Below, piece after piece: positions 1-64,000 of a DNA stretch of 64,000 bases (its first letter is position 1; the number at the start of each line of letters is the position of its first letter). Below the pieces are notes generated by a model, which did no database searches, was not told where the DNA came from, and was given only the letters and a program-made list of their open reading frames with translations. Origin of the DNA: Enterococcus sp. ZJ1622 (GTDB lineage Bacteria > Bacillota > Bacilli > Lactobacillales > Enterococcaceae); assembly GCF_011038845.1 (NCBI RefSeq), contig NZ_JAAKDW010000008.1, positions 62,001 through 126,000 of the forward strand. The letters run 5' to 3'. The position numbers and the translations under genes were made by a program.

Positions 1-183
1 ATGAAGCAGCACGGAAAAATCTTGAGTCGTGAAAAATTATTGCGTGCGTTGTGGGATGATGAACGTTTTGTCGATGACAACACATTGACGGTCAATATCA
101 ATCGTCTTCGCAGAAAAATCGAACAGGCAGGCATCAATGGATATATCGAAACAAAAGTTGGACAGGGATATATCGTTCCCTGA
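1..183 (+). CDS. Response regulator, C-terminal DNA-binding part (partial)
   Basis: This is the last 60 residues of an OmpR/PhoB-type response regulator; the frame is open at the window edge and the Met at base 1 is probably internal, since the whole protein is normally about 225 residues. The visible part is the winged-helix domain: the segment ILSREKLLRALW, the recognition helix region NTLTVNINRLRRKIEQ, and the wing ending in GQGYIVP. It lies 17 bases upstream of a Bce-type histidine kinase, so it is the regulator of that pair. By family it would respond to cell-envelope stress or peptide antibiotics. The receiver domain and target genes are outside the window. Confidence 0.85.
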   Translation: MKQHGKILSREKLLRALWDDERFVDDNTLTVNINRLRRKIEQAGINGYIETKVGQGYIVP

Positions 184-200
184 AAGGATGAACAGCTGAG

Positions 201-1226
201 ATGAATTTCTTTAAATATATGAAAGATCAATGGTCACTGATCCTTGGATGGCTGTTTTTTATCGTATTAACTGTGTTTGTGATGTGGTTAGCCCCGAATA
301 TCAGTGTGGACTGGGGAACAATCGCTTATTTGATGCTGATCGAAGGGGTCTTTCTGATTTTTTACTTAGTTGGCTGTTATTTGAGTAAACGAAGATGGTG
401 GGGAAGACTAGCGAGTTTCCAAAAGGTGTCTCCGCTGCAGAACTACTTGGAAGGCGGTCATACCGAAGAGGAGAAGCTGATAGAAGAGTATATCAATCAG
501 CTGATCCGGGAACACCAGGAAGTGATGCAAGAAGCGATCAGCAGCCAGCAGGACCAAAAGGACTACATCGACTCATGGGTCCATGAGATAAAAGTACCTT
601 TAGCCGCATCTGAATTGCTTGTCCGGTCGATCGAGTTCGATATTGATGATCAGAAATACACACTTTTAGAAAACGAGTTGGCCAAAATCGATGAGTATGT
701 CGAACAAGTCTTGTATTATGCTCGTCTGGATAGTTTTTCCAGAGACTACTTGATCCAGGAGTACGACTTGAAAGGGATCATCCAGCCGGTGATCCGCAGT
801 CAGGCGAATTATTTCATTCAAAAAAATCTTCGTTATGAGATCATTGGCGAAGATGTATCGGTGTTGACCGATGCGAAATGGGTCGGGTTTATTTTCAAAC
901 AGATTTTGAGCAACGCAATCAAATACACACCAGATAACGGTCAGATCGATATGATCATTGAAAAAGGGGCACAGGGCGTCGCGTTTTCCATCAAAGATTC
1001 TGGTATCGGCATCCCGGAAGAAGATGTGAAGCGGATTTTTGACAAAGGATTTACCGGCACCAACGGACGGTTGAGCAAGACGCATTCGACCGGTCTGGGG
1101 CTTTATCTGGCAAGGAATCTTGCAGAAAAACTGGGCATCCATTTAACGGTGGAATCAGTCGAAGGAAAAGGGACGACAATGACTTTATTTTTCCCAATCT
1201 TAAATTTCTACAATGAGAAACGTTAG
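201..1226 (+). CDS. Intramembrane-sensing histidine kinase (BceS-like)
   Basis: Membrane sensor kinase of 341 residues, partner of the response regulator just upstream. Two membrane helices occupy roughly residues 13-33 and 39-61, separated by only a few residues, so there is no extracellular sensor domain; this is the layout of Bce/intramembrane-sensing kinases. The phosphorylated histidine is H128 in WVHEIKVP. The ATPase part shows the N box (SNAIKYTPDNG), G1 box (DSGIGIPEED) and G2 box (STGLGLYLA). In this family the signal usually comes from a BceAB-type ABC transporter, but none is visible downstream, so the partner is either upstream of the window or elsewhere. Assignment is firm as to family, open as to ligand. 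Confidence 0.9.
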   Translation: MNFFKYMKDQWSLILGWLFFIVLTVFVMWLAPNISVDWGTIAYLMLIEGVFLIFYLVGCYLSKRRWWGRLASFQKVSPLQNYLEGGHTEEEKLIEEYINQLIREHQEVMQEAISSQQDQKDYIDSWVHEIKVPLAASELLVRSIEFDIDDQKYTLLENELAKIDEYVEQVLYYARLDSFSRDYLIQEYDLKGIIQPVIRSQANYFIQKNLRYEIIGEDVSVLTDAKWVGFIFKQILSNAIKYTPDNGQIDMIIEKGAQGVAFSIKDSGIGIPEEDVKRIFDKGFTGTNGRLSKTHSTGLGLYLARNLAEKLGIHLTVESVEGKGTTMTLFFPILNFYNEKR

Positions 1227-1259
1227 AAAATCGTTAGAAACGAAAAAAATTACTTGTGT

Positions 1260-1273
1260 TGTTAACGTTTTCC
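1260..1273 (-). promoter_or_regulatory. Candidate cre (CcpA site) before the sugar uptake gene
   Basis: Read on the minus strand, GGAAAACGTTAACA matches the cre consensus TGWAANCGNTNWCA at 13 of 14 positions. It lies about 40 bases before the glucose-uptake-type gene, where CcpA binding would repress or modulate transcription in the presence of a preferred sugar. Confidence 0.6.
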
Positions 1274-1314
1274 CTGATAAGTTTCTTATCATGTGAAATA
1301 AAAGGAGATTGGTT

Positions 1315-2181
1315 ATGGAAATTTTAATAGCATTGGTCCCTATGTTAGCATGGGGTAGTATAGGTTTAGTAAGTGGGAAAATTGGTGGCGATGCCAATCA
1401 GCAAACATTAGGAATGACGATCGGTGCCTTCCTGTTTTCTCTCGTTGTCTTTTTCGTGGTGAACCCAGCGATCACCCCTTGGATCTTTCTGATCGGGTTT
1501 TTATCTGGTTTAGCATGGAGTGTCGGTCAAAATGGTCAATTCCATGGGATGAAATTCATGGGTGTGTCTGTCGGATTGCCTCTTTCTACTGGTTTTCAAT
1601 TAATTTTGAATACGATTGCGGGCGCGGTTTTCTTCCAGGAATGGACACAAACGAAAGATTATGTATACGGTATTATTGCGTTGATCCTTCTTGTAAGCGG
1701 TGCGTATTTGACAGCTCGTCAAGATGATGAAGGCAAAGTAAATGCAGACAATAAAATGCTTGATTTTGGAAAGGGCTTCAGAGCACTGATCTATTCAACG
1801 ATCGGTTACGGCGTGTATACGATCATCGTCAACTGGGCAAACTTGGATGCGATGTCAATCATTTTACCGCAAAGTATCGGGATGATCTTAGGTGCAAGTT
1901 TCTTTGCTTTCCGCAAAGTAAAAGTGGATCAGTTCGTATGGAAAAACATGATATGCGGATTGCTATGGGGTATCGGTAATATCTGTATGCTTCTAACCGT
2001 GAAGTCATTAGGATTAGCGGTCGGTTTCTCACTTTCACAAATGGGGATCATTATCTCTACATTAGGCGGAATCTTCATCTTAGGTGAAAGAAAAACGAAA
2101 AAAGAACTTGTTTATGTGATTGTCGGTTGCCTTTTAGTCATTTTAGGTGGTATCCTTTTAGGGTATATGAAAACAGTTTAA
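1315..2181 (+). CDS. glcU: GRP-family sugar uptake permease (GlcU/RbsU-like)
   Basis: Integral membrane protein of 288 residues with about ten hydrophobic helices and the repeated small-residue pattern of the glucose/ribose porter (drug/metabolite superfamily) group, to which B. subtilis GlcU and lactobacillus RbsU belong. These carriers import non-phosphorylated sugar, probably with protons. The start is the ATG at 1315, seven bases after AAAGGAG; an in-frame TTG at 1309 is too close to that site. A candidate cre lies upstream. The next gene, an amino-acid permease, follows after 36 bases without a terminator, so they may share a transcript. The sugar (glucose, ribose or another) cannot be read from the sequence. 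Confidence 0.8.
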   Translation: MEILIALVPMLAWGSIGLVSGKIGGDANQQTLGMTIGAFLFSLVVFFVVNPAITPWIFLIGFLSGLAWSVGQNGQFHGMKFMGVSVGLPLSTGFQLILNTIAGAVFFQEWTQTKDYVYGIIALILLVSGAYLTARQDDEGKVNADNKMLDFGKGFRALIYSTIGYGVYTIIVNWANLDAMSIILPQSIGMILGASFFAFRKVKVDQFVWKNMICGLLWGIGNICMLLTVKSLGLAVGFSLSQMGIIISTLGGIFILGERKTKKELVYVIVGCLLVILGGILLGYMKTV

Positions 2182-2217
2182 TCACTGTTTTCCAACCTAA
2201 AATGGGGAGGAACTTCA

Positions 2218-3594
2218 ATGGATTTGTTTCGTAAGAAGGAAATCAATCTCAATCAGGCAAGTGAGATGAAAAAAGAGCTGAAAACGTCTGATCTGATCAT
2301 GCTTGGAATTGGCGCGATCATCGGGACGGGAATATTCGTAGTGACAGGGGTTGCGGCCAATCAGAATGCTGGTCCGGCACTGTCACTTTCGTTTGTCTTA
2401 GCTGCAGTCGTCGTCGTTTTATCAGGATTGAGCTTCGCGGAATTTGCTTCGCGCATTCCAGTAATCGGTGGCCCTTATGCTTATTTGTATGTTGTATTTG
2501 GAGAGTTTGCTGCTTGGCTGACGGGCTGGCTGTTGATCGGCGAATTTTTATTGGCGGTCTCATCTGTTGCTTCTGGCTGGTCGGGCTATGTGAGAGGATT
2601 TCTGGAAAGTACAGGTATCCGATTTCCGCAAGCGCTGTCTGGCGGTTATCACCCGGAAAATGGCACATATGTCGATTTGATCGCCGTGCTTGTCGTGATT
2701 TTCGTCACCTATGTGGTTTCGCTAGAGGCTAAAAAAGCTTTGCGGCTGAATAACATCATGGTTTTCGTCAAATTCGGCATCATTGCATTGTTCATCGTGG
2801 TCGGAATCTTTTTTGTCAAACCTGATAATTGGCAGCCTTTCATGCCTTTCGGTTTTTCTGGTGTGTTAGACGGTGCTGCGCTGGTCTTCTTTGCTTTTCT
2901 GGGATTCGATGCAGTAGCGATGGCAGCTGAAGAAGTCAAGAACCCGCAAAAGGACGTACCGCGCGGAATCATCGGATCGATTCTGATCGCAACTATTTTG
3001 TATATTATCGTGACATTGATCTTGACTGGGATCGTTCCGTTCACAGAATTAGGTGTGACAGATCCTGTGGCTTTTGCTATGCGCTACATTGGACATGGAA
3101 CGGTGGGGGCAGTGATCGCAGTTGGTGCGATCTTGACGTTACTGACTGTGACGATCTCGATGATGTATTCACTGGCTCGCTTACTGTTCGCTGTCAGCAA
3201 AGATGGTCTGTTGCCGAAATTCATGACGGAAATCGACAAAAAACACCGGACACCTAAAAAAGCAACATATGCAGCAGGAGTTGCCGCTTTGTTCTTTGCG
3301 GGCTTCTTCCCGTTGAATATCTTAGCGGAGTTGACGAATATCATGGCGTTAGCCTATTTGATGTTAGTGAGCTTAGGGCTTTTGAAAATGCGGAGGATGT
3401 TCGGGAAACCGAAAGCCGGAGAATTCAAGGTTCCATTTGTCCCAGTATTGCCAGTCGTTTCGATCCTTACATGTATCGTATTGATGCTGCGTTTGCAGGC
3501 AGTCACATGGATCGTGTTCGGGATCGTCATGGTGATCGGATTAGTCATCTATTTCAGTTATGGGTATCAGCACAGTAAAATGAATGAACACTGA
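2218..3594 (+). CDS. APC-family amino acid permease (YfnA/CAT-like)
   Basis: Twelve-helix permease of 458 residues. The N-terminal cytoplasmic tail leads into the APC substrate-binding signature IGAIIGTGIFVVTGV in helix 1, and the later segment GFDAVAMAAEEVKNPQKDVP is typical of the cationic amino-acid transporter subgroup. It is expected to import an amino acid by proton symport or exchange in the cytoplasmic membrane. The ATG at 2218 follows GGGGAGG. It is probably read through from the sugar permease upstream and ends at the strong hairpin at 3609-3655. Substrate not determined. Confidence 0.85.
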   Translation: MDLFRKKEINLNQASEMKKELKTSDLIMLGIGAIIGTGIFVVTGVAANQNAGPALSLSFVLAAVVVVLSGLSFAEFASRIPVIGGPYAYLYVVFGEFAAWLTGWLLIGEFLLAVSSVASGWSGYVRGFLESTGIRFPQALSGGYHPENGTYVDLIAVLVVIFVTYVVSLEAKKALRLNNIMVFVKFGIIALFIVVGIFFVKPDNWQPFMPFGFSGVLDGAALVFFAFLGFDAVAMAAEEVKNPQKDVPRGIIGSILIATILYIIVTLILTGIVPFTELGVTDPVAFAMRYIGHGTVGAVIAVGAILTLLTVTISMMYSLARLLFAVSKDGLLPKFMTEIDKKHRTPKKATYAAGVAALFFAGFFPLNILAELTNIMALAYLMLVSLGLLKMRRMFGKPKAGEFKVPFVPVLPVVSILTCIVLMLRLQAVTWIVFGIVMVIGLVIYFSYGYQHSKMNEH

Positions 3595-3608
3595 AAATAA
3601 ATAATAAG

Positions 3609-3655
3609 AAAGAACCCTCCTTCGCCTGCGAGAACAGGTGAGGGAGGGTTCTTTG
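3609..3655. terminator. Bidirectional rho-independent terminator
   Basis: AGAACCCTCC pairs with GGAGGGTTCT around a partly paired centre, flanked by A-rich and T-rich tracts. It separates the converging permease (+) and telA (-) genes and can serve both. Confidence 0.85.
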
Positions 3656-3679
3656 TACAAAAGAAACATAAAAAGCGTC

Positions 3680-4876
3680 TTATTGCGTCAAATCCAAAAG
3701 CTTCTGCTTCAGATCTTCTTCCATATGCCCCAGTTCCACTTCGGCATGGCGACGTTTTTCTTTTCCTTCTTTTTGGATACGCAAGGTTTCCTGGATCGTT
3801 TCGATCAAGTCGTTTTGCGTTGTTTGAAGGGTCTCGATATCGACGATTCCCCGCTCGTTTTCTTTTGCAGTTTCGATCGCAGAGATTTTCAGCATTTCTG
3901 AATTTTTCTTCAATAGATCATTCGTTGTTTCAGAAACTTGACGCTGTGCGGTTACCGCATCTTTTTGACGAAGCAGCGTCAAGGCGATCACTACCTGGTT
4001 TTTCCACAAAGGGATCGCTGTGGCGATCGAAGCTTGGATTTTTTCGGCAAGTGCCTGGTTCGTATTCTGGATCAGGCGGATTTGCGGCGCTTGCTGGATC
4101 GTGATTTGTCTTGCTAGACGCAAGTCATGCGTACGTTTGTCTAAACGGTCAAGGAACTGCGTATAGTCATTGGCAATCTGGGCGTCCATTTGATCGCCGG
4201 TTTCTTCGGCTTTTTTCAGTGCTTCTGGGATGATCGTCGTTTGTAATTCTTCCATCTTGAGTTCTCCAGCAGCGATGTAAATATTCAACGCATCAAAATA
4301 ATCCTTGTTCTTTTGATAAAGCTGTTCAAGCATCAGATTGTCTTTCAGCAAGCCGTCTTTCTCTTTTTCCAGTTTGACAGAGATTTTGTCGATTTGTGCG
4401 CCGATCTTCTGGTATTTGGCCGTTACTTCATAAATAGACTGTTTCACTTTGCCGAATACACGCTGGAAAATATTGCCTTCTCCTGCCCGCAATTCATCAG
4501 GATTTGCTTCTTGCAGACGATACATCAGCTCAGTCAGTGAATCGCCGACAGGGCCGATGTCTTGTGCTTGTACGTGGTTCAGCATCGACTGAGAGAATTC
4601 ACTTAGTTTTGTTTGTGCAGCGGAACCGTAACTGATGACTGATTGTGCATCTGTTGCGTCGATCTTTGCTGCAAGCTGTTTCGCTTGTTCTTGTCTTTCT
4701 GCCGGCAGCTTGTCGATCAGACGTGTCGCTGATTGCTGTTCCTGCAATGCATTGATTTCTGTCTGCTGCGTCTGTGTCAGCTGGTCAGTAGGTGTAGTGA
4801 ACGGATTATTGAGTAAATCATCTAACGTATCGTTTACTGGTGTTACTTCTTTCAGGTCATTTGGTTTATGATCCAT
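3680..4876 (-). CDS. telA: TelA / toxic anion resistance family protein
   Basis: Cytoplasmic protein of 398 residues, largely helical and rich in Gln, Glu and Lys, matching the TelA (KlaA/YceH) family over its usual length. Recognisable blocks include the [10 protein letters not shown]-like region near the C terminus and the central helices around [24 protein letters not shown]. The family was named from tellurite resistance and has also been linked to tolerance of cell-wall-active peptides; its biochemical role is unsettled. The start is the ATG at 4876, six bases after AGGAGG; a longer frame to 4918 has no ribosome site. It follows xpaC, its usual partner, on the same strand. Confidence 0.88.
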
Positions 4877-4935
4877 GTCAATTCCTCCTATCGAGTTTGG
4901 CACTTCGGTTTTGCTCAACTAAAATGCATTGTTTA

Positions 4936-4985
4936 GAAAAAGTACTCGAAACCTCCAGACATGATCTGAGTGCTTCGAGTCGATT
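4936..4985 (-). terminator. Hairpin between xpaC and telA
   Basis: ACTCGAA with CTCAGA on one arm pairs with TCTGGAG and TTTCGAGT on the other, followed on the minus strand by CTTTTTC. It can act as an attenuating terminator between xpaC and telA. Confidence 0.6.
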
Positions 4986-5001
4986 TTTTGAACGTCAATG
5001 T

Positions 5002-5664
5002 TTAAGATTTTTCTTCAGGTTCATGTTTATTATCTCGCTTTAAGCTTTGTTTCGCAACAGATATCTCTACATCCAGATCCTCTAGATCCTCAGAGACGAA
5101 CTGCTGGTAGTCCTGGGCGATCAAACGCGCCAGCTGATCGATGATCTGTGCGCTTTCTTCCAGCTTTTCATAGGTTTGTTTGTTTTTGATCTCATGGTCA
5201 TTGATTTCATTATACTTATTCGTAAGATCCACCAAGTTCGGCAAATGAGTATAAAGAAACTGACTGGCTTCGTGCAGCCGATTCGGTTCTTTGACCAGTT
5301 CCTTGAACAATGCTTTTGCTGCTTTGACCGGATCATGACGAAGGTCAATAGCTTTGAGTTTTGCTGTTTGCTGCATGTTTTCCTGCAGTTGCGTGATCTC
5401 GTTTTTCGTCTGATTCATCGTTTCTCTAAAAAAAGTGATCTCACTTGAAGACATCCCGCTTTCAGCATAATGAGATTCAAGCTCGGCTGAAAGGTCAGGC
5501 ACTTCGGATCGCGTTTTCTTTTTCTTCCGTGAGCCTGAAAGTCCCCATACCACTAAAATCACCCCTAGCAAGAGCAGACCTGTCACGAAAGAGATGCCAT
5601 CGTAACGGACAAAGAAAAAGAGTAAGACCAGACCTAGCAACCATGGCCAATTTCGTTTTATCAT
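5002..5664 (-). CDS. XpaC-like membrane-anchored protein
   Basis: Protein of 220 residues with two adjacent N-terminal hydrophobic stretches (about residues 6-18 and 21-42) followed by a basic KKKK cluster and a long helical, coiled-coil-prone cytoplasmic domain. This is the architecture of the XpaC family (annotated as 5-bromo-4-chloroindolyl phosphate hydrolysis protein), which is regularly encoded beside telA. The enzymatic name is historical; no catalytic motif is evident. The start is the ATG at 5664 after GGAGGGC; an upstream in-frame ATG at 5688 lacks a site. A terminator-like hairpin separates it from telA. Confidence 0.8.
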   Translation of the reverse strand: MIKRNWPWLLGLVLLFFFVRYDGISFVTGLLLLGVILVVWGLSGSRKKKKTRSEVPDLSAELESHYAESGMSSSEITFFRETMNQTKNEITQLQENMQQTAKLKAIDLRHDPVKAAKALFKELVKEPNRLHEASQFLYTHLPNLVDLTNKYNEINDHEIKNKQTYEKLEESAQIIDQLARLIAQDYQQFVSEDLEDLDVEISVAKQSLKRDNKHEPEEKS

Positions 5665-5892
5665 AATAAGCCCTCCAAATATATTCATTCGTTGAGTAAC
5701 TAAACTTTTCTTTTCGTTTACATCCTTATTTTAGCACACTGTCCTTAAGAAAGAGTATCGGGCTAAAGATGGATTTTGAAGATTTAGAGAAAATCTAAGG
5801 TTTATCTATGGTAAACTAAGCATGAGATTTCAACAAAAATTGAAAAAAACAAGGAAAGCAGTTATTATTACAAAAGAAAGCTGGTAGAAAAG

Positions 5893-6456
5893 ATGCTGGA
5901 ATATGAACAGTTTGAAGAAAAAACGATCAGCCGCAAAGAGATCTTCAAAGGAAAGATCATCGAAGTCGCCTTGGATGAGGTACGATTACCTGATGGCACG
6001 ACAGCACAAAGAGAACTGGTCTTCCATCCTGGCGGTGTAGGAATCATCGCATTTGACGAAGAAGACCGTTTGCTGCTGGTGAAACAGTTTCGAAAACCGT
6101 TAGAAAAGGTGATCTTAGAGATTCCTGCTGGGAAAATCGATCAGGGAGAAGGAAGCATGCCTGAAATCACTGCGGCTAGAGAACTGGAAGAAGAAACCGG
6201 GTATCGGGCAGAAACGATGACTCATTTGACTTCCATGTATCTTTCACCAGGATTTGCGAATGAAGTGCTTCATATCTACCATGCAAAAGGATTGACGAAA
6301 GCAGAAAATCCGCTGGCACAAGATGAAGACGAAGTGTTGGAACTTTATCGACTCACCTTGACAGAAGCGAAGCAGGCAATGGCAGATCAGGTAATCTGTG
6401 ACGCAAAAACGATTTTTGCGATTCAATACTGGGAACTATTGACCAAAGGAAAGTAG
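5893..6456 (+). CDS. nudF: NUDIX hydrolase, ADP-ribose pyrophosphatase type
   Basis: Soluble enzyme of 187 residues predicted to split ADP-ribose into AMP and ribose 5-phosphate. The Nudix box is complete: a glycine in AGKIDQGEG followed by REL.EETGY, with the metal-binding glutamates present. The N-terminal segment KIIEVALDEVRLPDGT is the usual dimerisation strand of the ADP-ribose subgroup. It heads a tight run with macP (12 bases later), mtnN and pncA. The same order nudix-macP-pfs occurs in streptococci, which supports both names. The ribosome site before the ATG is weak, so the exact start is less certain than the identity. Confidence 0.88.
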   Translation: MLEYEQFEEKTISRKEIFKGKIIEVALDEVRLPDGTTAQRELVFHPGGVGIIAFDEEDRLLLVKQFRKPLEKVILEIPAGKIDQGEGSMPEITAARELEEETGYRAETMTHLTSMYLSPGFANEVLHIYHAKGLTKAENPLAQDEDEVLELYRLTLTEAKQAMADQVICDAKTIFAIQYWELLTKGK

Positions 6457-6468
6457 AGGGATCGGCTT

Positions 6469-6753
6469 ATGGCCAAGGGACCGCTGATTACACGGAGCGA
6501 ACTTCGTAAACGGCAGCAGGCGCAAGCAAACGAGTCGCTGAGAAAGCAGAGAAGAGAAGAATCTGCTTATCAGCAGGAAGAAAAAAAGATCGCGAATTTT
6601 TATCGCAAAGAAAATAAAAAGAACAAGCCTGTCACGAAAACACGGACAGGTGAACGAGAAAAAACAACAAAGTGGAATTCTTTTTTGATGAAATCACTCA
6701 TTATTGTTATCCTAATGTTGTGTGTCGTATTTTTAGCAATCGCATTTATTTAG
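6469..6753 (+). CDS. macP: MacP-like activator of cell wall synthase
   Basis: Small protein of 94 residues: a highly charged cytoplasmic N-terminal part (about 68 residues, Arg/Lys/Gln/Glu-rich, beginning GPLITRSELRKRQQ) and one membrane helix at the C terminus (about residues 72-93). Length, topology and position between the NUDIX gene and mtnN match MacP, the streptococcal phosphoprotein that activates the class A penicillin-binding protein PBP2a. The assignment rests on topology and gene order more than on sequence motifs. It has the site AGAGGG before its ATG and only 14 bases to mtnN. Confidence 0.6.
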   Translation: MAKGPLITRSELRKRQQAQANESLRKQRREESAYQQEEKKIANFYRKENKKNKPVTKTRTGEREKTTKWNSFLMKSLIIVILMLCVVFLAIAFI

Positions 6754-6767
6754 AAAGAAGGAATAAT

Positions 6768-7460
6768 ATGAAAATCGGTATTATCGGAGCAATGGAAGAA
6801 GAAGTAAAAATCTTGAGAGAAAACCTAAGTGAACCTCTATCATGGGAACGTGCAGGTGCGTTATTCATTTCCGGTTCTTTAGGCAGACATGAAGTAATCG
6901 TCGTTCGTTCAGGAATCGGCAAGGTGCTGGCTTCGATCACGACAAGTTTACTGATCCAGCAATACGGGGTCAACATGGTCATCAATACAGGATCAGCTGG
7001 CGGAATCGGCGAAGGATTGAAAGTCGGAGATATCGTGATTTCTGACAAGGTCGCGTATTTTGATGCGGATGCGACTGGATTCGGCTATCAACCAGGCCAG
7101 CTGCCAGGCATGCCTCTTTATTATGAAGCAAGTACGTATTTGAAGAGCGAGATGGCAAAAGCAGCGAAAGCTACGGACCTGAATGCAAAAGAAGGGTTGA
7201 TCGTCACAGGGGATACATTCGTTGATTCACCAGACAAGATCAAAGAGATCTTGACGAATTTCCCAGAAGCATTAGCTTGTGAGATGGAAGGTGCAGCAGT
7301 CGGACAAACTGCTCGTCAATTCAATATTCCTTTCCTGATCGTTCGGGCAATGAGTGATACGGCAGACCATGCAGCTACGCAAAGTTTTGATGAATTTATT
7401 GAAGATGCAGGGAAACGTTCAGCAGAAATGGTGATTGAATTTGTAAAACATCTAGTTTAA
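6768..7460 (+). CDS. mtnN: 5'-methylthioadenosine/S-adenosylhomocysteine nucleosidase
   Basis: Enzyme of 230 residues that removes adenine from methylthioadenosine and S-adenosylhomocysteine, feeding methionine salvage and the LuxS step. It begins MKIGIIGAMEEEV and shows the family blocks NTGSAGGIG, the catalytic-glutamate region CEMEGAAVGQTA and RAMSDTAD. The start is the ATG at 6768 behind GAAGGA; a longer frame from 6672 overlaps macP and has no site. It is followed after 11 bases by pncA. Confidence 0.95.
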   Translation: MKIGIIGAMEEEVKILRENLSEPLSWERAGALFISGSLGRHEVIVVRSGIGKVLASITTSLLIQQYGVNMVINTGSAGGIGEGLKVGDIVISDKVAYFDADATGFGYQPGQLPGMPLYYEASTYLKSEMAKAAKATDLNAKEGLIVTGDTFVDSPDKIKEILTNFPEALACEMEGAAVGQTARQFNIPFLIVRAMSDTADHAATQSFDEFIEDAGKRSAEMVIEFVKHLV

Positions 7461-7471
7461 GGAGAGCGTCT

Positions 7472-8017
7472 ATGAAAGCTTTGATCTCGATCGATTATAC
7501 GTATGATTTTGTTGCAAATGACGGAAAATTGACAACTGGAAAAGCAGGACAGGCAATTGAGCAGGCAATAACTGCGCACACGAAAGAATTTATCGAACAA
7601 GAAGAATTTGTGGTCTTTGCGATCGATGCCCATGATCCAAATGACCACTTCCATCCGGAAAACCGGTTGTTCCCTCCTCACAATGTGATAGGGACGGATG
7701 GACGCAAACTTTACGGCACGTTAGAAACGGTCTATCAGGCATATCAGGAGCAAGCGACAGTTTATTGGATCGATAAGAGACATTATTCTGCTTTCAGCGG
7801 AACAGATCTGGATATCCGTTTGCGGGAACGAAATATCACTGAGCTTTATCTAACAGGAGTATGTACGGATATTTGCGTACTGCACACCGCAGTAGATGCC
7901 TATAACTTAGGCTATAAACTGTTCATTTATAAAGATGCAGTAGCAAGCTTCGATCCCGCAGGACATGAGTGGGCATTGCGTCATTTCCAAACCGCTCTGG
8001 GTGCTGAGATCATTTGA
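7472..8017 (+). CDS. pncA: Nicotinamidase (isochorismatase family)
   Basis: Enzyme of 181 residues converting nicotinamide to nicotinic acid for NAD recycling. The catalytic triad is visible: D8 in SIDYTYDF, K102 in WIDKRHYSAF and C135 in GVCTDICVLHTA. The metal-binding stretch DAHDPNDHFHPEN is also present. It closes the nudF-macP-mtnN-pncA run and is followed by a terminator-like hairpin and a repeat array. Together with the NrtR-like gene at 50564 and the niacin-type ECF gene at 60462 it points to salvage-based NAD supply. Confidence 0.93.
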   Translation: MKALISIDYTYDFVANDGKLTTGKAGQAIEQAITAHTKEFIEQEEFVVFAIDAHDPNDHFHPENRLFPPHNVIGTDGRKLYGTLETVYQAYQEQATVYWIDKRHYSAFSGTDLDIRLRERNITELYLTGVCTDICVLHTAVDAYNLGYKLFIYKDAVASFDPAGHEWALRHFQTALGAEII

Positions 8018-8052
8018 ATTCGTAGAACCATTAGCAAGACTTGAATAAGATA

Positions 8053-8462
8053 GAAGGGGAGCTGTGACAAAAGTCTTGTCGCAGCTTCTTTTTCCGAATA
8101 AACGGTGTTCAAGAGACAGCCTATCGGCAATAAGGCACGATTTTGTAAAATATGGGAAGCTATTTTTCTCTGATCGTTCTTACTGCTTGATGCAGAGCAG
8201 CTTTTTCACAACCTCTCCGCTAAACGGTGTTCCAACTGCTGCTTCTCGGCAATAAGTTCACTGAACAAGAAAATATGAGGAGCTATTTTCTGTTCAGTGT
8301 CCTTATTCCTTAAAGCAAAACGCAGTTGTCACAACCTCTGATTCACGGTGTTCCATCTGCTGACCTTCGATATTAGCTCATAAAAATGCAAAATATAGGG
8401 AGCTATTTTACATTCTTTCTCTCTAATACTCAGGTCAAAACGCAGTTGTCGCAACCTCTTTT
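8053..8462 (+). repeat. Modular palindromic repeat array (EFAR-like), three units
   Basis: A leading hairpin at 8053-8094 (arms GTGACAA and TTGTC around AAGTC, then T5) is followed by CGAATAA and three hairpin units. Each unit opens with CGGTGTTC and closes with CACAACCTC or GCAACCTC. Unit 8102-8216 joins the left arm of the AGACAGCCTATCGG type to the right arm of the GCTTGATGCAGAGCAGC type. Unit 8223-8338 is a complete AACTGC...GCAGTT type with a strong inner stem. Unit 8344-8459 is a fourth type with arms around CTAATACTCAGG. The array fills the gap after pncA in the direction of its transcription. Bases 8463-8590 are AT-rich with no gene. Confidence 0.85.
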
Positions 8463-8594
8463 TTGTTATTTAAAATAACTAATTAACATAGCTTATTAAA
8501 TGATGTACGTTATATTTTTTTGGTTATGAAACACATTTTTTATATTTTTTTGTTTTTTATTGACAGAAAAAAGAAAGTAAGAGATACTTTTTGT

Positions 8595-8608
8595 AGCAAG
8601 CGTTTTCT
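8595..8608 (+). promoter_or_regulatory. Weak cre-like sequence before the LPXTG gene
   Basis: AGCAAGCGTTTTCT keeps the cre core but departs from the full consensus at three positions. It lies eight bases before the ribosome site of the lyase gene, a plausible place for CcpA roadblock repression. Weak evidence. Confidence 0.3.
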
Positions 8609-8628
8609 TAAAAGTAGGAGGAATGTTA

Positions 8629-11600
8629 GTGAGAAAAAAACAGATCAGATACGGTGCAGTGTTGCTCAATGTTTTTTTGCTTGGTACTCCGGTTTTTACG
8701 TCCGCAGCTGAATTATCGCCATTTGACAGTCCGTTAGTTTTTGAAGAAAATGCACACGTGAACATTATGGATCAGGAAGCTTCCAGACAAGAAGATCCCG
8801 CAGAAAATCCAAAACTGGAAAAAGAAAACAATCAGATGGAGGAAGAAAAAAACGTCATGACAGGTCAGACAAACGATCTTTCGAACAAGGAGCTGTTCGA
8901 AGAAGAATGGAAAGGTGTCGTCTTTGGCGAAAGTACCAGTGCCAGCAAGTATGCGATCGAACCTTTCGAAAACGGTGTCCGCTTAGCTTCGACGAATAAC
9001 GGCGGGAAATTCCAGACGAGCGGTTCTGATGGAATGACGTATTACTATCAGGCGATCCCGAAAGAGAAGAATTTCAAATTGCGTGCTACGATCGAAGTAG
9101 AATCTTGGACGTACACGAATGCCCAAGAAGGATTTTCATTGATGGTGCGTGATTCGGTGCCGGAAAACCATTTGTTCGGCCAAGCCTATTATTCAAATTC
9201 CTATGCTATCTTGGGTAGTCGGATCGAGTATCTGTGGAATTCGGACACGCAAGAAGTAGTCAGTACAAACGGCAGCAAATACACGATGCGTTTAGGTCTA
9301 GGGACACGGACGATCACAGGCGTTTCCCCAGATACGCCAGAAACTGCTCCAGCCCCAGGGAGTGTAGTATCAGAATCAACGCCACTTGAGACCTCCGCTG
9401 GAAAGCAGGAAAAAGAAGCCGGTTCTTATAATATTTTCGGCAACGGCAACGGCAATTTATTCCCAGCAACCGATAATATCACAAAGTTAGAATTGGAATT
9501 GAGGAAAACCAACACCGGATTCGAAGCATCTTATTATGATCCGGAAACAAAAGAAGAGCTAGGTTGGGATATCATGTATGATTGGGAAAAATTGTACAGT
9601 TCAAAAGATCCGTATGTTTACGTCGGTTTTTCAGCTGCTCGAAATATGACGATCAAGGTAGAAGGGATCGATCTTTCCTTCTCTGATCCTGCGACCGATC
9701 CGCCAGCAAAAGAACGGCCGAATAAAATCATCGAGCCGGTGTACAATGTGACATCTAGCCGCTATTCCGGCAATGAAGACCATACGATGACTTTCAGAGC
9801 AAATGCAGACGGTCTTTTGACCATCAAAGACCAAGAGACAGGTGAAGTATTAGCAGGCGCTGATCGATTAGCAGTCAAAGCGAATCGCGATTTCACGTAT
9901 CCAGTGAAACTGAGACTAGGAGAGAATCGTTTTATTTTCAGTTTTACACCTGACGAGAATTATCCACCGGAAGAATATACGGAAATGGCGAGTTACGAGA
10001 CACAAGAGATCAGCCACACAGTTGATTATCAAAAGCCGCAGTATTCGACTGTCTATGTGACGCCAGATGGGCAAGACAGCGGAACGGGAAGCAGACAAAG
10101 CCCGTTATCTTTTTCTCAAGCTTTGAGATATGCCTATGCGGGTCAAACCATTGTTTTAGCATCGGGCGTCTATGAATTCGATCAGGGATTCACGATTCCA
10201 AAAGGGGTCAATGGAACAGAAGAAGCACCGATCCGCTTGATTGCGGAGAAACAAAACAAAAACAAACGTCCTGTGCTGGATTTCAAAGGTACAGGAAGTG
10301 GGATGACCTTATTCAGCGATCACTGGATACTTAGAGGCTTTGATGTAACGAATAGTGCAGCGATGCAAAAAGGACTGCAGATTTCAGGAAGCTATAATCT
10401 GATTGAAGACATCCAGGCTTATCGCAACGGGAACACCGGGATACAGATCAGCGGAAGCTCCAATGATCCAGCTGAAGCATGGCCTGCGCATAATCTGGTG
10501 AAGAACTGTACCTCGTTTGAAAATGCAGATCCTGGATTTGAAGATGCAGACGGATTTGCAGCCAAATTGACAGTCGGAGAAGGAAATGTCTTCGATGGCT
10601 GTATTGCCTACCATAATGCAGATGACGGATGGGATTTGTTCGCAAAAAATGAAACAGGATCGATCGGCAAAGTTGTCATCAAAAACTCTGTTGCTTATCG
10701 TAATGGCTGGATTTCTGGAATGGAAGGAGAAGGGAACGGGAACGGCTTCAAAATGGGTGGTTCTTCCTTATCTGGTCCTCATGAACTGATCAACAGCCTT
10801 TCGTTTGAAAACTTGGCAAAAGGAATCGATTCAAATAGCGGGACGGATATCTCTGTAAAAAGCAGTACCAGCTTCAATAATGGATCTTATAATATCGCGC
10901 TCTATACTTCTTCTGCCGGACAAACAGATTTTGATGCATCAGGAATCTTGTCCTACCGCACGGAACATTTAGGGATGCGGGAACAGATCCGTCCGTTGAA
11001 CCAAGACGAGCGTAAGATCTATCATCCGCTGAATTATTACTGGAATGAACGAACAGGAGTCTCGGAGAATTCTGAAGGACGTCAAATAGAAAAGCATTGG
11101 ATCCAGTCGCTTGAACCAGCAAAAGGAGACAAACAGCCAATCTCTCGTTACGGGAATGGCAGTATCCATGTCCATGGGCTGATGCAGATCAAAGCGGAAT
11201 TTCGACAGCCTGAGAGCAGTAAAGCTGAAGGACTCCCAGCGTCTGTCGGTGCGGTATTTGATGGTCAGACTTCCCCTTCTTCTGATTATCCTGAGTATGA
11301 GATCGAGGAAGACCGGGCACCGAATCGGGCGAAACCCAATGAAGAGAATAATCCGATCGTGATCAAAGAAGCAAACGGTGTGACTGAACAGGCCGCTGAT
11401 CGGATCATCGAATGGAAACCGTTCACGGTCTTTGTCGCTGAATTTACACCGAATCCAGAGGCACCTATTCTAGAAGATCTCCGTTACATCCCGGAGAAAT
11501 GGCAGATCAGAGAAAACCAGACGAGTGGTGTATTTGCAGGTGAGACGGCAGTCATCACTGCACCAGCAAGAGGAAACTACACACTCGAAGTGACCTACCG

Positions 11601-11892
11601 AATCGAACAGTTTGACGGAGAGAACTGGATCGACTACACCGAAACAGCCAACCAGTCAAAAAGGATCACTGTTTTAGCGAATACAAAAGAAGAATCGGGA
11701 TCAGACAAACCGGCACCTGAGCAGTCGGGGGAAAAAGAAGACGTGAAGGAAGCAGGAAAAGACGTACCTAAGCAAGATCAAAAACCGCAGCTTCCAGAAA
11801 CAGGTGCTTCTGGCAATCCTTTGTTCGCATTTGCAGGAGTGACGCTTTTAGCTGGGATAGCTACTTATGTGCTGAGACAACGTAAAAAATAA
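8629..11892 (+). CDS. Cell-wall-anchored right-handed beta-helix protein (PL9 pectate-lyase type)
   Basis: Surface protein of 1087 residues. A signal peptide covers about residues 1-27, a charged linker runs to about 80, and a beta-rich domain of unknown name follows to about 360. Residues about 475-760 form a parallel beta helix with the polysaccharide lyase family 9 look: YVTPDGQDSGTGS at the start, NADDGWDLFAKNETG and GNGNGFKMGG in the core. Further beta-rich C-terminal domains, a Pro/Glu/Lys spacer and an LPETG sortase motif at about residue 1055 with membrane helix and RQRKK tail follow. It is expected to act on a uronic-acid polysaccharide at the cell surface. The start is the GTG at 8629, seven bases after AGGAGG; the ATG at 8623 is too close. 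It stands alone between two repeat arrays. Confidence 0.8.
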   Translation: MRKKQIRYGAVLLNVFLLGTPVFTSAAELSPFDSPLVFEENAHVNIMDQEASRQEDPAENPKLEKENNQMEEEKNVMTGQTNDLSNKELFEEEWKGVVFGESTSASKYAIEPFENGVRLASTNNGGKFQTSGSDGMTYYYQAIPKEKNFKLRATIEVESWTYTNAQEGFSLMVRDSVPENHLFGQAYYSNSYAILGSRIEYLWNSDTQEVVSTNGSKYTMRLGLGTRTITGVSPDTPETAPAPGSVVSESTPLETSAGKQEKEAGSYNIFGNGNGNLFPATDNITKLELELRKTNTGFEASYYDPETKEELGWDIMYDWEKLYSSKDPYVYVGFSAARNMTIKVEGIDLSFSDPATDPPAKERPNKIIEPVYNVTSSRYSGNEDHTMTFRANADGLLTIKDQETGEVLAGADRLAVKANRDFTYPVKLRLGENRFIFSFTPDENYPPEEYTEMASYETQEISHTVDYQKPQYSTVYVTPDGQDSGTGSRQSPLSFSQALRYAYAGQTIVLASGVYEFDQGFTIPKGVNGTEEAPIRLIAEKQNKNKRPVLDFKGTGSGMTLFSDHWILRGFDVTNSAAMQKGLQISGSYNLIEDIQAYRNGNTGIQISGSSNDPAEAWPAHNLVKNCTSFENADPGFEDADGFAAKLTVGEGNVFDGCIAYHNADDGWDLFAKNETGSIGKVVIKNSVAYRNGWISGMEGEGNGNGFKMGGSSLSGPHELINSLSFENLAKGIDSNSGTDISVKSSTSFNNGSYNIALYTSSAGQTDFDASGILSYRTEHLGMREQIRPLNQDERKIYHPLNYYWNERTGVSENSEGRQIEKHWIQSLEPAKGDKQPISRYGNGSIHVHGLMQIKAEFRQPESSKAEGLPASVGAVFDGQTSPSSDYPEYEIEEDRAPNRAKPNEENNPIVIKEANGVTEQAADRIIEWKPFTVFVAEFTPNPEAPILEDLRYIPEKWQIRENQTSGVFAGETAVITAPARGNYTLEVTYRIEQFDGENWIDYTETANQSKRITVLANTKEESGSDKPAPEQSGEKEDVKEAGKDVPKQDQKPQLPETGASGNPLFAFAGVTLLAGIATYVLRQRKK

Positions 11893-11954
11893 ATCTGTTT
11901 CATCAAGCTAGACTTCACAAAAAATTCACGTGATTTGGGTGGCATACAGAAAAA

Positions 11955-12184
11955 AAGGAGGAGCTACGACAAAATTCTTGTCGTAGCTCCTCTTTTTCGA
12001 ATAAACGGTGTTCCAGAGATAGCCTATCGGCAATAAGGCTGAACATCTCTGTCACAACCTCACACACGGTGTTCAAAAGCTTGCATCTGCGGCACTAAGC
12101 CCAATCAGATGAAAAATATGGAGAGCTATTTTTATCTGATTGTTCTTACTGCTTGATGCAGAGCAGCTTTTTCACAACCTCCTC
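11955..12184 (+). repeat. Modular palindromic repeat array, hairpin plus mini unit plus full unit
   Basis: The leading hairpin at 11955-11998 (GGAGCTACGACAA / TTGTCGTAGCTCC, then CTTTTT) can terminate the lyase gene. After CGAATAAA comes a 58-base mini unit (12005-12062), in which AGAGATAGCC and GGCTGAACATCTCT remain but the inner stem is gone. A full unit of the AAGCTTGCATCTGCGG type (12065-12182) follows. Orientation follows the lyase gene; the array ends 14 bases from the stop of the converging pepO. Confidence 0.85.
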
Positions 12185-12197
12185 TTTTCAGTCATTT

Positions 12198-14105
12198 TTA
12201 CCAGATATGCACTCTTTTTTCTGGCGCAAGGTACATTTGGTCTTGTTTCGTAATCCCGAATGTTTCATAAAATTCTTCAAGATTTTGCGGTTGGACATTT
12301 GCCCGAAGCTTCGTTGGGGCATGGACATCGATTTGTAACAGAAGCTGCTGGTATTCTTTTTTCGCTTTTGTCCGCCAGATCGTTGCCCAATTGACAAAAA
12401 ATTCTTCCATTGAAAGATCCTTTTCTGATCTTGCCGCTTCTAATGCACAACTCAAACCACCCGCATCTGCGATATTCTCCGAAACGGTGAGCTTTCCATT
12501 GACTTTTCCATCTGCGAAAGGCAGTCCGTCAAATTCTTCAATCATGGCAGCTGCTTTTTCCTGGAAGTGGACAAAGTCTTCTTCTGTCCACCAGTTGTTC
12601 AGATTCCCGAATTCATCGAACAGCGCACCGTTATTGTCGAATGCGTGAGAGATCTCATGTGCGATCACGGCACCGATTCCGCCGAAGTTAGCTGAGCTTG
12701 ACTGATCCAAACTGTAAAATGGCGCCTGCAAGATCGCTGCTGGAAAGACGATGATATTGCGGAATGGATGATAGTAGGCATTCACTGTGTCTGCGCTCAT
12801 TTCCCATTCTGTACGATCGACAGGCTTGTTCCATTTGGCGAATTGGTCTTTCAATGTTTCTTTGCTGAAGTTGAGGGCATTAGACAGCAGGGTTCCGCCC
12901 TCCTTTGCAGGGATCGTTTTGAAACGATCGAAAAGGGCAGGGATCTTGTCAGGGTAACCTACTTGGATACCTAGTTTGTCCAGTTTTATGATGGCTTTCT
13001 CCCGAGTGGCATCACTCAGCCAGCTGTTTTCCTCTAAACGTTTTTTGTAGACAGCGACCATTTTTTCCACCATTTGCTCGACGTCTTTTTTCGCCGCTTC
13101 ACCAAAATATTTCTTGCCGTAGTAATCACCGACTACTTGGTCGAATTGTCCCGAAGCTAAATAATACGCTGCTTTTTTCTGCGGCATCGCTTCTTCTGCG
13201 CCTGAAAGCGTACGTGAGAACACACTGCCGGTTTGACGGAATTCTTCTGATAGATAACCGCTGAGAGAATAAACTGTTTTGACGATCATCCAGCTTTTGA
13301 CTAACGAAAAATGAGCATCGGTCAAAAGATCTGCCAAATGATCGAAATAAACAGGATCTGTCACGATTACTTTGTCCGGTTTTGCACCGATCAGACCTGT
13401 GATCAGTTTTTCCAGATCTAGTTTATCTGTATGCTGGATAAATGTAGCTAGAGATTGCGGATTATACGTTTTGCTATAGTCCGCGTTTTCTTCTGCACTT
13501 TTTACATGTGGTGCGATCAGTTTATCGAATTGGATCGCTTGTTCCACGATCGCTTCTGCCTGGCTTTTTTCTTTGCCGGATAATTCTAGCAGTCGCACCA
13601 TCATCTCGAAGAAGACACCTAATAACTGCGCACCATTTGGATGATCCGGCGTATAGTAAGTCTTGTCTGGCAAGAAAAGAGAAGGGGAATAGGCAAAAAG
13701 CGCATTTGTCTGTGCATGCTTCATATCAGCGTCTACATCAAAATGAAAAGGTAAAGGCAGACTATCCAATGTCCATTCTGGGAACTGCTGATTCAGCTCT
13801 TCGAAGGAGTGCAGATTCTCGATTCTTTCAAGCAGAGGAAGTAATGGTTCTGCATGCAGCTGATTTCTGCGATCGTAGTCATTTGCCAACTGATAGTAGG
13901 CGAGGAAATGGTTCATTTTTTCCGAACGGACAGCTTCAGGATCAGCTAACAGATGATCGAACTCTTCCATGAGAAGATTGTCGATATCGTCTACCAAATC
14001 TGTAAAACCGCCAGTTACCGGTTTATCCGCAGGTATTTTTGCTGTTTTCAGCCAATCTTCATTGACTGCCTCATAAAAATCTTGTTTCAAACGTTCTCTG
14101 TTCAT
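12198..14105 (-). CDS. pepO: M13-family metalloendopeptidase PepO
   Basis: Zinc peptidase of 635 residues, the usual length of lactic acid bacterial PepO, without signal peptide and so cytoplasmic. It carries the zinc motif VIAHEISHAFDNNG (HExxH), the third-ligand block SENIADAGGLSCAL, and the end DQMYLAPEKRVHIW close to the invariant W. It cleaves imported oligopeptides of intermediate length and so works with the Opp importer encoded at 43137-49303. The ATG at 14105 lies ten bases after AAGGAG; a nearer ATG opens only a short frame. It converges on the repeat array at 11955. Confidence 0.93.
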   Translation of the reverse strand: MNRERLKQDFYEAVNEDWLKTAKIPADKPVTGGFTDLVDDIDNLLMEEFDHLLADPEAVRSEKMNHFLAYYQLANDYDRRNQLHAEPLLPLLERIENLHSFEELNQQFPEWTLDSLPLPFHFDVDADMKHAQTNALFAYSPSLFLPDKTYYTPDHPNGAQLLGVFFEMMVRLLELSGKEKSQAEAIVEQAIQFDKLIAPHVKSAEENADYSKTYNPQSLATFIQHTDKLDLEKLITGLIGAKPDKVIVTDPVYFDHLADLLTDAHFSLVKSWMIVKTVYSLSGYLSEEFRQTGSVFSRTLSGAEEAMPQKKAAYYLASGQFDQVVGDYYGKKYFGEAAKKDVEQMVEKMVAVYKKRLEENSWLSDATREKAIIKLDKLGIQVGYPDKIPALFDRFKTIPAKEGGTLLSNALNFSKETLKDQFAKWNKPVDRTEWEMSADTVNAYYHPFRNIIVFPAAILQAPFYSLDQSSSANFGGIGAVIAHEISHAFDNNGALFDEFGNLNNWWTEEDFVHFQEKAAAMIEEFDGLPFADGKVNGKLTVSENIADAGGLSCALEAARSEKDLSMEEFFVNWATIWRTKAKKEYQQLLLQIDVHAPTKLRANVQPQNLEEFYETFGITKQDQMYLAPEKRVHIW

Positions 14106-14221
14106 TCATTGATCGCTCCTTTTTATTCCGTGTGCCCATTATCTTACAAATTTCTTAATTAAACAAATAGAATGGCAGTTTTTAAAAGAAACAGCCCCAG
14201 TCCTTGGGTAATCAAACCGAT

Positions 14222-14249
14222 TTGTTTTTTTCACCGCATCACTTATAAT
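14222..14249 (+). promoter_or_regulatory. Promoter of the C39-like peptidase gene
   Basis: TTGTTT at 14222 and a perfect TATAAT at 14244-14249 are 16 bases apart. The ATG at 14248 falls inside the -10 box, which rules it out as the start of the following gene. Confidence 0.65.
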
Positions 14250-14274
14250 GAATAAAAAGGAGGCGTTCGAATCC

Positions 14275-15129
14275 GTGCAAACAGTGGGAAAACCTGTATA
14301 TTTCAAAGTAGGGAAAGAGAAAAAATGTGCTGTCAGCATGCAGCAGTTACGCTCAAAAGAAAATGGACAGCGTCATTTAGCCATTGTTTTTGAAGATCAA
14401 AGCTATGTGATTGTCGATTCTACTGGAAAAGCGGTCGAGTATTGTCCAGCAACGCAAGGTTATTCTGAATGGATGAAAAATCCGGCAAAATGGGAACAAA
14501 CAGAAGCAGATAAAACGTTCGACTGGAAAGATTGGATCAACAAAGACGGATCGATCCCTGTATTAATAGAAGAAAAAAGAGCTGGGCAAGAACTGACCGA
14601 ATGCTGGGTAGGGTTGCCGGAACAGCGATTTTCGAACTATAAGGATTGGAAAACACCAGTTGGTTATCTTTGCGGGACTTATGCAGCAGCTGTCTTATTG
14701 GCTTATTACCAAGATTATCGAGAAGACGTACGCATACCGCAGACGATTCGTGAGAAAAACGCAAGTGATCCTCAAAACCTTGTCCCTGTTTTACGACAAA
14801 CGATCCAGCCTCATGGTTTGCCGACTGTTCCTTTTCAAGTGAGCGCAGGGATCACGGCTTTTTTGAAAGCAGCTGGAAGCAATACCAGCGCACGAAGTAC
14901 AGTGATCGGCTCTTGGCAGCGGGCGACTAAACGGATCCGCCAAGGAAAACCTGTAATGATCGGGATACTGCGTGCTTTGGGCAGTCCTTACGGCAATCAT
15001 TGGGTCACGGCATACGCGTATTTCGAATCAGCTTCTGGCGAACGTTATTACAAAGTCCATGATAACTGGGGCGATTTCCACCGAGTCATTCCGGCAAGCT
15101 GGAGCAACGGGACAGTCTCACTTCCTTAA
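14275..15129 (+). CDS. C39-like cysteine peptidase domain protein
   Basis: Protein of 284 residues with a papain/C39-like fold in its second half: YLCGTYAAAVLLAYYQD supplies the nucleophilic cysteine, GNHWVTAYAY the histidine, and KVHDNWGD the third catalytic position. The first 110 residues are a charged domain I do not recognise. There is no signal peptide, unlike many C39-like surface proteins, so it may act in the cytoplasm or leave by another route. Start GTG at 14275 behind AAGGAGG (11-base gap), because the upstream ATG lies in the promoter. Substrate unknown; bacteriocin-leader processing is unlikely without an ABC domain. Confidence 0.65.
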   Translation: MQTVGKPVYFKVGKEKKCAVSMQQLRSKENGQRHLAIVFEDQSYVIVDSTGKAVEYCPATQGYSEWMKNPAKWEQTEADKTFDWKDWINKDGSIPVLIEEKRAGQELTECWVGLPEQRFSNYKDWKTPVGYLCGTYAAAVLLAYYQDYREDVRIPQTIREKNASDPQNLVPVLRQTIQPHGLPTVPFQVSAGITAFLKAAGSNTSARSTVIGSWQRATKRIRQGKPVMIGILRALGSPYGNHWVTAYAYFESASGERYYKVHDNWGDFHRVIPASWSNGTVSLP

Positions 15130-15207
15130 TAATTTGCTGAAATTAACAGAAAATCTTGAGAAAATATGTTAAACTATCGAAGAATAGAGAAGTTTGGGGA
15201 GGACTAC

Positions 15208-16182
15208 ATGAGTAAAAAGTATCAGGATGACACGTTGAAGATTTTTAGTTTGAATGGAAACCGGCCGTTAGCAGAAAAAATCGCCAAGGTGTTCGGGACA
15301 GAATTAGGAAAAAGTGTCGTAAAACAGTTTAGTGACGGGGAGATCTCGATCAATATCGAGGAAAGTATCCGAGGCGATCATGTATACATCGTGCAGTCGA
15401 CGAATGCGCCCGTCAATGATTATTATATGGAATTGCTCATCATGATCGATGCGATGAAACGTGCAAGTGCCAAGACGATCAATGTGGTTCTGCCTTATTA
15501 CGGCTATGCCAGACAAGACCGGACAGCAAAGCCGCATGAACCGATCACAGCAAAACTGATCGCCAACCTGATCGAAGAAGCGGGGGCGACTCGTGTGCTG
15601 ACATTGGATCTGCATACAGTCCAAGTACAGGGATTCTTTGACATTCCAGTCGATAACTTGTTCACGATGCCCTTATTCGCTCACTACTACCGTCAGCTTG
15701 GTCTGACAGGCGATGATATCGTTGTTGTTTCGCCAAAAAACAGCGGAGTTCAGCGGGCACGAAGCCTTTCAGAGTATCTGAACAGTACACTTGCTATCGT
15801 TGACCACGCAGATGATGCATCTGCTGACAGCGGCTATGTGATCGGAGACGTCAAAGGAAAAACATGTATCATGGTCGATGATATCTTGAATACCGGCGCA
15901 ACGCTTGCACGAGCAGCGAAGGTATTGAAAGAAAATGGCGCAAAAGAAGTATACGCGTGTGCTTCCCATGGATTATTGTCTGATTCTGCTAAAAGTATTC
16001 TGGACAATGCACCAATCAAAGACATCTGTATCACTGATTCTGTCTACACAGAAGATGAACGTCATCCAGAGAACTTGACGATCGTCACTTGCTCTGAATT
16101 AATGGGTGAGGCAGTCAAGCGGATCCATGAAAATACACCGATGAGTCCTTTGTTCCGTTTAGAAACAAAAGAGTTTGAATAA
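15208..16182 (+). CDS. prs: Ribose-phosphate pyrophosphokinase (PRPP synthase)
   Basis: Enzyme of 324 residues making PRPP from ribose 5-phosphate and ATP, for nucleotide, histidine and NAD synthesis. Motifs: the ATP-binding region [18 protein letters not shown], the catalytic histidine region [15 protein letters not shown], and a PRPP-binding loop reading [11 protein letters not shown]. That loop, and [18 protein letters not shown], differ from the usual DDIIDTAGT and SPDHGG forms, which suggests the second, divergent Prs copy found in enterococci and other lactobacilli. Start ATG at 15208 behind GGGGAGG; a frame from 15166 is unsupported. Confidence 0.88.
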
Positions 16183-16192
16183 ACGAGCGACC

Positions 16193-16255
16193 GCACCATT
16201 TATTCGGATTTAGGGAAAGGAGGCCGGGACGAAAGTATGTCTCGGTCTTTTTTTG
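16193..16255 (+). terminator. Terminator of prs, with a remnant repeat end
   Basis: GGCCGGGAC pairs with GTCTCGGTC, then T7 (16222-16255). Just before it, ACCATTTATTCG at 16196-16207 is identical to the outer end of the repeat array at 25192-25203, suggesting a decayed repeat end. Confidence 0.75.
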
Positions 16256-16369
16256 TTGTTCTCTCGTTGAGGAAATCAGGAAAAATAAAGGAAAAAATCA
16301 CTCTTTTTGGTATGTCAGCCATTTTGTGCTAGAATGTGCCTAGCTATAAATGAGAAGGGATGAAACAAG

Positions 16370-17506
16370 GTGGAAAAAATATATTTGGATCACGCGGCAA
16401 CAACGCCGATGCATCCGCAAGTAATCGAAGCAATGACAGCAATCATGCAAGAAACATTTGGGAACCCGTCAAGTATCCACGGATTCGGACGAGCAGCTCA
16501 TGAAAAGCTGGAAACAGCAAGACAGATCATCGCAGACAGTCTTCAGGTGAATGCTCACGAGATCATCTTCAATAGTGGCGGGACAGAAGGCGACAACACA
16601 GCGATCCTTGAAACAGCTTATTCTCGCCAGAATGAAGGCAGACATCTGATCACTACTACGATCGAACATCCAGCTGTATTGAATACGATGAGATTTTTAG
16701 AGACAAAAGGATTTGAAGTTACATATCTGCCTGTGGATGAGAAAGGGAATCTTTCGATGGAAGATGTTCGTTCTGCGTTGCGAGAAGACACGATCTTAGT
16801 TTCTGTGATGTATGGGAACAATGAAATCGGCAATCTGATGCCAATCAAGGAAATCGGTGAGTTGTTAAGAGAACATCCGGCCTATTTCCATACCGATGCT
16901 GTCCAAGCATACGGCAATCAAACAATCCGTCCAGAAGAAGCAGGCATCGATCTACTGAGTGTCTCTGCTCATAAGATCAATGGACCAAAAGGCGTAGGAT
17001 TCTTGTACAAAAAAGATGGCGTCAATATCCCATCTTTGCTTTTAGGCGGCGAACAAGAAGAAAAACGTCGTGCAGGTACAGAAAACCTTGCTGGGATCTG
17101 GGGGATGGCCAAAGCCGTTGAGATCTTGACACCAGAAGAAAGAGAAGCAAGAAGCCAGAAATATCATGGCTTCCAACAGCAAATCCTGGATTCCCTCAAA
17201 GAAAACGGCATTGAGTATCAGGTAAATGGTGATTTAGAAAACAAATTACCTCATGTCTTGAATCTGCGCTTGCCAGGTGTAGTCAATGATCTGCTTTTGA
17301 TGAAACTGGATCTTCGTGGTCTAGCGATCTCCACAGGTTCTGCATGTACGGCAGGAAATATCGAACCTTCTCACGTACTAGAAGCGATGTATGGAAAAGA
17401 TACACCTATTTTGAAAGAATCCATCCGAATCAGTTTCGGATTTGGGAATACGGAAGAAGAAGTCCAGCGTTTTGCCGATCAGTTGGTCGAATGTGTGAAA
17501 AAATAA
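16370..17506 (+). CDS. iscS: Cysteine desulfurase (NifS/IscS family)
   Basis: PLP enzyme of 378 residues that takes sulfur from cysteine for tRNA thiolation and other sulfur uses. The PLP lysine is K202 in SAHKINGPKGVGF; the persulfide cysteine is C326 in TGSACTAGNIEPSH. The N terminus IYLDHAATTPMHP is typical. Start is a GTG at 16370 (GAAGGGA upstream). It is followed by a DUF1831 gene, as in other Lactobacillales, where mnmA usually comes next; here mnmA lies at 23297. It probably supplies sulfur to MnmA. Confidence 0.92.
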   Translation: MEKIYLDHAATTPMHPQVIEAMTAIMQETFGNPSSIHGFGRAAHEKLETARQIIADSLQVNAHEIIFNSGGTEGDNTAILETAYSRQNEGRHLITTTIEHPAVLNTMRFLETKGFEVTYLPVDEKGNLSMEDVRSALREDTILVSVMYGNNEIGNLMPIKEIGELLREHPAYFHTDAVQAYGNQTIRPEEAGIDLLSVSAHKINGPKGVGFLYKKDGVNIPSLLLGGEQEEKRRAGTENLAGIWGMAKAVEILTPEEREARSQKYHGFQQQILDSLKENGIEYQVNGDLENKLPHVLNLRLPGVVNDLLLMKLDLRGLAISTGSACTAGNIEPSHVLEAMYGKDTPILKESIRISFGFGNTEEEVQRFADQLVECVKK

Positions 17507-17633
17507 CTGAGAATCTGATCTGTTTTTATCAAGATGACATAGCTGTTTTTCGAAAATCACGGAAAAAACCTAGTAAAGCTAGCCATAAACTTTTATAATA
17601 AAAGAGAAAACTACATTTACCGAGGTGAAGATC

Positions 17634-17978
17634 ATGGCATTTGAAAAAACAGCATCAGTTCTTGGATCAGACGTCAGCTACCGCTTACATCCCAATGCAA
17701 AAAGATACACATTGCGAGACAATGGCTTTACAGAAACGAACGGAGGCAACTATCAGCTGATCCGTCCATTAGACGCAACGCCCCAAAGCAAAGAAGGCTT
17801 CAAATTGAAGATCACTGTTTCAAAAGATATCGATACACTGAAGATGTCGATCACCACAGCTAATGGTTTAAAAGCAGTGAATATTTTCAAAGATCCAAAG
17901 CAAAAAATGAGCCAGGAAAAATTTTATTTTCTGATGGATGGAATGATCAGCCGAGGATTATTCGAAAAAGTGGAATGA
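17634..17978 (+). CDS. DUF1831 family protein
   Basis: Soluble protein of 114 residues of the Lactobacillales-specific DUF1831 family, recognised by sequence character (LGSDVSYRLHPNAKRYTLRD at its start) and by its place directly after the cysteine desulfurase. Function unknown; association with iscS and mnmA in many genomes suggests a part in sulfur transfer to tRNA, which is inference. The start is the ATG at 17634, seven bases after GAGGTG; a GTG at 17625 overlaps that site. Confidence 0.75.
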   Translation: MAFEKTASVLGSDVSYRLHPNAKRYTLRDNGFTETNGGNYQLIRPLDATPQSKEGFKLKITVSKDIDTLKMSITTANGLKAVNIFKDPKQKMSQEKFYFLMDGMISRGLFEKVE

Positions 17979-18018
17979 GCTGTAATCGTGTAATTGATTA
18001 TGTAATTGAATAGTAACG

Positions 18019-18104
18019 AAAAAAGACAACTAGTGATGGATCGCCCTTGACAGTCAGATGAAAAACTGACTTCATGAAGACGATTCAGACAAGTTGTCTT
18101 TTTG
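18019..18104 (+). terminator. Long imperfect hairpin ending in T5
   Basis: AAAAGACAACT pairs with AGTTGTCTTTT, and the arms continue with interrupted pairing to a CAGTCAG / CTGACT tip, giving an 86-base hairpin. It closes the iscS-DUF1831 unit. Much longer than an ordinary terminator. Confidence 0.7.
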
Positions 18105-18150
18105 TTTCAATAACAGTGTAGGGAGGTAGTTGTTCTCATCTGAACAGCAG

Positions 18151-18933
18151 TTAAACCTTCGTCCATTCATCCATGGATTTTCCGCGTTCGTCTACTAATT
18201 CCAACCAGCTGTTCGTTCCGCCGAAATAAAGAAGGAGACTGGCTTCATTCACACTTTTTACGATGATGTCATCCGTCGTTGTCGCACCAGAGATTTTACC
18301 TTTGTGATCGTCTCGAAGTTTTTCGCCGTATTTGGCTGCATAGCCCAATGATCCGTCTTTATTCAATGGTGCATCTTTCAGTAGTTTCGCTCCTCGTTTG
18401 ATCAGCATCTCATTTCTGCTGATCCAGTAAAGTGTTGCTTGGCTTCCTCTGAAATTGACCGTGAAGGGGATTTCGCTCACTTCTTTTGTCCAGCGATGCC
18501 GAGCTTTCGCTGGTTTCTTTTTTGATTTTTCGGTACTGCTTAGTTCAGGTCGAGTGAGCAGATAACCGAATGCGTTCAGCACGGCCGTCAGTTTTTCCGA
18601 TTCTTCTGTCAATTGTTTCCTGATATTCTCAGGAATAGCTGGCAAAGGATCTTTTTCGATGGTCATTGCTGCTTCTTCTGCTTGCTCAATGAGTAGATAC
18701 ATCAGATGATCGGCTTCTATATCCCAAGGAAGCTGGACCATGATCACGGTATCCTTTGTTTTGGGACGAACTGTTTTTCCGATTCCGGTACATACTCTCT
18801 GGCTGTAAAAAAGATAAAAAGCATTCTCAGCAAGTTCTGGGACGGTATGACTGATCAGCAGCGTTTCTTTTGACTGTTCAAGTTCGATTTTCACTGTTTC
18901 TGGCGTAAGCGTGGTGTGGAAGCTGATTTCCAT
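18151..18933 (-). CDS. Conserved hypothetical protein, 260 residues
   Basis: I do not recognise this protein. It has no signal peptide or membrane helix. The first 100 residues are mixed alpha/beta (ISFHTTLTPETVKIELEQS); residues about 100-155 are helical and end in a Lys/Arg-rich stretch (STEKSKKKPAKARHRW). The rest is beta-rich, with IPFTVNFRGSQATLYWISR and TTDDIIVKSVNEASLLLYFGG. The basic linker before a beta domain could bind nucleic acid or be a flexible hinge. AGGAGG precedes both a GTG at 18936 and the ATG at 18933; the choice changes one residue. It stands alone on the minus strand between DUF1831 and an MFS gene. Confidence 0.6.
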   Translation of the reverse strand: MEISFHTTLTPETVKIELEQSKETLLISHTVPELAENAFYLFYSQRVCTGIGKTVRPKTKDTVIMVQLPWDIEADHLMYLLIEQAEEAAMTIEKDPLPAIPENIRKQLTEESEKLTAVLNAFGYLLTRPELSSTEKSKKKPAKARHRWTKEVSEIPFTVNFRGSQATLYWISRNEMLIKRGAKLLKDAPLNKDGSLGYAAKYGEKLRDDHKGKISGATTTDDIIVKSVNEASLLLYFGGTNSWLELVDERGKSMDEWTKV

Positions 18934-19114
18934 CACTGATACACCTCCTGTTTTTTCTTAGTGTAGCATTGTTTGCTGCTTTTTACCGCTTGTTTTGCTT
19001 GGTGAATGAAACAGCAAATATATAACAGTGGTATTTGAACAAACAGCTAGGTTTCAAACAGAAAATCCAGTATAATTCTAGCTACGTAAGCGCTATAAGA
19101 AATGAGGAGAGCAT

Positions 19115-20398
19115 ATGGGAGAAGAAAAACAGCCGATCTTACATTGGCGTAAAAATATCAATTTATTTTTGACTGGTCAGTTTTTGTCCGGGATCACAAG
19201 TATGATCGTGCAGTACGCAATCATCTGGTATTTGACGAAAGAAACGGGATCAGCAACGATTTTGAGTTTTGCCACATTATTAGGGATGATCCCGATGGTT
19301 CTTTTGAGTCCGTTTGCCGGACCGCTAGTCGATCGCTGGGACAAAAAACGACTACTGATCCTGACAGATGTGATTGTGGCTTTGTTTGCAGTGATTTTAG
19401 TCATTGCCGGAACGATTGCCGCATCATTTCCTCTGTGGCTGGTATTCGTTTCTTTGTTCGTGCGAGCGATCGCACAAACTTTCCAGATGCCGACGATCCA
19501 ATCGATCTTGCCTACGATGGTCCCTGAAGAAGAATTGACCCGTATCAATGGGCAGTTGGGGATGGTCCAGTCGGCGAACTTCATCATCGCTCCCGCGTTA
19601 GGCGCATTCTTATTTTCGGTGATCCCGATCAATTGGCTGATCCTGCTCGATGTATTAGGTGCGATATTCGGTGTAGGGTTATTGATTTTCGTGACGATCC
19701 CTAAAGTAGTCTCGCAAGGAGAAACAGTTCACTTGCTTGCCGATACGAAATTCGGCGTAAAAAAATTATATGAGAATAAAGGGCTTTGGTATATCATGAT
19801 CAACGGAGCGGTGTTCACCTTGCTGTTCATGCCGGCTGCCAGTCTGTATCCTTTGATGACCATGGGCTATTTTGGTCAAAATGTCGGACAGGCAGGACTT
19901 GTCGAAGTGGTTTATTCGGTGGGGATGCTTGCAGGAGGAGCATTCATCGGATTTTTAGGGAACTGGAAAGATCGGATGAAGCCGATTTTTATGGCGTACT
20001 TGGTCGTCGGCGTGACGATCGGCGCAAGTGGCTTGCTGCCGGGAACCGCACAAGGATTCTTTTATTTCATTTTGCTGAATGCAGGTGCCGGTTTTGCGAC
20101 CCCTTATTTCAATACATTGCTGATGGCGATCATCCAGCAAAGCTATGAACCGAATATTTTAGGGCGCATCTTAGGAGTATTCAATTCTCTGATGACCTTG
20201 CCGGGACCGGTTGGCCTCATCTTTGCCGGACCATTGACCGATCGGATCGGTGTTGAGAAAATGTTCCTGATTGCAGGAGTCGGTACGTTATTATGTGGAC
20301 TTGCCTTGTTCTTGACACCGTCTGCGCGAAATTACGATAAGAAGCTGCAAGAACGATTGAGGCAAAAAAGGTCCGCAGAAGGGGATCAAACCGAGTAA
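19115..20398 (+). CDS. MFS exporter, DHA3 (macrolide-efflux-like) subgroup
   Basis: Membrane transporter of 427 residues with twelve predicted helices. The loop between helices 2 and 3 reads SPFAGPLVDRWDKKRLLILTD, the MFS signature as found in DHA3 proteins such as Mef-type macrolide exporters and EntS-like siderophore exporters. Expected role: proton-driven export of a small hydrophobic compound or metabolite. No regulator gene is adjacent and substrate cannot be told from sequence. ATG at 19115 follows GAGGAGAG; the gene lies 180 bases from the diverging hypothetical gene. Confidence 0.8.
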   Translation: MGEEKQPILHWRKNINLFLTGQFLSGITSMIVQYAIIWYLTKETGSATILSFATLLGMIPMVLLSPFAGPLVDRWDKKRLLILTDVIVALFAVILVIAGTIAASFPLWLVFVSLFVRAIAQTFQMPTIQSILPTMVPEEELTRINGQLGMVQSANFIIAPALGAFLFSVIPINWLILLDVLGAIFGVGLLIFVTIPKVVSQGETVHLLADTKFGVKKLYENKGLWYIMINGAVFTLLFMPAASLYPLMTMGYFGQNVGQAGLVEVVYSVGMLAGGAFIGFLGNWKDRMKPIFMAYLVVGVTIGASGLLPGTAQGFFYFILLNAGAGFATPYFNTLLMAIIQQSYEPNILGRILGVFNSLMTLPGPVGLIFAGPLTDRIGVEKMFLIAGVGTLLCGLALFLTPSARNYDKKLQERLRQKRSAEGDQTE

Positions 20399-20481
20399 AG
20401 TAGTAGGAGCAAGAGTCATGAGTTGCTTGCAGACCGGATTTTGTTTACGCTAGAAGAAAAGAAGAGCAAGAAGGGATAACG

Positions 20482-21069
20482 ATGAATTTTTTTATTAGTG
20501 ATATGCATTTTTTCCACGAACGACTCTTAGGAGAAAATGATTTTGCGCCAAGACCGTTCCAGACAGTTGAGGAGATGAACCAGCAGCTGATCACAAGCTG
20601 GAATGCGGTAGTGAAAGAAACCGACCACGTCTATCATTTAGGTGATCTGGCCATGCATCCGCAGTATGAGAAAGGCAGCGGAGATATCCTTGAGTTGGTG
20701 GCACAATTGAATGGAACGATCCATTTCATCAAAGGAAACCATGACAGTCGAGCGTTTTTCCGTTATTTAGAGAAACATGACCCTGGACTTTCTGATGGAC
20801 GTAACAAGTTTTATTTTTACGACGTAGGAGCGATCGTCAAATTCGATCATCAGCAATATTATCTGACCCATTATCCGATGCTGCTTGGTCCCAATGATAC
20901 GATCCGAAACCTTCACGGGCACATCCATCGCTACAGCGTGCCGATCGGAAACGATGTGAATGTTGGGGTAGATGCACCAGAACGAGCATTTCTAAAAGAA
21001 GAACTGCCATTCGGGACACCATTATCGGAGCAGCAGATCAAAGAAATCTATGAAGTGAAGAGGTTGTGA
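20482..21069 (+). CDS. Calcineurin-like metallophosphoesterase
   Basis: Cytoplasmic phosphoesterase of 195 residues. All dinuclear-metal motifs are present: SDMHFFHE (DxH), HLGDLAMH (GD), IKGNHDSR (GNHD), YLTHYP (H) and LHGHIHRY (GHxH). The small single-domain form resembles phosphodiesterases acting on nucleotides or 2',3'-cyclic phosphates; substrate unknown. The last two codons and the stop (AGG TTG TGA) coincide with the outer end of a truncated repeat unit, so the gene's 3' end may have been set by repeat insertion. Confidence 0.85.
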   Translation: MNFFISDMHFFHERLLGENDFAPRPFQTVEEMNQQLITSWNAVVKETDHVYHLGDLAMHPQYEKGSGDILELVAQLNGTIHFIKGNHDSRAFFRYLEKHDPGLSDGRNKFYFYDVGAIVKFDHQQYYLTHYPMLLGPNDTIRNLHGHIHRYSVPIGNDVNVGVDAPERAFLKEELPFGTPLSEQQIKEIYEVKRL

Positions 21070-21133
21070 GCCTGCCGTCCAACTCCGCGTTACAAGGAAG
21101 AAGATGGAAAAACAGTTCTCCGCATTTTATAAA
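21060..21133 (-). repeat. Truncated repeat unit (TGCCGT type) overlapping a stop codon
   Basis: The sequence from AGGTTGTGAGCCTGCCGT onwards parallels the left 70 bases of the complete units at 24730 and 61119 (GAGGTTGTGA.CCTGCCGTTTAACTC, then a CAGCTTCTC-like centre). The distal half is missing. It provides the TGA stop of the upstream phosphoesterase. Confidence 0.65.
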
Positions 21134-21156
21134 ATAATTGAAGTATCTGATTTTCA

Positions 21157-21211
21157 AAAAAAGTATAAAAAGTCGCGCCGAAAAGGGTACGACTTTTTAT
21201 ACTTTTTTTAG
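21157..21211. terminator. Bidirectional terminator
   Basis: AAAAAAGTATAAAAAGTCG pairs perfectly with CGACTTTTTATACTTTTTT around a 14-base loop. It lies between the phosphoesterase (+) and the broken secreted-protein gene (-). Confidence 0.85.
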
Positions 21212-21239
21212 TAATGCATTCATATTCGATCAAGAGGAA

Positions 21240-21730
21240 CTACAAAATACAGTATACGAATTTTCCTTGATCATTGACTGCTTTTCTGACAGTTGCAGTA
21301 CCGTTATTCAGTTTTCTGAGATCATTGTCTATATCATTGGAATAAACGATCAGGGTTTTTTCTTTCGTGTACTGATTGAGCCAGTCGATCACATAATCCA
21401 CCGATTGATTCACGCCGATATGATAGAAATAATTCCCATAAATCGCTTTTGCTTCATCCGTCATCGTGAAATCGTGATTGAAGCCATAACCGTTTCTTGC
21501 AGAAGCAGCATTCATGAACGAACCGTGAATCCTTAAAATAGATGATTGTAATAATTCGAGGTGAATTCTTCAAATGTCTGATCAAAGGAAGCGTATTTAT
21601 TTTTGAATTCTTCATAATACTCCTCCAATATCTGCTGGGTATCTGTATCAGCATGTACAGTAGTGATTGGGATGGCAAATGCGACGGCGAGTAAACAGGT
21701 AGTCAGAAGCAATTTAATTTTTGATTTCAA
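21240..21730 (-). pseudogene. Frameshifted small secreted protein
   Basis: Two minus-strand frames look like one broken gene. The first (21533-21730) has a clear signal peptide ending near VHADTDTQQ and about 40 mature residues ending EFTSNYYNHLF. The second (21240-21515 and upstream in frame) reads LQSSILRIHGSFMNAAS before its ATG and continues to KFVYCIL. A single-base shift around 21545-21570 would join them into a secreted protein of about 160 residues. The second part has no ribosome site of its own. I do not recognise the product. A short natural gene plus an unrelated frame is the alternative. Confidence 0.6.
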
Positions 21731-22135
21731 TGTAATCCCTCCTTGTTTTATGCTAAAATAATAACATATGAATAAGTATGATGATAGCTTAAAAATAAAA
21801 TATATTGGTTATTTAATCTAGGCGTATATTGCACATAACACCAAAGAGTAAAATCAGCTATATCGATGATTGAGAACTGTTATCTTTAATGGAATAATTA
21901 GCGGTTAACTTAGGCTTTTTACGAATAAAATCAAAGATGTTATATTTTATTTGGGGTTAGATAGTCTACAGAAAATACAATTTATTGGTAGGGATAAGTA
22001 TTGAATAGGCGTGTTGATTTGTATATCTATTTGTTTTATTACGTTATTATATTTTTTATTTGTTTATTTTTAAATAACAAATTGTGAGATTTTTGTTTAG
22101 AGTTTTTTTGAAGATAGACAAGTATCAATCAATTA
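21731..22135. other. AT-rich intergenic stretch, no gene seen
   Basis: Visibly more AT-rich than the surrounding coding DNA, with no frame that has a ribosome site and no clear RNA or repeat. It begins the AT-rich segment that carries the small membrane proteins. Confidence 0.6.
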
Positions 22136-22151
22136 GAAAGGAGATGTGTGA

Positions 22152-22346
22152 ATGTTACCATTAAAAAGTAAGACGTGTACGATCATTTCAATAAGTTTGT
22201 TGTCGATTTGTTTCATTTCAGCTAGTTTTTATTTTCATCCTTCTATAGAAAATAATCTTCAGTTCTTAGTGTTCATAATATTTTGTTGTTGGAGTACTGG
22301 CGGTTTGAGTTTGGTTTTTTCGACAAAGATCAAGTCCGTGAAGTGA
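22152..22346 (+). CDS. Small two-helix membrane protein, first paralogue
   Basis: Protein of 64 residues with two membrane helices (about 10-29 and 37-57) and a basic tail. AAAGGAG precedes the ATG. It is paralogous to the 65-residue protein at 22474: both begin ML, then a short basic stretch with SK, and share a CCW.TGG / CWILSG motif followed by LSLVFS / ISLAFS. I do not recognise the family. Such short paired membrane proteins occur as immunity proteins or as subunits of small exporters, but nothing here proves either. Confidence 0.55.
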   Translation: MLPLKSKTCTIISISLLSICFISASFYFHPSIENNLQFLVFIIFCCWSTGGLSLVFSTKIKSVK

Positions 22347-22473
22347 AGATGGCTGTTGTTAGTTATCAATTATCTATTTGCTACATATTTTAATGTTTTC
22401 CAATTTCTATTTATTTTGTTTCAAACTTTTTGAAGTCAGCAATGAAGCAAACAATTAAAAAGGAGCGAGTTGG

Positions 22474-22671
22474 ATGTTGTCAATAGAAAGTAAGAAAAGT
22501 AAGTGGGTATCGGTGGTTCTGTTAGTATTCTGTATGATTTTGCTCAGCAGTCATTTGTATATTCGTCATGAAGTGATAGGGTTTCTAATTGTCCAGTATT
22601 CATGTTGGATTTTAAGTGGTATCAGTCTAGCTTTTTCAAGAAGAATGGGTTCCCAAAAAGTAAATGGCTAG
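22474..22671 (+). CDS. Small two-helix membrane protein, second paralogue
   Basis: Protein of 65 residues, paralogue of the preceding gene, with helices at about 11-28 and 36-55. AAGGAG lies before the ATG. Its TAG stop overlaps the GTG start of the next frame by one base, suggesting translational coupling, or that both once formed a single protein. Confidence 0.55.
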   Translation: MLSIESKKSKWVSVVLLVFCMILLSSHLYIRHEVIGFLIVQYSCWILSGISLAFSRRMGSQKVNG

Positions 22672-23090
22672 TGATTGCTCTTCATTTTCTTTTGACTTGC
22701 GGAGTAGGGCTTTTTTTCATCATCGGGTGGATCATCGGGTGGCTAAGTTTACCTAGGTGGGAGTTGTTGTTAGTATGTGTGTTGTATTTTGGAGCAGTCG
22801 TAACATTAGATTATCAAAAAAAGAAAAAAACATTCTATCTGTTCGGTCTAGGTCTACCGATGTTGATATCGATCAGTTCGCTTATTTGGATCCATTACCT
22901 GTTGGCTTTCCATTTAAATACTATTAAATCTTGGCTTACTATCCCTTTGTTGCTTTTCATGATGATTTCTGGCTTGATGGGTCTGTATTTCTCTACAAAA
23001 CTCGAAGATAGTCGAATAAAATGGCTGCTTTTAGGAATGAACTATCTATTTGTTACTTATTACAATATTGTTCTATTGTTTTTCTTATGA
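22671..23090 (+). CDS. Hydrophobic membrane protein coupled to the preceding gene
   Basis: About 139 residues from the GTG at 22671, with four predicted helices and a KKKK loop between helices 2 and 3. The frame also runs back to an ATG at 22602 inside the previous gene, which has no ribosome site. The short stretch FFKKNGFPKSK in that upstream part comes from the DNA that encodes the end of the paralogue in the other frame. So either the two are coupled or a frameshift split one longer protein. Family not recognised. AT-rich codon use unlike neighbouring housekeeping genes. Confidence 0.5.
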   Translation: MIALHFLLTCGVGLFFIIGWIIGWLSLPRWELLLVCVLYFGAVVTLDYQKKKKTFYLFGLGLPMLISISSLIWIHYLLAFHLNTIKSWLTIPLLLFMMISGLMGLYFSTKLEDSRIKWLLLGMNYLFVTYYNIVLLFFL

Positions 23091-23281
23091 ATCAAAAGCC
23101 GCTGTTCGCTTGTGATCCCAGGAATCATTGGAGTAGGTGGAAAACGATGTCTTTTTCTTCTACTATGTTATGTATTCGAACTCTGAGAATTAAGGGGTGA
23201 AATTTTCAGAAATATGACGTATAATGTAAAATACTGAAAAGTTGCGACCTTCAACTCGTAGATGTTTCAGAATCTAATTGA

Positions 23282-24418
<1,137 letters not shown>

Positions 24419-24450
24419 TCATTGATCACCAAAAATGACGAACGATATCA

Positions 24451-24513
24451 AACAGCTAAGACAAGTAAAAAGAAATGTATTTTTCTTTTGAACGTCTTGG
24501 CTGTTTTTTTGTA
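24451..24513 (+). terminator. Terminator of mnmA
   Basis: ACAGCTAAGAC pairs with GTCTTGGCTGT, with an inner AAAAAGAAA / TTTTTCTTTT stem, then T7. Confidence 0.8.
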
Positions 24514-24609
24514 CAAAAAAACAATAATTGATTTTTATTCATTTTCACCTTGAAAAAACGAATAAAAAGGCGCATAATATTCGTTAATCTGAATAAGTAT
24601 ATATTTAGA

Positions 24610-25217
24610 AAGGCTGTGAGAGAGATGTTCAGCCTTGAGCGATAAGAAGCGATTTTGAAAAATAGCTTCCCATATTTTACAAAATCGTGCCTTATTGCCG
24701 ATAGGCTGTCTCTTGAACACCGTGAATCAGAGGTTGTGAGCCTGCCGTTTAACTCTGAGGCCAGCTTCTCATGTTTTGTGAATATTGTGACTTGTGCCCG
24801 AGGAGTTGGCAGGAGAACACCGTTTGGTGGAGAGGTTGTGACAGAAGTGGGAAGCTTCAAGAAATAAGAAGGAATTTACGAAATTTGCTTCTCAACTTTT
24901 TGTAAAATTTCGGCTTATTTCCGAAGAAGCTACTTCTGGAACACCGTTTAGTGGAGAGGTTGTGACAACTACGTTCTGCTTTAAGGAATAAGGACACTGA
25001 ACAGAAAATAGCTCCTCATATTTTCTTGTTCAGTGAACTTATTGCCGAGAAGCAGCAGTTGGAACACCATTTATATCAAGAGGTTGTAAAAAAGCTGCCC
25101 TGCATCAAGTAATAAGAACAGCCAAACAAAAATAGCTCTCCATATTTTTCGTTTGGTTGGGCTTATTACCGTAGATGCAAGCTTTTGAACACCATTTATT
25201 CGAAAAAAGGAGGACGA
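24610..25217 (-). repeat. Five-unit modular repeat array
   Basis: Reading left to right the units are in reverse orientation, opening GAGGTTGTGA and closing GAACACCGTT or GAACACCATT. They are: 24610-24721 (AGCCTTGAG / CCGATAGGCT type), 24730-24826 (TGCCGTTTAACTC / GAGTTGGCAGG type, inner part shortened), 24831-24950 (AAGTGGGAAGC / GCTACTTC type), 24954-25072 (AACTACGTTCTGC / GCAGCAGTT type) and 25080-25197 (AAGCTGCCCTGCATC / GATGCAAGCTT type). The right end reads TTTATTCGAAAAAAGGAGG, the mirror of the T-tract/CGAATAAA junction seen at other loci, but the leading hairpin is missing. No gene is present in the array; frames inside it are by-products. Confidence 0.85.
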
Positions 25218-25260
25218 CATATTTTTCAAGCAAACAATCAATCGAAAAGGTGTGAGGTAA

Positions 25261-26682
25261 ATGGAACAAAAGAAAACAGGTATCAGTAAGTGGGGATTAG
25301 TTGCACTGGTCGTAAGTTCATCGATCGGCAGCGGCGTGTTTGGGATCACGAGTGATTTAGCGAATGCGGCAGCGCCAGGCCCCGCGATTCTTTCTTGGCT
25401 CATCGTAGGGATCGGGATCTTGGCTTTAGTGTTGTCGCTGAATCATCTGGGCGAAAAGAGACCGGATTTGGACGGTGGGATTTTTGGGTACGCAGAAGCG
25501 TCGTTTGGTACATTGGGCGGTTTCATCAGCGGCTGGGGATATTGGCTTTCGGCATGGCTTGGGAATGTCGCTTTTGCAACGATGCTGATGAGTGCGATGG
25601 GTGAGTTTTTTCCTTTATTCAAAGGCGGACAAAACATCCCTTCGATTCTATTCGCAAGTATTTTTATTTGGGGATTGACTTTATTAGTAAATAACGGGAT
25701 CGAAGGCGCGAGTGTGATCAACACGATCGTGACGATCTGTAAATTAGTACCATTATTCTTATTTTTAGTTTTTGCCATTATTGCGTTTAAAGCAAATATT
25801 TTCACAGCCGATTTTTGGGGAAATGTATCAGCAAATCTTGCACAAGATCCCAAGAATCAGTTAAGCATCTGGACACAGATCAAAGGCTGTCTGATGGTCA
25901 TGATGTGGGTATTTGTCGGGATTGAAGGCGCAAGCGTCTTAGCGAATCGGGCCAAAAAACGGTCACAAGCGCAGCAAGCTTCCATTATCGGGCTTTTCTG
26001 CTTGCTATTCATCTATATCTTAGCTTCTCTTCTTCCATATGGTGTTTTGTCCCAAAGTGAATTAGCAACGATCTCCCAGCCTGCGATGGCTAATATTCTG
26101 AAGGGAATCGTAGGAAACTGGGGTGCAGCGCTGATCAATATCGGGTTGATCATTTCGATCATCGGTTCATGGCTTTCTTGGACGATGCTGCCAGCAGAAA
26201 CAACGATGCTGATGGCAAGAGATGGCTTGCTTCCGAAAAGCTGGGGAAAAGCCAACCGAAAAAAAGCGCCGACGTATTCACTCGTCATCACAGCTGTGTT
26301 GACAAATCTGTTTTTACTGACCTTTTTAGTAACAGACTATGCGTATCAATTTGCGTATTCATTATGTACGGCTGCGATCTTGATCTGTTATCTACTGGTC
26401 GGAATCTATCAAGTCCAGTTTTCTTTAACTGAAAAAAACAGCAAGCAAGTCGTGATCGGTGTCATTACTGTCGCTTTTGAGCTGATGGGGATCATTCTAG
26501 CAGGATTTTCCTATGTGCTGTTGTGCAGTATCGCCTATATACCGGGATTTTATTTTTACTGGGTCGCTTGTCGAGAAACGGGGCATCAAATCACTGGAAA
26601 AGAAAAGGTCATGATCACAGTCATCAGTATCGCGGCAGTGATTTCGATCGCATTGCTTGCAACTGGAACGATTCAAATCTGA
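25261..26682 (+). CDS. arcD: Basic amino acid antiporter (ArcD-type, APA family)
   Basis: Permease of 473 residues with about twelve helices. The first helix motif SSIGSGVFGITSDLA and the following GPAILSWLIVGIGIL, then GGIFGYAEASFGTLGGF, are characteristic of the basic amino acid/polyamine antiporter family that includes arginine/ornithine exchangers. It is followed after 13 bases by an aminotransferase of the ArcT type, a pairing known from arginine deiminase clusters, although arcABC are absent here. Exchange of arginine with ornithine or a related amino acid is likely, not proven. The ATG at 25261 comes after GTGAGGTAA; the reverse-oriented repeat array lies directly upstream. Confidence 0.75.
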   Translation: MEQKKTGISKWGLVALVVSSSIGSGVFGITSDLANAAAPGPAILSWLIVGIGILALVLSLNHLGEKRPDLDGGIFGYAEASFGTLGGFISGWGYWLSAWLGNVAFATMLMSAMGEFFPLFKGGQNIPSILFASIFIWGLTLLVNNGIEGASVINTIVTICKLVPLFLFLVFAIIAFKANIFTADFWGNVSANLAQDPKNQLSIWTQIKGCLMVMMWVFVGIEGASVLANRAKKRSQAQQASIIGLFCLLFIYILASLLPYGVLSQSELATISQPAMANILKGIVGNWGAALINIGLIISIIGSWLSWTMLPAETTMLMARDGLLPKSWGKANRKKAPTYSLVITAVLTNLFLLTFLVTDYAYQFAYSLCTAAILICYLLVGIYQVQFSLTEKNSKQVVIGVITVAFELMGIILAGFSYVLLCSIAYIPGFYFYWVACRETGHQITGKEKVMITVISIAAVISIALLATGTIQI

Positions 26683-26695
26683 GGAGGACGAGAAC

Positions 26696-27811
26696 ATGGA
26701 AATCGCAAATTTTGGTGTAGAAGAATGGTTGAATAAATGGGAAAAGCAAGCAGTCTACGATATTGCGCAAAGCTCGATCGAAGCACTGACATTAGAGGAG
26801 TTGATTGGACTGGACGGGACAACGGTCGAAACCTTTTTTGGAGAGCGCCGTCAGATGCCATTGGATTATGGCTGGATCGAAGGATCGGATGCATTTAAAG
26901 AAGAAGTGGCTTCGTTATATCAAAATATCACACCAGAAAATATCTTACAAACAAATGGTGCAACTGGCGCAAATCTGCTATCGCTCTATGCGTTGATCGA
27001 ACCAGAAGATCATGTGATCTCGATGCTGCCCACTTACCAGCAATTATATGATATTCCGAAATCTCTAGGAGCAGTAGTCGACTTTGTCCACTTGAAAGAA
27101 GACGATTGGCGATTTGATTTAGAACAACTGTCAGCTCTAGTCAAACCTGAGACAAAAATGATCTGTTTGAATAGTGCGAATAACCCTACAGGTACGTTAC
27201 TTGATCGAAAGACACTAGAAAAAATCGCAGAAATCGCACGTACGGTTGACGCATATGTCTTAGTAGACGAAGTTTATGCACCATTGACAGCTGACGGCGA
27301 ATTCGTATCGATCGTAGATGTCTATGAAAAAGGCATCGCGACCAATTCACTTTCCAAAACATATTCGGTTCCCGGGATACGAATCGGCTGGACCGCTGCT
27401 AGTTCCGAATTAACAGAATTATTCCGGAAATATCGGGATTACACGATGATCTGCGGTGGGGTGTTAGCAGATGATTTAGCTGTCCATGTGTTGAAAAATA
27501 AGGACAAGATCGTTGCCCGCAATAAAAAAATCGTTTCTGAGAATCTTGCGATATTAAAAGAATGGGTCCTAAATGAACCAAAAGTCGAACTAGTGATGCC
27601 TAATTACGTATCTACTTCCTTTATCAAATTAGCGATCAAAGAAGATGATCGAGTATTCTGCTCTGAATTATTAAAAGAAACGGGAGTGCTGCTTGTACCC
27701 GGCAGTGCCTTTGACTTGCCGCAACACGCGCGTCTAGGGTACTGCTGTAAAAAAGAGACCTTGGAAAAGGGATTATCTCTCTTATCTGAATTCTTGAAAA
27801 AACAGGCCTAA
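26696..27811 (+). CDS. arcT: Class I/II aminotransferase (ArcT-like)
   Basis: PLP enzyme of 371 residues. Seen: NSANNPTGTLL (substrate/PLP Asn), VLVDEVYAPL (PLP Asp) and SLSKTYSVPGIRIGW with the PLP lysine. It resembles ArcT-type transaminases found with arcD and, more distantly, capreomycidine-synthase-like enzymes. The start is the ATG at 26696 behind GGAGG; a longer frame from 26657 overlaps arcD. It probably acts on arginine, ornithine or a derived amino acid brought by the upstream antiporter; this is inferred from context. Confidence 0.7.
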   Translation: MEIANFGVEEWLNKWEKQAVYDIAQSSIEALTLEELIGLDGTTVETFFGERRQMPLDYGWIEGSDAFKEEVASLYQNITPENILQTNGATGANLLSLYALIEPEDHVISMLPTYQQLYDIPKSLGAVVDFVHLKEDDWRFDLEQLSALVKPETKMICLNSANNPTGTLLDRKTLEKIAEIARTVDAYVLVDEVYAPLTADGEFVSIVDVYEKGIATNSLSKTYSVPGIRIGWTAASSELTELFRKYRDYTMICGGVLADDLAVHVLKNKDKIVARNKKIVSENLAILKEWVLNEPKVELVMPNYVSTSFIKLAIKEDDRVFCSELLKETGVLLVPGSAFDLPQHARLGYCCKKETLEKGLSLLSEFLKKQA

Positions 27812-27814
27812 ACA

Positions 27815-27863
27815 AAAACACTGCGTGAACAGTTGTCACAGAACTGTTCTTGCAGTGTTTTTC
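27815..27863. terminator. Bidirectional terminator
   Basis: AAAACACTGC and GAACAGTT pair with AACTGTTC and GCAGTGTTTT, T-rich on both strands; it serves arcT (+) and the converging MFS gene (-). Confidence 0.85.
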
Positions 27864-27871
27864 ATTTATTC

Positions 27872-29164
27872 TTATTGTCTATGAGAAGGAGAGTGTTCTG
27901 AAGATATGGATACTCCTGAAGCTTTTTCTTCTGCTGTTTCTTGCTGATGGATCTCTTGTGTATTGTGACGTACTAACAGGAAGTTGACGAACACAAGCAA
28001 TGAAGTCGAAAGAAAGACTCCGCGGTAACCAAACATGCTAGAAACACTGGAGCCGATCATCGGACCGACCACATTCCCTGTTGCCTGGAAAGACTGGTTG
28101 TAACTAAATATCCTTCCTGCTGCTTGATGTGGTGAGTATTTCGTGATCAATGCTTGGACAGCTGGAAGCAGACAAGCATCAGAAATACCGATCAAAAAGC
28201 GCAACACTGCCAGTTGCCATACATTCGTCACAAAGGCCATAGGGATATAGACAAGAATCGCAAAGCCCAATCCGATAGCAAGGATACGTTCACTGCCGAT
28301 CTTATCTCCTAATCGTCCAAATCGAGGAGCAGCAATCAGTGTGGCGATCCCTGGAATCGAAGCGATGATCCCGCTGATCAAGGTGACATTGCCATGACCG
28401 TTGAGCAATTGACGGATATAGAGACTGATAATCGGACTGATCGAGTTGTTTGAAGCTTGAATGATCATCGTTGTCACGAACATACCGATCACGACATGCG
28501 GATATTTCAGGTCTTTAAAGATCTGCTTTGCTGAGACCATGTCTTTTTTCTCCACTGGGACAAAAGTTTCGTGAACGAAAAACAGGCTAAGTAGAAAGAC
28601 GAAGAACAAAATGATCCCCGTGATAAAGAAAGTAGGGCGATAGCCGAATGCTGAAGCAGAAATCCCCCCAAGCAATGGCCCAAGCAGCGTACCAGTCACA
28701 GAACCAGTAGCTAATGTACCGAGTACTTGCCCGCTTTTTTCTTTAGGTGTGCCAGTTGCGACAAGCGCAGTAGCGTTACTGATGTAGCCGGAAAAAATCC
28801 CTTGTAGCAAACGCAAGGCGACCAATTGATAGACGCTTGTAACGCAGCCCATCAAAGCGATGACAATAGCCATCCCTAATGAGGCCCGCAGAAGCATCAG
28901 CTTCCTGCCTTTTTGGTCTGCTAGCTTCCCCCACCAAGGAGAGATCAAGGTCGTCACTAAAAAAGTGGAAGAGAAGGTCAATCCGCTCCAGAAATTCAAT
29001 TGCGACGTACTGTAATTTCCCAAAGTATCTATGTAAAGTGACATAAAAGGCATGACTAAACTAAAACCGATCCCTGCCATAAATGTGCCAAACCATAATA
29101 CAAATAAATTTTGTTCCCACGGCTCCCGTTTTTTGAATAAGCGTTCCTTTATTCGTGCAGCCAA
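27872..29164 (-). CDS. MFS multidrug efflux transporter (DHA1)
   Basis: Membrane protein of 430 residues with twelve helices. It shows the MFS loop motif SPWWGKLADQKGRKLML and the helix-5 antiporter motif region TGTLLGPLLGGI, as in drug/proton antiporters of the DHA1 group. It starts at a TTG (29164) behind AAGGAA. It diverges from a TetR-family gene, and a perfect palindrome lies between them, so export is probably induced when the regulator binds a ligand. Substrate unknown. Confidence 0.82.
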   Translation of the reverse strand: MAARIKERLFKKREPWEQNLFVLWFGTFMAGIGFSLVMPFMSLYIDTLGNYSTSQLNFWSGLTFSSTFLVTTLISPWWGKLADQKGRKLMLLRASLGMAIVIALMGCVTSVYQLVALRLLQGIFSGYISNATALVATGTPKEKSGQVLGTLATGSVTGTLLGPLLGGISASAFGYRPTFFITGIILFFVFLLSLFFVHETFVPVEKKDMVSAKQIFKDLKYPHVVIGMFVTTMIIQASNNSISPIISLYIRQLLNGHGNVTLISGIIASIPGIATLIAAPRFGRLGDKIGSERILAIGLGFAILVYIPMAFVTNVWQLAVLRFLIGISDACLLPAVQALITKYSPHQAAGRIFSYNQSFQATGNVVGPMIGSSVSSMFGYRGVFLSTSLLVFVNFLLVRHNTQEIHQQETAEEKASGVSISSEHSPSHRQ

Positions 29165-29208
29165 GTAAATTCCTTCTTTCTGAAAATTTTCATCTACGAT
29201 AGATTATT

Positions 29209-29231
29209 ATAAACTACAATCTGTAGTTTAT
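29209..29231. promoter_or_regulatory. TetR-type operator
   Basis: ATAAACTACA, three bases, TGTAGTTTAT: a perfect 10-base inverted repeat in the divergent promoter region of the efflux and regulator genes. Confidence 0.75.
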
Positions 29232-29313
29232 CAATGAAAGTCTCTTTTTTATCTGGCTTATTCGTGGTAAACTAAAATTGTCAAGGATCTATTTTATGAG
29301 AGGAACCACCAGA

Positions 29314-29889
29314 ATGAAAAAAAGAAATCTGTCTCAAGAAAAAATCGTCGACTGCCTTCGTGAGCTGGCAGAAGAGATGGATATTCAGCAAGTTACTTTT
29401 CAGCATCTAGCCAAGCGTTTGGATATCAAATCACCTTCATTATATAATTACTTCAAAAATATTCGAGAAGTCAAAACAGCATTGACTGCTAAACTCCTGC
29501 AAGAATTGAATGACCAGCTGCGCCGGGCACTTGTCGGCAAGAGTGGGGGCGACGCCTTACGCGTGTATGCCAAAACTTATCAGTCTTTTGCTTTTGCCAA
29601 TCAAAGTGTGTACGAACTGCTGATCAGTGTGCCGAATACAAAAGAAGAGATTCTATTAGAAGGAATACATGAGACCAATCAAATCATCCTTCAGATCTTC
29701 GAATCATTCCAATTGACGAAGGAAGAAAAGATCCACAGAAGTAGAGAACTCAGAAGTATGATACATGGCTACCTCTCTTTACGTTTTCTAGGCTATTTCA
29801 CGAAAGAGCCGAAAGTGGATCCGGAAGAAAGCTATCTTTGGATGATTGAAGACTTTATCACGACATTATCAGGCAAGCATCCAGACTGA
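29314..29889 (+). CDS. TetR-family regulator of the adjacent efflux pump
   Basis: Repressor of 191 residues. The N-terminal helix-turn-helix is seen in VTFQHLAKRLDIKSPSLYNY; the C-terminal ligand-binding part resembles the TetR_C_33/WHG type (YELLISVPNTKEE). Start choices are ATG at 29296 (AAGGA upstream) and at 29314 (AGAGGA upstream); the later gives the usual N terminus. It is divergent from the MFS gene and almost certainly binds the palindrome at 29209. Confidence 0.8.
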   Translation: MKKRNLSQEKIVDCLRELAEEMDIQQVTFQHLAKRLDIKSPSLYNYFKNIREVKTALTAKLLQELNDQLRRALVGKSGGDALRVYAKTYQSFAFANQSVYELLISVPNTKEEILLEGIHETNQIILQIFESFQLTKEEKIHRSRELRSMIHGYLSLRFLGYFTKEPKVDPEESYLWMIEDFITTLSGKHPD

Positions 29890-30007
29890 TCTTATTTGTT
29901 TTCTAGGAGATTCATTAAATGACCCTTTTATAAGAGAAATTTCTTGCAACTTTCTTGAAAAGTGACTAAGATAAGTCTAGAAAAAAAGGAAGAGAAGGGG
30001 CACGAGT

Positions 30008-30385
30008 ATGTATCAAGTAGTAACCATGTTCGGTGACAATGAGCCATGGTGGTTCTTTGAAAACTGGGAAGACGATATCGAACTAGAAGATTCATTTGAA
30101 TCTTTTGAAGAAGCACGCCAAGATTATGAAACAAAATGGATGGCGATCCATCAGCAATACGAATATATCAATGCAAAAAGCAACTTTCTAAGCGCCTTCT
30201 GGAATGACGGAGATGAGCGCTGGTGTGAAGAGTGTGATGATGATCTGCAGCAGTACAAAGGACTTGCTTTATTGAAAAATCATCAGCCAGTCACAATAGA
30301 AAGCGGAAAGGAATTTTATGAAACAACTAATTCTAGCGGAAAAACCAAGCGTTGCGAAAGACCTAAGCAAGGTGCTTGGTGCTAA
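30008..30385 (+). CDS. DUF1033 family protein
   Basis: Acidic soluble protein of 125 residues, rich in Trp, Glu and Asp (EPWWFFENWEDDIELED), matching the DUF1033 family of Lactobacillales. Function unknown. Its last 68 bases overlap the start of topB in another frame, so its C-terminal 22 residues are encoded by DNA under topB constraint. AGAAGGGG lies before the ATG. Confidence 0.75.
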   Translation: MYQVVTMFGDNEPWWFFENWEDDIELEDSFESFEEARQDYETKWMAIHQQYEYINAKSNFLSAFWNDGDERWCEECDDDLQQYKGLALLKNHQPVTIESGKEFYETTNSSGKTKRCERPKQGAWC

Positions 30386-32393
30386 TCAGAAACATAAAAA
30401 TTATTACGAAGGACCCAAGGTGATCGTAACTTGGGCCCTTGGTCATTTATTGGGATTGAAGATGCCTGAAGATCTGAACAAGGAATGGCAAAGCTGGCAG
30501 ATGGAGACACTGCCGATGATCCCGAAAAAACTGGGGATCAAGCCGCTGCCTAAAACCGGGCATCAGTTAAAAGCGATCAAACAGCTGGCAAATCGAAAAG
30601 ATGTTTCTGAAGCCGTGATTGCGACCGATGCAGGAAGAGAAGGAGAGCTTGTCGCTCGCTGGATTCTGGAATATGTCCATTTCAGCAAACCTGTGAAACG
30701 CCTTTGGATCTCTTCACAAACGGACAAAGCGATCAAAACGGGCTTCAAGCAGTTGAGACCGGCGAAAGAATATAACGCCTTATATGAATCAGCATTAGCC
30801 AGAGCAAAAGCAGATTGGCTGGTCGGGTTGAACGTGACACGTGCATTGACAGTCAAATATCAGGATAATTTGTCTGCCGGACGTGTCCAGACGCCGACAC
30901 TCGCATTAGTGAGAGAACAGGAAAAGAAAATCGACCAGTTCCGTCCGCAAACATATTTCACGATCTCTCTTCAAGCTGGAAAAGAACAAGCGAAAATGGT
31001 CCAGAAAAACCAGTTCGCCTTGCAGAACCATGACGAAGCACAAGCACTTGTCCAGGAAATGAGCAAAATCAAAGGTACGGTAGAAGAGATCCAAGAAAAG
31101 CAGAAAACAGAAAGTGCACCACTGCCTTACGACTTGACCGAGATCCAGCGAGAAGCCAATCAGCGTTATGGTTATTCTGCAAAGAAAACATTAAGTGTCG
31201 TCCAAAGCTTATATGAGACCCATAAAATCGTGACCTATCCTCGAACAGACAGCAAGTATCTGACAAATGACATGAAAAGCACGATGAAAGAACGTCTGCA
31301 AGCAGTCAGCGATTTTGCACCAGAAGTGAAAACTTATTTGAAAAACGGCGCAGTCGTACGCCAGACAAAGGTGTTCCAAGACAGCAAAGTAACGGATCAC
31401 CATGCGCTTTTGCCGACAGAAAACCGTGCTCGTTACGAAAAATTGAGTAATGAAGAACAAAAGATCTATCAAATGATCGTCACTCGGTTCTTAGGATTAT
31501 TCGCAGAACCGCATAAAGTCAGTCAGACAAAAGTCACTGTGGCTTTTGGTAAAGAACAGTTTGTCTTTCGTCATAACCGTGTCATAGAAGCAGGCTGGAA
31601 AGCCTCAGTAGAAAGTGAAACAGAATCTTTTGACTGGAAGAAAGGCATGCGTATCAATCCTGACTTTACGATCAAGAAAGAATTGTCCGCACCGCCGAAA
31701 CCATTGACTGAAGCAAGTTTGCTGGGACAAATGGAAAAATACAGCTTAGGTACACCAGCTACACGTGCAGAGATCATCGAAAAACTGATCAAATCAGAAT
31801 TGATGGAACGGACACCGCAAGGCTTGCAAGTCTCGCCAAAAGGAAAACAGCTATTAGTGCTAGTCAATCCTTCTCTGGTCACGCCTGATCTGACAGAAAG
31901 CTGGGAGAAGGACCTTGAAGCGATCGCCGCTGGGAAAAAACAAGCTGAAAGCTTCCTCCAAAGCATCGAAAAAGAGACCAAACGTTTAGTCCAGGAAATC
32001 AAAACAAGCAAACAAGAATATCAGGACTTTTCGATTACTCAGAAAAAATGTCCGGATTGCGGATCGAACTTGCGTGAAAAAAATACCCGTGATGGCAAGA
32101 TCTATGTTTGCACGAATAACGACTGCAGCTACAGACGACGAAAAGATCCAAAAGTATCGAACCATCGCTGTCCGCAGTGTCACCGGAAAATGGAGATCAT
32201 CGAAGGTAAAAACGGTGCCTATTTCCGTTGTAAATATGACGGTACGACTGAAAAGATGCTTGGCAAAAAAGAACAGAAGAAAAAAATGACCAAGCAGGAA
32301 GAACGCCGTCTCGTGAAAAAATATGCACAAGCAGAAGAACCAGAGGAAAGTCCATTAGCAGCAGCTCTGAAGGCGGCAATGGAAAAGAGCTAG
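30318..32393 (+). CDS. topB: DNA topoisomerase III
   Basis: Type IA topoisomerase of 691 residues. Toprim domain at the start (LILAEKPSVAKDL and ATDAGREGELVARW), the core with the active-site tyrosine near residue 306 in IVTYPRTDSKYL, and a C-terminal zinc-ribbon region with CPDCG, CTNNDC and CPQCH. It resolves interlinked DNA during replication and recombination. The ATG at 30318 has GGAAAGGA upstream and overlaps the DUF1033 gene, implying translational coupling. Confidence 0.95.
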   Translation: MKQLILAEKPSVAKDLSKVLGANQKHKNYYEGPKVIVTWALGHLLGLKMPEDLNKEWQSWQMETLPMIPKKLGIKPLPKTGHQLKAIKQLANRKDVSEAVIATDAGREGELVARWILEYVHFSKPVKRLWISSQTDKAIKTGFKQLRPAKEYNALYESALARAKADWLVGLNVTRALTVKYQDNLSAGRVQTPTLALVREQEKKIDQFRPQTYFTISLQAGKEQAKMVQKNQFALQNHDEAQALVQEMSKIKGTVEEIQEKQKTESAPLPYDLTEIQREANQRYGYSAKKTLSVVQSLYETHKIVTYPRTDSKYLTNDMKSTMKERLQAVSDFAPEVKTYLKNGAVVRQTKVFQDSKVTDHHALLPTENRARYEKLSNEEQKIYQMIVTRFLGLFAEPHKVSQTKVTVAFGKEQFVFRHNRVIEAGWKASVESETESFDWKKGMRINPDFTIKKELSAPPKPLTEASLLGQMEKYSLGTPATRAEIIEKLIKSELMERTPQGLQVSPKGKQLLVLVNPSLVTPDLTESWEKDLEAIAAGKKQAESFLQSIEKETKRLVQEIKTSKQEYQDFSITQKKCPDCGSNLREKNTRDGKIYVCTNNDCSYRRRKDPKVSNHRCPQCHRKMEIIEGKNGAYFRCKYDGTTEKMLGKKEQKKKMTKQEERRLVKKYAQAEEPEESPLAAALKAAMEKS

Positions 32394-32395
32394 AA

Positions 32396-32439
32396 TAAAA
32401 GCAGCTGCGACAAGCCTTTTGTCACAGCTGCTGCTTTTT
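32396..32439. terminator. Terminator between topB and ybaK/ebsC
   Basis: AGCAGCTGCGACAA pairs with TTGTCACAGCTGCT, then T5, with A4 upstream. The GYGACAA/TTGTC core is the same as in the leading hairpins of the repeat arrays, but no repeat unit follows. Confidence 0.85.
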
Positions 32440-32446
32440 GACTGGC

Positions 32447-32932
32447 TTATAGTTGTTCATAGACAGGGGTATAACCGAGATATTCCAGAATTTTTTCGAA
32501 ATCTTCAAATTTCATGATCAGCGTAGCAGTATTCACATTCGGATGGAAACCCACTGTATCCTTTCGGTCGATTGCTGCATCGATCACGACTTGGATCTTC
32601 TTTTCCTGATCATGCATCAAGGCAAGTGGGGTAACTGTGCCTGCCGAGACGCCTAATAACTGGTTCAGTTTGTCCTCAGGTACGAAAGACAACCGTTTTT
32701 CATTCAGCTGTTCAGCTAAAAATTTGAGATCTGCCTGTTTTTCATCAGGTAGGATCACCAAATAGACCTGTTTGCCTTTACGGGACTGGAGGACTAGATT
32801 CTTTACTTGGGGACCGGGAAGAGCGAACGGGACGTTTTTGACCGAAGTGATTGCTGGGTGTTCGACTTTTTCATAAGAGATATCCAAGTGTTTCAGTAGT
32901 TCATAGGCTTCTTGTTCAGTTGCGCAGACCAT
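32447..32932 (-). CDS. ebsC: YbaK/EbsC-type aminoacyl-tRNA deacylase
   Basis: Protein of 161 residues of the YbaK/EbsC family, which removes wrongly attached amino acids such as Cys from tRNA(Pro). Seen are the central KNLVLQSRKGKQVYLVILP with the conserved lysine region and VTPLALMHDQ. E. faecalis EbsC was first linked to aggregation-substance expression. AGGAGG lies ten bases before the ATG used; a nearer ATG opens a different short frame. Confidence 0.88.
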   Translation of the reverse strand: MVCATEQEAYELLKHLDISYEKVEHPAITSVKNVPFALPGPQVKNLVLQSRKGKQVYLVILPDEKQADLKFLAEQLNEKRLSFVPEDKLNQLLGVSAGTVTPLALMHDQEKKIQVVIDAAIDRKDTVGFHPNVNTATLIMKFEDFEKILEYLGYTPVYEQL

Positions 32933-32975
32933 TTCATGAATTCCTCCTTTTTACTTAGTTTATCATAAATAATAG

Positions 32976-33004
32976 TTGACAAAAGGAAAAGAATCATGTA
33001 AATT
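32976..33004 (+). promoter_or_regulatory. Promoter of the T-box leader
   Basis: Perfect TTGACA at 32976-32981, a 17-base spacer and TAAATT at 32999-33004. Transcription would start near 33011, just before the T-box leader. Confidence 0.8.
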
Positions 33005-33019
33005 ACACCTAAAGTTAAA

Positions 33020-33277
33020 ATAAACGACATCGAAAAGAAGAGTAGCAATTAGATGTTTTTAGAGAGTCTCTGGCAGGTGGAAAGAGGCAGCAGCTAATCG
33101 TGAAACACATCTTGGAGTCGATTTTCTGAAGCATACAGTAGGGAAATCCGGGAAGCCCGTTACAGCTGCGGTCGTTGCTTGATGACCAGATAAGGTCGGT
33201 TTTTCCGTGAGGAGCCGGCAAAAAAAGGTGGAACCACGTTATTGACGTCCTTTGGTCTTCGGACCAAAGGATTTTTT
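33020..33277 (+). promoter_or_regulatory. T-box riboswitch (full, with stem I) and its terminator
   Basis: Typical stem I elements are present: AGTAGC on the 5' side, GGTGGAAAG in the distal part, and GTGAAACACATCTTGGAG on the 3' side holding the specifier. The T box AGGTGGAACCACG at 33226-33238 is followed by CGTCC and the terminator TCCTTTGGTC/GACCAAAGGA with T6 (33248-33277). The specifier is best read as CAC (33106-33108, His); ACA (Thr) one base earlier is the alternative. Uncharged tRNA binding would open the downstream ABC importer genes. Confidence 0.88.
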
Positions 33278-33284
33278 GTTTGCC

Positions 33285-33393
33285 TGTTTCTGTTAGCTGC
33301 GACTGCTGGAGGTTTTTTCTGCGAGGAAAAAACAAACAGAGGTGGAACCACGTTGTGAACGTCCTCTTGGCTTAGGCCAAGAGGATTTTTTTT
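33285..33393 (+). promoter_or_regulatory. Second antiterminator/terminator module of the T-box leader
   Basis: A second T box AGGTGGAACCACG (33340-33352) and terminator TCCTCTTGGC/GCCAAGAGGA with T8 (33362-33393) follow the first at once. There is no room for a second stem I; only a stem-III-like piece (GTTAGCTGCGACTGCTGGAGG) resembling the first copy precedes it. So one specifier loop is followed by two readout modules. Confidence 0.8.
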
Positions 33394-33413
33394 ATTAAAA
33401 GGAGGAAGAAGAA

Positions 33414-34055
33414 ATGAATTATCTGATTGAAGTCATGCCGCAATTATTAGCGGGCGCACTTACCACTTTGAAATTATTTATGTTTACCTTGATTGGGTCT
33501 TTGCCATTAGGGATCATCTTAGCATTGGGACTGTCCCTGCATTTTAAACCGATCCGTTATGTACTTCAAACATATGTCTGGATCATGCGCGGGACTCCTT
33601 TATTGCTCCAGCTGATTTTTGTCTTTTACGGTCTGCCGACGATTGGCATTGTATTTGATCGTTTCGAAGCGGCGCTGATCGCTTTCATATTGAACTATGC
33701 CGCTTATTTTGCAGAGATCTTTCGAGGAGGGATCCAGTCCATTCCACAGGGACAATATGAAGCAGCCCAAGTTTTGCAGCTTAGCCCTTTTCAAACTGTG
33801 ACCAAAATCATCATCCCGCAAGTGACAAAGATCGTCCTGCCTTCTGTTGGGAATGAGGTCATCAATTTAGTCAAAGATTCTTCACTGATCTATATCTTAG
33901 GACTAGGTGACGTGATGCGAGCAGGAAAAATCGCCATGGAAAGAGATGCTACACTTCTGCCTCTTCTAGGAGTGGCGATCATCTATCTTGCTTTGACCGG
34001 TATTTTGACTTTGATCATGAAACAAGTCGAAGGAAAATTAAACTATTATCGCTAA
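33414..34055 (+). CDS. Amino acid ABC transporter permease (HisM-type)
   Basis: Membrane subunit of 213 residues with about five helices and the EAA loop (YEAAQVLQLSPFQTVTKIIIPQV) that contacts the ATPase. It belongs to the polar amino acid family and forms an importer with the next two genes. AAGGAGG precedes the ATG, and a T-box leader controls the transcript. Histidine is the likely substrate if the specifier is CAC, as in the hisXYZ systems described for Lactobacillales. Confidence 0.85.
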   Translation: MNYLIEVMPQLLAGALTTLKLFMFTLIGSLPLGIILALGLSLHFKPIRYVLQTYVWIMRGTPLLLQLIFVFYGLPTIGIVFDRFEAALIAFILNYAAYFAEIFRGGIQSIPQGQYEAAQVLQLSPFQTVTKIIIPQVTKIVLPSVGNEVINLVKDSSLIYILGLGDVMRAGKIAMERDATLLPLLGVAIIYLALTGILTLIMKQVEGKLNYYR

Positions 34056-34073
34056 ACGCTAGGAGGAGAACAC

Positions 34074-34712
34074 ATGATTGAATTAAAAAAAGTGAGTAAA
34101 GCTTTCGGTGACAAAGCAGTCATCAAAGAATTGGATCTAGTCATTCCAGATGGACAAACACTGGCAATCGTCGGGCCTTCTGGAGGCGGTAAAACCACGC
34201 TTCTGAGAATCCTTGCAGGCTTGGAAAGTTCAGACAGCGGCGAATTTTATTTAGATGGTACGCCGTTCAATCCATTTGAATTAAAAACAAAGGAACAAGT
34301 AGTGGGAGTCGTATTCCAGGATTTCCAACTTTTTCCGCACTTGAATATTTTTGACAACATCACCCTTGCACCGAAAATGGTCTTGAAGCAAACGAAGGAA
34401 GAATACACCAAAAAAGCAGAATCCCTTGCTCAATCGTTAGGAATCAGTGATTTGCTGAAAAACTATCCTTACCAGCTGTCTGGCGGACAAAAACAACGTG
34501 TAGCCATTGCACGAGCCCTTGCCATGAATCCTCGGGTACTCGCTTATGATGAACCTACGAGTGCATTGGACCCTGAATTGCGCCAGCAAGTAGAGAACCT
34601 GATCCTTACATTGAAAAAGGATGGAGTCACCCAGATCATCGTGACCCATGATCTGGTATTTGCTGAAAATATAGGGGATCAGCTGTTGAAAGTGACCCCG
34701 AATAATCAATAA
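34074..34712 (+). CDS. Amino acid ABC transporter ATPase
   Basis: ATPase of 212 residues: Walker A GPSGGGKTTLLR, Q loop FQDFQLFPHL, signature LSGGQKQRVAIARALA, Walker B VLAYDEPTSALD and switch histidine VTHD. It is shorter than most polar amino acid ATPases (about 240) because the C-terminal end is reduced. Read 18 bases after the permease gene. Confidence 0.9.
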   Translation: MIELKKVSKAFGDKAVIKELDLVIPDGQTLAIVGPSGGGKTTLLRILAGLESSDSGEFYLDGTPFNPFELKTKEQVVGVVFQDFQLFPHLNIFDNITLAPKMVLKQTKEEYTKKAESLAQSLGISDLLKNYPYQLSGGQKQRVAIARALAMNPRVLAYDEPTSALDPELRQQVENLILTLKKDGVTQIIVTHDLVFAENIGDQLLKVTPNNQ

Positions 34713-34725
34713 GGAGGAAAGACAG

Positions 34726-35541
34726 ATGAAAAAAATCAGCTTGTTGCTTGCAGTAGTTGCAGGTCTTATCCTTCTTTCCGGCTGTACGAACAAAAAGACT
34801 GATGAAGACAATTGGGCAGCTATCAAGGAAGAGAAAAAAATCACGATCGGTCTTGATGATACCTTTGTTCCAATGGGATTTCGGGATAAGGAAGGAAAAC
34901 TGACAGGCTTTGACATCGACCTTGCAAGAGCGGTATTTAAACAATATGGTATTACTGTTGACTTCCAGCCAATCGACTGGTCGATGAAAGAGTTCGAATT
35001 GAACAATGGGACGATCGATCTGATCTGGAATGGCTATTCCAAAACACCCGCCCGAGAAAAAAAGGTGCAGTTCACCAAACCGTATATGGAAAATGATCAA
35101 GTACTGATCACGCCTAAAGCATCCAATATCACTAGCTTCGAGCAGATGAGAGGAAAAGTGCTAGGCGCACAGAATGGTTCTTCCGGGTACGATGTATTCC
35201 AGAAACAGCCCGATATCCTGAAAAACATCGTAAAGAATCACGACGCTGTTTTATATGACAGTTTCAATGAAGCACTGATCGATTTGAAAAGCGGACGGAT
35301 CGATGGTCTGCTGATGGACCAAGTATATGCGGATTACTATTTGAAGCAAAGAGATGAGCTAGATGATTTCAACATCACGAGTGGGGATTACCAAAGTGAA
35401 GATTTCGCTGTTGGTGCCAGAAAAAATGATGATGAATTAGTAAAGAAAATCAATGAATCCTTCGAACGATTAGAACAAACAGGTGAATTCCAGAAAATAT
35501 CGAATAAATGGTTCGGCGAAGATGTTACGCCGAAATCTTGA
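34726..35541 (+). CDS. Amino acid ABC transporter substrate-binding lipoprotein
   Basis: Lipoprotein of 271 residues: signal peptide with lipobox LLSGC at about residue 19-23, then a family 3 solute-binding fold with GFDIDLARAVFK, GTIDLIWNGYSKTPARE and the late NESFERLEQTGEFQKI. It captures the amino acid outside the membrane for the permease/ATPase encoded upstream. RBS GGAGG. Confidence 0.88.
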   Translation: MKKISLLLAVVAGLILLSGCTNKKTDEDNWAAIKEEKKITIGLDDTFVPMGFRDKEGKLTGFDIDLARAVFKQYGITVDFQPIDWSMKEFELNNGTIDLIWNGYSKTPAREKKVQFTKPYMENDQVLITPKASNITSFEQMRGKVLGAQNGSSGYDVFQKQPDILKNIVKNHDAVLYDSFNEALIDLKSGRIDGLLMDQVYADYYLKQRDELDDFNITSGDYQSEDFAVGARKNDDELVKKINESFERLEQTGEFQKISNKWFGEDVTPKS

Positions 35542-35628
35542 TTTTTTTAATAAAAACGGGAAAAGACACTCATATGTGCTGGTCCGCTAAAAATCAATCC
35601 GTAAATCATGAAAATTTGCGATATAATT

Positions 35629-35670
35629 AAAAAACATCTCTCCATCACCTGAATGGAGAGATGTTTTTTT
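35629..35670 (+). terminator. Terminator of the ABC importer operon
   Basis: AAAAAACATCTCTCCAT pairs with ATGGAGAGATGTTTTTTT around a short loop; symmetric, so it may also work on the minus strand. Confidence 0.85.
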
Positions 35671-35685
35671 CAGGACCAATGTCCA

Positions 35686-35724
35686 AGAGTTTGTGACAGA
35701 GCCGTTCAGATTTGGAGGATAAGA
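35686..35724 (-). repeat. Remnant of a repeat unit at the end of the acetoin reductase gene
   Basis: GAGTTTGTGACAGAGCCGTTCAG, then GGATAAGAATA, parallels the start of the reverse-oriented unit at 61360 (GAGGTTGTGAAAGAGACGTTTAG, then TGATAAGAAG). Only about 39 bases remain, directly against the stop codon of the minus-strand gene. Confidence 0.5.
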
Positions 35725-35729
35725 ATAAA

Positions 35730-36536
<807 letters not shown>

Positions 36537-36747
36537 TTACAATTGTTATTATACTACTATAAAAAATAAAGTAAAATCTTTCTCTAAAAAATCAGTGAAA
36601 TAACTATTCTTTATCTTTTTGAAGCTCAAAAAGATGAGACATTCAAAAAAACTGGACGATTGGAAACGAAGTGCAGCGATTTTTTTGTTTCTATTTTGTA
36701 ATGAAAAGGGTTTCGTGTTATTCTTAAAAAGAAATAAGTAGGCATAG

Positions 36748-38199
<1,452 letters not shown>

Positions 38200-38216
38200 A
38201 ATAAAGAAGATGACGT

Positions 38217-38256
38217 GAAAAAGGGAGATGACGGAATTTTGTCACTCCCTTTTTTA
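38217..38256 (+). terminator. Terminator after the GH1 gene
   Basis: AAAAAGGGAGATGAC pairs with GTCACTCCCTTTTTT; T6 tail. The GTCAC-bearing arm resembles the leading hairpins of the repeat arrays. Confidence 0.85.
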
Positions 38257-38353
38257 GTGACGCTCTTTTTCATCCCTCTTAAAGTATTCTTAAGGATCAT
38301 TCGACAATCCATTTAAATATGAAAGAAAAAGAAAGAACTTTCAAACAAAACTT

Positions 38354-38380
38354 TTGTTCCCTTGCTTTTTTTTGTATAAT
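38354..38380 (+). promoter_or_regulatory. Promoter of ftsK
   Basis: TTGTTC, 15 bases, then a perfect TATAAT at 38375-38380, followed 26 bases later by the ftsK start. Confidence 0.55.
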
Positions 38381-38406
38381 GGAACTTGATGAAATGAGGG
38401 ATAAAT

Positions 38407-40848
38407 ATGGCACAGAAGAAACGTCCTGCGAAGAAAAGGAAAAAGACCAAAAAGCAAAAACAGCAGCAGGAACAAATGCTGACGATCGGTGTGGGATTTG
38501 CCTTGATTTTATTTGCCGTTTTCGGTTTTTTGAAATTGGGCTTTTTAGGTATTCTAGTTGCAAACGGCTTTCGGATCATTGCAGGAAATACCTATCAGAT
38601 TCTCTGTCTTTTGTTAGCCATCTTGGGATTTTGGATTGTGATCAAGAATACGGAATTTTCAATAGGAAAAAATCGGCGCTGGTTTGGCGGGCTCCTTTTT
38701 TATCTGGGGATTTTACTTGTCTTACACGCGCATTTATTCGGGAAAATGCATAGCGGAGAACCGAACATCATCGGAACGACCTGGGATCTGCTAGCTAGCG
38801 ATATCAAACAAAGCCAAGTCGATAACAATGTAGGCGGCGGTATGCTCGGTGCAATTCTTTATCATTTTACGTATTTTCTGATCGCACAGCCTGGCAGTTA
38901 TCTAGCGGCACTCCTGTTATTGGCAGGAGGCGCATTCTTATTCAGTAATTTAGAAGGTTATCAGTTACTGAACGGTATCCAGACAATCGGCGAACGCTTG
39001 CAGGAATTACTAGAAGGTGATCCTGCGAAACAGGCACGTAAGCAAGAAGCCAGAGAAGCACGCCAAAAGCAGCGGGCAGAAGCCAGAGAAGCAAGACGAC
39101 TGGCGGCAAAAGAAGCAGCAGAAGCGGAAATAGCGGAGCTGGAACAAAAACGAGCGTCAAGGAAACAGCAAGTAGAGGATAGACCAACTGGGGATAAAGA
39201 TGAACCTGAAGAAGCAGAACCGGAGCAATTAAGTTTTGTTCCGATCGACAGCTTCCAGGAAAAGATAAAACCCGTCGCAAGTCCTCCAGCAATGCCGCAG
39301 CAAGATCTGGCACCACTGTCAGAGACGCAGTCAGATGAAGTGGTAGAAGACGATGGGACTGCTCTGGAATTTGAGATCGAGGCAGAGCAGGAGAATCATG
39401 ATTATGAATTGCCGTCGATCGATCTGCTCGACTCCATCCCAACCGTGGATCAAAGTGATGAATATAAGAAGATCGAAAAAAATATCGGTGTACTGGAGCA
39501 GACGTTCCAAAGTTTCGGTGTGGATGCCAAAGTGGTCAAAGCTAGCTTAGGCCCTTCCGTCACTAAGTTTGAAGTACAGCCTGCTGTAGGAGTGAAGGTA
39601 AGTAAGATCGTCAATTTGACGGATGACATTGCCCTGGCTCTAGCAGCTAAGGATGTCCGGATGGAAGCACCGATCCCCGGGAAATCATTGATTGGTATCG
39701 AAGTGCCGAATGGGAAGATCAGTATGGTTTCGTTTAGAGAAATCATTGAGGCTCAGCCCAACCATCCTGACAAGCTGCTGGAAGTGCCATTAGGTCGAGA
39801 TGTCTCTGGACGTGTCCAAACAGCGGATCTGTCCAAAATGCCTCACTTGCTTGTGGCAGGTTCTACCGGTAGCGGGAAATCGGTCGCGATCAATGGGATC
39901 ATCACAAGTATCCTGATGCGGGCGAAACCACATGAAGTGAAACTGATGATGATCGATCCGAAAATGGTCGAACTGAACATGTACAATGGGATACCGCATC
40001 TTTTGACGCCCGTTGTAACCAATCCGAGAAAAGCGGCACAAGCTTTGCAAAAAGTCGTTCAAGAAATGGAAGAACGTTACGAAAAATTTGCAGCAACAGG
40101 TGTCAGAAATATTTCTGGATATAATGAATTCATCCAGCAGAAAAATCTGGAAAATGGGACGAAACATCCTACCTTGCCATTTATCGTCGTTATCGTGGAT
40201 GAATTGGCTGATCTGATGATGGTCGCAAGTAACGAAGTAGAAGATGCGATCATTCGGTTAGCGCAAATGGCTCGTGCTGCCGGTATCCATATGATTTTGG
40301 CAACACAACGGCCAAGTGTGGACGTTATCACCGGGATCATTAAAGCCAATGTACCATCACGAATGGCCTTTGCAGTTTCCAGCGGGACCGATTCTCGTAC
40401 GATCATTGATTCAAATGGCGCCGAAAAACTACTAGGTCGAGGAGACATGCTCTTCTTGCCTATGGGAGAAAACAAACCGATCCGTGTCCAAGGTGCGTTC
40501 ATCTCTGATCATGAAGTGGAACGTATCGTAAGCTTTGTGACCGATCAGCAAGAAGCGCATTATGAGGAAAAAATGATGCCGACAGATGAAGTGGAATCGA
40601 CTGGAACGACAGAGCAGCCACAAGACGATCTGTTCGAAGAAGCAAAAGCGCTCGTCATCGAAATGCAGACAGCAAGTATCTCTTTATTGCAGCGAAGATT
40701 CCGGATCGGCTACAACCGTGCGGCACGTCTCGTAGACGAGCTGGAAGCCCATGGAGTAGTGGGGCCATCTGAAGGAAGCAAACCAAGAAAAGTCTTTATC
40801 GAACAAGCAGAGGAATCAGAGACTATCCCTGAAGATGAAGGGATGTAA
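38407..40848 (+). CDS. ftsK: DNA translocase FtsK/SpoIIIE
   Basis: Protein of 813 residues that pumps chromosomal DNA through the division septum. Order: basic N terminus, four membrane helices to about residue 190, a charged Ala/Glu/Arg linker with coiled-coil character (about 200-260), a second linker, the motor domain with Walker [14 protein letters not shown] near residue 485 and Walker [13 protein letters not shown], and the C-terminal gamma winged-helix ([19 protein letters not shown]). It is followed by an unusually long hairpin. Confidence 0.95.
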
Positions 40849-40892
40849 GTCCTCCAGTTCCTTATACGATAAAAAACAAACAATCATGTAAA

Positions 40893-40972
40893 AGACAAGA
40901 CATGGCGATACCAAAGGGGGAAAGCTGAGCTTTATCCTTTTGATACGCGGTCTTGTCTTTTTTTATTTTGTT
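40893..40972 (+). terminator. Long hairpin after ftsK
   Basis: AAAAGACAAGAC pairs with GTCTTGTCTTTT; pairing resumes inward through GCGATACCAAAGG / CCTTTTGATACGC to an AAAGCT/AGCTTT tip, about 80 bases in all. Acts as terminator; the length suggests a second role or an inserted palindrome. Confidence 0.75.
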
Positions 40973-41071
40973 AGATTAAAGTTCTATTCGATTTATTTGT
41001 GAAGTATTGCATTAACTAACTGAATCAGGTATAGTATGTAGCGAAACTTTGAGAAAAAGAGGGAAAATATT

Positions 41072-42142
41072 TTGGAAAAACAATCCATATACGGCTTGAC
41101 GAATGAAGAGTTAACAAATTGGTTTTTAGAAAACGGTGAGAAAAAATTCCGAGCTGCCCAAGTTTGGGAATGGTTGTATCAAAAGCGTGTCAGTGATTTT
41201 TCAGAAATGACGAACCTGTCCAAACAGCTGATCCAGAAACTGTCTGATCATTTTGTGATCAATCCTTTGAAGCAGATGGTGGTTCAAGAAGCTGCTGACG
41301 GGACAGTGAAATATCTGTTCGAATTACCTGACAAGAACATGATCGAAACGGTTTTGATGAGACAGGAATACGGGTTATCAGTTTGTGTGACGACACAAGT
41401 AGGATGTAACATCGGCTGTACTTTCTGTGCGAGTGGTTTATTGAAGAAAAACCGTGATCTGACCGCAGGCGAGATCGTGGCGCAAATCATGATGGTCCAG
41501 CATTATTTCGACGAACGAGGTCTAGGAGAGCGAGTTTCTCACGTCGTTGTGATGGGGATCGGCGAACCATTTGACAACTATGATAATGTAATGAATTTTC
41601 TTCATATCATCAACGATGCAAAGGGATTGGCAATCGGCGCACGTCACATCACCGTGTCAACAAGCGGTTTGGCACATAAAATCAAAGAATTCGCTAATAA
41701 CGGATTACAAGTGAACTTGGCGATTTCTTTACATGCACCGAATAATGACGTTCGAACATCGATCATGCGGATCAACCGCAGTTTCCCGATCGAAAAACTG
41801 ATGGAAGCAGTAGATGAATATCTGGAAAAGACAAATCGAAGAATCACCTTCGAATATATCATGCTGAACCAGGTGAATGACCGGCCGGAACATGCACAGC
41901 AATTAGCAGATCTCTTGAAAGATAAGAAGAAGCTTGCTTATGTGAATTTGATTCCTTACAATCCAGTGAGTGAACATGACCAGTATTCCCGCAGTCCCAA
42001 AGCCGATGTACTGAAATTCTATGATGTATTGAAGAAAAACGGCGTGAATTGCGTTATACGAAAAGAACACGGAACGGATATTGACGCAGCGTGCGGTCAG
42101 CTGCGGAGCAAACAGATGAAAAAAGAAAAAGCAGCAAGATAA
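41072..42142 (+). CDS. rlmN: 23S rRNA/tRNA (adenine-C2)-methyltransferase RlmN
   Basis: Radical SAM enzyme of 356 residues that methylates C2 of A2503 in 23S rRNA and A37 of some tRNAs. The iron-sulfur motif is [13 protein letters not shown] (CxxxCxxC); [14 protein letters not shown] is the SAM-binding GEP motif; the C-terminal cysteine is in DAACGQL. The start is a TTG at 41072 behind GAGGG. Note that this family modulates sensitivity to some ribosome inhibitors. It is followed by a repeat-associated hairpin. Confidence 0.93.
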
Positions 42143-42217
42143 AAAGGGGGGTGTGACAATAATGTTGTCACATGTCCCTTTTTTACTGCTTGATGCAGGG
42201 CAGCTTTTTCACAACCT
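42141..42217 (+). repeat. Leading hairpin plus truncated repeat unit
   Basis: AAAAAGGGGGGTGTGACAA pairs with TTGTCACATGTCCCTTTTT (42141-42184). It is followed directly by only the right arm of the AAGCTTGCATC type unit: ACTGCTTGATGCAGGGCAGC, then TTTTTCACAACC. The left arm and CGGTGTTC end are missing. It serves as terminator of rlmN. Confidence 0.75.
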
Positions 42218-42285
42218 TTTTTAAGCATTATTTTTTCGCTTTTTTCCCCCAGACTGTTAGAATAAGCAGGAATGGAGGGAAACAG

Positions 42286-42837
42286 ATGATTATCAGTGAA
42301 TTCGATCGCAACAATCCAGTTTTGAAAGATCAGCTTGCTGACTTATTGAGGTTGACTTGGCCAGAGGAATACAGTGAAGATTCTTTAAAAGCAGTTGAAG
42401 AGCTGATGAAGCCTGAACGTGTGGCTGTTTCTGCAATTGATGGGGATCAGCTTCTAGGGTTTGTCGGAGCGATTCCGCAATACGGAGTGACTGGCTGGGA
42501 GCTTCATCCTTTAGTTGTCGAAAGCTCTCGTCGAAAAAATAAAATCGGGACTCGTCTTGTGGACTATCTGGAAAAAGAAGTAGCTTCAAGAGGTGGGATC
42601 ACCTTATACTTAGGCGCAGACGACTTGGATCATGCGACAACATTAAGTCAAGCAGATCTATTTGAACATACATTTGACAAAGTAGAGGCAGTCAAAAATC
42701 TGAAAGAGCACCCTTATGAGTTTTATGAGAAATTGGGGTATAAGATCGTGGGTGTGATCCCGAATGCGAACGGTTGGGACAAACCGGACATTTGGATGGC
42801 TAAAGGAATCGTTTCCCGGCCGGAACAAATTGAATAA
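42286..42837 (+). CDS. Aminoglycoside 6'-N-acetyltransferase, AAC(6')-Ii-like
   Basis: GNAT acetyltransferase of 183 residues. Sequence blocks MIISEFDRNNPVLKDQL, AIPQYG.TGWELHPLVVES, YLEKEVASRGGIT and NANGWDKPDIWMAK match what I remember of the intrinsic AAC(6')-Ii of E. faecium, with many differences between the blocks. Relatives are chromosomal in E. durans and E. hirae. It acetylates the 6'-amino group of aminoglycosides such as tobramycin and kanamycin, giving low-level intrinsic resistance. The start is the ATG at 42286 behind GGAGGG; a frame from 42172 runs into the repeat. It has its own terminator, so it is a single-gene unit. Confidence 0.88.
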   Translation: MIISEFDRNNPVLKDQLADLLRLTWPEEYSEDSLKAVEELMKPERVAVSAIDGDQLLGFVGAIPQYGVTGWELHPLVVESSRRKNKIGTRLVDYLEKEVASRGGITLYLGADDLDHATTLSQADLFEHTFDKVEAVKNLKEHPYEFYEKLGYKIVGVIPNANGWDKPDIWMAKGIVSRPEQIE

Positions 42838-42887
42838 GGGGATTGATTCACAGGGTGAGTAAAGAGCATCTAATCATCCTTTTCTAG

Positions 42888-42933
42888 AATAAACCTGAAG
42901 AACTGTTCGTATGAACGGTTCTTCAGGTTTATT
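42888..42933. terminator. Terminator of the acetyltransferase gene
   Basis: AATAAACCTGAAGAAC/GTTC pairs with GAAC/GGTTCTTCAGGTTTATT around GTAT with one mismatch, then ATTTTATTTT. Confidence 0.85.
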
Positions 42934-42977
42934 ATTTTATTTTCTTTATTTGTGAAAGAAAATCCTTATTAAATAAA

Positions 42978-43128
42978 GAATTTTCAGAAAAAAGTACGTA
43001 ACAATTCACGAAAAAAGCATTATTTTTTGGAAAAAGAGAAAAAAAGTGTTGCTTTTTTAATAATTATTCATTAAACTCTTATACAACTTCAGAAAATATT
43101 AATTATTCTGAAAATTCCAATAAAGGGG
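42978..43128 (+). promoter_or_regulatory. oppA promoter and leader with candidate TldR target
   Basis: TTGCTT at 43049-43054 and TAAACT at 43072-43077 (17-base spacer) form a promoter. In the leader, TTCAGAA (43088) and TTCTGAA (43106) can pair. The sequence GAAAATTCC at 43110-43118 is, on the minus strand, GGAATTTTC preceded by CTTTATT; it equals the first nine bases of the candidate guide downstream of the TnpB-derived gene (50398-50406) and abuts the oppA ribosome site AAAGGGG. A 12-base inverted copy of part of it, GAATTTTCAGAA, lies at 42978-42989 upstream of the promoter. Confidence 0.55.
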
Positions 43129-43136
43129 TACAGAAA

Positions 43137-44801
43137 ATGAAAAAGAAGATGACATTTGGTTTGGTTGCAGTATGCGGCCTTGTACTTGCCGGTTGTTATG
43201 GCGGTAGTTCAGCAACAAGTAACAGTAGTTCTGCAAGTAGCGGTTCAGCAGATGGAGGTGGCGTATTCAATCTAGTTGTACCTCAAGAAATGCCGACAGC
43301 TGATCTGTCTGTAGCAACCGATACCATCAGTTTCACCGCATTGAATAACGTATATGAAGGGATCTATCGTCTGGATGAAGACAGCAAGCCTCAACCTGCA
43401 GGCGCAAGTGAGATGGCTGAAGTCAGTGAAGATGGATTAACCTATAAAGTCAAATTGAGAGAAGATGCCAAGTGGTCTAACGGCGAACCTGTGAAAGCGG
43501 CAGACTACGTATATGGCTGGCAGCGGACAGTTGATCCAGCTACAGCTTCGGAATATGCGTATCTTTTTGCTCCAGTCGTAAATGCAGAAGATATCACAGC
43601 TGGCAAGAAAGACAAATCAGAATTAGGGATCAAAGCAGTAGGCGACTACGAACTGGAAATCACGTTGAACAAACAAACTCCGTATTTCCAATACTTGCTT
43701 GCCTTTCCATCATTCTTCCCACAAAGTCAAGCTGTAGTTGAGAAGAATGGAGATGCATATGCTTCAGCAAGTGACAAAGCCGTCTACAATGGGCCATTCA
43801 CATTAGAGGACTTTGACGGACCAGGAACAGATACAGAATGGACATACAAAAAGAACGATCACTATTGGGACAAAGACACAGTGAAACTCTCAGAAATCAA
43901 GGTCAGTGTCGTCAAAGAATCCTCTACTGCATTGAATCTGTTTAAAGACGGACAAGCAGACGATGTGATCTTATCAGGTGAACTTGCTCAGCAAAATGCC
44001 AATGATCCTGCGTATACTTCCGTGAAAGAAGCACGTACAAGTTACATCGAATTCAATCAGCGTGAAAAGGATTCGCCATTCAATAACGTGAATTTGAGAA
44101 AAGCAATCTCTTATTCGATCAACCGTGAAGCTTTAGTCAAACAAGTAATGGGTGACGGTTCAGTTGTTTCGACTGGTCTGATCCCGTCAGATATGTCAAC
44201 GAATCCGGAAACGAATGAAGACTTCGCAAAAGAAGCTGGCGAATTGGTTTCCTACGACAAAGACAAAGCAAAAGAACACTGGGACAAAGCGAAAAAAGAA
44301 TTGGGAATCGATTCATTGGAATTCGATCTGATGGCTTCCGATGATGATTCAACGAAGAAAGTGATCGAATATATCCAAAACTCGATCCAGGAAAATCTAG
44401 ATGGTGTCAAGGTAAAACCTACACCAGTACCGTTCTCTGTACGTCTTGACCGCTCGACTTCTGGTGATTTCGATGCTGTATTAGGCGGATGGGGTGCAGA
44501 CTATGCAGACCCAAGCAGCTTCACTGATCTGTTTGTTACAGGGAATTCTTATAACCGAGGCCAATGGAGCAATGAAGAATACGATAAAGCGGTAGCTGCG
44601 GCTGCTTCACAAGATGCTGGCGATGAAAAAGCACGATGGGATGATTTCCAAAAAGCGAACAAGATCATTGCTGATGACATGGGCGTCGTTCCAGTTTTCC
44701 AAAAGGCTGAAGGACACTTAGTCAATGAAAAAATCAAAGGGATCGTTCACCATGCGGCTGGCGCTTCTTGGGATTACAAGTGGACTTACGTAGAAGAATA
44801 A
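43137..44801 (+). CDS. oppA: Oligopeptide-binding lipoprotein OppA
   Basis: Lipoprotein of 554 residues: lipobox LVLAGC with Cys20, a Ser/Gly-rich linker, then a family 5 solute-binding protein (QEMPTADLSVATDTISF near the start, YKVKLREDAKWSNGEPVKA, KAISYSINREALVKQVMG). It captures peptides outside the membrane for OppBCDF. It is separated from oppB by a minus-strand DUF3899 gene, so the five opp genes are not one uninterrupted strand run, and oppB has its own upstream region. The promoter region contains a candidate target for the TnpB-derived regulator encoded after oppF. Confidence 0.93.
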   Translation: MKKKMTFGLVAVCGLVLAGCYGGSSATSNSSSASSGSADGGGVFNLVVPQEMPTADLSVATDTISFTALNNVYEGIYRLDEDSKPQPAGASEMAEVSEDGLTYKVKLREDAKWSNGEPVKAADYVYGWQRTVDPATASEYAYLFAPVVNAEDITAGKKDKSELGIKAVGDYELEITLNKQTPYFQYLLAFPSFFPQSQAVVEKNGDAYASASDKAVYNGPFTLEDFDGPGTDTEWTYKKNDHYWDKDTVKLSEIKVSVVKESSTALNLFKDGQADDVILSGELAQQNANDPAYTSVKEARTSYIEFNQREKDSPFNNVNLRKAISYSINREALVKQVMGDGSVVSTGLIPSDMSTNPETNEDFAKEAGELVSYDKDKAKEHWDKAKKELGIDSLEFDLMASDDDSTKKVIEYIQNSIQENLDGVKVKPTPVPFSVRLDRSTSGDFDAVLGGWGADYADPSSFTDLFVTGNSYNRGQWSNEEYDKAVAAAASQDAGDEKARWDDFQKANKIIADDMGVVPVFQKAEGHLVNEKIKGIVHHAAGASWDYKWTYVEE

Positions 44802-44822
44802 GCGCATGAGATGAGGATGAGA

Positions 44823-44860
44823 AAAAAGGGGCTTGACAAGATCTTTGTCACGCCCCATCT
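44823..44860 (-). terminator. Minus-strand terminator of the DUF3899 gene
   Basis: On the minus strand GGGGCGTGACAAAG pairs with CTTGTCAAGCCCC, then T6. The core again carries GTGACAA...TTGTCA. It may also stop oppA readthrough. Confidence 0.75.
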
Positions 44861-44872
44861 CATACTCAACGA

Positions 44873-45217
44873 TTATAAAAAAGAAAGAAACATCAACACG
44901 ATAGAAAGAACAAGCAAGATTCCGGCAATGATCAGCCAAAAGCTGTACATACCGTAGCTAGCAGACGAGAGTGAAGAAAATTCCGGTTTTTTCTTTCGGT
45001 TTCTTGTTCGGGCTAAATGGATCGATCGTTGAAAATGATCAAAGAAACCCGAAGAAAAGACCCATAAAAATCCGCCGATAATCAAAAACGGCAGCGCGCA
45101 TAAAAATAAATCATTCGATAATTGGATCAGGGTGAATTGGTTAGTCAAACCGTTTTTCAGTAAAACGAGGAGAATCAACGCACCGGCAAATGTGTAAGGA
45201 AGAGAATTCTTTTTCAT
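44873..45217 (-). CDS. DUF3899 small membrane protein
   Basis: Protein of 114 residues with three predicted helices (about 8-22, 35-58, 90-113) and a basic RTRNRKKKP loop, matching the DUF3899 family. Function unknown. Its position inside the opp locus, on the opposite strand between oppA and oppB, is unusual for an importer operon and splits the locus transcriptionally. Confidence 0.7.
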   Translation of the reverse strand: MKKNSLPYTFAGALILLVLLKNGLTNQFTLIQLSNDLFLCALPFLIIGGFLWVFSSGFFDHFQRSIHLARTRNRKKKPEFSSLSSASYGMYSFWLIIAGILLVLSIVLMFLSFL

Positions 45218-45298
45218 TATTTTGCTCCTTTATCTTTGGTTCTTTCATTAAATGTAGCGAAACATTTGTCAGAAGTCAAAAGCTAGGGGGAAACATTC

Positions 45299-46240
45299 GT
45301 GAATAGTTATATCAAATATGTATTGAAACGTGTCTTCTTTATGGTCATCACACTATGGTTAATTGCGACCATCACTTTTTTCTTGATGCAGTTATTACCA
45401 GGCACGCCTTATACCAATCAGGAAAGATTAAGTCCTGAAACGATCGAGATGCTGAACAAGCAAGTCGGTTTGGACAAGCCAGTAATCGTACAGTACGGGA
45501 TTTATCTGTCAAACCTTCTTCAAGGAGATTTTGGTATTTCCTTCCAATTTAAAAACCAGCCAGTCGCAAACCTGCTTGCAGGAAGGGTTGGTCCTTCTTT
45601 ACAGCTAGGATTGCAGGCGATTATTTTCGGAACAGTGATCGGGACGATCTTAGGAACGATTTCTGCCATGAAGCAAAACACATGGGCAGATACTTCTTCT
45701 ACATTAGTAGCGATCTTGGGACGCTCTATCCCAAACTTTGTATTTGCGGTATTACTGCAATATATCTTTGCAATCAAATTACAAATGCTGCCTATTGCAA
45801 AATGGGATGGGTTCGCCTATACGATCTTGCCGACGATTGCGTTAGCCATGTCGCCGTTAGCAGATTCCGCACGATTCATCCGAACAGAAATGGTAGAAGT
45901 TTTACACAGTGATTATGTAGAATTAGCCAAAGCAAAAGGACTCAGCCGATGGGAGATCGCTTTCAAACATGGACTCCGAAATAGCTTGATTCCATTGATG
46001 ACGCTGTTAGGGCCACTTGCTGTCGCATTGATGACAGGTTCACTTGTTGTTGAGAATATCTTTGCGATCCCAGGTATCGGCGAACAGTTTGTCAAATCGA
46101 TCACTACCAATGATTATCCAACGATCATGGCAGTAACGATCCTTTATTCATTCATGCTGATCTTCGTGATCTTGGTAGTGGATTTACTGTACGGGTTAGT
46201 TGACCCGAGAATCCGTGTTTCAGAAGGGAGCCGAAGCTAG
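45299..46240 (+). CDS. oppB: Oligopeptide ABC permease OppB
   Basis: Permease of 313 residues with six helices, N-terminal motif ITFFLMQLLPGTPY and EAA loop (VELAKAKGLSRWEIAFKHGL). First membrane subunit of the peptide importer. Starts at GTG 45299 behind AGGGGG. Ends directly at oppC. Confidence 0.93.
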   Translation: MNSYIKYVLKRVFFMVITLWLIATITFFLMQLLPGTPYTNQERLSPETIEMLNKQVGLDKPVIVQYGIYLSNLLQGDFGISFQFKNQPVANLLAGRVGPSLQLGLQAIIFGTVIGTILGTISAMKQNTWADTSSTLVAILGRSIPNFVFAVLLQYIFAIKLQMLPIAKWDGFAYTILPTIALAMSPLADSARFIRTEMVEVLHSDYVELAKAKGLSRWEIAFKHGLRNSLIPLMTLLGPLAVALMTGSLVVENIFAIPGIGEQFVKSITTNDYPTIMAVTILYSFMLIFVILVVDLLYGLVDPRIRVSEGSRS

Positions 46241-47284
46241 ATGGAAATGATACCGAAACGTTATGAAACGATCGCAGAGATTCCAGCTGATGAGTTTCTG
46301 CCATTACAGAAGAATACGGAAGAAGAAAGAGAACAGATCACAGCTCCGTCTTTGAATTTTATCCAGGATTCATGGCGGCGCTTGAAGAAAAACAAAGCAG
46401 CAGTCATTTCGATGGTCTTACTGCTGATAATTATCTTTGTTTCGATTATCACGGTGTTTGTTTCACCACATGACCCCACTGCACAAAATGTAGCGTATAT
46501 CAATCTGCCGCCTCGTATCCCTGGGATCAACATTGATGGTCTGAATGGGAAAGCCATGGTCGGCGGCGAATTAGTCGATAAATATGCCCAAGCGAATATC
46601 CCGGCAAATGTGAACTTCTTTTTAGGGACAGATGGTTTGGGACGAGATGTATTGAGCCGATTGTTCATGGGCACGAGGATCTCACTGCTGATCGCTTTCA
46701 TCGCTGCTTTACTTGATGTGACGATTGGTGTTGCATATGGGCTGGTCTCCGGTTTATTAGGCGGACGGATCGACAATGCGATGCAGCGTTTTTTGGAAAT
46801 CTTATCTGGTATCCCCAATTTAGTCGTCATGATCTTGATGCTAGTGGTATTTGAACCAGGGATCTTCTCGATCGTAGCTGCAATGGCGATCACGAACTGG
46901 ATTCCCATGGCGCGGATCGTCCGTGCACAAACCTTGAAATTGAAAGATCAGGAATATGTATTAGCCGGGATGACCTTAGGTGAGTCGAAAATGAAGATTG
47001 CCTTCAAGCATATTTTACCGAACATCTCCAGTGTGATCATTATCCAAATGATGTTCAGTATCCCGTCAGCGATATTCTTTGAAGCCTTTTTGAGCTTTAT
47101 CGGTCTGGGTCTGACCCCACCATCTGCTTCCCTTGGAACGATGCTGAGCGAAGGATACAAAACCTTCCTGTACTTGCCGTATCTTCTATGGATTCCGGCA
47201 GTGACTTTATCGGTCATCATGATCGGCTTCAATTTGCTGGCTGACGGTTTGCGTGATGCCTTTGATCCTAAAATGAAAGAGTGA
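46241..47284 (+). CDS. oppC: Oligopeptide ABC permease OppC
   Basis: Permease of 347 residues, with a longer cytoplasmic N terminus and an external loop after helix 1 typical of OppC; GTDGLGRDVLSRLFMGTRISL and the EAA loop VLAGMTLGESKMKIAFKHIL are present. Begins on the base after the oppB stop and overlaps the oppD region, so translation is coupled. Confidence 0.93.
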   Translation: MEMIPKRYETIAEIPADEFLPLQKNTEEEREQITAPSLNFIQDSWRRLKKNKAAVISMVLLLIIIFVSIITVFVSPHDPTAQNVAYINLPPRIPGINIDGLNGKAMVGGELVDKYAQANIPANVNFFLGTDGLGRDVLSRLFMGTRISLLIAFIAALLDVTIGVAYGLVSGLLGGRIDNAMQRFLEILSGIPNLVVMILMLVVFEPGIFSIVAAMAITNWIPMARIVRAQTLKLKDQEYVLAGMTLGESKMKIAFKHILPNISSVIIIQMMFSIPSAIFFEAFLSFIGLGLTPPSASLGTMLSEGYKTFLYLPYLLWIPAVTLSVIMIGFNLLADGLRDAFDPKMKE

Positions 47285-47289
47285 GACTT

Positions 47290-48375
47290 ATGACGAAAAT
47301 TTTGGAAGTGAAAAATCTAGAAATCTCCTTTGATACGTATGCTGGAAAAGTCCGGGCGATTCGCGGTGTCAATTTTCATTTGAATAAAGGCGAAACATTA
47401 GCGATCGTAGGAGAATCCGGAAGTGGGAAGTCTGTCACGACAAGAAGTATCATGCGGCTGCTTTCAAGCAATGCCAACATCGATTCCGGTCAGATTTTAT
47501 TCAAAGGAGAAGATATCGTTGGAAAAACGGAGCGGGAAATGCAAAAGATCCGCGGAAAAGAAATCGCAATGATTTTCCAAGACCCGATGACTTCTCTGGA
47601 CCCAACGATGCCTATCGGTAAACAAGTAGCGGAGTCTCTTCGTAAACATAACAAAGTATCGAAAAAAGAGGGACAAAAGGCAGCGCTGGAACTGTTGAAA
47701 TTAGTAGGAATCCCTGAAGCAGAAAAACGGATCAACAGTTATCCGCACCAGTTTTCAGGAGGACAACGGCAGCGGATCGTGATTGCGATCGCACTTGTTT
47801 GTTATCCAGAAATCCTGATTGCTGATGAACCTACGACCGCATTGGACGTAACGATCCAAGCACAGATTCTGGAATTACTGAAAGAGATCCAAACGAAAAT
47901 CGACACTTCGATCATCTTTATCACCCATGATCTTGGCGTAGTAGCCAATGTGGCTGATCGTGTAGCTGTCATGTATGGCGGGAAGATCGTGGAGGTAGGA
48001 ACCTCAGAAGAAATCTTTTATAATCCGCAGCATCCGTACACATGGGGATTACTGGGATCGATGCCGACATTGGATAGTGCCAGCGACCGGTTATATGCGA
48101 TCCCAGGTTCTCCGCCTGACTTGTTGAATCCGCCAAAGGGTGACGCGTTTTATCCGCGAAATGAGTATGCGATGAAAATCGATGCGGAACAAGAACCGCC
48201 ATTTTTTGAATTATCGAACACACATCAAGCAGCAACTTGGCTGCTTGCACCACAAGCGCCAAAAGTAACGCCACCAGAAGAGATCCAACGCCGCTGGGCT
48301 ATTTTCAGAGAAAAACAACACCATATTTACAGCCAAGGGGGAATGATGGATGTCAAAGAAGCTACTCGAGGTTAA
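47290..48375 (+). CDS. oppD: Oligopeptide ABC ATPase OppD
   Basis: ATPase of 361 residues: Walker [13 protein letters not shown], signature [15 protein letters not shown], Walker B ILIADEPTTALD, switch THD, and the C-terminal oligo/dipeptide domain ending in a cysteine-less form (the usual CxxxC iron-sulfur positions of many OppD proteins are not seen). Start ATG at 47290; GTG at 47281 is an alternative. Its end overlaps oppF by 26 bases. Confidence 0.92.
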   Translation: MTKILEVKNLEISFDTYAGKVRAIRGVNFHLNKGETLAIVGESGSGKSVTTRSIMRLLSSNANIDSGQILFKGEDIVGKTEREMQKIRGKEIAMIFQDPMTSLDPTMPIGKQVAESLRKHNKVSKKEGQKAALELLKLVGIPEAEKRINSYPHQFSGGQRQRIVIAIALVCYPEILIADEPTTALDVTIQAQILELLKEIQTKIDTSIIFITHDLGVVANVADRVAVMYGGKIVEVGTSEEIFYNPQHPYTWGLLGSMPTLDSASDRLYAIPGSPPDLLNPPKGDAFYPRNEYAMKIDAEQEPPFFELSNTHQAATWLLAPQAPKVTPPEEIQRRWAIFREKQHHIYSQGGMMDVKEATRG

Positions 48376-49303
48376 AGGTCTGAAACAATACTTTAATGTA
48401 GGGAAAAAGAATGAAGTCCATGCAGTGAATGATATCAGCTTCCATATCTATGAAGGCGAAACATTTGGCTTAGTAGGAGAATCCGGAAGCGGAAAATCGA
48501 CAACGGGACGTACAATCATCCGATTGAATGAGCCAACAGCTGGCGAAATTTTATTCGACGGAAAAGACGTAACACAAATCAAAGGAAAACAAGAAATGAC
48601 GAAATTCCGTCATGATGTCCAAATGATTTTTCAAGATCCATATGCTTCTTTGAATCCGCGTATGAAAGTTCGTGATATCATCGCAGAAGGAATCGATGTG
48701 AATGGGTTGGCAAAGACGCCGGAAGAACGTGCCAGAAAGGTAGACGAACTGTTGAAAACAGTAGGATTGAACCCCAGTCACGGGACGCGCTATCCGCATG
48801 AATTTTCCGGAGGACAGCGGCAGAGGATCGGGATTGCCCGAGCATTGGCAGTCAAACCTCGTTTCATCATCTGTGATGAGCCAATCTCAGCATTAGATGT
48901 TTCGATCCAGGCACAAGTCGTCAATCTGCTGCAGGATCTTCAGAAACAGCATCAGCTGACGTATCTGTTCATTGCGCATGACTTGTCGATGGTCAAACAC
49001 ATCAGTGACCGGATCGGCGTGATGCACAACGGACTTTTATTAGAGATGGGCACAAGTGACGAGATTTATAATCACGGGGTTCATCCTTATACCGAAAGTT
49101 TATTGTCTGCGATCCCTTTGCCTGATCCAGATCATGAAAGACAACGCCGACGTATCAAGTATCAGCCGGAGCCGGAAGATGGACAGGTACGGACGCTTCG
49201 AGAGATCGCACCAGAACATTTTGTTTATGCAACTGAACAAGAAGTTCCTTATTACGCGAAAAAATTGAAAAAACAAAAGGAAGCCATGCTCGTTGCAAAC
49301 TAA
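48350..49303 (+). CDS. oppF: Oligopeptide ABC ATPase OppF
   Basis: ATPase of 317 residues: Walker [14 protein letters not shown], signature [15 protein letters not shown], Walker [12 protein letters not shown], switch AHD, and a C-terminal oligopeptide domain. Start ATG at 48350 inside oppD behind AAGGGGG. The TnpB-derived gene starts 24 bases after its stop, so both probably share the transcript. Confidence 0.92.
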
Positions 49304-49326
49304 GAAGTAAGTGGAGGTGAGTGATT

Positions 49327-50328
49327 ATGCTAAAAGCCTTTAGATTCCGGATATACCCGTCAGAATGTCAGAAACAATGGCTGATCCGTAATTTCGGTTG
49401 TGTCCGTTTCACGTATAATCACTTATTGCACGCACGGCAAGTCTCTTATAAAAAAACAGGTGTCATCGACTATACGCTGACACCTGCTTCGTTAAAAAAA
49501 GAATATCTTTTTTTGAAAGAAGCAGACAGCTTGGCTTTAGCCAATGCACAATTGAATCTGGATCGTGCCTTTCGGAATTATTTCAAAGGGCGTGCAGGAT
49601 TTCCCAAGCTGAAAAGCAAAAAGAACATGTGGCAATCCTATACGACAAATAATCAATCCCATACGATTTACCTGAAAGGCGATCGGTTAAAATTGCCGAA
49701 GCAAAAAGAATTGTTCAAAGTGGAGCTTCATCGGCCTGTGGAAGGGAAGATCCGTTCAGCGACCATTTCTGCCCGATACAATGAACAGTTTTATGTTTCT
49801 CTGCTCTGTGAGGTTCTGCCGGTGGATCGAACCGGTTCAAATAAAAGAATCGAAATCGCGTACGATCCTGAAAAGCTGGTCAAGACTTCTTTTCCTGTCC
49901 AGCTCCCAGTTCCTCCATTTAACCAAACCGCGAAAAGGCTTGAAATCGCAAAAAGAAAACTAGTTATCAAAGGAAAGTCGGCACAGCAGCGAAAAGAACC
50001 TGTGTATCGAGCCAAGAACTATCAAAAGCAAAAAAGAAAAGTGATGGATCTGTATCTAAAGCAAAAGTGTCAGAAAGAAGATTACTTGGAAAAGATATCT
50101 GGGCTATTTATCAGAGAATATGACTATTTGCTTGTCGAAGAGACACCGGTCCACTTAGCGTCCGCTGAATTTTCACTCCATGATTGGCATAAGCTACTGA
50201 TGAAGCTCCAGTATAAAGCAAAGTGGTATAACAAGACGGTCTGTTTGATCGATCAGAAGGATTTCTCTTCTCATTTATTGGAAAGAAGCCAAAAAAGGGA
50301 ACAGATCGGCAGATTGAGTGGTTTTTGA
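49327..50328 (+). CDS. tldR: TnpB-like nuclease-dead RNA-guided repressor (TldR, oppF-associated)
   Basis: Protein of 333 residues from the ATG at 49327, behind GGAGG. The N terminus KAFRFRIYPSECQKQWLIRNFGCVRFTYNHLL and the following helices are plainly TnpB (IS200/IS605 OrfB). The nuclease is not: the RuvC-I aspartate of the usual IDLG is A178 in RIEIAYDPEK. The RuvC-II glutamate position survives (E271 in LLVEETP). The protein stops at QIGRLSGF, where the zinc finger and RuvC-III aspartate would follow. No TnpA gene is adjacent. Directly after oppF and with these losses it fits TldR, exapted TnpB proteins that use a guide RNA to block transcription. Expected role: guided repression of the opp locus or another transporter gene. 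A decayed TnpB is the alternative, but the frame is intact and operon-linked. Confidence 0.85.
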   Translation: MLKAFRFRIYPSECQKQWLIRNFGCVRFTYNHLLHARQVSYKKTGVIDYTLTPASLKKEYLFLKEADSLALANAQLNLDRAFRNYFKGRAGFPKLKSKKNMWQSYTTNNQSHTIYLKGDRLKLPKQKELFKVELHRPVEGKIRSATISARYNEQFYVSLLCEVLPVDRTGSNKRIEIAYDPEKLVKTSFPVQLPVPPFNQTAKRLEIAKRKLVIKGKSAQQRKEPVYRAKNYQKQKRKVMDLYLKQKCQKEDYLEKISGLFIREYDYLLVEETPVHLASAEFSLHDWHKLLMKLQYKAKWYNKTVCLIDQKDFSSHLLERSQKREQIGRLSGF

Positions 50329-50413
50329 AAACAAAAAAACTGGTAGGAGCGCCAGGGATCGCCTTGTTCATAAAAAATGAATCCGTTTTTGTTTCTAGGA
50401 ATTTTCTTTTTAT
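50230..50413 (+). ncRNA. Candidate guide RNA of the TldR protein
   Basis: TnpB-type guide RNAs arise from the 3' end of the gene plus the flanking right end, with the guide last. After the stop at 50328 come a GAGCGCC/GGGATCGCC structured stretch, a hairpin TTCAT-AAAAA-ATGAA (50368-50382) and TCCGTTTTTGTTTCTA. Taking the guide from 50398 gives GGAATTTTCTTTTTAT. Its first nine bases recur in the oppA leader beside TTTAT. The 5' limit is a guess, and the scaffold/guide border is inferred from that match. A terminator follows at 50442. Confidence 0.55.
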
Positions 50414-50441
50414 AAGAAAAGCTCACTAATTATGATAAACC

Positions 50442-50565
50442 AAAAAAGGAATGACACAGGAAATCAGTATTGATTTCTTGTGTCATTCCTTTTTTCGGTT
50501 CATCAAGTTAACAGACATGATCCGTGCTTTAAGGATCGGAAGCTGAACGCCTCTGTCACAACCTT
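50442..50565 (+). repeat. Leading hairpin and degenerate repeat unit
   Basis: AAAAGGAATGACACAGGAAATCA pairs with TGATTTCTTGTGTCATTCCTTTT (50442-50492), T6 then CGG. The following stretch ends AGCTGAACGCCTCTGTCACAACCTT, very like the right end of the mini unit at 12042 (GGCTGAACATCTCTGTCACAACCTC); the rest is degenerate. The hairpin terminates the guide RNA/opp transcript; the repeat end touches the stop codon of the converging NUDIX gene. Confidence 0.6.
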
Positions 50566-51385
50566 ATTCATGATGTCCAGGCTTCAACTGATAGATCTTC
50601 GAAGGCCGACCGATTCCCACTGGCCGCTCGCCGATTTCATCGAAATACTGCAGCATCGCTTTTTTGAAATTCGAATGATCGATCGTTTTATAATCGATCC
50701 CTAAAAATTTGGCAAATACTTTCCGTGCTTCAGTGATCGTGAAATCTTTGCCTAGGACCTGCAGGACTTGTGGTTCATGTTCCATCTTATTGACCACCCG
50801 ATTGAATGCTTTGAGTATGATCTCGCTATGGTCAAAAGCCAATGTGTCCTTTCCGGAAGATTCACCTGTCAGCAAATCAAGAGAAATTGCCACATCACCG
50901 CTCGACAGATTGATCTTGTTTCCATGACGTTCTAAAGTGAACCATTGGACTTCTTTTGCGTCATCTCCTGCGATCAGCGGTTCTTCGCCAATAAACGCCA
51001 AGTAGCTCACCGTCACCACCCAGCCGCGCGGATCACGGTTGGGGGTACTGAAAGTATGAAGCTGTTCAATGTTTTCCTGAGAAATGATCACGCCTGTCTC
51101 TTCTTGTGTTTCTCGCAAGACACTTTCTCCAGTAGATTCGTTTTTCTGAACAAACCCTCCAGGCAATGCCCATGAATTCCGATATGGATGTCCTTTTCGC
51201 TGGATCAGCAGCACTTTCAGCTGATCTTCTTCTTTGTTGTAGCACATCAGTACGATATCGACAGTCAAGGAGGGTTTGTCATATTCTGGACGTTCTTGTT
51301 TTTGGTACCAAGCAAGAAAATCTTCCTCACTTGCTTCGTGCTCGTAATATAATTTTTCTTCTTCTTTAGAAGCAAATTGTTTCAT
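50564..51385 (-). CDS. NrtR-like NUDIX-domain regulator of NAD metabolism
   Basis: Protein of 273 residues. The NUDIX domain spans about 35-180 with an intact box (GGFVQKNESTGESVLRETQEETG). The C-terminal winged helix ends ERPVGIGRPSKIYQLKPG, the GRPxxxYxLKP pattern of NrtR repressors, in which the Nudix domain senses ADP-ribose. The intact box leaves a hydrolase role possible. Likely targets are NAD or niacin genes; pncA (7472) and the ECF gene (60462) are in the same window. No ribosome site problem: ATG at 51385. Confidence 0.75.
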   Translation of the reverse strand: MKQFASKEEEKLYYEHEASEEDFLAWYQKQERPEYDKPSLTVDIVLMCYNKEEDQLKVLLIQRKGHPYRNSWALPGGFVQKNESTGESVLRETQEETGVIISQENIEQLHTFSTPNRDPRGWVVTVSYLAFIGEEPLIAGDDAKEVQWFTLERHGNKINLSSGDVAISLDLLTGESSGKDTLAFDHSEIILKAFNRVVNKMEHEPQVLQVLGKDFTITEARKVFAKFLGIDYKTIDHSNFKKAMLQYFDEIGERPVGIGRPSKIYQLKPGHHE

Positions 51386-51482
51386 TTATGCCACCTCCAC
51401 TGACTTTAAAAGTACTTTTTACCTTATTGTAGCAGACTCTGGAAAAAAACCAAGAATTTGCATGAAAAAGCGGTGCATTCAC

Positions 51483-51767
51483 TTAGATATGGAACAAGAA
51501 AGGCAGAATCAAATTAAATAAGAAGAAAAGCAGATAAAACGGCAGGATTTTCAATCTTTCTTCACGGATGGCATAAAAACCGCAGATGATGATATACGCA
51601 TCAATGGCAAACCGAAAAAGTCGAGCCGCCAGTAAAAAACTGCTTAAGCTGCCAGTCAAATTAAAATATCCGTACATTCTTACATAAAAATAGCTGAATA
51701 ATAAATGTAGTAAAGAAAGCAGCGCGATACTGATCGTAAAAAACAAATGTTTCTTTTGCATGAGCAT
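51483..51767 (-). CDS. Small membrane protein of unknown function
   Basis: About 94 residues with three hydrophobic stretches, starting from the ATG at 51767 (AAAGGA upstream; ATG at 51761 is also possible). The longer frame to 51923 runs across the metG promoter region and is unlikely. Not recognised; divergent from metG. Confidence 0.5.
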   Translation of the reverse strand: MLMQKKHLFFTISIALLSLLHLLFSYFYVRMYGYFNLTGSLSSFLLAARLFRFAIDAYIIICGFYAIREERLKILPFYLLFFLFNLILPFLFHI

Positions 51768-51930
51768 TCCAGTCCTTTTAATAAAATAGATAGTTCTCAT
51801 TATAACATGTTTCCGATGAAAAAAATCAAGGAGTAGGCAATCAGTTTCAATCGTGAGATTCGAAAAAAAGCCAACAGCCAATCCGTTTTGTGGTATACTA
51901 GCAAGGAAACGAATTCGCATCATGCGATAA

Positions 51931-53955
<2,025 letters not shown>

Positions 53956-53963
53956 AATCGAAA

Positions 53964-54127
53964 GAAAGGGATTGTGACAAAAGTCTTGTCACAGTCCCTT
54001 TTTTCGAATAAATGGTGTTCCAACTGCTGCTTCTCGGCAATAAGTTCACTGAACAAGAAAATATGAGGAGATATTTTCTGTTCAGTATCCTTATTCCTTA
54101 AAGCAGAACGCAGTTGTCACAACCTCT
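53964..54127 (+). repeat. Leading hairpin plus one complete repeat unit
   Basis: AAAGGGATTGTGACAA pairs with TTGTCACAGTCCCTTT (53967-54004), then CGAATAAA and one complete unit of the AACTGC/GCAGTT type (54011-54127). Its inner stem is TTCACTGAACA and AAAATA against TATTTTC and TGTTCAGT. This is the simplest full element in the window and also terminates metG. Confidence 0.85.
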
Positions 54128-54139
54128 TTTTGATTCCTG

Positions 54140-54412
54140 TCAATTGCCCCAGTGAGGATTATGGAAGCCAATCATATAATAAAGACACATATAACTATAT
54201 AAAATGTATCCTAGAAAAAGGAGTACGACCTTTATCCAACGAGGAAATCTATAGCTTCCTAAAAACAAAAGAAAAAGCGGCTGTGAATAGTTGAATAAAA
54301 TATTTGTGACCCTTTCACTTGTCTGCCAATTAAGAAAAAGGCTGATAGGGATCGTAAAGACAGAAAGAAGCAGCATAATGAGAAGTGGACGAGCGGTTTT
54401 TAAGTGATTCAT
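54140..54412 (-). CDS. Small membrane protein, possibly paired with the next secreted protein
   Basis: Protein of 90 residues with three predicted helices (about 9-27, 41-53, 58-82). Not recognised. It lies 29 bases after the secreted protein gene on the same strand; small size and membrane location would fit an immunity or partner protein, but this is speculation. Confidence 0.5.
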   Translation of the reverse strand: MNHLKTARPLLIMLLLSVFTIPISLFLNWQTSERVTNILFNYSQPLFLLFLGSYRFPRWIKVVLLFLGYILYSYMCLYYMIGFHNPHWGN

Positions 54413-54441
54413 CTGGTACTCCTTTTTATTTATTCAAAAGA

Positions 54442-55059
54442 TCACACTGTTGCTTGAGTCGTGCTGTTTATATTATTAATAGGAAAGTGTGCACTAACAG
54501 TCATACGCGCTCCACCAGCAGATCGTCCTCTATTGATCCATAGCTTTATATCTCCAGCTCCTTGGTCTAACCTAGAAGCCAATAAACTAGATCCAAAAAA
54601 TCCAACTACAGCACCTAAAACACCACCAATCATTGCTCCATATAAAATTCCGTTTAATCTAAACCCCATAGCATTCAATCCTAAAGAATTTCTAACATTC
54701 GCTAAGCCATTCCTTGAAGTTGCATAGACATTGTATCCACCATTTACAAGTCTTTCGGACCAACCAGAACCAGATCGAGTTGTATAAGTAACTTCAGCTC
54801 CATCATATTTCAACATAATATTTGTCATTATTTCTTCAGATGATACCGTTTTTGATTGCATAGCAATTCTAAAATTCGCACTATTTAGTTCTTTATCCAA
54901 TGCTAACATCTTTTCGTTAACTTCAACTTTAGTTATTTCTAACTCACTGACCGGTGTGGCTACTTCACTAGCATAGGTTAAAGGAGTAAAAAAATAATTC
55001 AGTGTTAAAAAGAATATAATTGTACAAATGTTGACTGCTTTTTTCAAATAACTCTCCAT
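54442..55059 (-). CDS. Secreted protein with glycine-zipper segment
   Basis: Protein of 205 residues: signal peptide to about residue 30 (cleavage near TYASEVA), a helical stretch, a Thr/Ser/Gly region, then a glycine-zipper membrane helix GAMIGGVLGAVVGFFGSSLL (about 143-162) and a beta-rich tail. Not recognised. The zipper helix suggests oligomerisation in or on a membrane. Codon use is AT-rich compared with metG and tatD. It sits beside a small membrane protein and an XRE-type regulator, as in some bacteriocin-like clusters, but lacks known bacteriocin motifs. Confidence 0.5.
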   Translation of the reverse strand: MESYLKKAVNICTIIFFLTLNYFFTPLTYASEVATPVSELEITKVEVNEKMLALDKELNSANFRIAMQSKTVSSEEIMTNIMLKYDGAEVTYTTRSGSGWSERLVNGGYNVYATSRNGLANVRNSLGLNAMGFRLNGILYGAMIGGVLGAVVGFFGSSLLASRLDQGAGDIKLWINRGRSAGGARMTVSAHFPINNINSTTQATV

Positions 55060-55299
55060 CCTTTCGTTTTCACAAAACTTAAAATCTTAACAATAAAAAT
55101 TCGTCAACCTCCTTTCTACTGTCATGTTCTACTAAAAGTAGAGATTTTAAAAGAACCAATTTGTTTACATAGCGTTTACATCTGCCGTAGCGTTACTTGC
55201 GCTACCTTGGATCTCCATCATTTATTTTAAAAATATTGTTATTAAATAGGTTTTTCAAATCATTATATGTATAATTTAAAATAAAAAGGAGAAGTGCCA

Positions 55300-55797
55300 A
55301 TGAGTTTAGGACAGCGACTTAAGTTCATCCGAGAAAGAGAAAATTATTCACAAAGAGAAATCGCAGAAAAATTAGGCATCTCTAGGCAATCCATATCAAA
55401 ATGGGAAAACGATCGTGGGTTCCCTGACTATGATAATTTATTAAAACTCAGTAGTTTGTTGAATGTCTCGATTGCTGAATTATTGGAGAATGAAACACTT
55501 CCTCGAACAAAAAAATTAATATCAGAAGTATGTGACAAGGAAAGAACGATGACAATAGAAGTTTCTAATGGAAAAAAAATCTTGATTGAAGATTGCCAGA
55601 TTCTTCTATTTTTATCCGTGCTAAGCTGCGTCGTATTTCCTACTGGATTTATTGTTGTACCTTACGTCTTACATGAAATCGAAAGGATAGATCGGTACTA
55701 TGGATTAACTGTGTTGATTTGTGTTGGTTCTTTACTGGTCAATTTATATTATGCTTATTTTCACGTTACTTTTTTCTTAGATCTTATTCTCTTATAA
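55300..55797 (+). CDS. XRE-family regulator with two membrane helices
   Basis: Protein of 165 residues. Residues 1-60 are a Cro/C1 helix-turn-helix (QREIAEKLGISRQSISKWEN), followed by a short linker and two hydrophobic helices at about 103-125 and 137-163. Membrane-bound XRE regulators of this kind often sense a peptide or envelope state. The start is the ATG at 55300 behind AAGGAG; GTG at 55294 is too close. It diverges from the secreted protein gene, its likely target. Ends at a terminator. Confidence 0.72.
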   Translation: MSLGQRLKFIRERENYSQREIAEKLGISRQSISKWENDRGFPDYDNLLKLSSLLNVSIAELLENETLPRTKKLISEVCDKERTMTIEVSNGKKILIEDCQILLFLSVLSCVVFPTGFIVVPYVLHEIERIDRYYGLTVLICVGSLLVNLYYAYFHVTFFLDLILL

Positions 55798-55805
55798 AGA
55801 ATAAT

Positions 55806-55843
55806 AAAAACAATCGCCGTAGAATTGGCGATTGTTCTCTTCT
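55806..55843. terminator. Terminator
   Basis: AAAACAATCGCC pairs with GGCGATTGTTCT, between converging genes. Confidence 0.75.
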
Positions 55844-55861
55844 TTGACACATAAAAGCTGG

Positions 55862-56449
55862 TCAATTGTTTTTATGATATACCTTTAGTTTCGTTTTCAA
55901 CCGACTTGGTAGAAGTGCTGTGAGTAGAGCAAACGGAATGGAAAAAACGTACCAGAAAATCGTTCGTCCAATACCATAACGCTGATACAGTTTCGTCAGC
56001 ATCACATGAAGCAAGACCAAACCTAACAGCAATGCCCCAGCAGAAAACCAGACATTATCCCAATGAACGAACTGACGAAGGATCATCACGCCTACCGGAT
56101 AAAAGTAAAAATAGATTCCAACTAACGTCATCCGCCAATTCTTGGTAAATGTTCCGATATTCAGCAAAAAGAATATAGCAGAAAGCAAAATCCCAATCGG
56201 CGGGAAAAGTCCTACTAGAAAGGAATAGAGCATCCCCCAGAAAATCATGACAGGACCTTTGATCACTGCGACAACTGCGATAAAAAGTGTGACTAAGATC
56301 AGCTGTTGAGAAAAAGTCGCAACAGTGAGTAAACCAAATAAAATCAGCGTCAGCCAGTGCCAGCGGGATTGCTGCTGCTCTTTGCGGGAGATATCGACTC
56401 GTTTCGTCAATAAATCGGCTAATTTTGGATAATTATGTTTGAAATCCAT
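55862..56449 (-). CDS. Multispanning membrane protein of unknown function
   Basis: Protein of 195 residues with a short basic N-terminal cytoplasmic part and about six helices (WLTLILFGLLTVATF onward). No motif recognised. AAGGAGGA lies before its ATG. Single gene between converging XRE and diverging permease genes. Confidence 0.55.
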   Translation of the reverse strand: MDFKHNYPKLADLLTKRVDISRKEQQQSRWHWLTLILFGLLTVATFSQQLILVTLFIAVVAVIKGPVMIFWGMLYSFLVGLFPPIGILLSAIFFLLNIGTFTKNWRMTLVGIYFYFYPVGVMILRQFVHWDNVWFSAGALLLGLVLLHVMLTKLYQRYGIGRTIFWYVFSIPFALLTALLPSRLKTKLKVYHKNN

Positions 56450-56624
56450 AGAGAAAATCCTCCTTATTGTAAAGGCTTAGTCCTATTCTACGCAATCAAA
56501 GACAAGAAAACATCCGTCTTAAGAGGGATATTTTCGCTAAAAATTTCTGAAAATAATGGTAAATCAAAAAAATCTCAGTTATACTGAATCTTATATCAAA
56601 AATCAATGGGAAAAGAGGAGAGAG

Positions 56625-57950
56625 ATGAACGGTAAATTAAAACGTGAAATTAATTTATTTGGTGCATTGGCTACAGTAATGGGAACGGTCATTGGTGCAG
56701 GGGTGTTTTTCAAGACAGCTTCTGTGACGGCAAGCACTCAATCGACGAGTTTGACACTGTTAGCTTGGCTACTGGGTGGTTTATTGACGATCTGTGCAGG
56801 ACTGACTGTCGCAGAATTGGCGACAGCGATACCTGAAACGGGTGGCGCAGTCAAGTATATCGAAGCGGCATACGGGAAGCTTCCTAGCTTTTTATTAGGC
56901 TGGTCACAAAGCCTGATTTATTTTCCGGCAAATATCGCAGCTCTTTCGATCATTTTTGCTACCCAGCTCACGAATTTACTGCAGATTTCTGCCGATTATC
57001 TGCTTTTGATCGCAGTGATCACCGCGATTTCGATCACCGGGTTGAACTTGTTGGGAACTAAGGTCGGGGCCTATGTGCAATCTGCCACACTGATCGTCAA
57101 GCTGATACCGATCGCGGTCATCGTAGTTTGGGGGTTATTGACGCCAGGTAGCGGTGCTGTTCAGCTTTTCCCGATTGAAGCAGGAAAAGATACGACATTT
57201 GTCGAAGGGTTGAGCAGTGCATTGCTAGCGACCTTATTTGCTTACGACGGATGGCTCGGTGTAGGTGCGATGGCTGGAGAGATGAAGCGGCCTGAAAAAG
57301 ATCTGCCTAAAGCGATTATCTTAGGATTGAGCTTCGTGACTTTGGTCTATTTACTGATCAACTTTGTTTTTCTGAAGACACTTCCTGTTGAACAGATCGC
57401 AGGAAATCTGAACGCAGCATCAGATGCTTCATCCGTGATTTTTGGAGAGTTAGGCGGGAAGATCGTTACGATCGGGATTTTGATTTCCGTTTACGGTGCC
57501 TTGAACGGGTATACTTTGACTGGGATACGTGTTCCTTATGCGATGGCACTGGAAAATGAACTGCCGTTTAGTAATTATCTGACAAAGCTATCCAAAAAAT
57601 TCACAGTTCCTTATGTGCCAGCCCTCTTTCAGCTAGTCATCGCCTGTATCATGATGAGTCTTGGTTCTTTCGATTTCCTGACTGATATGCTGATCTTTGT
57701 GATGTGGTTGTTCAGCTTATTGCTTTTTGTCGGTGTATTCGTTCTTAGAAAAAAAGCGCCGGAATTGCCTAGACCCTATAAAGTACCATTGTATCCAGTG
57801 ATACCTGTGATCGCGATCCTTGGAGCAGTCTTCATTTTGGGAATGACCCTGCTGACTCAGACAAATCTAGCTTTGATCGGGATTGGCGTCACCTTGTTAG
57901 GAATCCCTGTATATTATAAAAAAAAGCATGATAGTCGAAAAAACGGTTAG
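56625..57950 (+). CDS. APC-family amino acid exchanger (SteT/LAT-like)
   Basis: Permease of 441 residues with twelve helices. Helix 1 has TVMGTVIGAGVFFKTAS; the loop AMAGEMKRPEKDLPKAIILG is typical of the LAT subgroup that includes the Ser/Thr exchanger SteT. The start is the ATG at 56625 behind GAGGAGAG; an ATG at 56556 lies upstream of a TATACT -10 box (56579) and cannot be used. Substrate unknown. Confidence 0.82.
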   Translation: MNGKLKREINLFGALATVMGTVIGAGVFFKTASVTASTQSTSLTLLAWLLGGLLTICAGLTVAELATAIPETGGAVKYIEAAYGKLPSFLLGWSQSLIYFPANIAALSIIFATQLTNLLQISADYLLLIAVITAISITGLNLLGTKVGAYVQSATLIVKLIPIAVIVVWGLLTPGSGAVQLFPIEAGKDTTFVEGLSSALLATLFAYDGWLGVGAMAGEMKRPEKDLPKAIILGLSFVTLVYLLINFVFLKTLPVEQIAGNLNAASDASSVIFGELGGKIVTIGILISVYGALNGYTLTGIRVPYAMALENELPFSNYLTKLSKKFTVPYVPALFQLVIACIMMSLGSFDFLTDMLIFVMWLFSLLLFVGVFVLRKKAPELPRPYKVPLYPVIPVIAILGAVFILGMTLLTQTNLALIGIGVTLLGIPVYYKKKHDSRKNG

Positions 57951-57955
57951 AATAA

Positions 57956-57999
57956 CAAAAAAGTGCGGAGGACATTTCTTGTCTCTTCGTACTTTTTCT
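57956..57999 (+). terminator. Terminator
   Basis: AAAAAGTGCGGAGGACA pairs imperfectly with TGTCTCTTCGTACTTTTT. Confidence 0.7.
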
Positions 58000-58102
58000 G
58001 TTTCAGTAAGAAAAGCAGGGGACTTATTTTTCTTTTTGGTTTTTGCTACTTCTGAAAGCCGTCCATCTGTGCTAAAGTAAATGATGAAAAGGAGCGATAA
58101 AA

Positions 58103-58871
58103 ATGATATTTGATTCTCATACCCACTTAAATGCGGAACAATTTAATGAAGATATCCCAGAAACAGTGAAACGGGCGCAGGAGATGGGCGTGACTAAAAT
58201 GGCAGTTGTCGGATTTGATACACCAACCATCGAAAAATCGTTGCTGCTAAGTCGCGAGTATCCAAACATATACAGTATCATCGGCTGGCATCCCACAGAG
58301 GCTGGCAGCTATACGAAAGAGATCGAGCAGAAACTCCAAGAACAGCTGACCTTACCGAAAGTGGTCGCTTTAGGCGAAATCGGCTTGGATTATCACTGGA
58401 TGGAAGACCCGAAAGACGTACAGGACAAAGTATTTCGCAGACAGATCGCGATCGCAAAAGAAATGAACCTGCCAATCAGCATCCATACACGAGAAGCGCT
58501 TGAAGATACGTACAAAGTATTGAAAGAAGAAGACGTGCGGGACATCGGCGGGATCATGCACAGCTTCAGTGGAGATTTTGAATGGGCAGAACGCTTCCTG
58601 GACCTTGGGATGCATATCTCTTTCAGCGGGGTCGTGACCTTCAAAAAAGCACTGGATGTCCAAGATGCAGCAGCAAAAGTTCCAATTGAACGGATGTTAG
58701 TAGAAACGGATGCGCCTTATCTTGCTCCAGTACCTTTCCGGGGCAAAAGGAATGAACCGGGCTACACACGGTATACCGTCGAAAAAATCGCAGAGTTACG
58801 CCAGGCACCAATGGAAGAAATTGCCGCTCAAACATGGAAAAACGCCCATCGGTTATTCGGACTAAATGAAG

Positions 58872-58879
<8 letters not shown>
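58103..58879 (+). CDS. tatD: TatD-family deoxyribonuclease
   Basis: Metal-dependent nuclease of 258 residues: [12 protein letters not shown] (HxH), [11 protein letters not shown] (Glu), [17 protein letters not shown] and [10 protein letters not shown]. In Firmicutes this gene precedes rnmV and ksgA, as here, overlapping rnmV by a few bases. Involved in DNA turnover or 3'-end processing. Confidence 0.93.
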
Positions 58880-60318
<1,439 letters not shown>

Positions 60319-60328
60319 GAATAAAAAG

Positions 60329-60378
60329 CAAAAAAGAATGGAGTGGAAGAGAGGATCTGTCCGCTTCATTCTTTTTTA
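60329..60378 (+). terminator. Terminator of the tatD-rnmV-ksgA operon
   Basis: AAAAAAGAATGGAGTGGA pairs with TGTCCGCTTCATTCTTTTTT. Confidence 0.82.
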
Positions 60379-60388
60379 TCGGACAAAG

Positions 60389-60446
60389 TGTCTTGACACA
60401 TAAAATGAATAGCGATAGAATGAAGCGACATTAAGATGTCAAGACA
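60389..60446 (+). promoter_or_regulatory. Promoter with paired TGTC-N2-GACA operators
   Basis: Perfect TTGACA (60393-60398), 17-base spacer, TAGAAT (60416-60421). TGTCTTGACA at 60389-60398 covers the -35 box. Its exact inverse, TGTCAAGACA, lies at 60437-60446 just after the expected start of transcription. Each site is itself a TGTC/GACA palindrome. The arrangement is that of a repressor binding both sites; a niacin-responsive regulator (NiaR or NrtR type) is the likeliest, from the gene it controls. Confidence 0.7.
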
Positions 60447-60461
60447 GTTTAGGAGTGAAAA

Positions 60462-61094
60462 ATGATGAAGAAAAACTCAGTTCGAAAATTAACCATCTCC
60501 GCATTATTGATCGGTATGGGCGTGATCATCCCGATGATCATGCCGAAGATCATGATCCCGCCAGCTTCCTTTACACTTGCTTCACATGTGCCATTATTTA
60601 TTGCAATGTTTTTTTCACCGGGAGTAGCAGTGGCGGTCGCTTTAGGTACAACATTCGGTTTCTTTTTGACAACGCCTGTGATCATTGCGCTTCGAGCGTT
60701 ATCACATATCGTATTTGCGTTGATCGGTGCATGGTATTTACAGAAAAATCCGAGTCTAGTTCTGAAAAACGGCCAATTTACTTTGGCAAATTGGCGATTC
60801 CAAGGATTCAATTTCTTGATTGGTGTGATCCACTCTCTTGTTGAGATGCTAGTCGTGAGTGCCTTTTATTTCATGGGGAACATGCCGGATACGTATTATT
60901 CGGAAGGCTACTTTTATACAGTTTTCATTTTGATGGGGATCGGTGGTTTGATCCACAGCTTGGTAGATTATAATATCGCTTATTTCGTCGCAGGAACATT
61001 GAGCAGATATTTTGATATTCCAGTATTTACGGAAGCAAAGAAACGCAGCCGGAAAGAGACACTTCATGGATTTTCAAGTAAAGCAGCTAAGTAG
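60462..61094 (+). CDS. niaX: ECF transporter S component (NiaX-like, niacin)
   Basis: Membrane protein of 210 residues with about six helices and a positive C terminus. The start RKLTISALLIGMGVIIPMIM and the PPASFTLASHVPLFIAMF block resemble the vitamin-binding S subunits of ECF transporters, best the niacin-type NiaX as I remember it. It would use the shared EcfAA'T module encoded elsewhere. The promoter carries paired operators. Exact vitamin is inferred. Confidence 0.65.
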   Translation: MMKKNSVRKLTISALLIGMGVIIPMIMPKIMIPPASFTLASHVPLFIAMFFSPGVAVAVALGTTFGFFLTTPVIIALRALSHIVFALIGAWYLQKNPSLVLKNGQFTLANWRFQGFNFLIGVIHSLVEMLVVSAFYFMGNMPDTYYSEGYFYTVFILMGIGGLIHSLVDYNIAYFVAGTLSRYFDIPVFTEAKKRSRKETLHGFSSKAAK

Positions 61095-61117
61095 AATCGA
61101 CGAGTCATCCCAGAGAA

Positions 61118-61526
61118 AGAGGTTGTGATCCTGCCGTTTAACTCTGAGGCACAAGGAACAATTTCAAAAAACAGCTTCTCATGTTTGATGAATATTGTGA
61201 CTTGTGCCCGAGGAGTTGGCAGGAGAACACCGTGTATGAGAGGTTGTGAAAAAGCTGCCCTGCATCTAGTAATAAGAACAGACAAACAAAAATAGCTCTT
61301 CATATTTTTCGTTTGGCTGGACTTATTACCGCAGATGCAAGCTTTTGAACACCGTTTATAGAGAGGTTGTGAAAGAGACGTTTAGCCTTGAGTGATAAGA
61401 AGTGATTTTGAAAAATAGCTTCCCATATTTTTACAAAATCGTGTCTTATTGCCGATAGGCTATCTCATGAATTCCGTTGATTCGAAAAAAAGAGCTACGA
61501 CAAGTCTTTTGTCGCAGCTCCTAAAA
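61118..61526 (-). repeat. Three-unit repeat array with leading hairpin
   Basis: In reverse orientation: 61119-61232 (complete TGCCGTTTAACTC / GAGTTGGCAGG type), 61238-61357 (AAGCTGCCCTGCATC type) and 61360-61479 (AGCCTTGAG / CCGATAGGCT type). Then TTGATTCG and the leading hairpin 61485-61526, which on the minus strand reads GGAGCTGCGACAA / TTGTCGTAGCTC with T7. The hairpin serves as terminator of msmK, so the array runs in the direction of msmK transcription. No gene in this stretch. Confidence 0.85.
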
Positions 61527-61532
61527 GGGGGC

Positions 61533-62642
61533 TTATGGAAGTGTGATGACTTCTTCTGTTTCTTTATCAAAGAAATGGCCTTTGTTGATATTGAATGCAA
61601 GATCGACCATTTCGCCTGGCTTATGGAAGTCACGTGCATCTACTTTTGAGATGAATTCGGTCGTTCCAGTTTTAGTATAAAGCATCGTTTCAGCACCTAA
61701 TAATTCGGAAACAACGACTTCAGACTTCACTACAGCCTCTGGAGAAGCTTCGAGTGCTACTTGTTCGCTATGGATGTCTTCTGGACGGATACCGAAGACC
61801 ACTTCTTTTCCTTCGTATCCTTTTTCGACCAATACTTTATTCTTGCCTTCTGGGATCTTGAGCTTCAAGCCGTGACCGTCAGAAATGACGCCGTCTTTCA
61901 GTGTCACATGGAAGAAGTTCATTGCAGGAGAGCCGATGAAGCCGGCAACGAACATATTGACTGGTGTGTCATAGACTTCCTTTGGCGTACCGATTTGCTG
62001 GATGAATCCATCCTTCATGATGACGATCCGGTCTGCCATCGTCATTGCTTCTGTCTGGTCATGGGTCACATAGATCGTGGTGGTTTCCAGGCGTTGATGA
62101 AGCTTCGCAATCTCCGCACGCATGGCTACACGCAATTTTGCATCCAAGTTTGACAAAGGTTCATCCATCAAAAAGACTTTTGCATCCCGAACGATTGCCC
62201 GACCTAAAGCGACACGCTGACGTTGTCCACCTGATAGAGCCGCAGGTTTACGTTTCAAGTATTCAGTCAATCCTAAGATCTCTGCTGCATTGTCCACACG
62301 TTTTTTGATATCCGCTTTATCATATTTTCGCAGTTTCAACCCGAAAGCCATGTTGTCGAAAACAGTCATATGAGGATACAATGCGTAGTTCTGGAAAACC
62401 ATTGCGATGTCCCGATCTTTTGGTGCAATGTCATTCATGACTTTGCCGCCGATGTTCAATTCTCCCTCAGAAATATCTTCTAATCCGGCGATCATCCGTA
62501 GAGTCGTCGATTTACCACACCCGGAAGGACCGACAAAAACGATAAATTCCCGATCTTTGATTGCCAGATTGAAATCCGTTACGGAATAGTTCTCAGCGTT
62601 GTCATATTTTTTGTATACATTTTTCAGAGCCATTTCTACCAT
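61533..62642 (-). CDS. msmK: Sugar ABC transporter ATPase (MsmK/UgpC/MalK type)
   Basis: ATPase of 369 residues: Walker [14 protein letters not shown], signature [15 protein letters not shown], Walker [13 protein letters not shown], switch VTHD, then the C-terminal OB-like regulatory domain ([15 protein letters not shown] onward). It is encoded alone, as in streptococci where one MsmK energises several sugar importers. Start ATG at 62642. A strong cre lies between its -35 and -10 boxes, so it should be repressed by CcpA. Confidence 0.9.
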
Positions 62643-62683
62643 GAGCGATACCACACTTTCTATTAGTTTTATTACTTGTTTTA

Positions 62684-62716
62684 AGTATAAATGAAAGCGT
62701 TAACTGTGGGCAATGG
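62684..62716 (-). promoter_or_regulatory. msmK promoter with strong cre
   Basis: On the minus strand TTGCCC (62716-62711), 18 bases, TATACT (62689-62684). Between them TGAAAGCGTTAACT (62692-62705 on the plus strand) matches the cre consensus at 13 of 14 positions. Confidence 0.75.
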
Positions 62717-62849
62717 CAGAATGAACAAGAATTTCAGCCTTTTTTTGTCAATATGCCAGTTTTGGTGGACGAAGCATGTGAATAGCCATGAAATTTGGTA
62801 CACTGGAAGAAACAATTTGCACAAAAAGTGTGGAAGAGGAGTGTCATTT

Positions 62850-63272
62850 ATGAAAATTGCATTGATTGCCCATGATAGAAAAAAACCGATGATGGTCAAA
62901 TTAGCGACAGCGTACCAGACGATACTGGAAAAACACGAATTATTTGCCACTGGAACGACTGGTCAAAAAATCACTGAAGCGACTGGGCTGAAGATCCATC
63001 GTTTCAAATCAGGTCCTTTAGGCGGGGATCAGCAGATCGGCGCGATGATTTCCGAGGATCAGCTGGATCTGGTCATCTTTCTTCGCGATCCGTTAGCTGC
63101 TCAGCCGCATGAACCGGATGTGACCGCACTGATCCGTTTGTCAGATGTTTACGAGATTCCTTTAGCAACAAATATCGGAACAGCAGAAGTGCTGTTAAGA
63201 GGGCTGGAAGCTGGTTTTTTGGATTTTCGGACGATTGTCCATGAACTGGAAAAGCGGCCGCTGTCATTTTGA
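62850..63272 (+). CDS. mgsA: Methylglyoxal synthase
   Basis: Enzyme of 140 residues converting dihydroxyacetone phosphate to methylglyoxal, a phosphate-releasing bypass of glycolysis. [23 protein letters not shown] (phosphate site), [14 protein letters not shown] with the catalytic aspartate and [14 protein letters not shown] are all present. Start ATG at 62850 behind GAGGAG; a frame from 62691 has no site and passes through the cre. Confidence 0.95.
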
Positions 63273-63393
63273 GTAAATAAAAAAATTTAATTATTGTTCG
63301 TTTTTTATCTCAGTGATTCACGTAATAGTGTTTTGCTATGCGGTTATTCACGAACATAAAACGGAATAACTTGTTTATCATTAGTTTTCTTTG

Positions 63394-63423
63394 TTTGCAG
63401 CAGATGGAAAAATGTGCTATAGT
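63394..63423 (+). promoter_or_regulatory. Promoter of the folT leader
   Basis: TTTGCA (63394) and TATAGT (63418) 18 bases apart, about 30 bases before the riboswitch. Bases 63273-63390 hold nothing else I can support. Confidence 0.5.
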
Positions 63424-63451
63424 TCATCTGGGAATTGTTTCCCAAAATAAA

Positions 63452-63549
63452 TCAGAGTAGGAAATAAAGCGTTAAGTGCTGAGAGGATGGGATGTTGCCT
63501 CTCGGACGAAGGACAAATTGTTCGCGGTTTTATTTTCGCATTCGCTGCA
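63452..63549 (+). promoter_or_regulatory. Tetrahydrofolate (THF) riboswitch
   Basis: The conserved THF-riboswitch elements occur in order: CAGAGTAGGAAATAAAGC, GTTAAGTGC, GATGGGATGTTGCC, GGACGAAGGAC, TTCGCGGTT and TTCGCATTCGCTGC. AGAGTA at the 5' end and the GC-rich 3' end form the closing stem. A small GCTGC/GCAGC hairpin follows before the ribosome site, suggesting translational control of folT by folate. Confidence 0.88.
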
Positions 63550-63585
63550 TGTATTGTGTAGCAGCTCTTAAAGGAGATGCTAAAA

Positions 63586-64000
63586 ATGAAGAAAAATCGA
63601 TTAGATGCACGTATGATCGCTATCATGGGACTATTGATCGCTTTGATGGTCACATTATCTCGTCTGGTATCGATCGAAACACCCTTTGTCAAGATCAGTG
63701 TTACTTTTATTCCACAAGTGATCATGGGGATCCTCTTTGGGCCGTTCTGGTCAGGAATAGGAGCTGTACTAGCTGACTTGGTAGGCATGGCATTGTTCGC
63801 TAAATCCACATTCTTTCTTGGATTTACGCTGAATGCGTTCATTGAAGGAGCGATTTACGGGTTCTTCTTTTACCGAAAAGAGATTACTTGGAAAAATGCG
63901 ATCCTTGCAACGTTGAGTGTCACACTGATCATCAATCTGATTCTGACACCGTTATGGCTGGCTATGTTGTACAACGTGCCATTGTTCAGCTGGGTCGTCT
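63586..64000 (+). CDS. folT: Folate ECF transporter S component FolT (partial)
   Basis: The first 138 residues are visible; the frame is open at the window end. The protein is hydrophobic with helices from about residue 9 on, an N-terminal RMIAIMGLLIALMVTLSRL and later ADLVGMALFAKSTFFLGFTL, as in FolT-type S components. The ATG at 63586 follows AAAGGAG. The THF riboswitch directly upstream identifies folate as the vitamin. Confidence 0.88.
   Translation, partial: MKKNRLDARMIAIMGLLIALMVTLSRLVSIETPFVKISVTFIPQVIMGILFGPFWSGIGAVLADLVGMALFAKSTFFLGFTLNAFIEGAIYGFFFYRKEITWKNAILATLSVTLIINLILTPLWLAMLYNVPLFSWVV

What the first reader, a model, noticed from the sequence alone, without database searches (positions are those of the whole stretch)
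49327..50328. oppF-linked TnpB homologue that has lost its nuclease: a TldR-type RNA-guided repressor
The N-terminal and central parts are TnpB, but the first RuvC Asp is Ala (A178) and the protein ends before the zinc finger and third Asp. It lies 24 bases after oppF on the same strand, with no TnpA gene and an intact frame. Nuclease-dead TnpB proteins acting as RNA-guided transcription factors (TldR, reported in 2024, with an enterococcal group next to oppF) fit this description.
Basis: partly seen in the sequence, partly recalled or inferred. Interest (0 to 1): 0.93.

Follow-up and report, generated by a model that had tools for sequence, protein, structure and literature searches.

The report
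RNA-guided repressor of peptide-uptake genes
An Enterococcus gene descended from a transposon's RNA-guided DNA cutter has lost its cutting site, kept its guide RNA, and most likely uses it to switch off the promoter of its own peptide-import operon and probably other peptide and amino-acid importers; the kind was described in 2024, but the wider set of targets may be new.

Summary
The 333-aa TnpB homologue at 49327-50328 follows oppABCDF, has Ala178 at the first RuvC Asp and ends before the zinc finger and third Asp; the RuvC-II Glu (E271) is kept. It is an oppF-associated TldR. Orthologues occur in 52 of 106 searched Enterococcaceae genomes. A structured guide RNA follows the gene (scaffold 50338-50426, guide from 50427). 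Its seed TAATTAT is invariant in 56 of 58 fetched loci. The matching site, TTTAA+TAATTA(T), lies between -35 and -10 of the oppA promoter in 45 of 45 canonical opp loci (here 43056-43067; four copies in 3.02 Mb). A congener without tldR keeps the promoter but has the site destroyed. Best reading: RNA-guided feedback repression of oppABCDF-tldR. Beyond what I recall being published, the 12-mer recurs near dtpT, opp2, a YjeM-like permease and lysine-riboswitch transporters in several genera, and tldR persists in three genomes where no canonical oppA was found. A peptide/amino-acid uptake regulon in trans is likely but unproven. Caveat: eight genomes without a close TldR also carry the 12-mer by an oppA homologue. 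No wet data; the 2024 paper could not be read.

The parts
49327..50328 (+). tldR: nuclease-dead TnpB homologue, 333 aa, Ala178 at RuvC-I, E271 at RuvC-II, no zinc finger or RuvC-III
50338..50426 (+). guide-RNA scaffold, ends in GCTCAC
   Evidence: conserved in 56 of 58 loci; compensatory hairpin; scaffold end set by active TnpB relatives
50427..50433 (+). guide seed TAATTAT
   Evidence: invariant in 56 loci
50434..50441 (+). rest of guide or 3' tail (GATAAACC); AACC-like end conserved, role unknown
50445..50492 (+). intrinsic terminator after the guide
   Evidence: 20-pair stem with T tract
43056..43060 (+). target-adjacent motif TTTAA
   Evidence: present in 45 of 45 canonical opp loci
43061..43067 (+). 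target TAATTAT in the oppA promoter spacer
   Evidence: 7-nt match to the guide
43049..43054 (+). oppA promoter -35 (TTGCTT), inferred
   Evidence: conserved TTG hexamer and spacing; too weak for the consensus scan
43072..43077 (+). oppA promoter -10 (TAAACT), inferred
43106..43118 (+). CodY-box-like sequence TTCTGAAAATTCC
   Evidence: assignment from general knowledge
43137..44801 (+). oppA, peptide-binding lipoprotein, predicted regulated gene
45299..49303 (+). oppB, oppC, oppD, oppF

Best explanation
The gene is an oppF-associated TldR: a TnpB exapted as an RNA-guided transcription factor. It is probably co-transcribed with oppABCDF and works with the guide RNA encoded just downstream. The TldR-RNA complex recognises TTTAA and opens DNA that matches the 7-nt seed TAATTAT. 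That site fills the spacer between -35 and -10 of the oppA promoter, so binding should exclude RNA polymerase without cutting. Because tldR and its RNA sit at the 3' end of the operon they target, this makes a negative feedback loop that caps peptide uptake. Shown here: protein homology, dead site, conserved structured RNA, guide-target match and its phylogenetic association with tldR. Inferred: RNA binding, DNA binding, repression and co-transcription. Probable extension: the same RNA acts in trans on other peptide and amino-acid importers, dtpT being the best supported.
For: Dead RuvC with TnpB fold kept. Orthologues in 13 of 15 genus genomes and 52 of 106 family genomes, mostly 3' of oppF. 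Guide-RNA cassette in 56 of 58 loci with invariant seed and compensatory hairpin changes. Guide start fixed by active TnpBs, whose scaffold ends in AGTTCAC before variable sequence. TTTAA+TAATTA(T) between -35 and -10 in 45 of 45 canonical oppA promoters, but only four 12-mers in the window's genome. tldR-less congener G003 keeps hexamers and spacing but loses the site; nine tldR-less g3 genomes lack it while the tldR-bearing g3 genome has it. dtpT: 12-mer in 12 of 13 tldR-bearing congeners and in genera g4, g5 and g6, 0 of 10 tldR-less genomes.
Against: The seed never varies, so there is no guide-target covariation. The site is A+T-rich and lies in a promoter, where such sequence is common. 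Eight genomes without a TldR at E<=1e-70 have the exact 12-mer by an oppA homologue; a diverged TldR there was not excluded. Only 6-7 nt of the guide match, and the conserved tail is unexplained. Outside the oppA promoter many 12-mers have unrelated neighbours. No experimental data.
Confidence: 0.86

Rival explanations
1. A decaying TnpB remnant: a transposon passenger that lost its nuclease and has no function.
For: Nuclease residues and C-terminus are lost; one relative (L096) has a broken frame, and two extra copies lack the RNA cassette.
Against: Frame, synteny and RNA seed are kept across about 50 species and several genera; Ala178 is fixed in the genus.
Confidence: 0.03
2. The TTTAATAATTAT site is conserved only as promoter spacer, or is read by another regulator, and the seed match is coincidental.
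For: A+T-rich promoter position; the 12-mer also stands by an oppA homologue in eight genomes without a close TldR.
Against: The tldR-less congener keeps hexamers and spacing but not the site; g3 genomes with and without tldR differ in the same way. Only four 12-mers in 3.02 Mb. At dtpT the site follows tldR presence, at varied distances and orientations.
Confidence: 0.07
3. TldR is RNA-guided as proposed, but activates or fine-tunes opp transcription rather than repressing it.
For: Direction of effect was not measured; at dtpT the site lies about 160 nt upstream of the start codon and need not overlap the core promoter.
Against: The oppA site fills the -35/-10 spacer, where a bound complex should exclude polymerase; the flagellin TldR represses (PMC13418256).
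Confidence: 0.08

Closest known systems
oppF-associated TldR of enterococci (Wiegand et al. 2024, Nature; recalled from memory, not held in the library)
   Same: Nuclease-dead TnpB 3' of oppF, guide RNA downstream, guide match at the opp promoter
   Different: Nothing that excludes membership. Here the RuvC-II Glu is kept; the dtpT and other trans targets are not something I recall from that work
Phage flagellin TldR (PMC13418256)
   Same: Nuclease-dead TnpB with a guide RNA that represses a promoter; a guide as short as 6 nt suffices
   Different: Sits in a prophage beside fliC in Enterobacter and targets host flagellin; here chromosomal, in an opp operon
TnpB of IS200/IS605 (ISDra2, and L015/L021 in the same genus)
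   Same: Best sequence and fold matches; RNA scaffold end TTCAC before the guide
   Different: The query lacks RuvC-I Asp, RuvC-III and the zinc finger, shows no transposon context, and its guide is invariant across species

Membership tests
oppF-associated TldR | TnpB homologue with inactivated RuvC | tested here: met
   A178 at RuvC-I, RuvC-III and zinc finger absent
oppF-associated TldR | encoded next to oppF, without tnpA | tested here: met
oppF-associated TldR | guide RNA encoded just downstream | tested here: met
   conserved cassette and compensatory hairpin
oppF-associated TldR | guide matches a site with a 5' motif at the opp promoter | tested here: met
   45 of 45 canonical loci
oppF-associated TldR | binds guide RNA and target DNA, represses transcription | not testable with these tools
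   needs RIP-seq, ChIP-seq, deletion
oppF-associated TldR | groups with published TldR sequences in a tree | not tested
Active TnpB (IS200/IS605) | complete DED triad and zinc finger | tested here: not met
   only the Glu remains
Active TnpB (IS200/IS605) | lies in a transposon, guide taken from variable flanks | tested here: not met
   conserved synteny and invariant guide, unlike L274-L285

The most novel reading that the evidence does not exclude
One RNA-guided repressor with a 7-nt seed controls a regulon in trans: oppABCDF, dtpT, a second opp system, a YjeM-like amino-acid permease and lysine-riboswitch transporters. Targets are gained and lost as promoter 12-mers while the guide stays frozen, so the guide acts like a transcription factor's fixed recognition motif, and tldR persists even where its cognate opp operon is gone.
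Probability: 0.55. Interest if true: 0.78.

Novelty: new member of a known kind. Interest (0 to 1): 0.62.

Why it matters
It turns a described but little-explored family into a testable regulon: a frozen guide, a defined seed, named target promoters and natural relatives without the gene. If the trans targets hold, an exapted transposon nuclease acts as a conserved regulator of peptide and amino-acid uptake in enterococci.

Tried and rejected
First guide candidate GGAATTTTC (50398) against 43110-43118: rejected, because it is a scaffold stem conserved in the genus while the supposed target varies. Single-sequence folding of 50250-50412 gave nothing (z 0.85). RNAalifold found only the first stem; the variable-length hairpin needed direct counting. 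The genome-contig scan with the window protein found nothing; the alignment-based scan mostly returned other TnpBs, and those checked have an intact triad. Shared sites inside coding genes (livH-like in g5 and g6; the near-identical region L179/L247/L349) were set aside because protein conservation or mobility can explain them. The Fisher tests are not used as evidence: the transporter panel was partly built from the target sites.

Full report
Observation. The frame 49327-50328 encodes 333 aa, 23 nt after the oppF stop. It is a TnpB homologue: NCBIfam guided_TnpB E 2e-36, IS200_TnpB E 5e-63 but below its cut-off, ISDra2 TnpB structures E 6e-27. The AlphaFold2 model (mean pLDDT 87.5, pTM 0.59) matches ISDra2 TnpB best (Foldseek E 2e-22). 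Against four triad-intact TnpBs of the same genus, the RuvC-I Asp is Ala178, invariant in 13 orthologues; E271 keeps the RuvC-II Glu; the zinc finger and RuvC-III are missing.

Relatives. The species itself was not determined. Orthologues are present in 13 of 15 genus genomes and 52 of 106 family genomes (E<=1e-70). I fetched 58 loci. In most, tldR follows oppABCDF. In five loci the neighbouring opp system is a different one, with OppA about 25% identical.

Guide RNA. Downstream of tldR, 56 of 58 loci have a conserved cassette: AACTGG...CCAGGG(A/T)TCGCC...hairpin...GTTTCTAGGAA...CAC-TAATTAT. The hairpin has 5-8 pairs in 53 sequences, with compensatory changes at its variable positions (A-U, G-C, C-G, U-A). 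In active TnpB relatives the RNA scaffold ends in ...AGTTCAC and the next bases differ from locus to locus, as expected for transposon flanks. The guide here therefore begins at 50427. Its first seven bases are invariant and the next few vary. An AACC-like tail is also conserved and is unexplained.

Target. The oppA promoter reads TTGCTT-17-TAAACT with TTTAATAATTAT at 43056-43067 inside the spacer. TTTAATAATTA with the same spacing to both hexamers is present in all 45 loci with a canonical oppA (the -35 of L072 is not held because the contig ends). Of the 48 sites in these loci, 33 match the seed over 7 nt and 15 over 6. A 6-nt guide was enough for the flagellin TldR (PMC13418256). The 12-mer occurs four times in 3.02 Mb. 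In the different opp system of five loci a site lies antisense, upstream of the -35: the exact 12-mer in L073 and a 6-nt seed match in L079, L082, L088 and L090.

Natural controls. Congener G003 has no tldR; other DNA fills the space between oppF and nrtR. Its oppA promoter keeps TTGCTT, the 17-nt spacing and TAAACT, but the site reads TTTTAGAAATAT. Nine tldR-less genomes of genus g3 with a close oppA have no site, while the one tldR-bearing g3 genome has it (L070).

Further targets. A second 12-mer in the window's genome lies upstream of dtpT, a di/tripeptide transporter. I tested this in relatives. The exact 12-mer is at a nearly fixed place in 12 of 13 tldR-bearing genomes of the genus; G014 has a changed seed. 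It is absent in the tldR-less congeners G003 and G009. In other genera it stands upstream of dtpT in one of seven g4 genomes (G041), three of four g5 genomes and three g6 genomes (one of them an 11-mer), at other distances and orientations. It is absent in g8, g9, g10 and g17, and in all eight tldR-less genomes of other genera with dtpT. Shuffles put the chance per 400-nt region at about 0.0003-0.01. A genome-wide listing then showed recurrent intergenic sites upstream of a YjeM-like permease (three g1 genomes antisense; g4 and g10 sense), an opp2 oppD-like gene (g4, g8) and an opp2-type binding protein (g1, g4). In G036 and G038 sites also lie just after the -10 of amino-acid transporters with a lysine riboswitch. 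G036, G038 and G040 have tldR and its RNA in the usual synteny, but no canonical oppA was found in them. This last group of targets was found post hoc. As a control, the reversed 12-mer gave 41 sites in the fetched regions; Pfam scans of 20 of the 26 genes starting nearby found no peptide or amino-acid importer. Many target 12-mers also have unrelated neighbours.

Contrary evidence. Eight g13 and g2 genomes without a TldR at E<=1e-70 carry the exact 12-mer antisense near the start of an oppA homologue. The seed never changes, so there is no guide-target covariation. All functional steps are inferred.

Mechanism. No terminator was found between oppF and tldR and a strong one follows the guide, so tldR and its RNA are probably made from the promoter they silence: a feedback cap on peptide import. 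CodY-like boxes at oppA and dtpT suggest overlap with nutritional control; that is inference.

Placement. It is a member of the oppF-associated TldR group. That group, and its use of the opp promoter as target, I know from memory of Wiegand et al. 2024; the paper is not in the library. What may be new is the wider regulon; I could not check that against the paper.

Noticed in passing
window 50434-50441 and its counterpart in 56 loci (alignment A2): An AACC-like tail after the seed is conserved although it does not pair with the oppA target; role unknown.
   Followed up: no
L131, L134, L143-L148, 66-72 nt upstream of the oppA match start: Exact TTTAATAATTAT, antisense, by an oppA homologue in g13 and g2 genomes with no TldR at E<=1e-70; either a diverged TldR or another reason for conservation.
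   Followed up: partly
L086, L089: TldR-like genes in E. lemanii and E. alcedinis (second copies) without the guide-RNA cassette downstream.
   Followed up: partly
L081, L083, L091, L092, L097 between oppA and oppB: A second, antisense TTTAATAATTA site in the oppA-oppB gap of genus g4.
   Followed up: no
L237, L238, L241, L242, L360, L363, L367: The 12-mer lies inside a livH-like gene, 56-67 nt before the next permease gene, in genera g5 and g6; protein conservation may explain it.
   Followed up: no
L096: tldR frame broken by a TGA while the guide RNA and the oppA target are intact.
   Followed up: no
window 44873-45217, minus strand: A 114-aa predicted membrane protein gene lies antisense between oppA and oppB.
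   Followed up: no
window 33021-33255 and 63451-63549: T-box leader and THF riboswitch (Rfam); ordinary.
   Followed up: no
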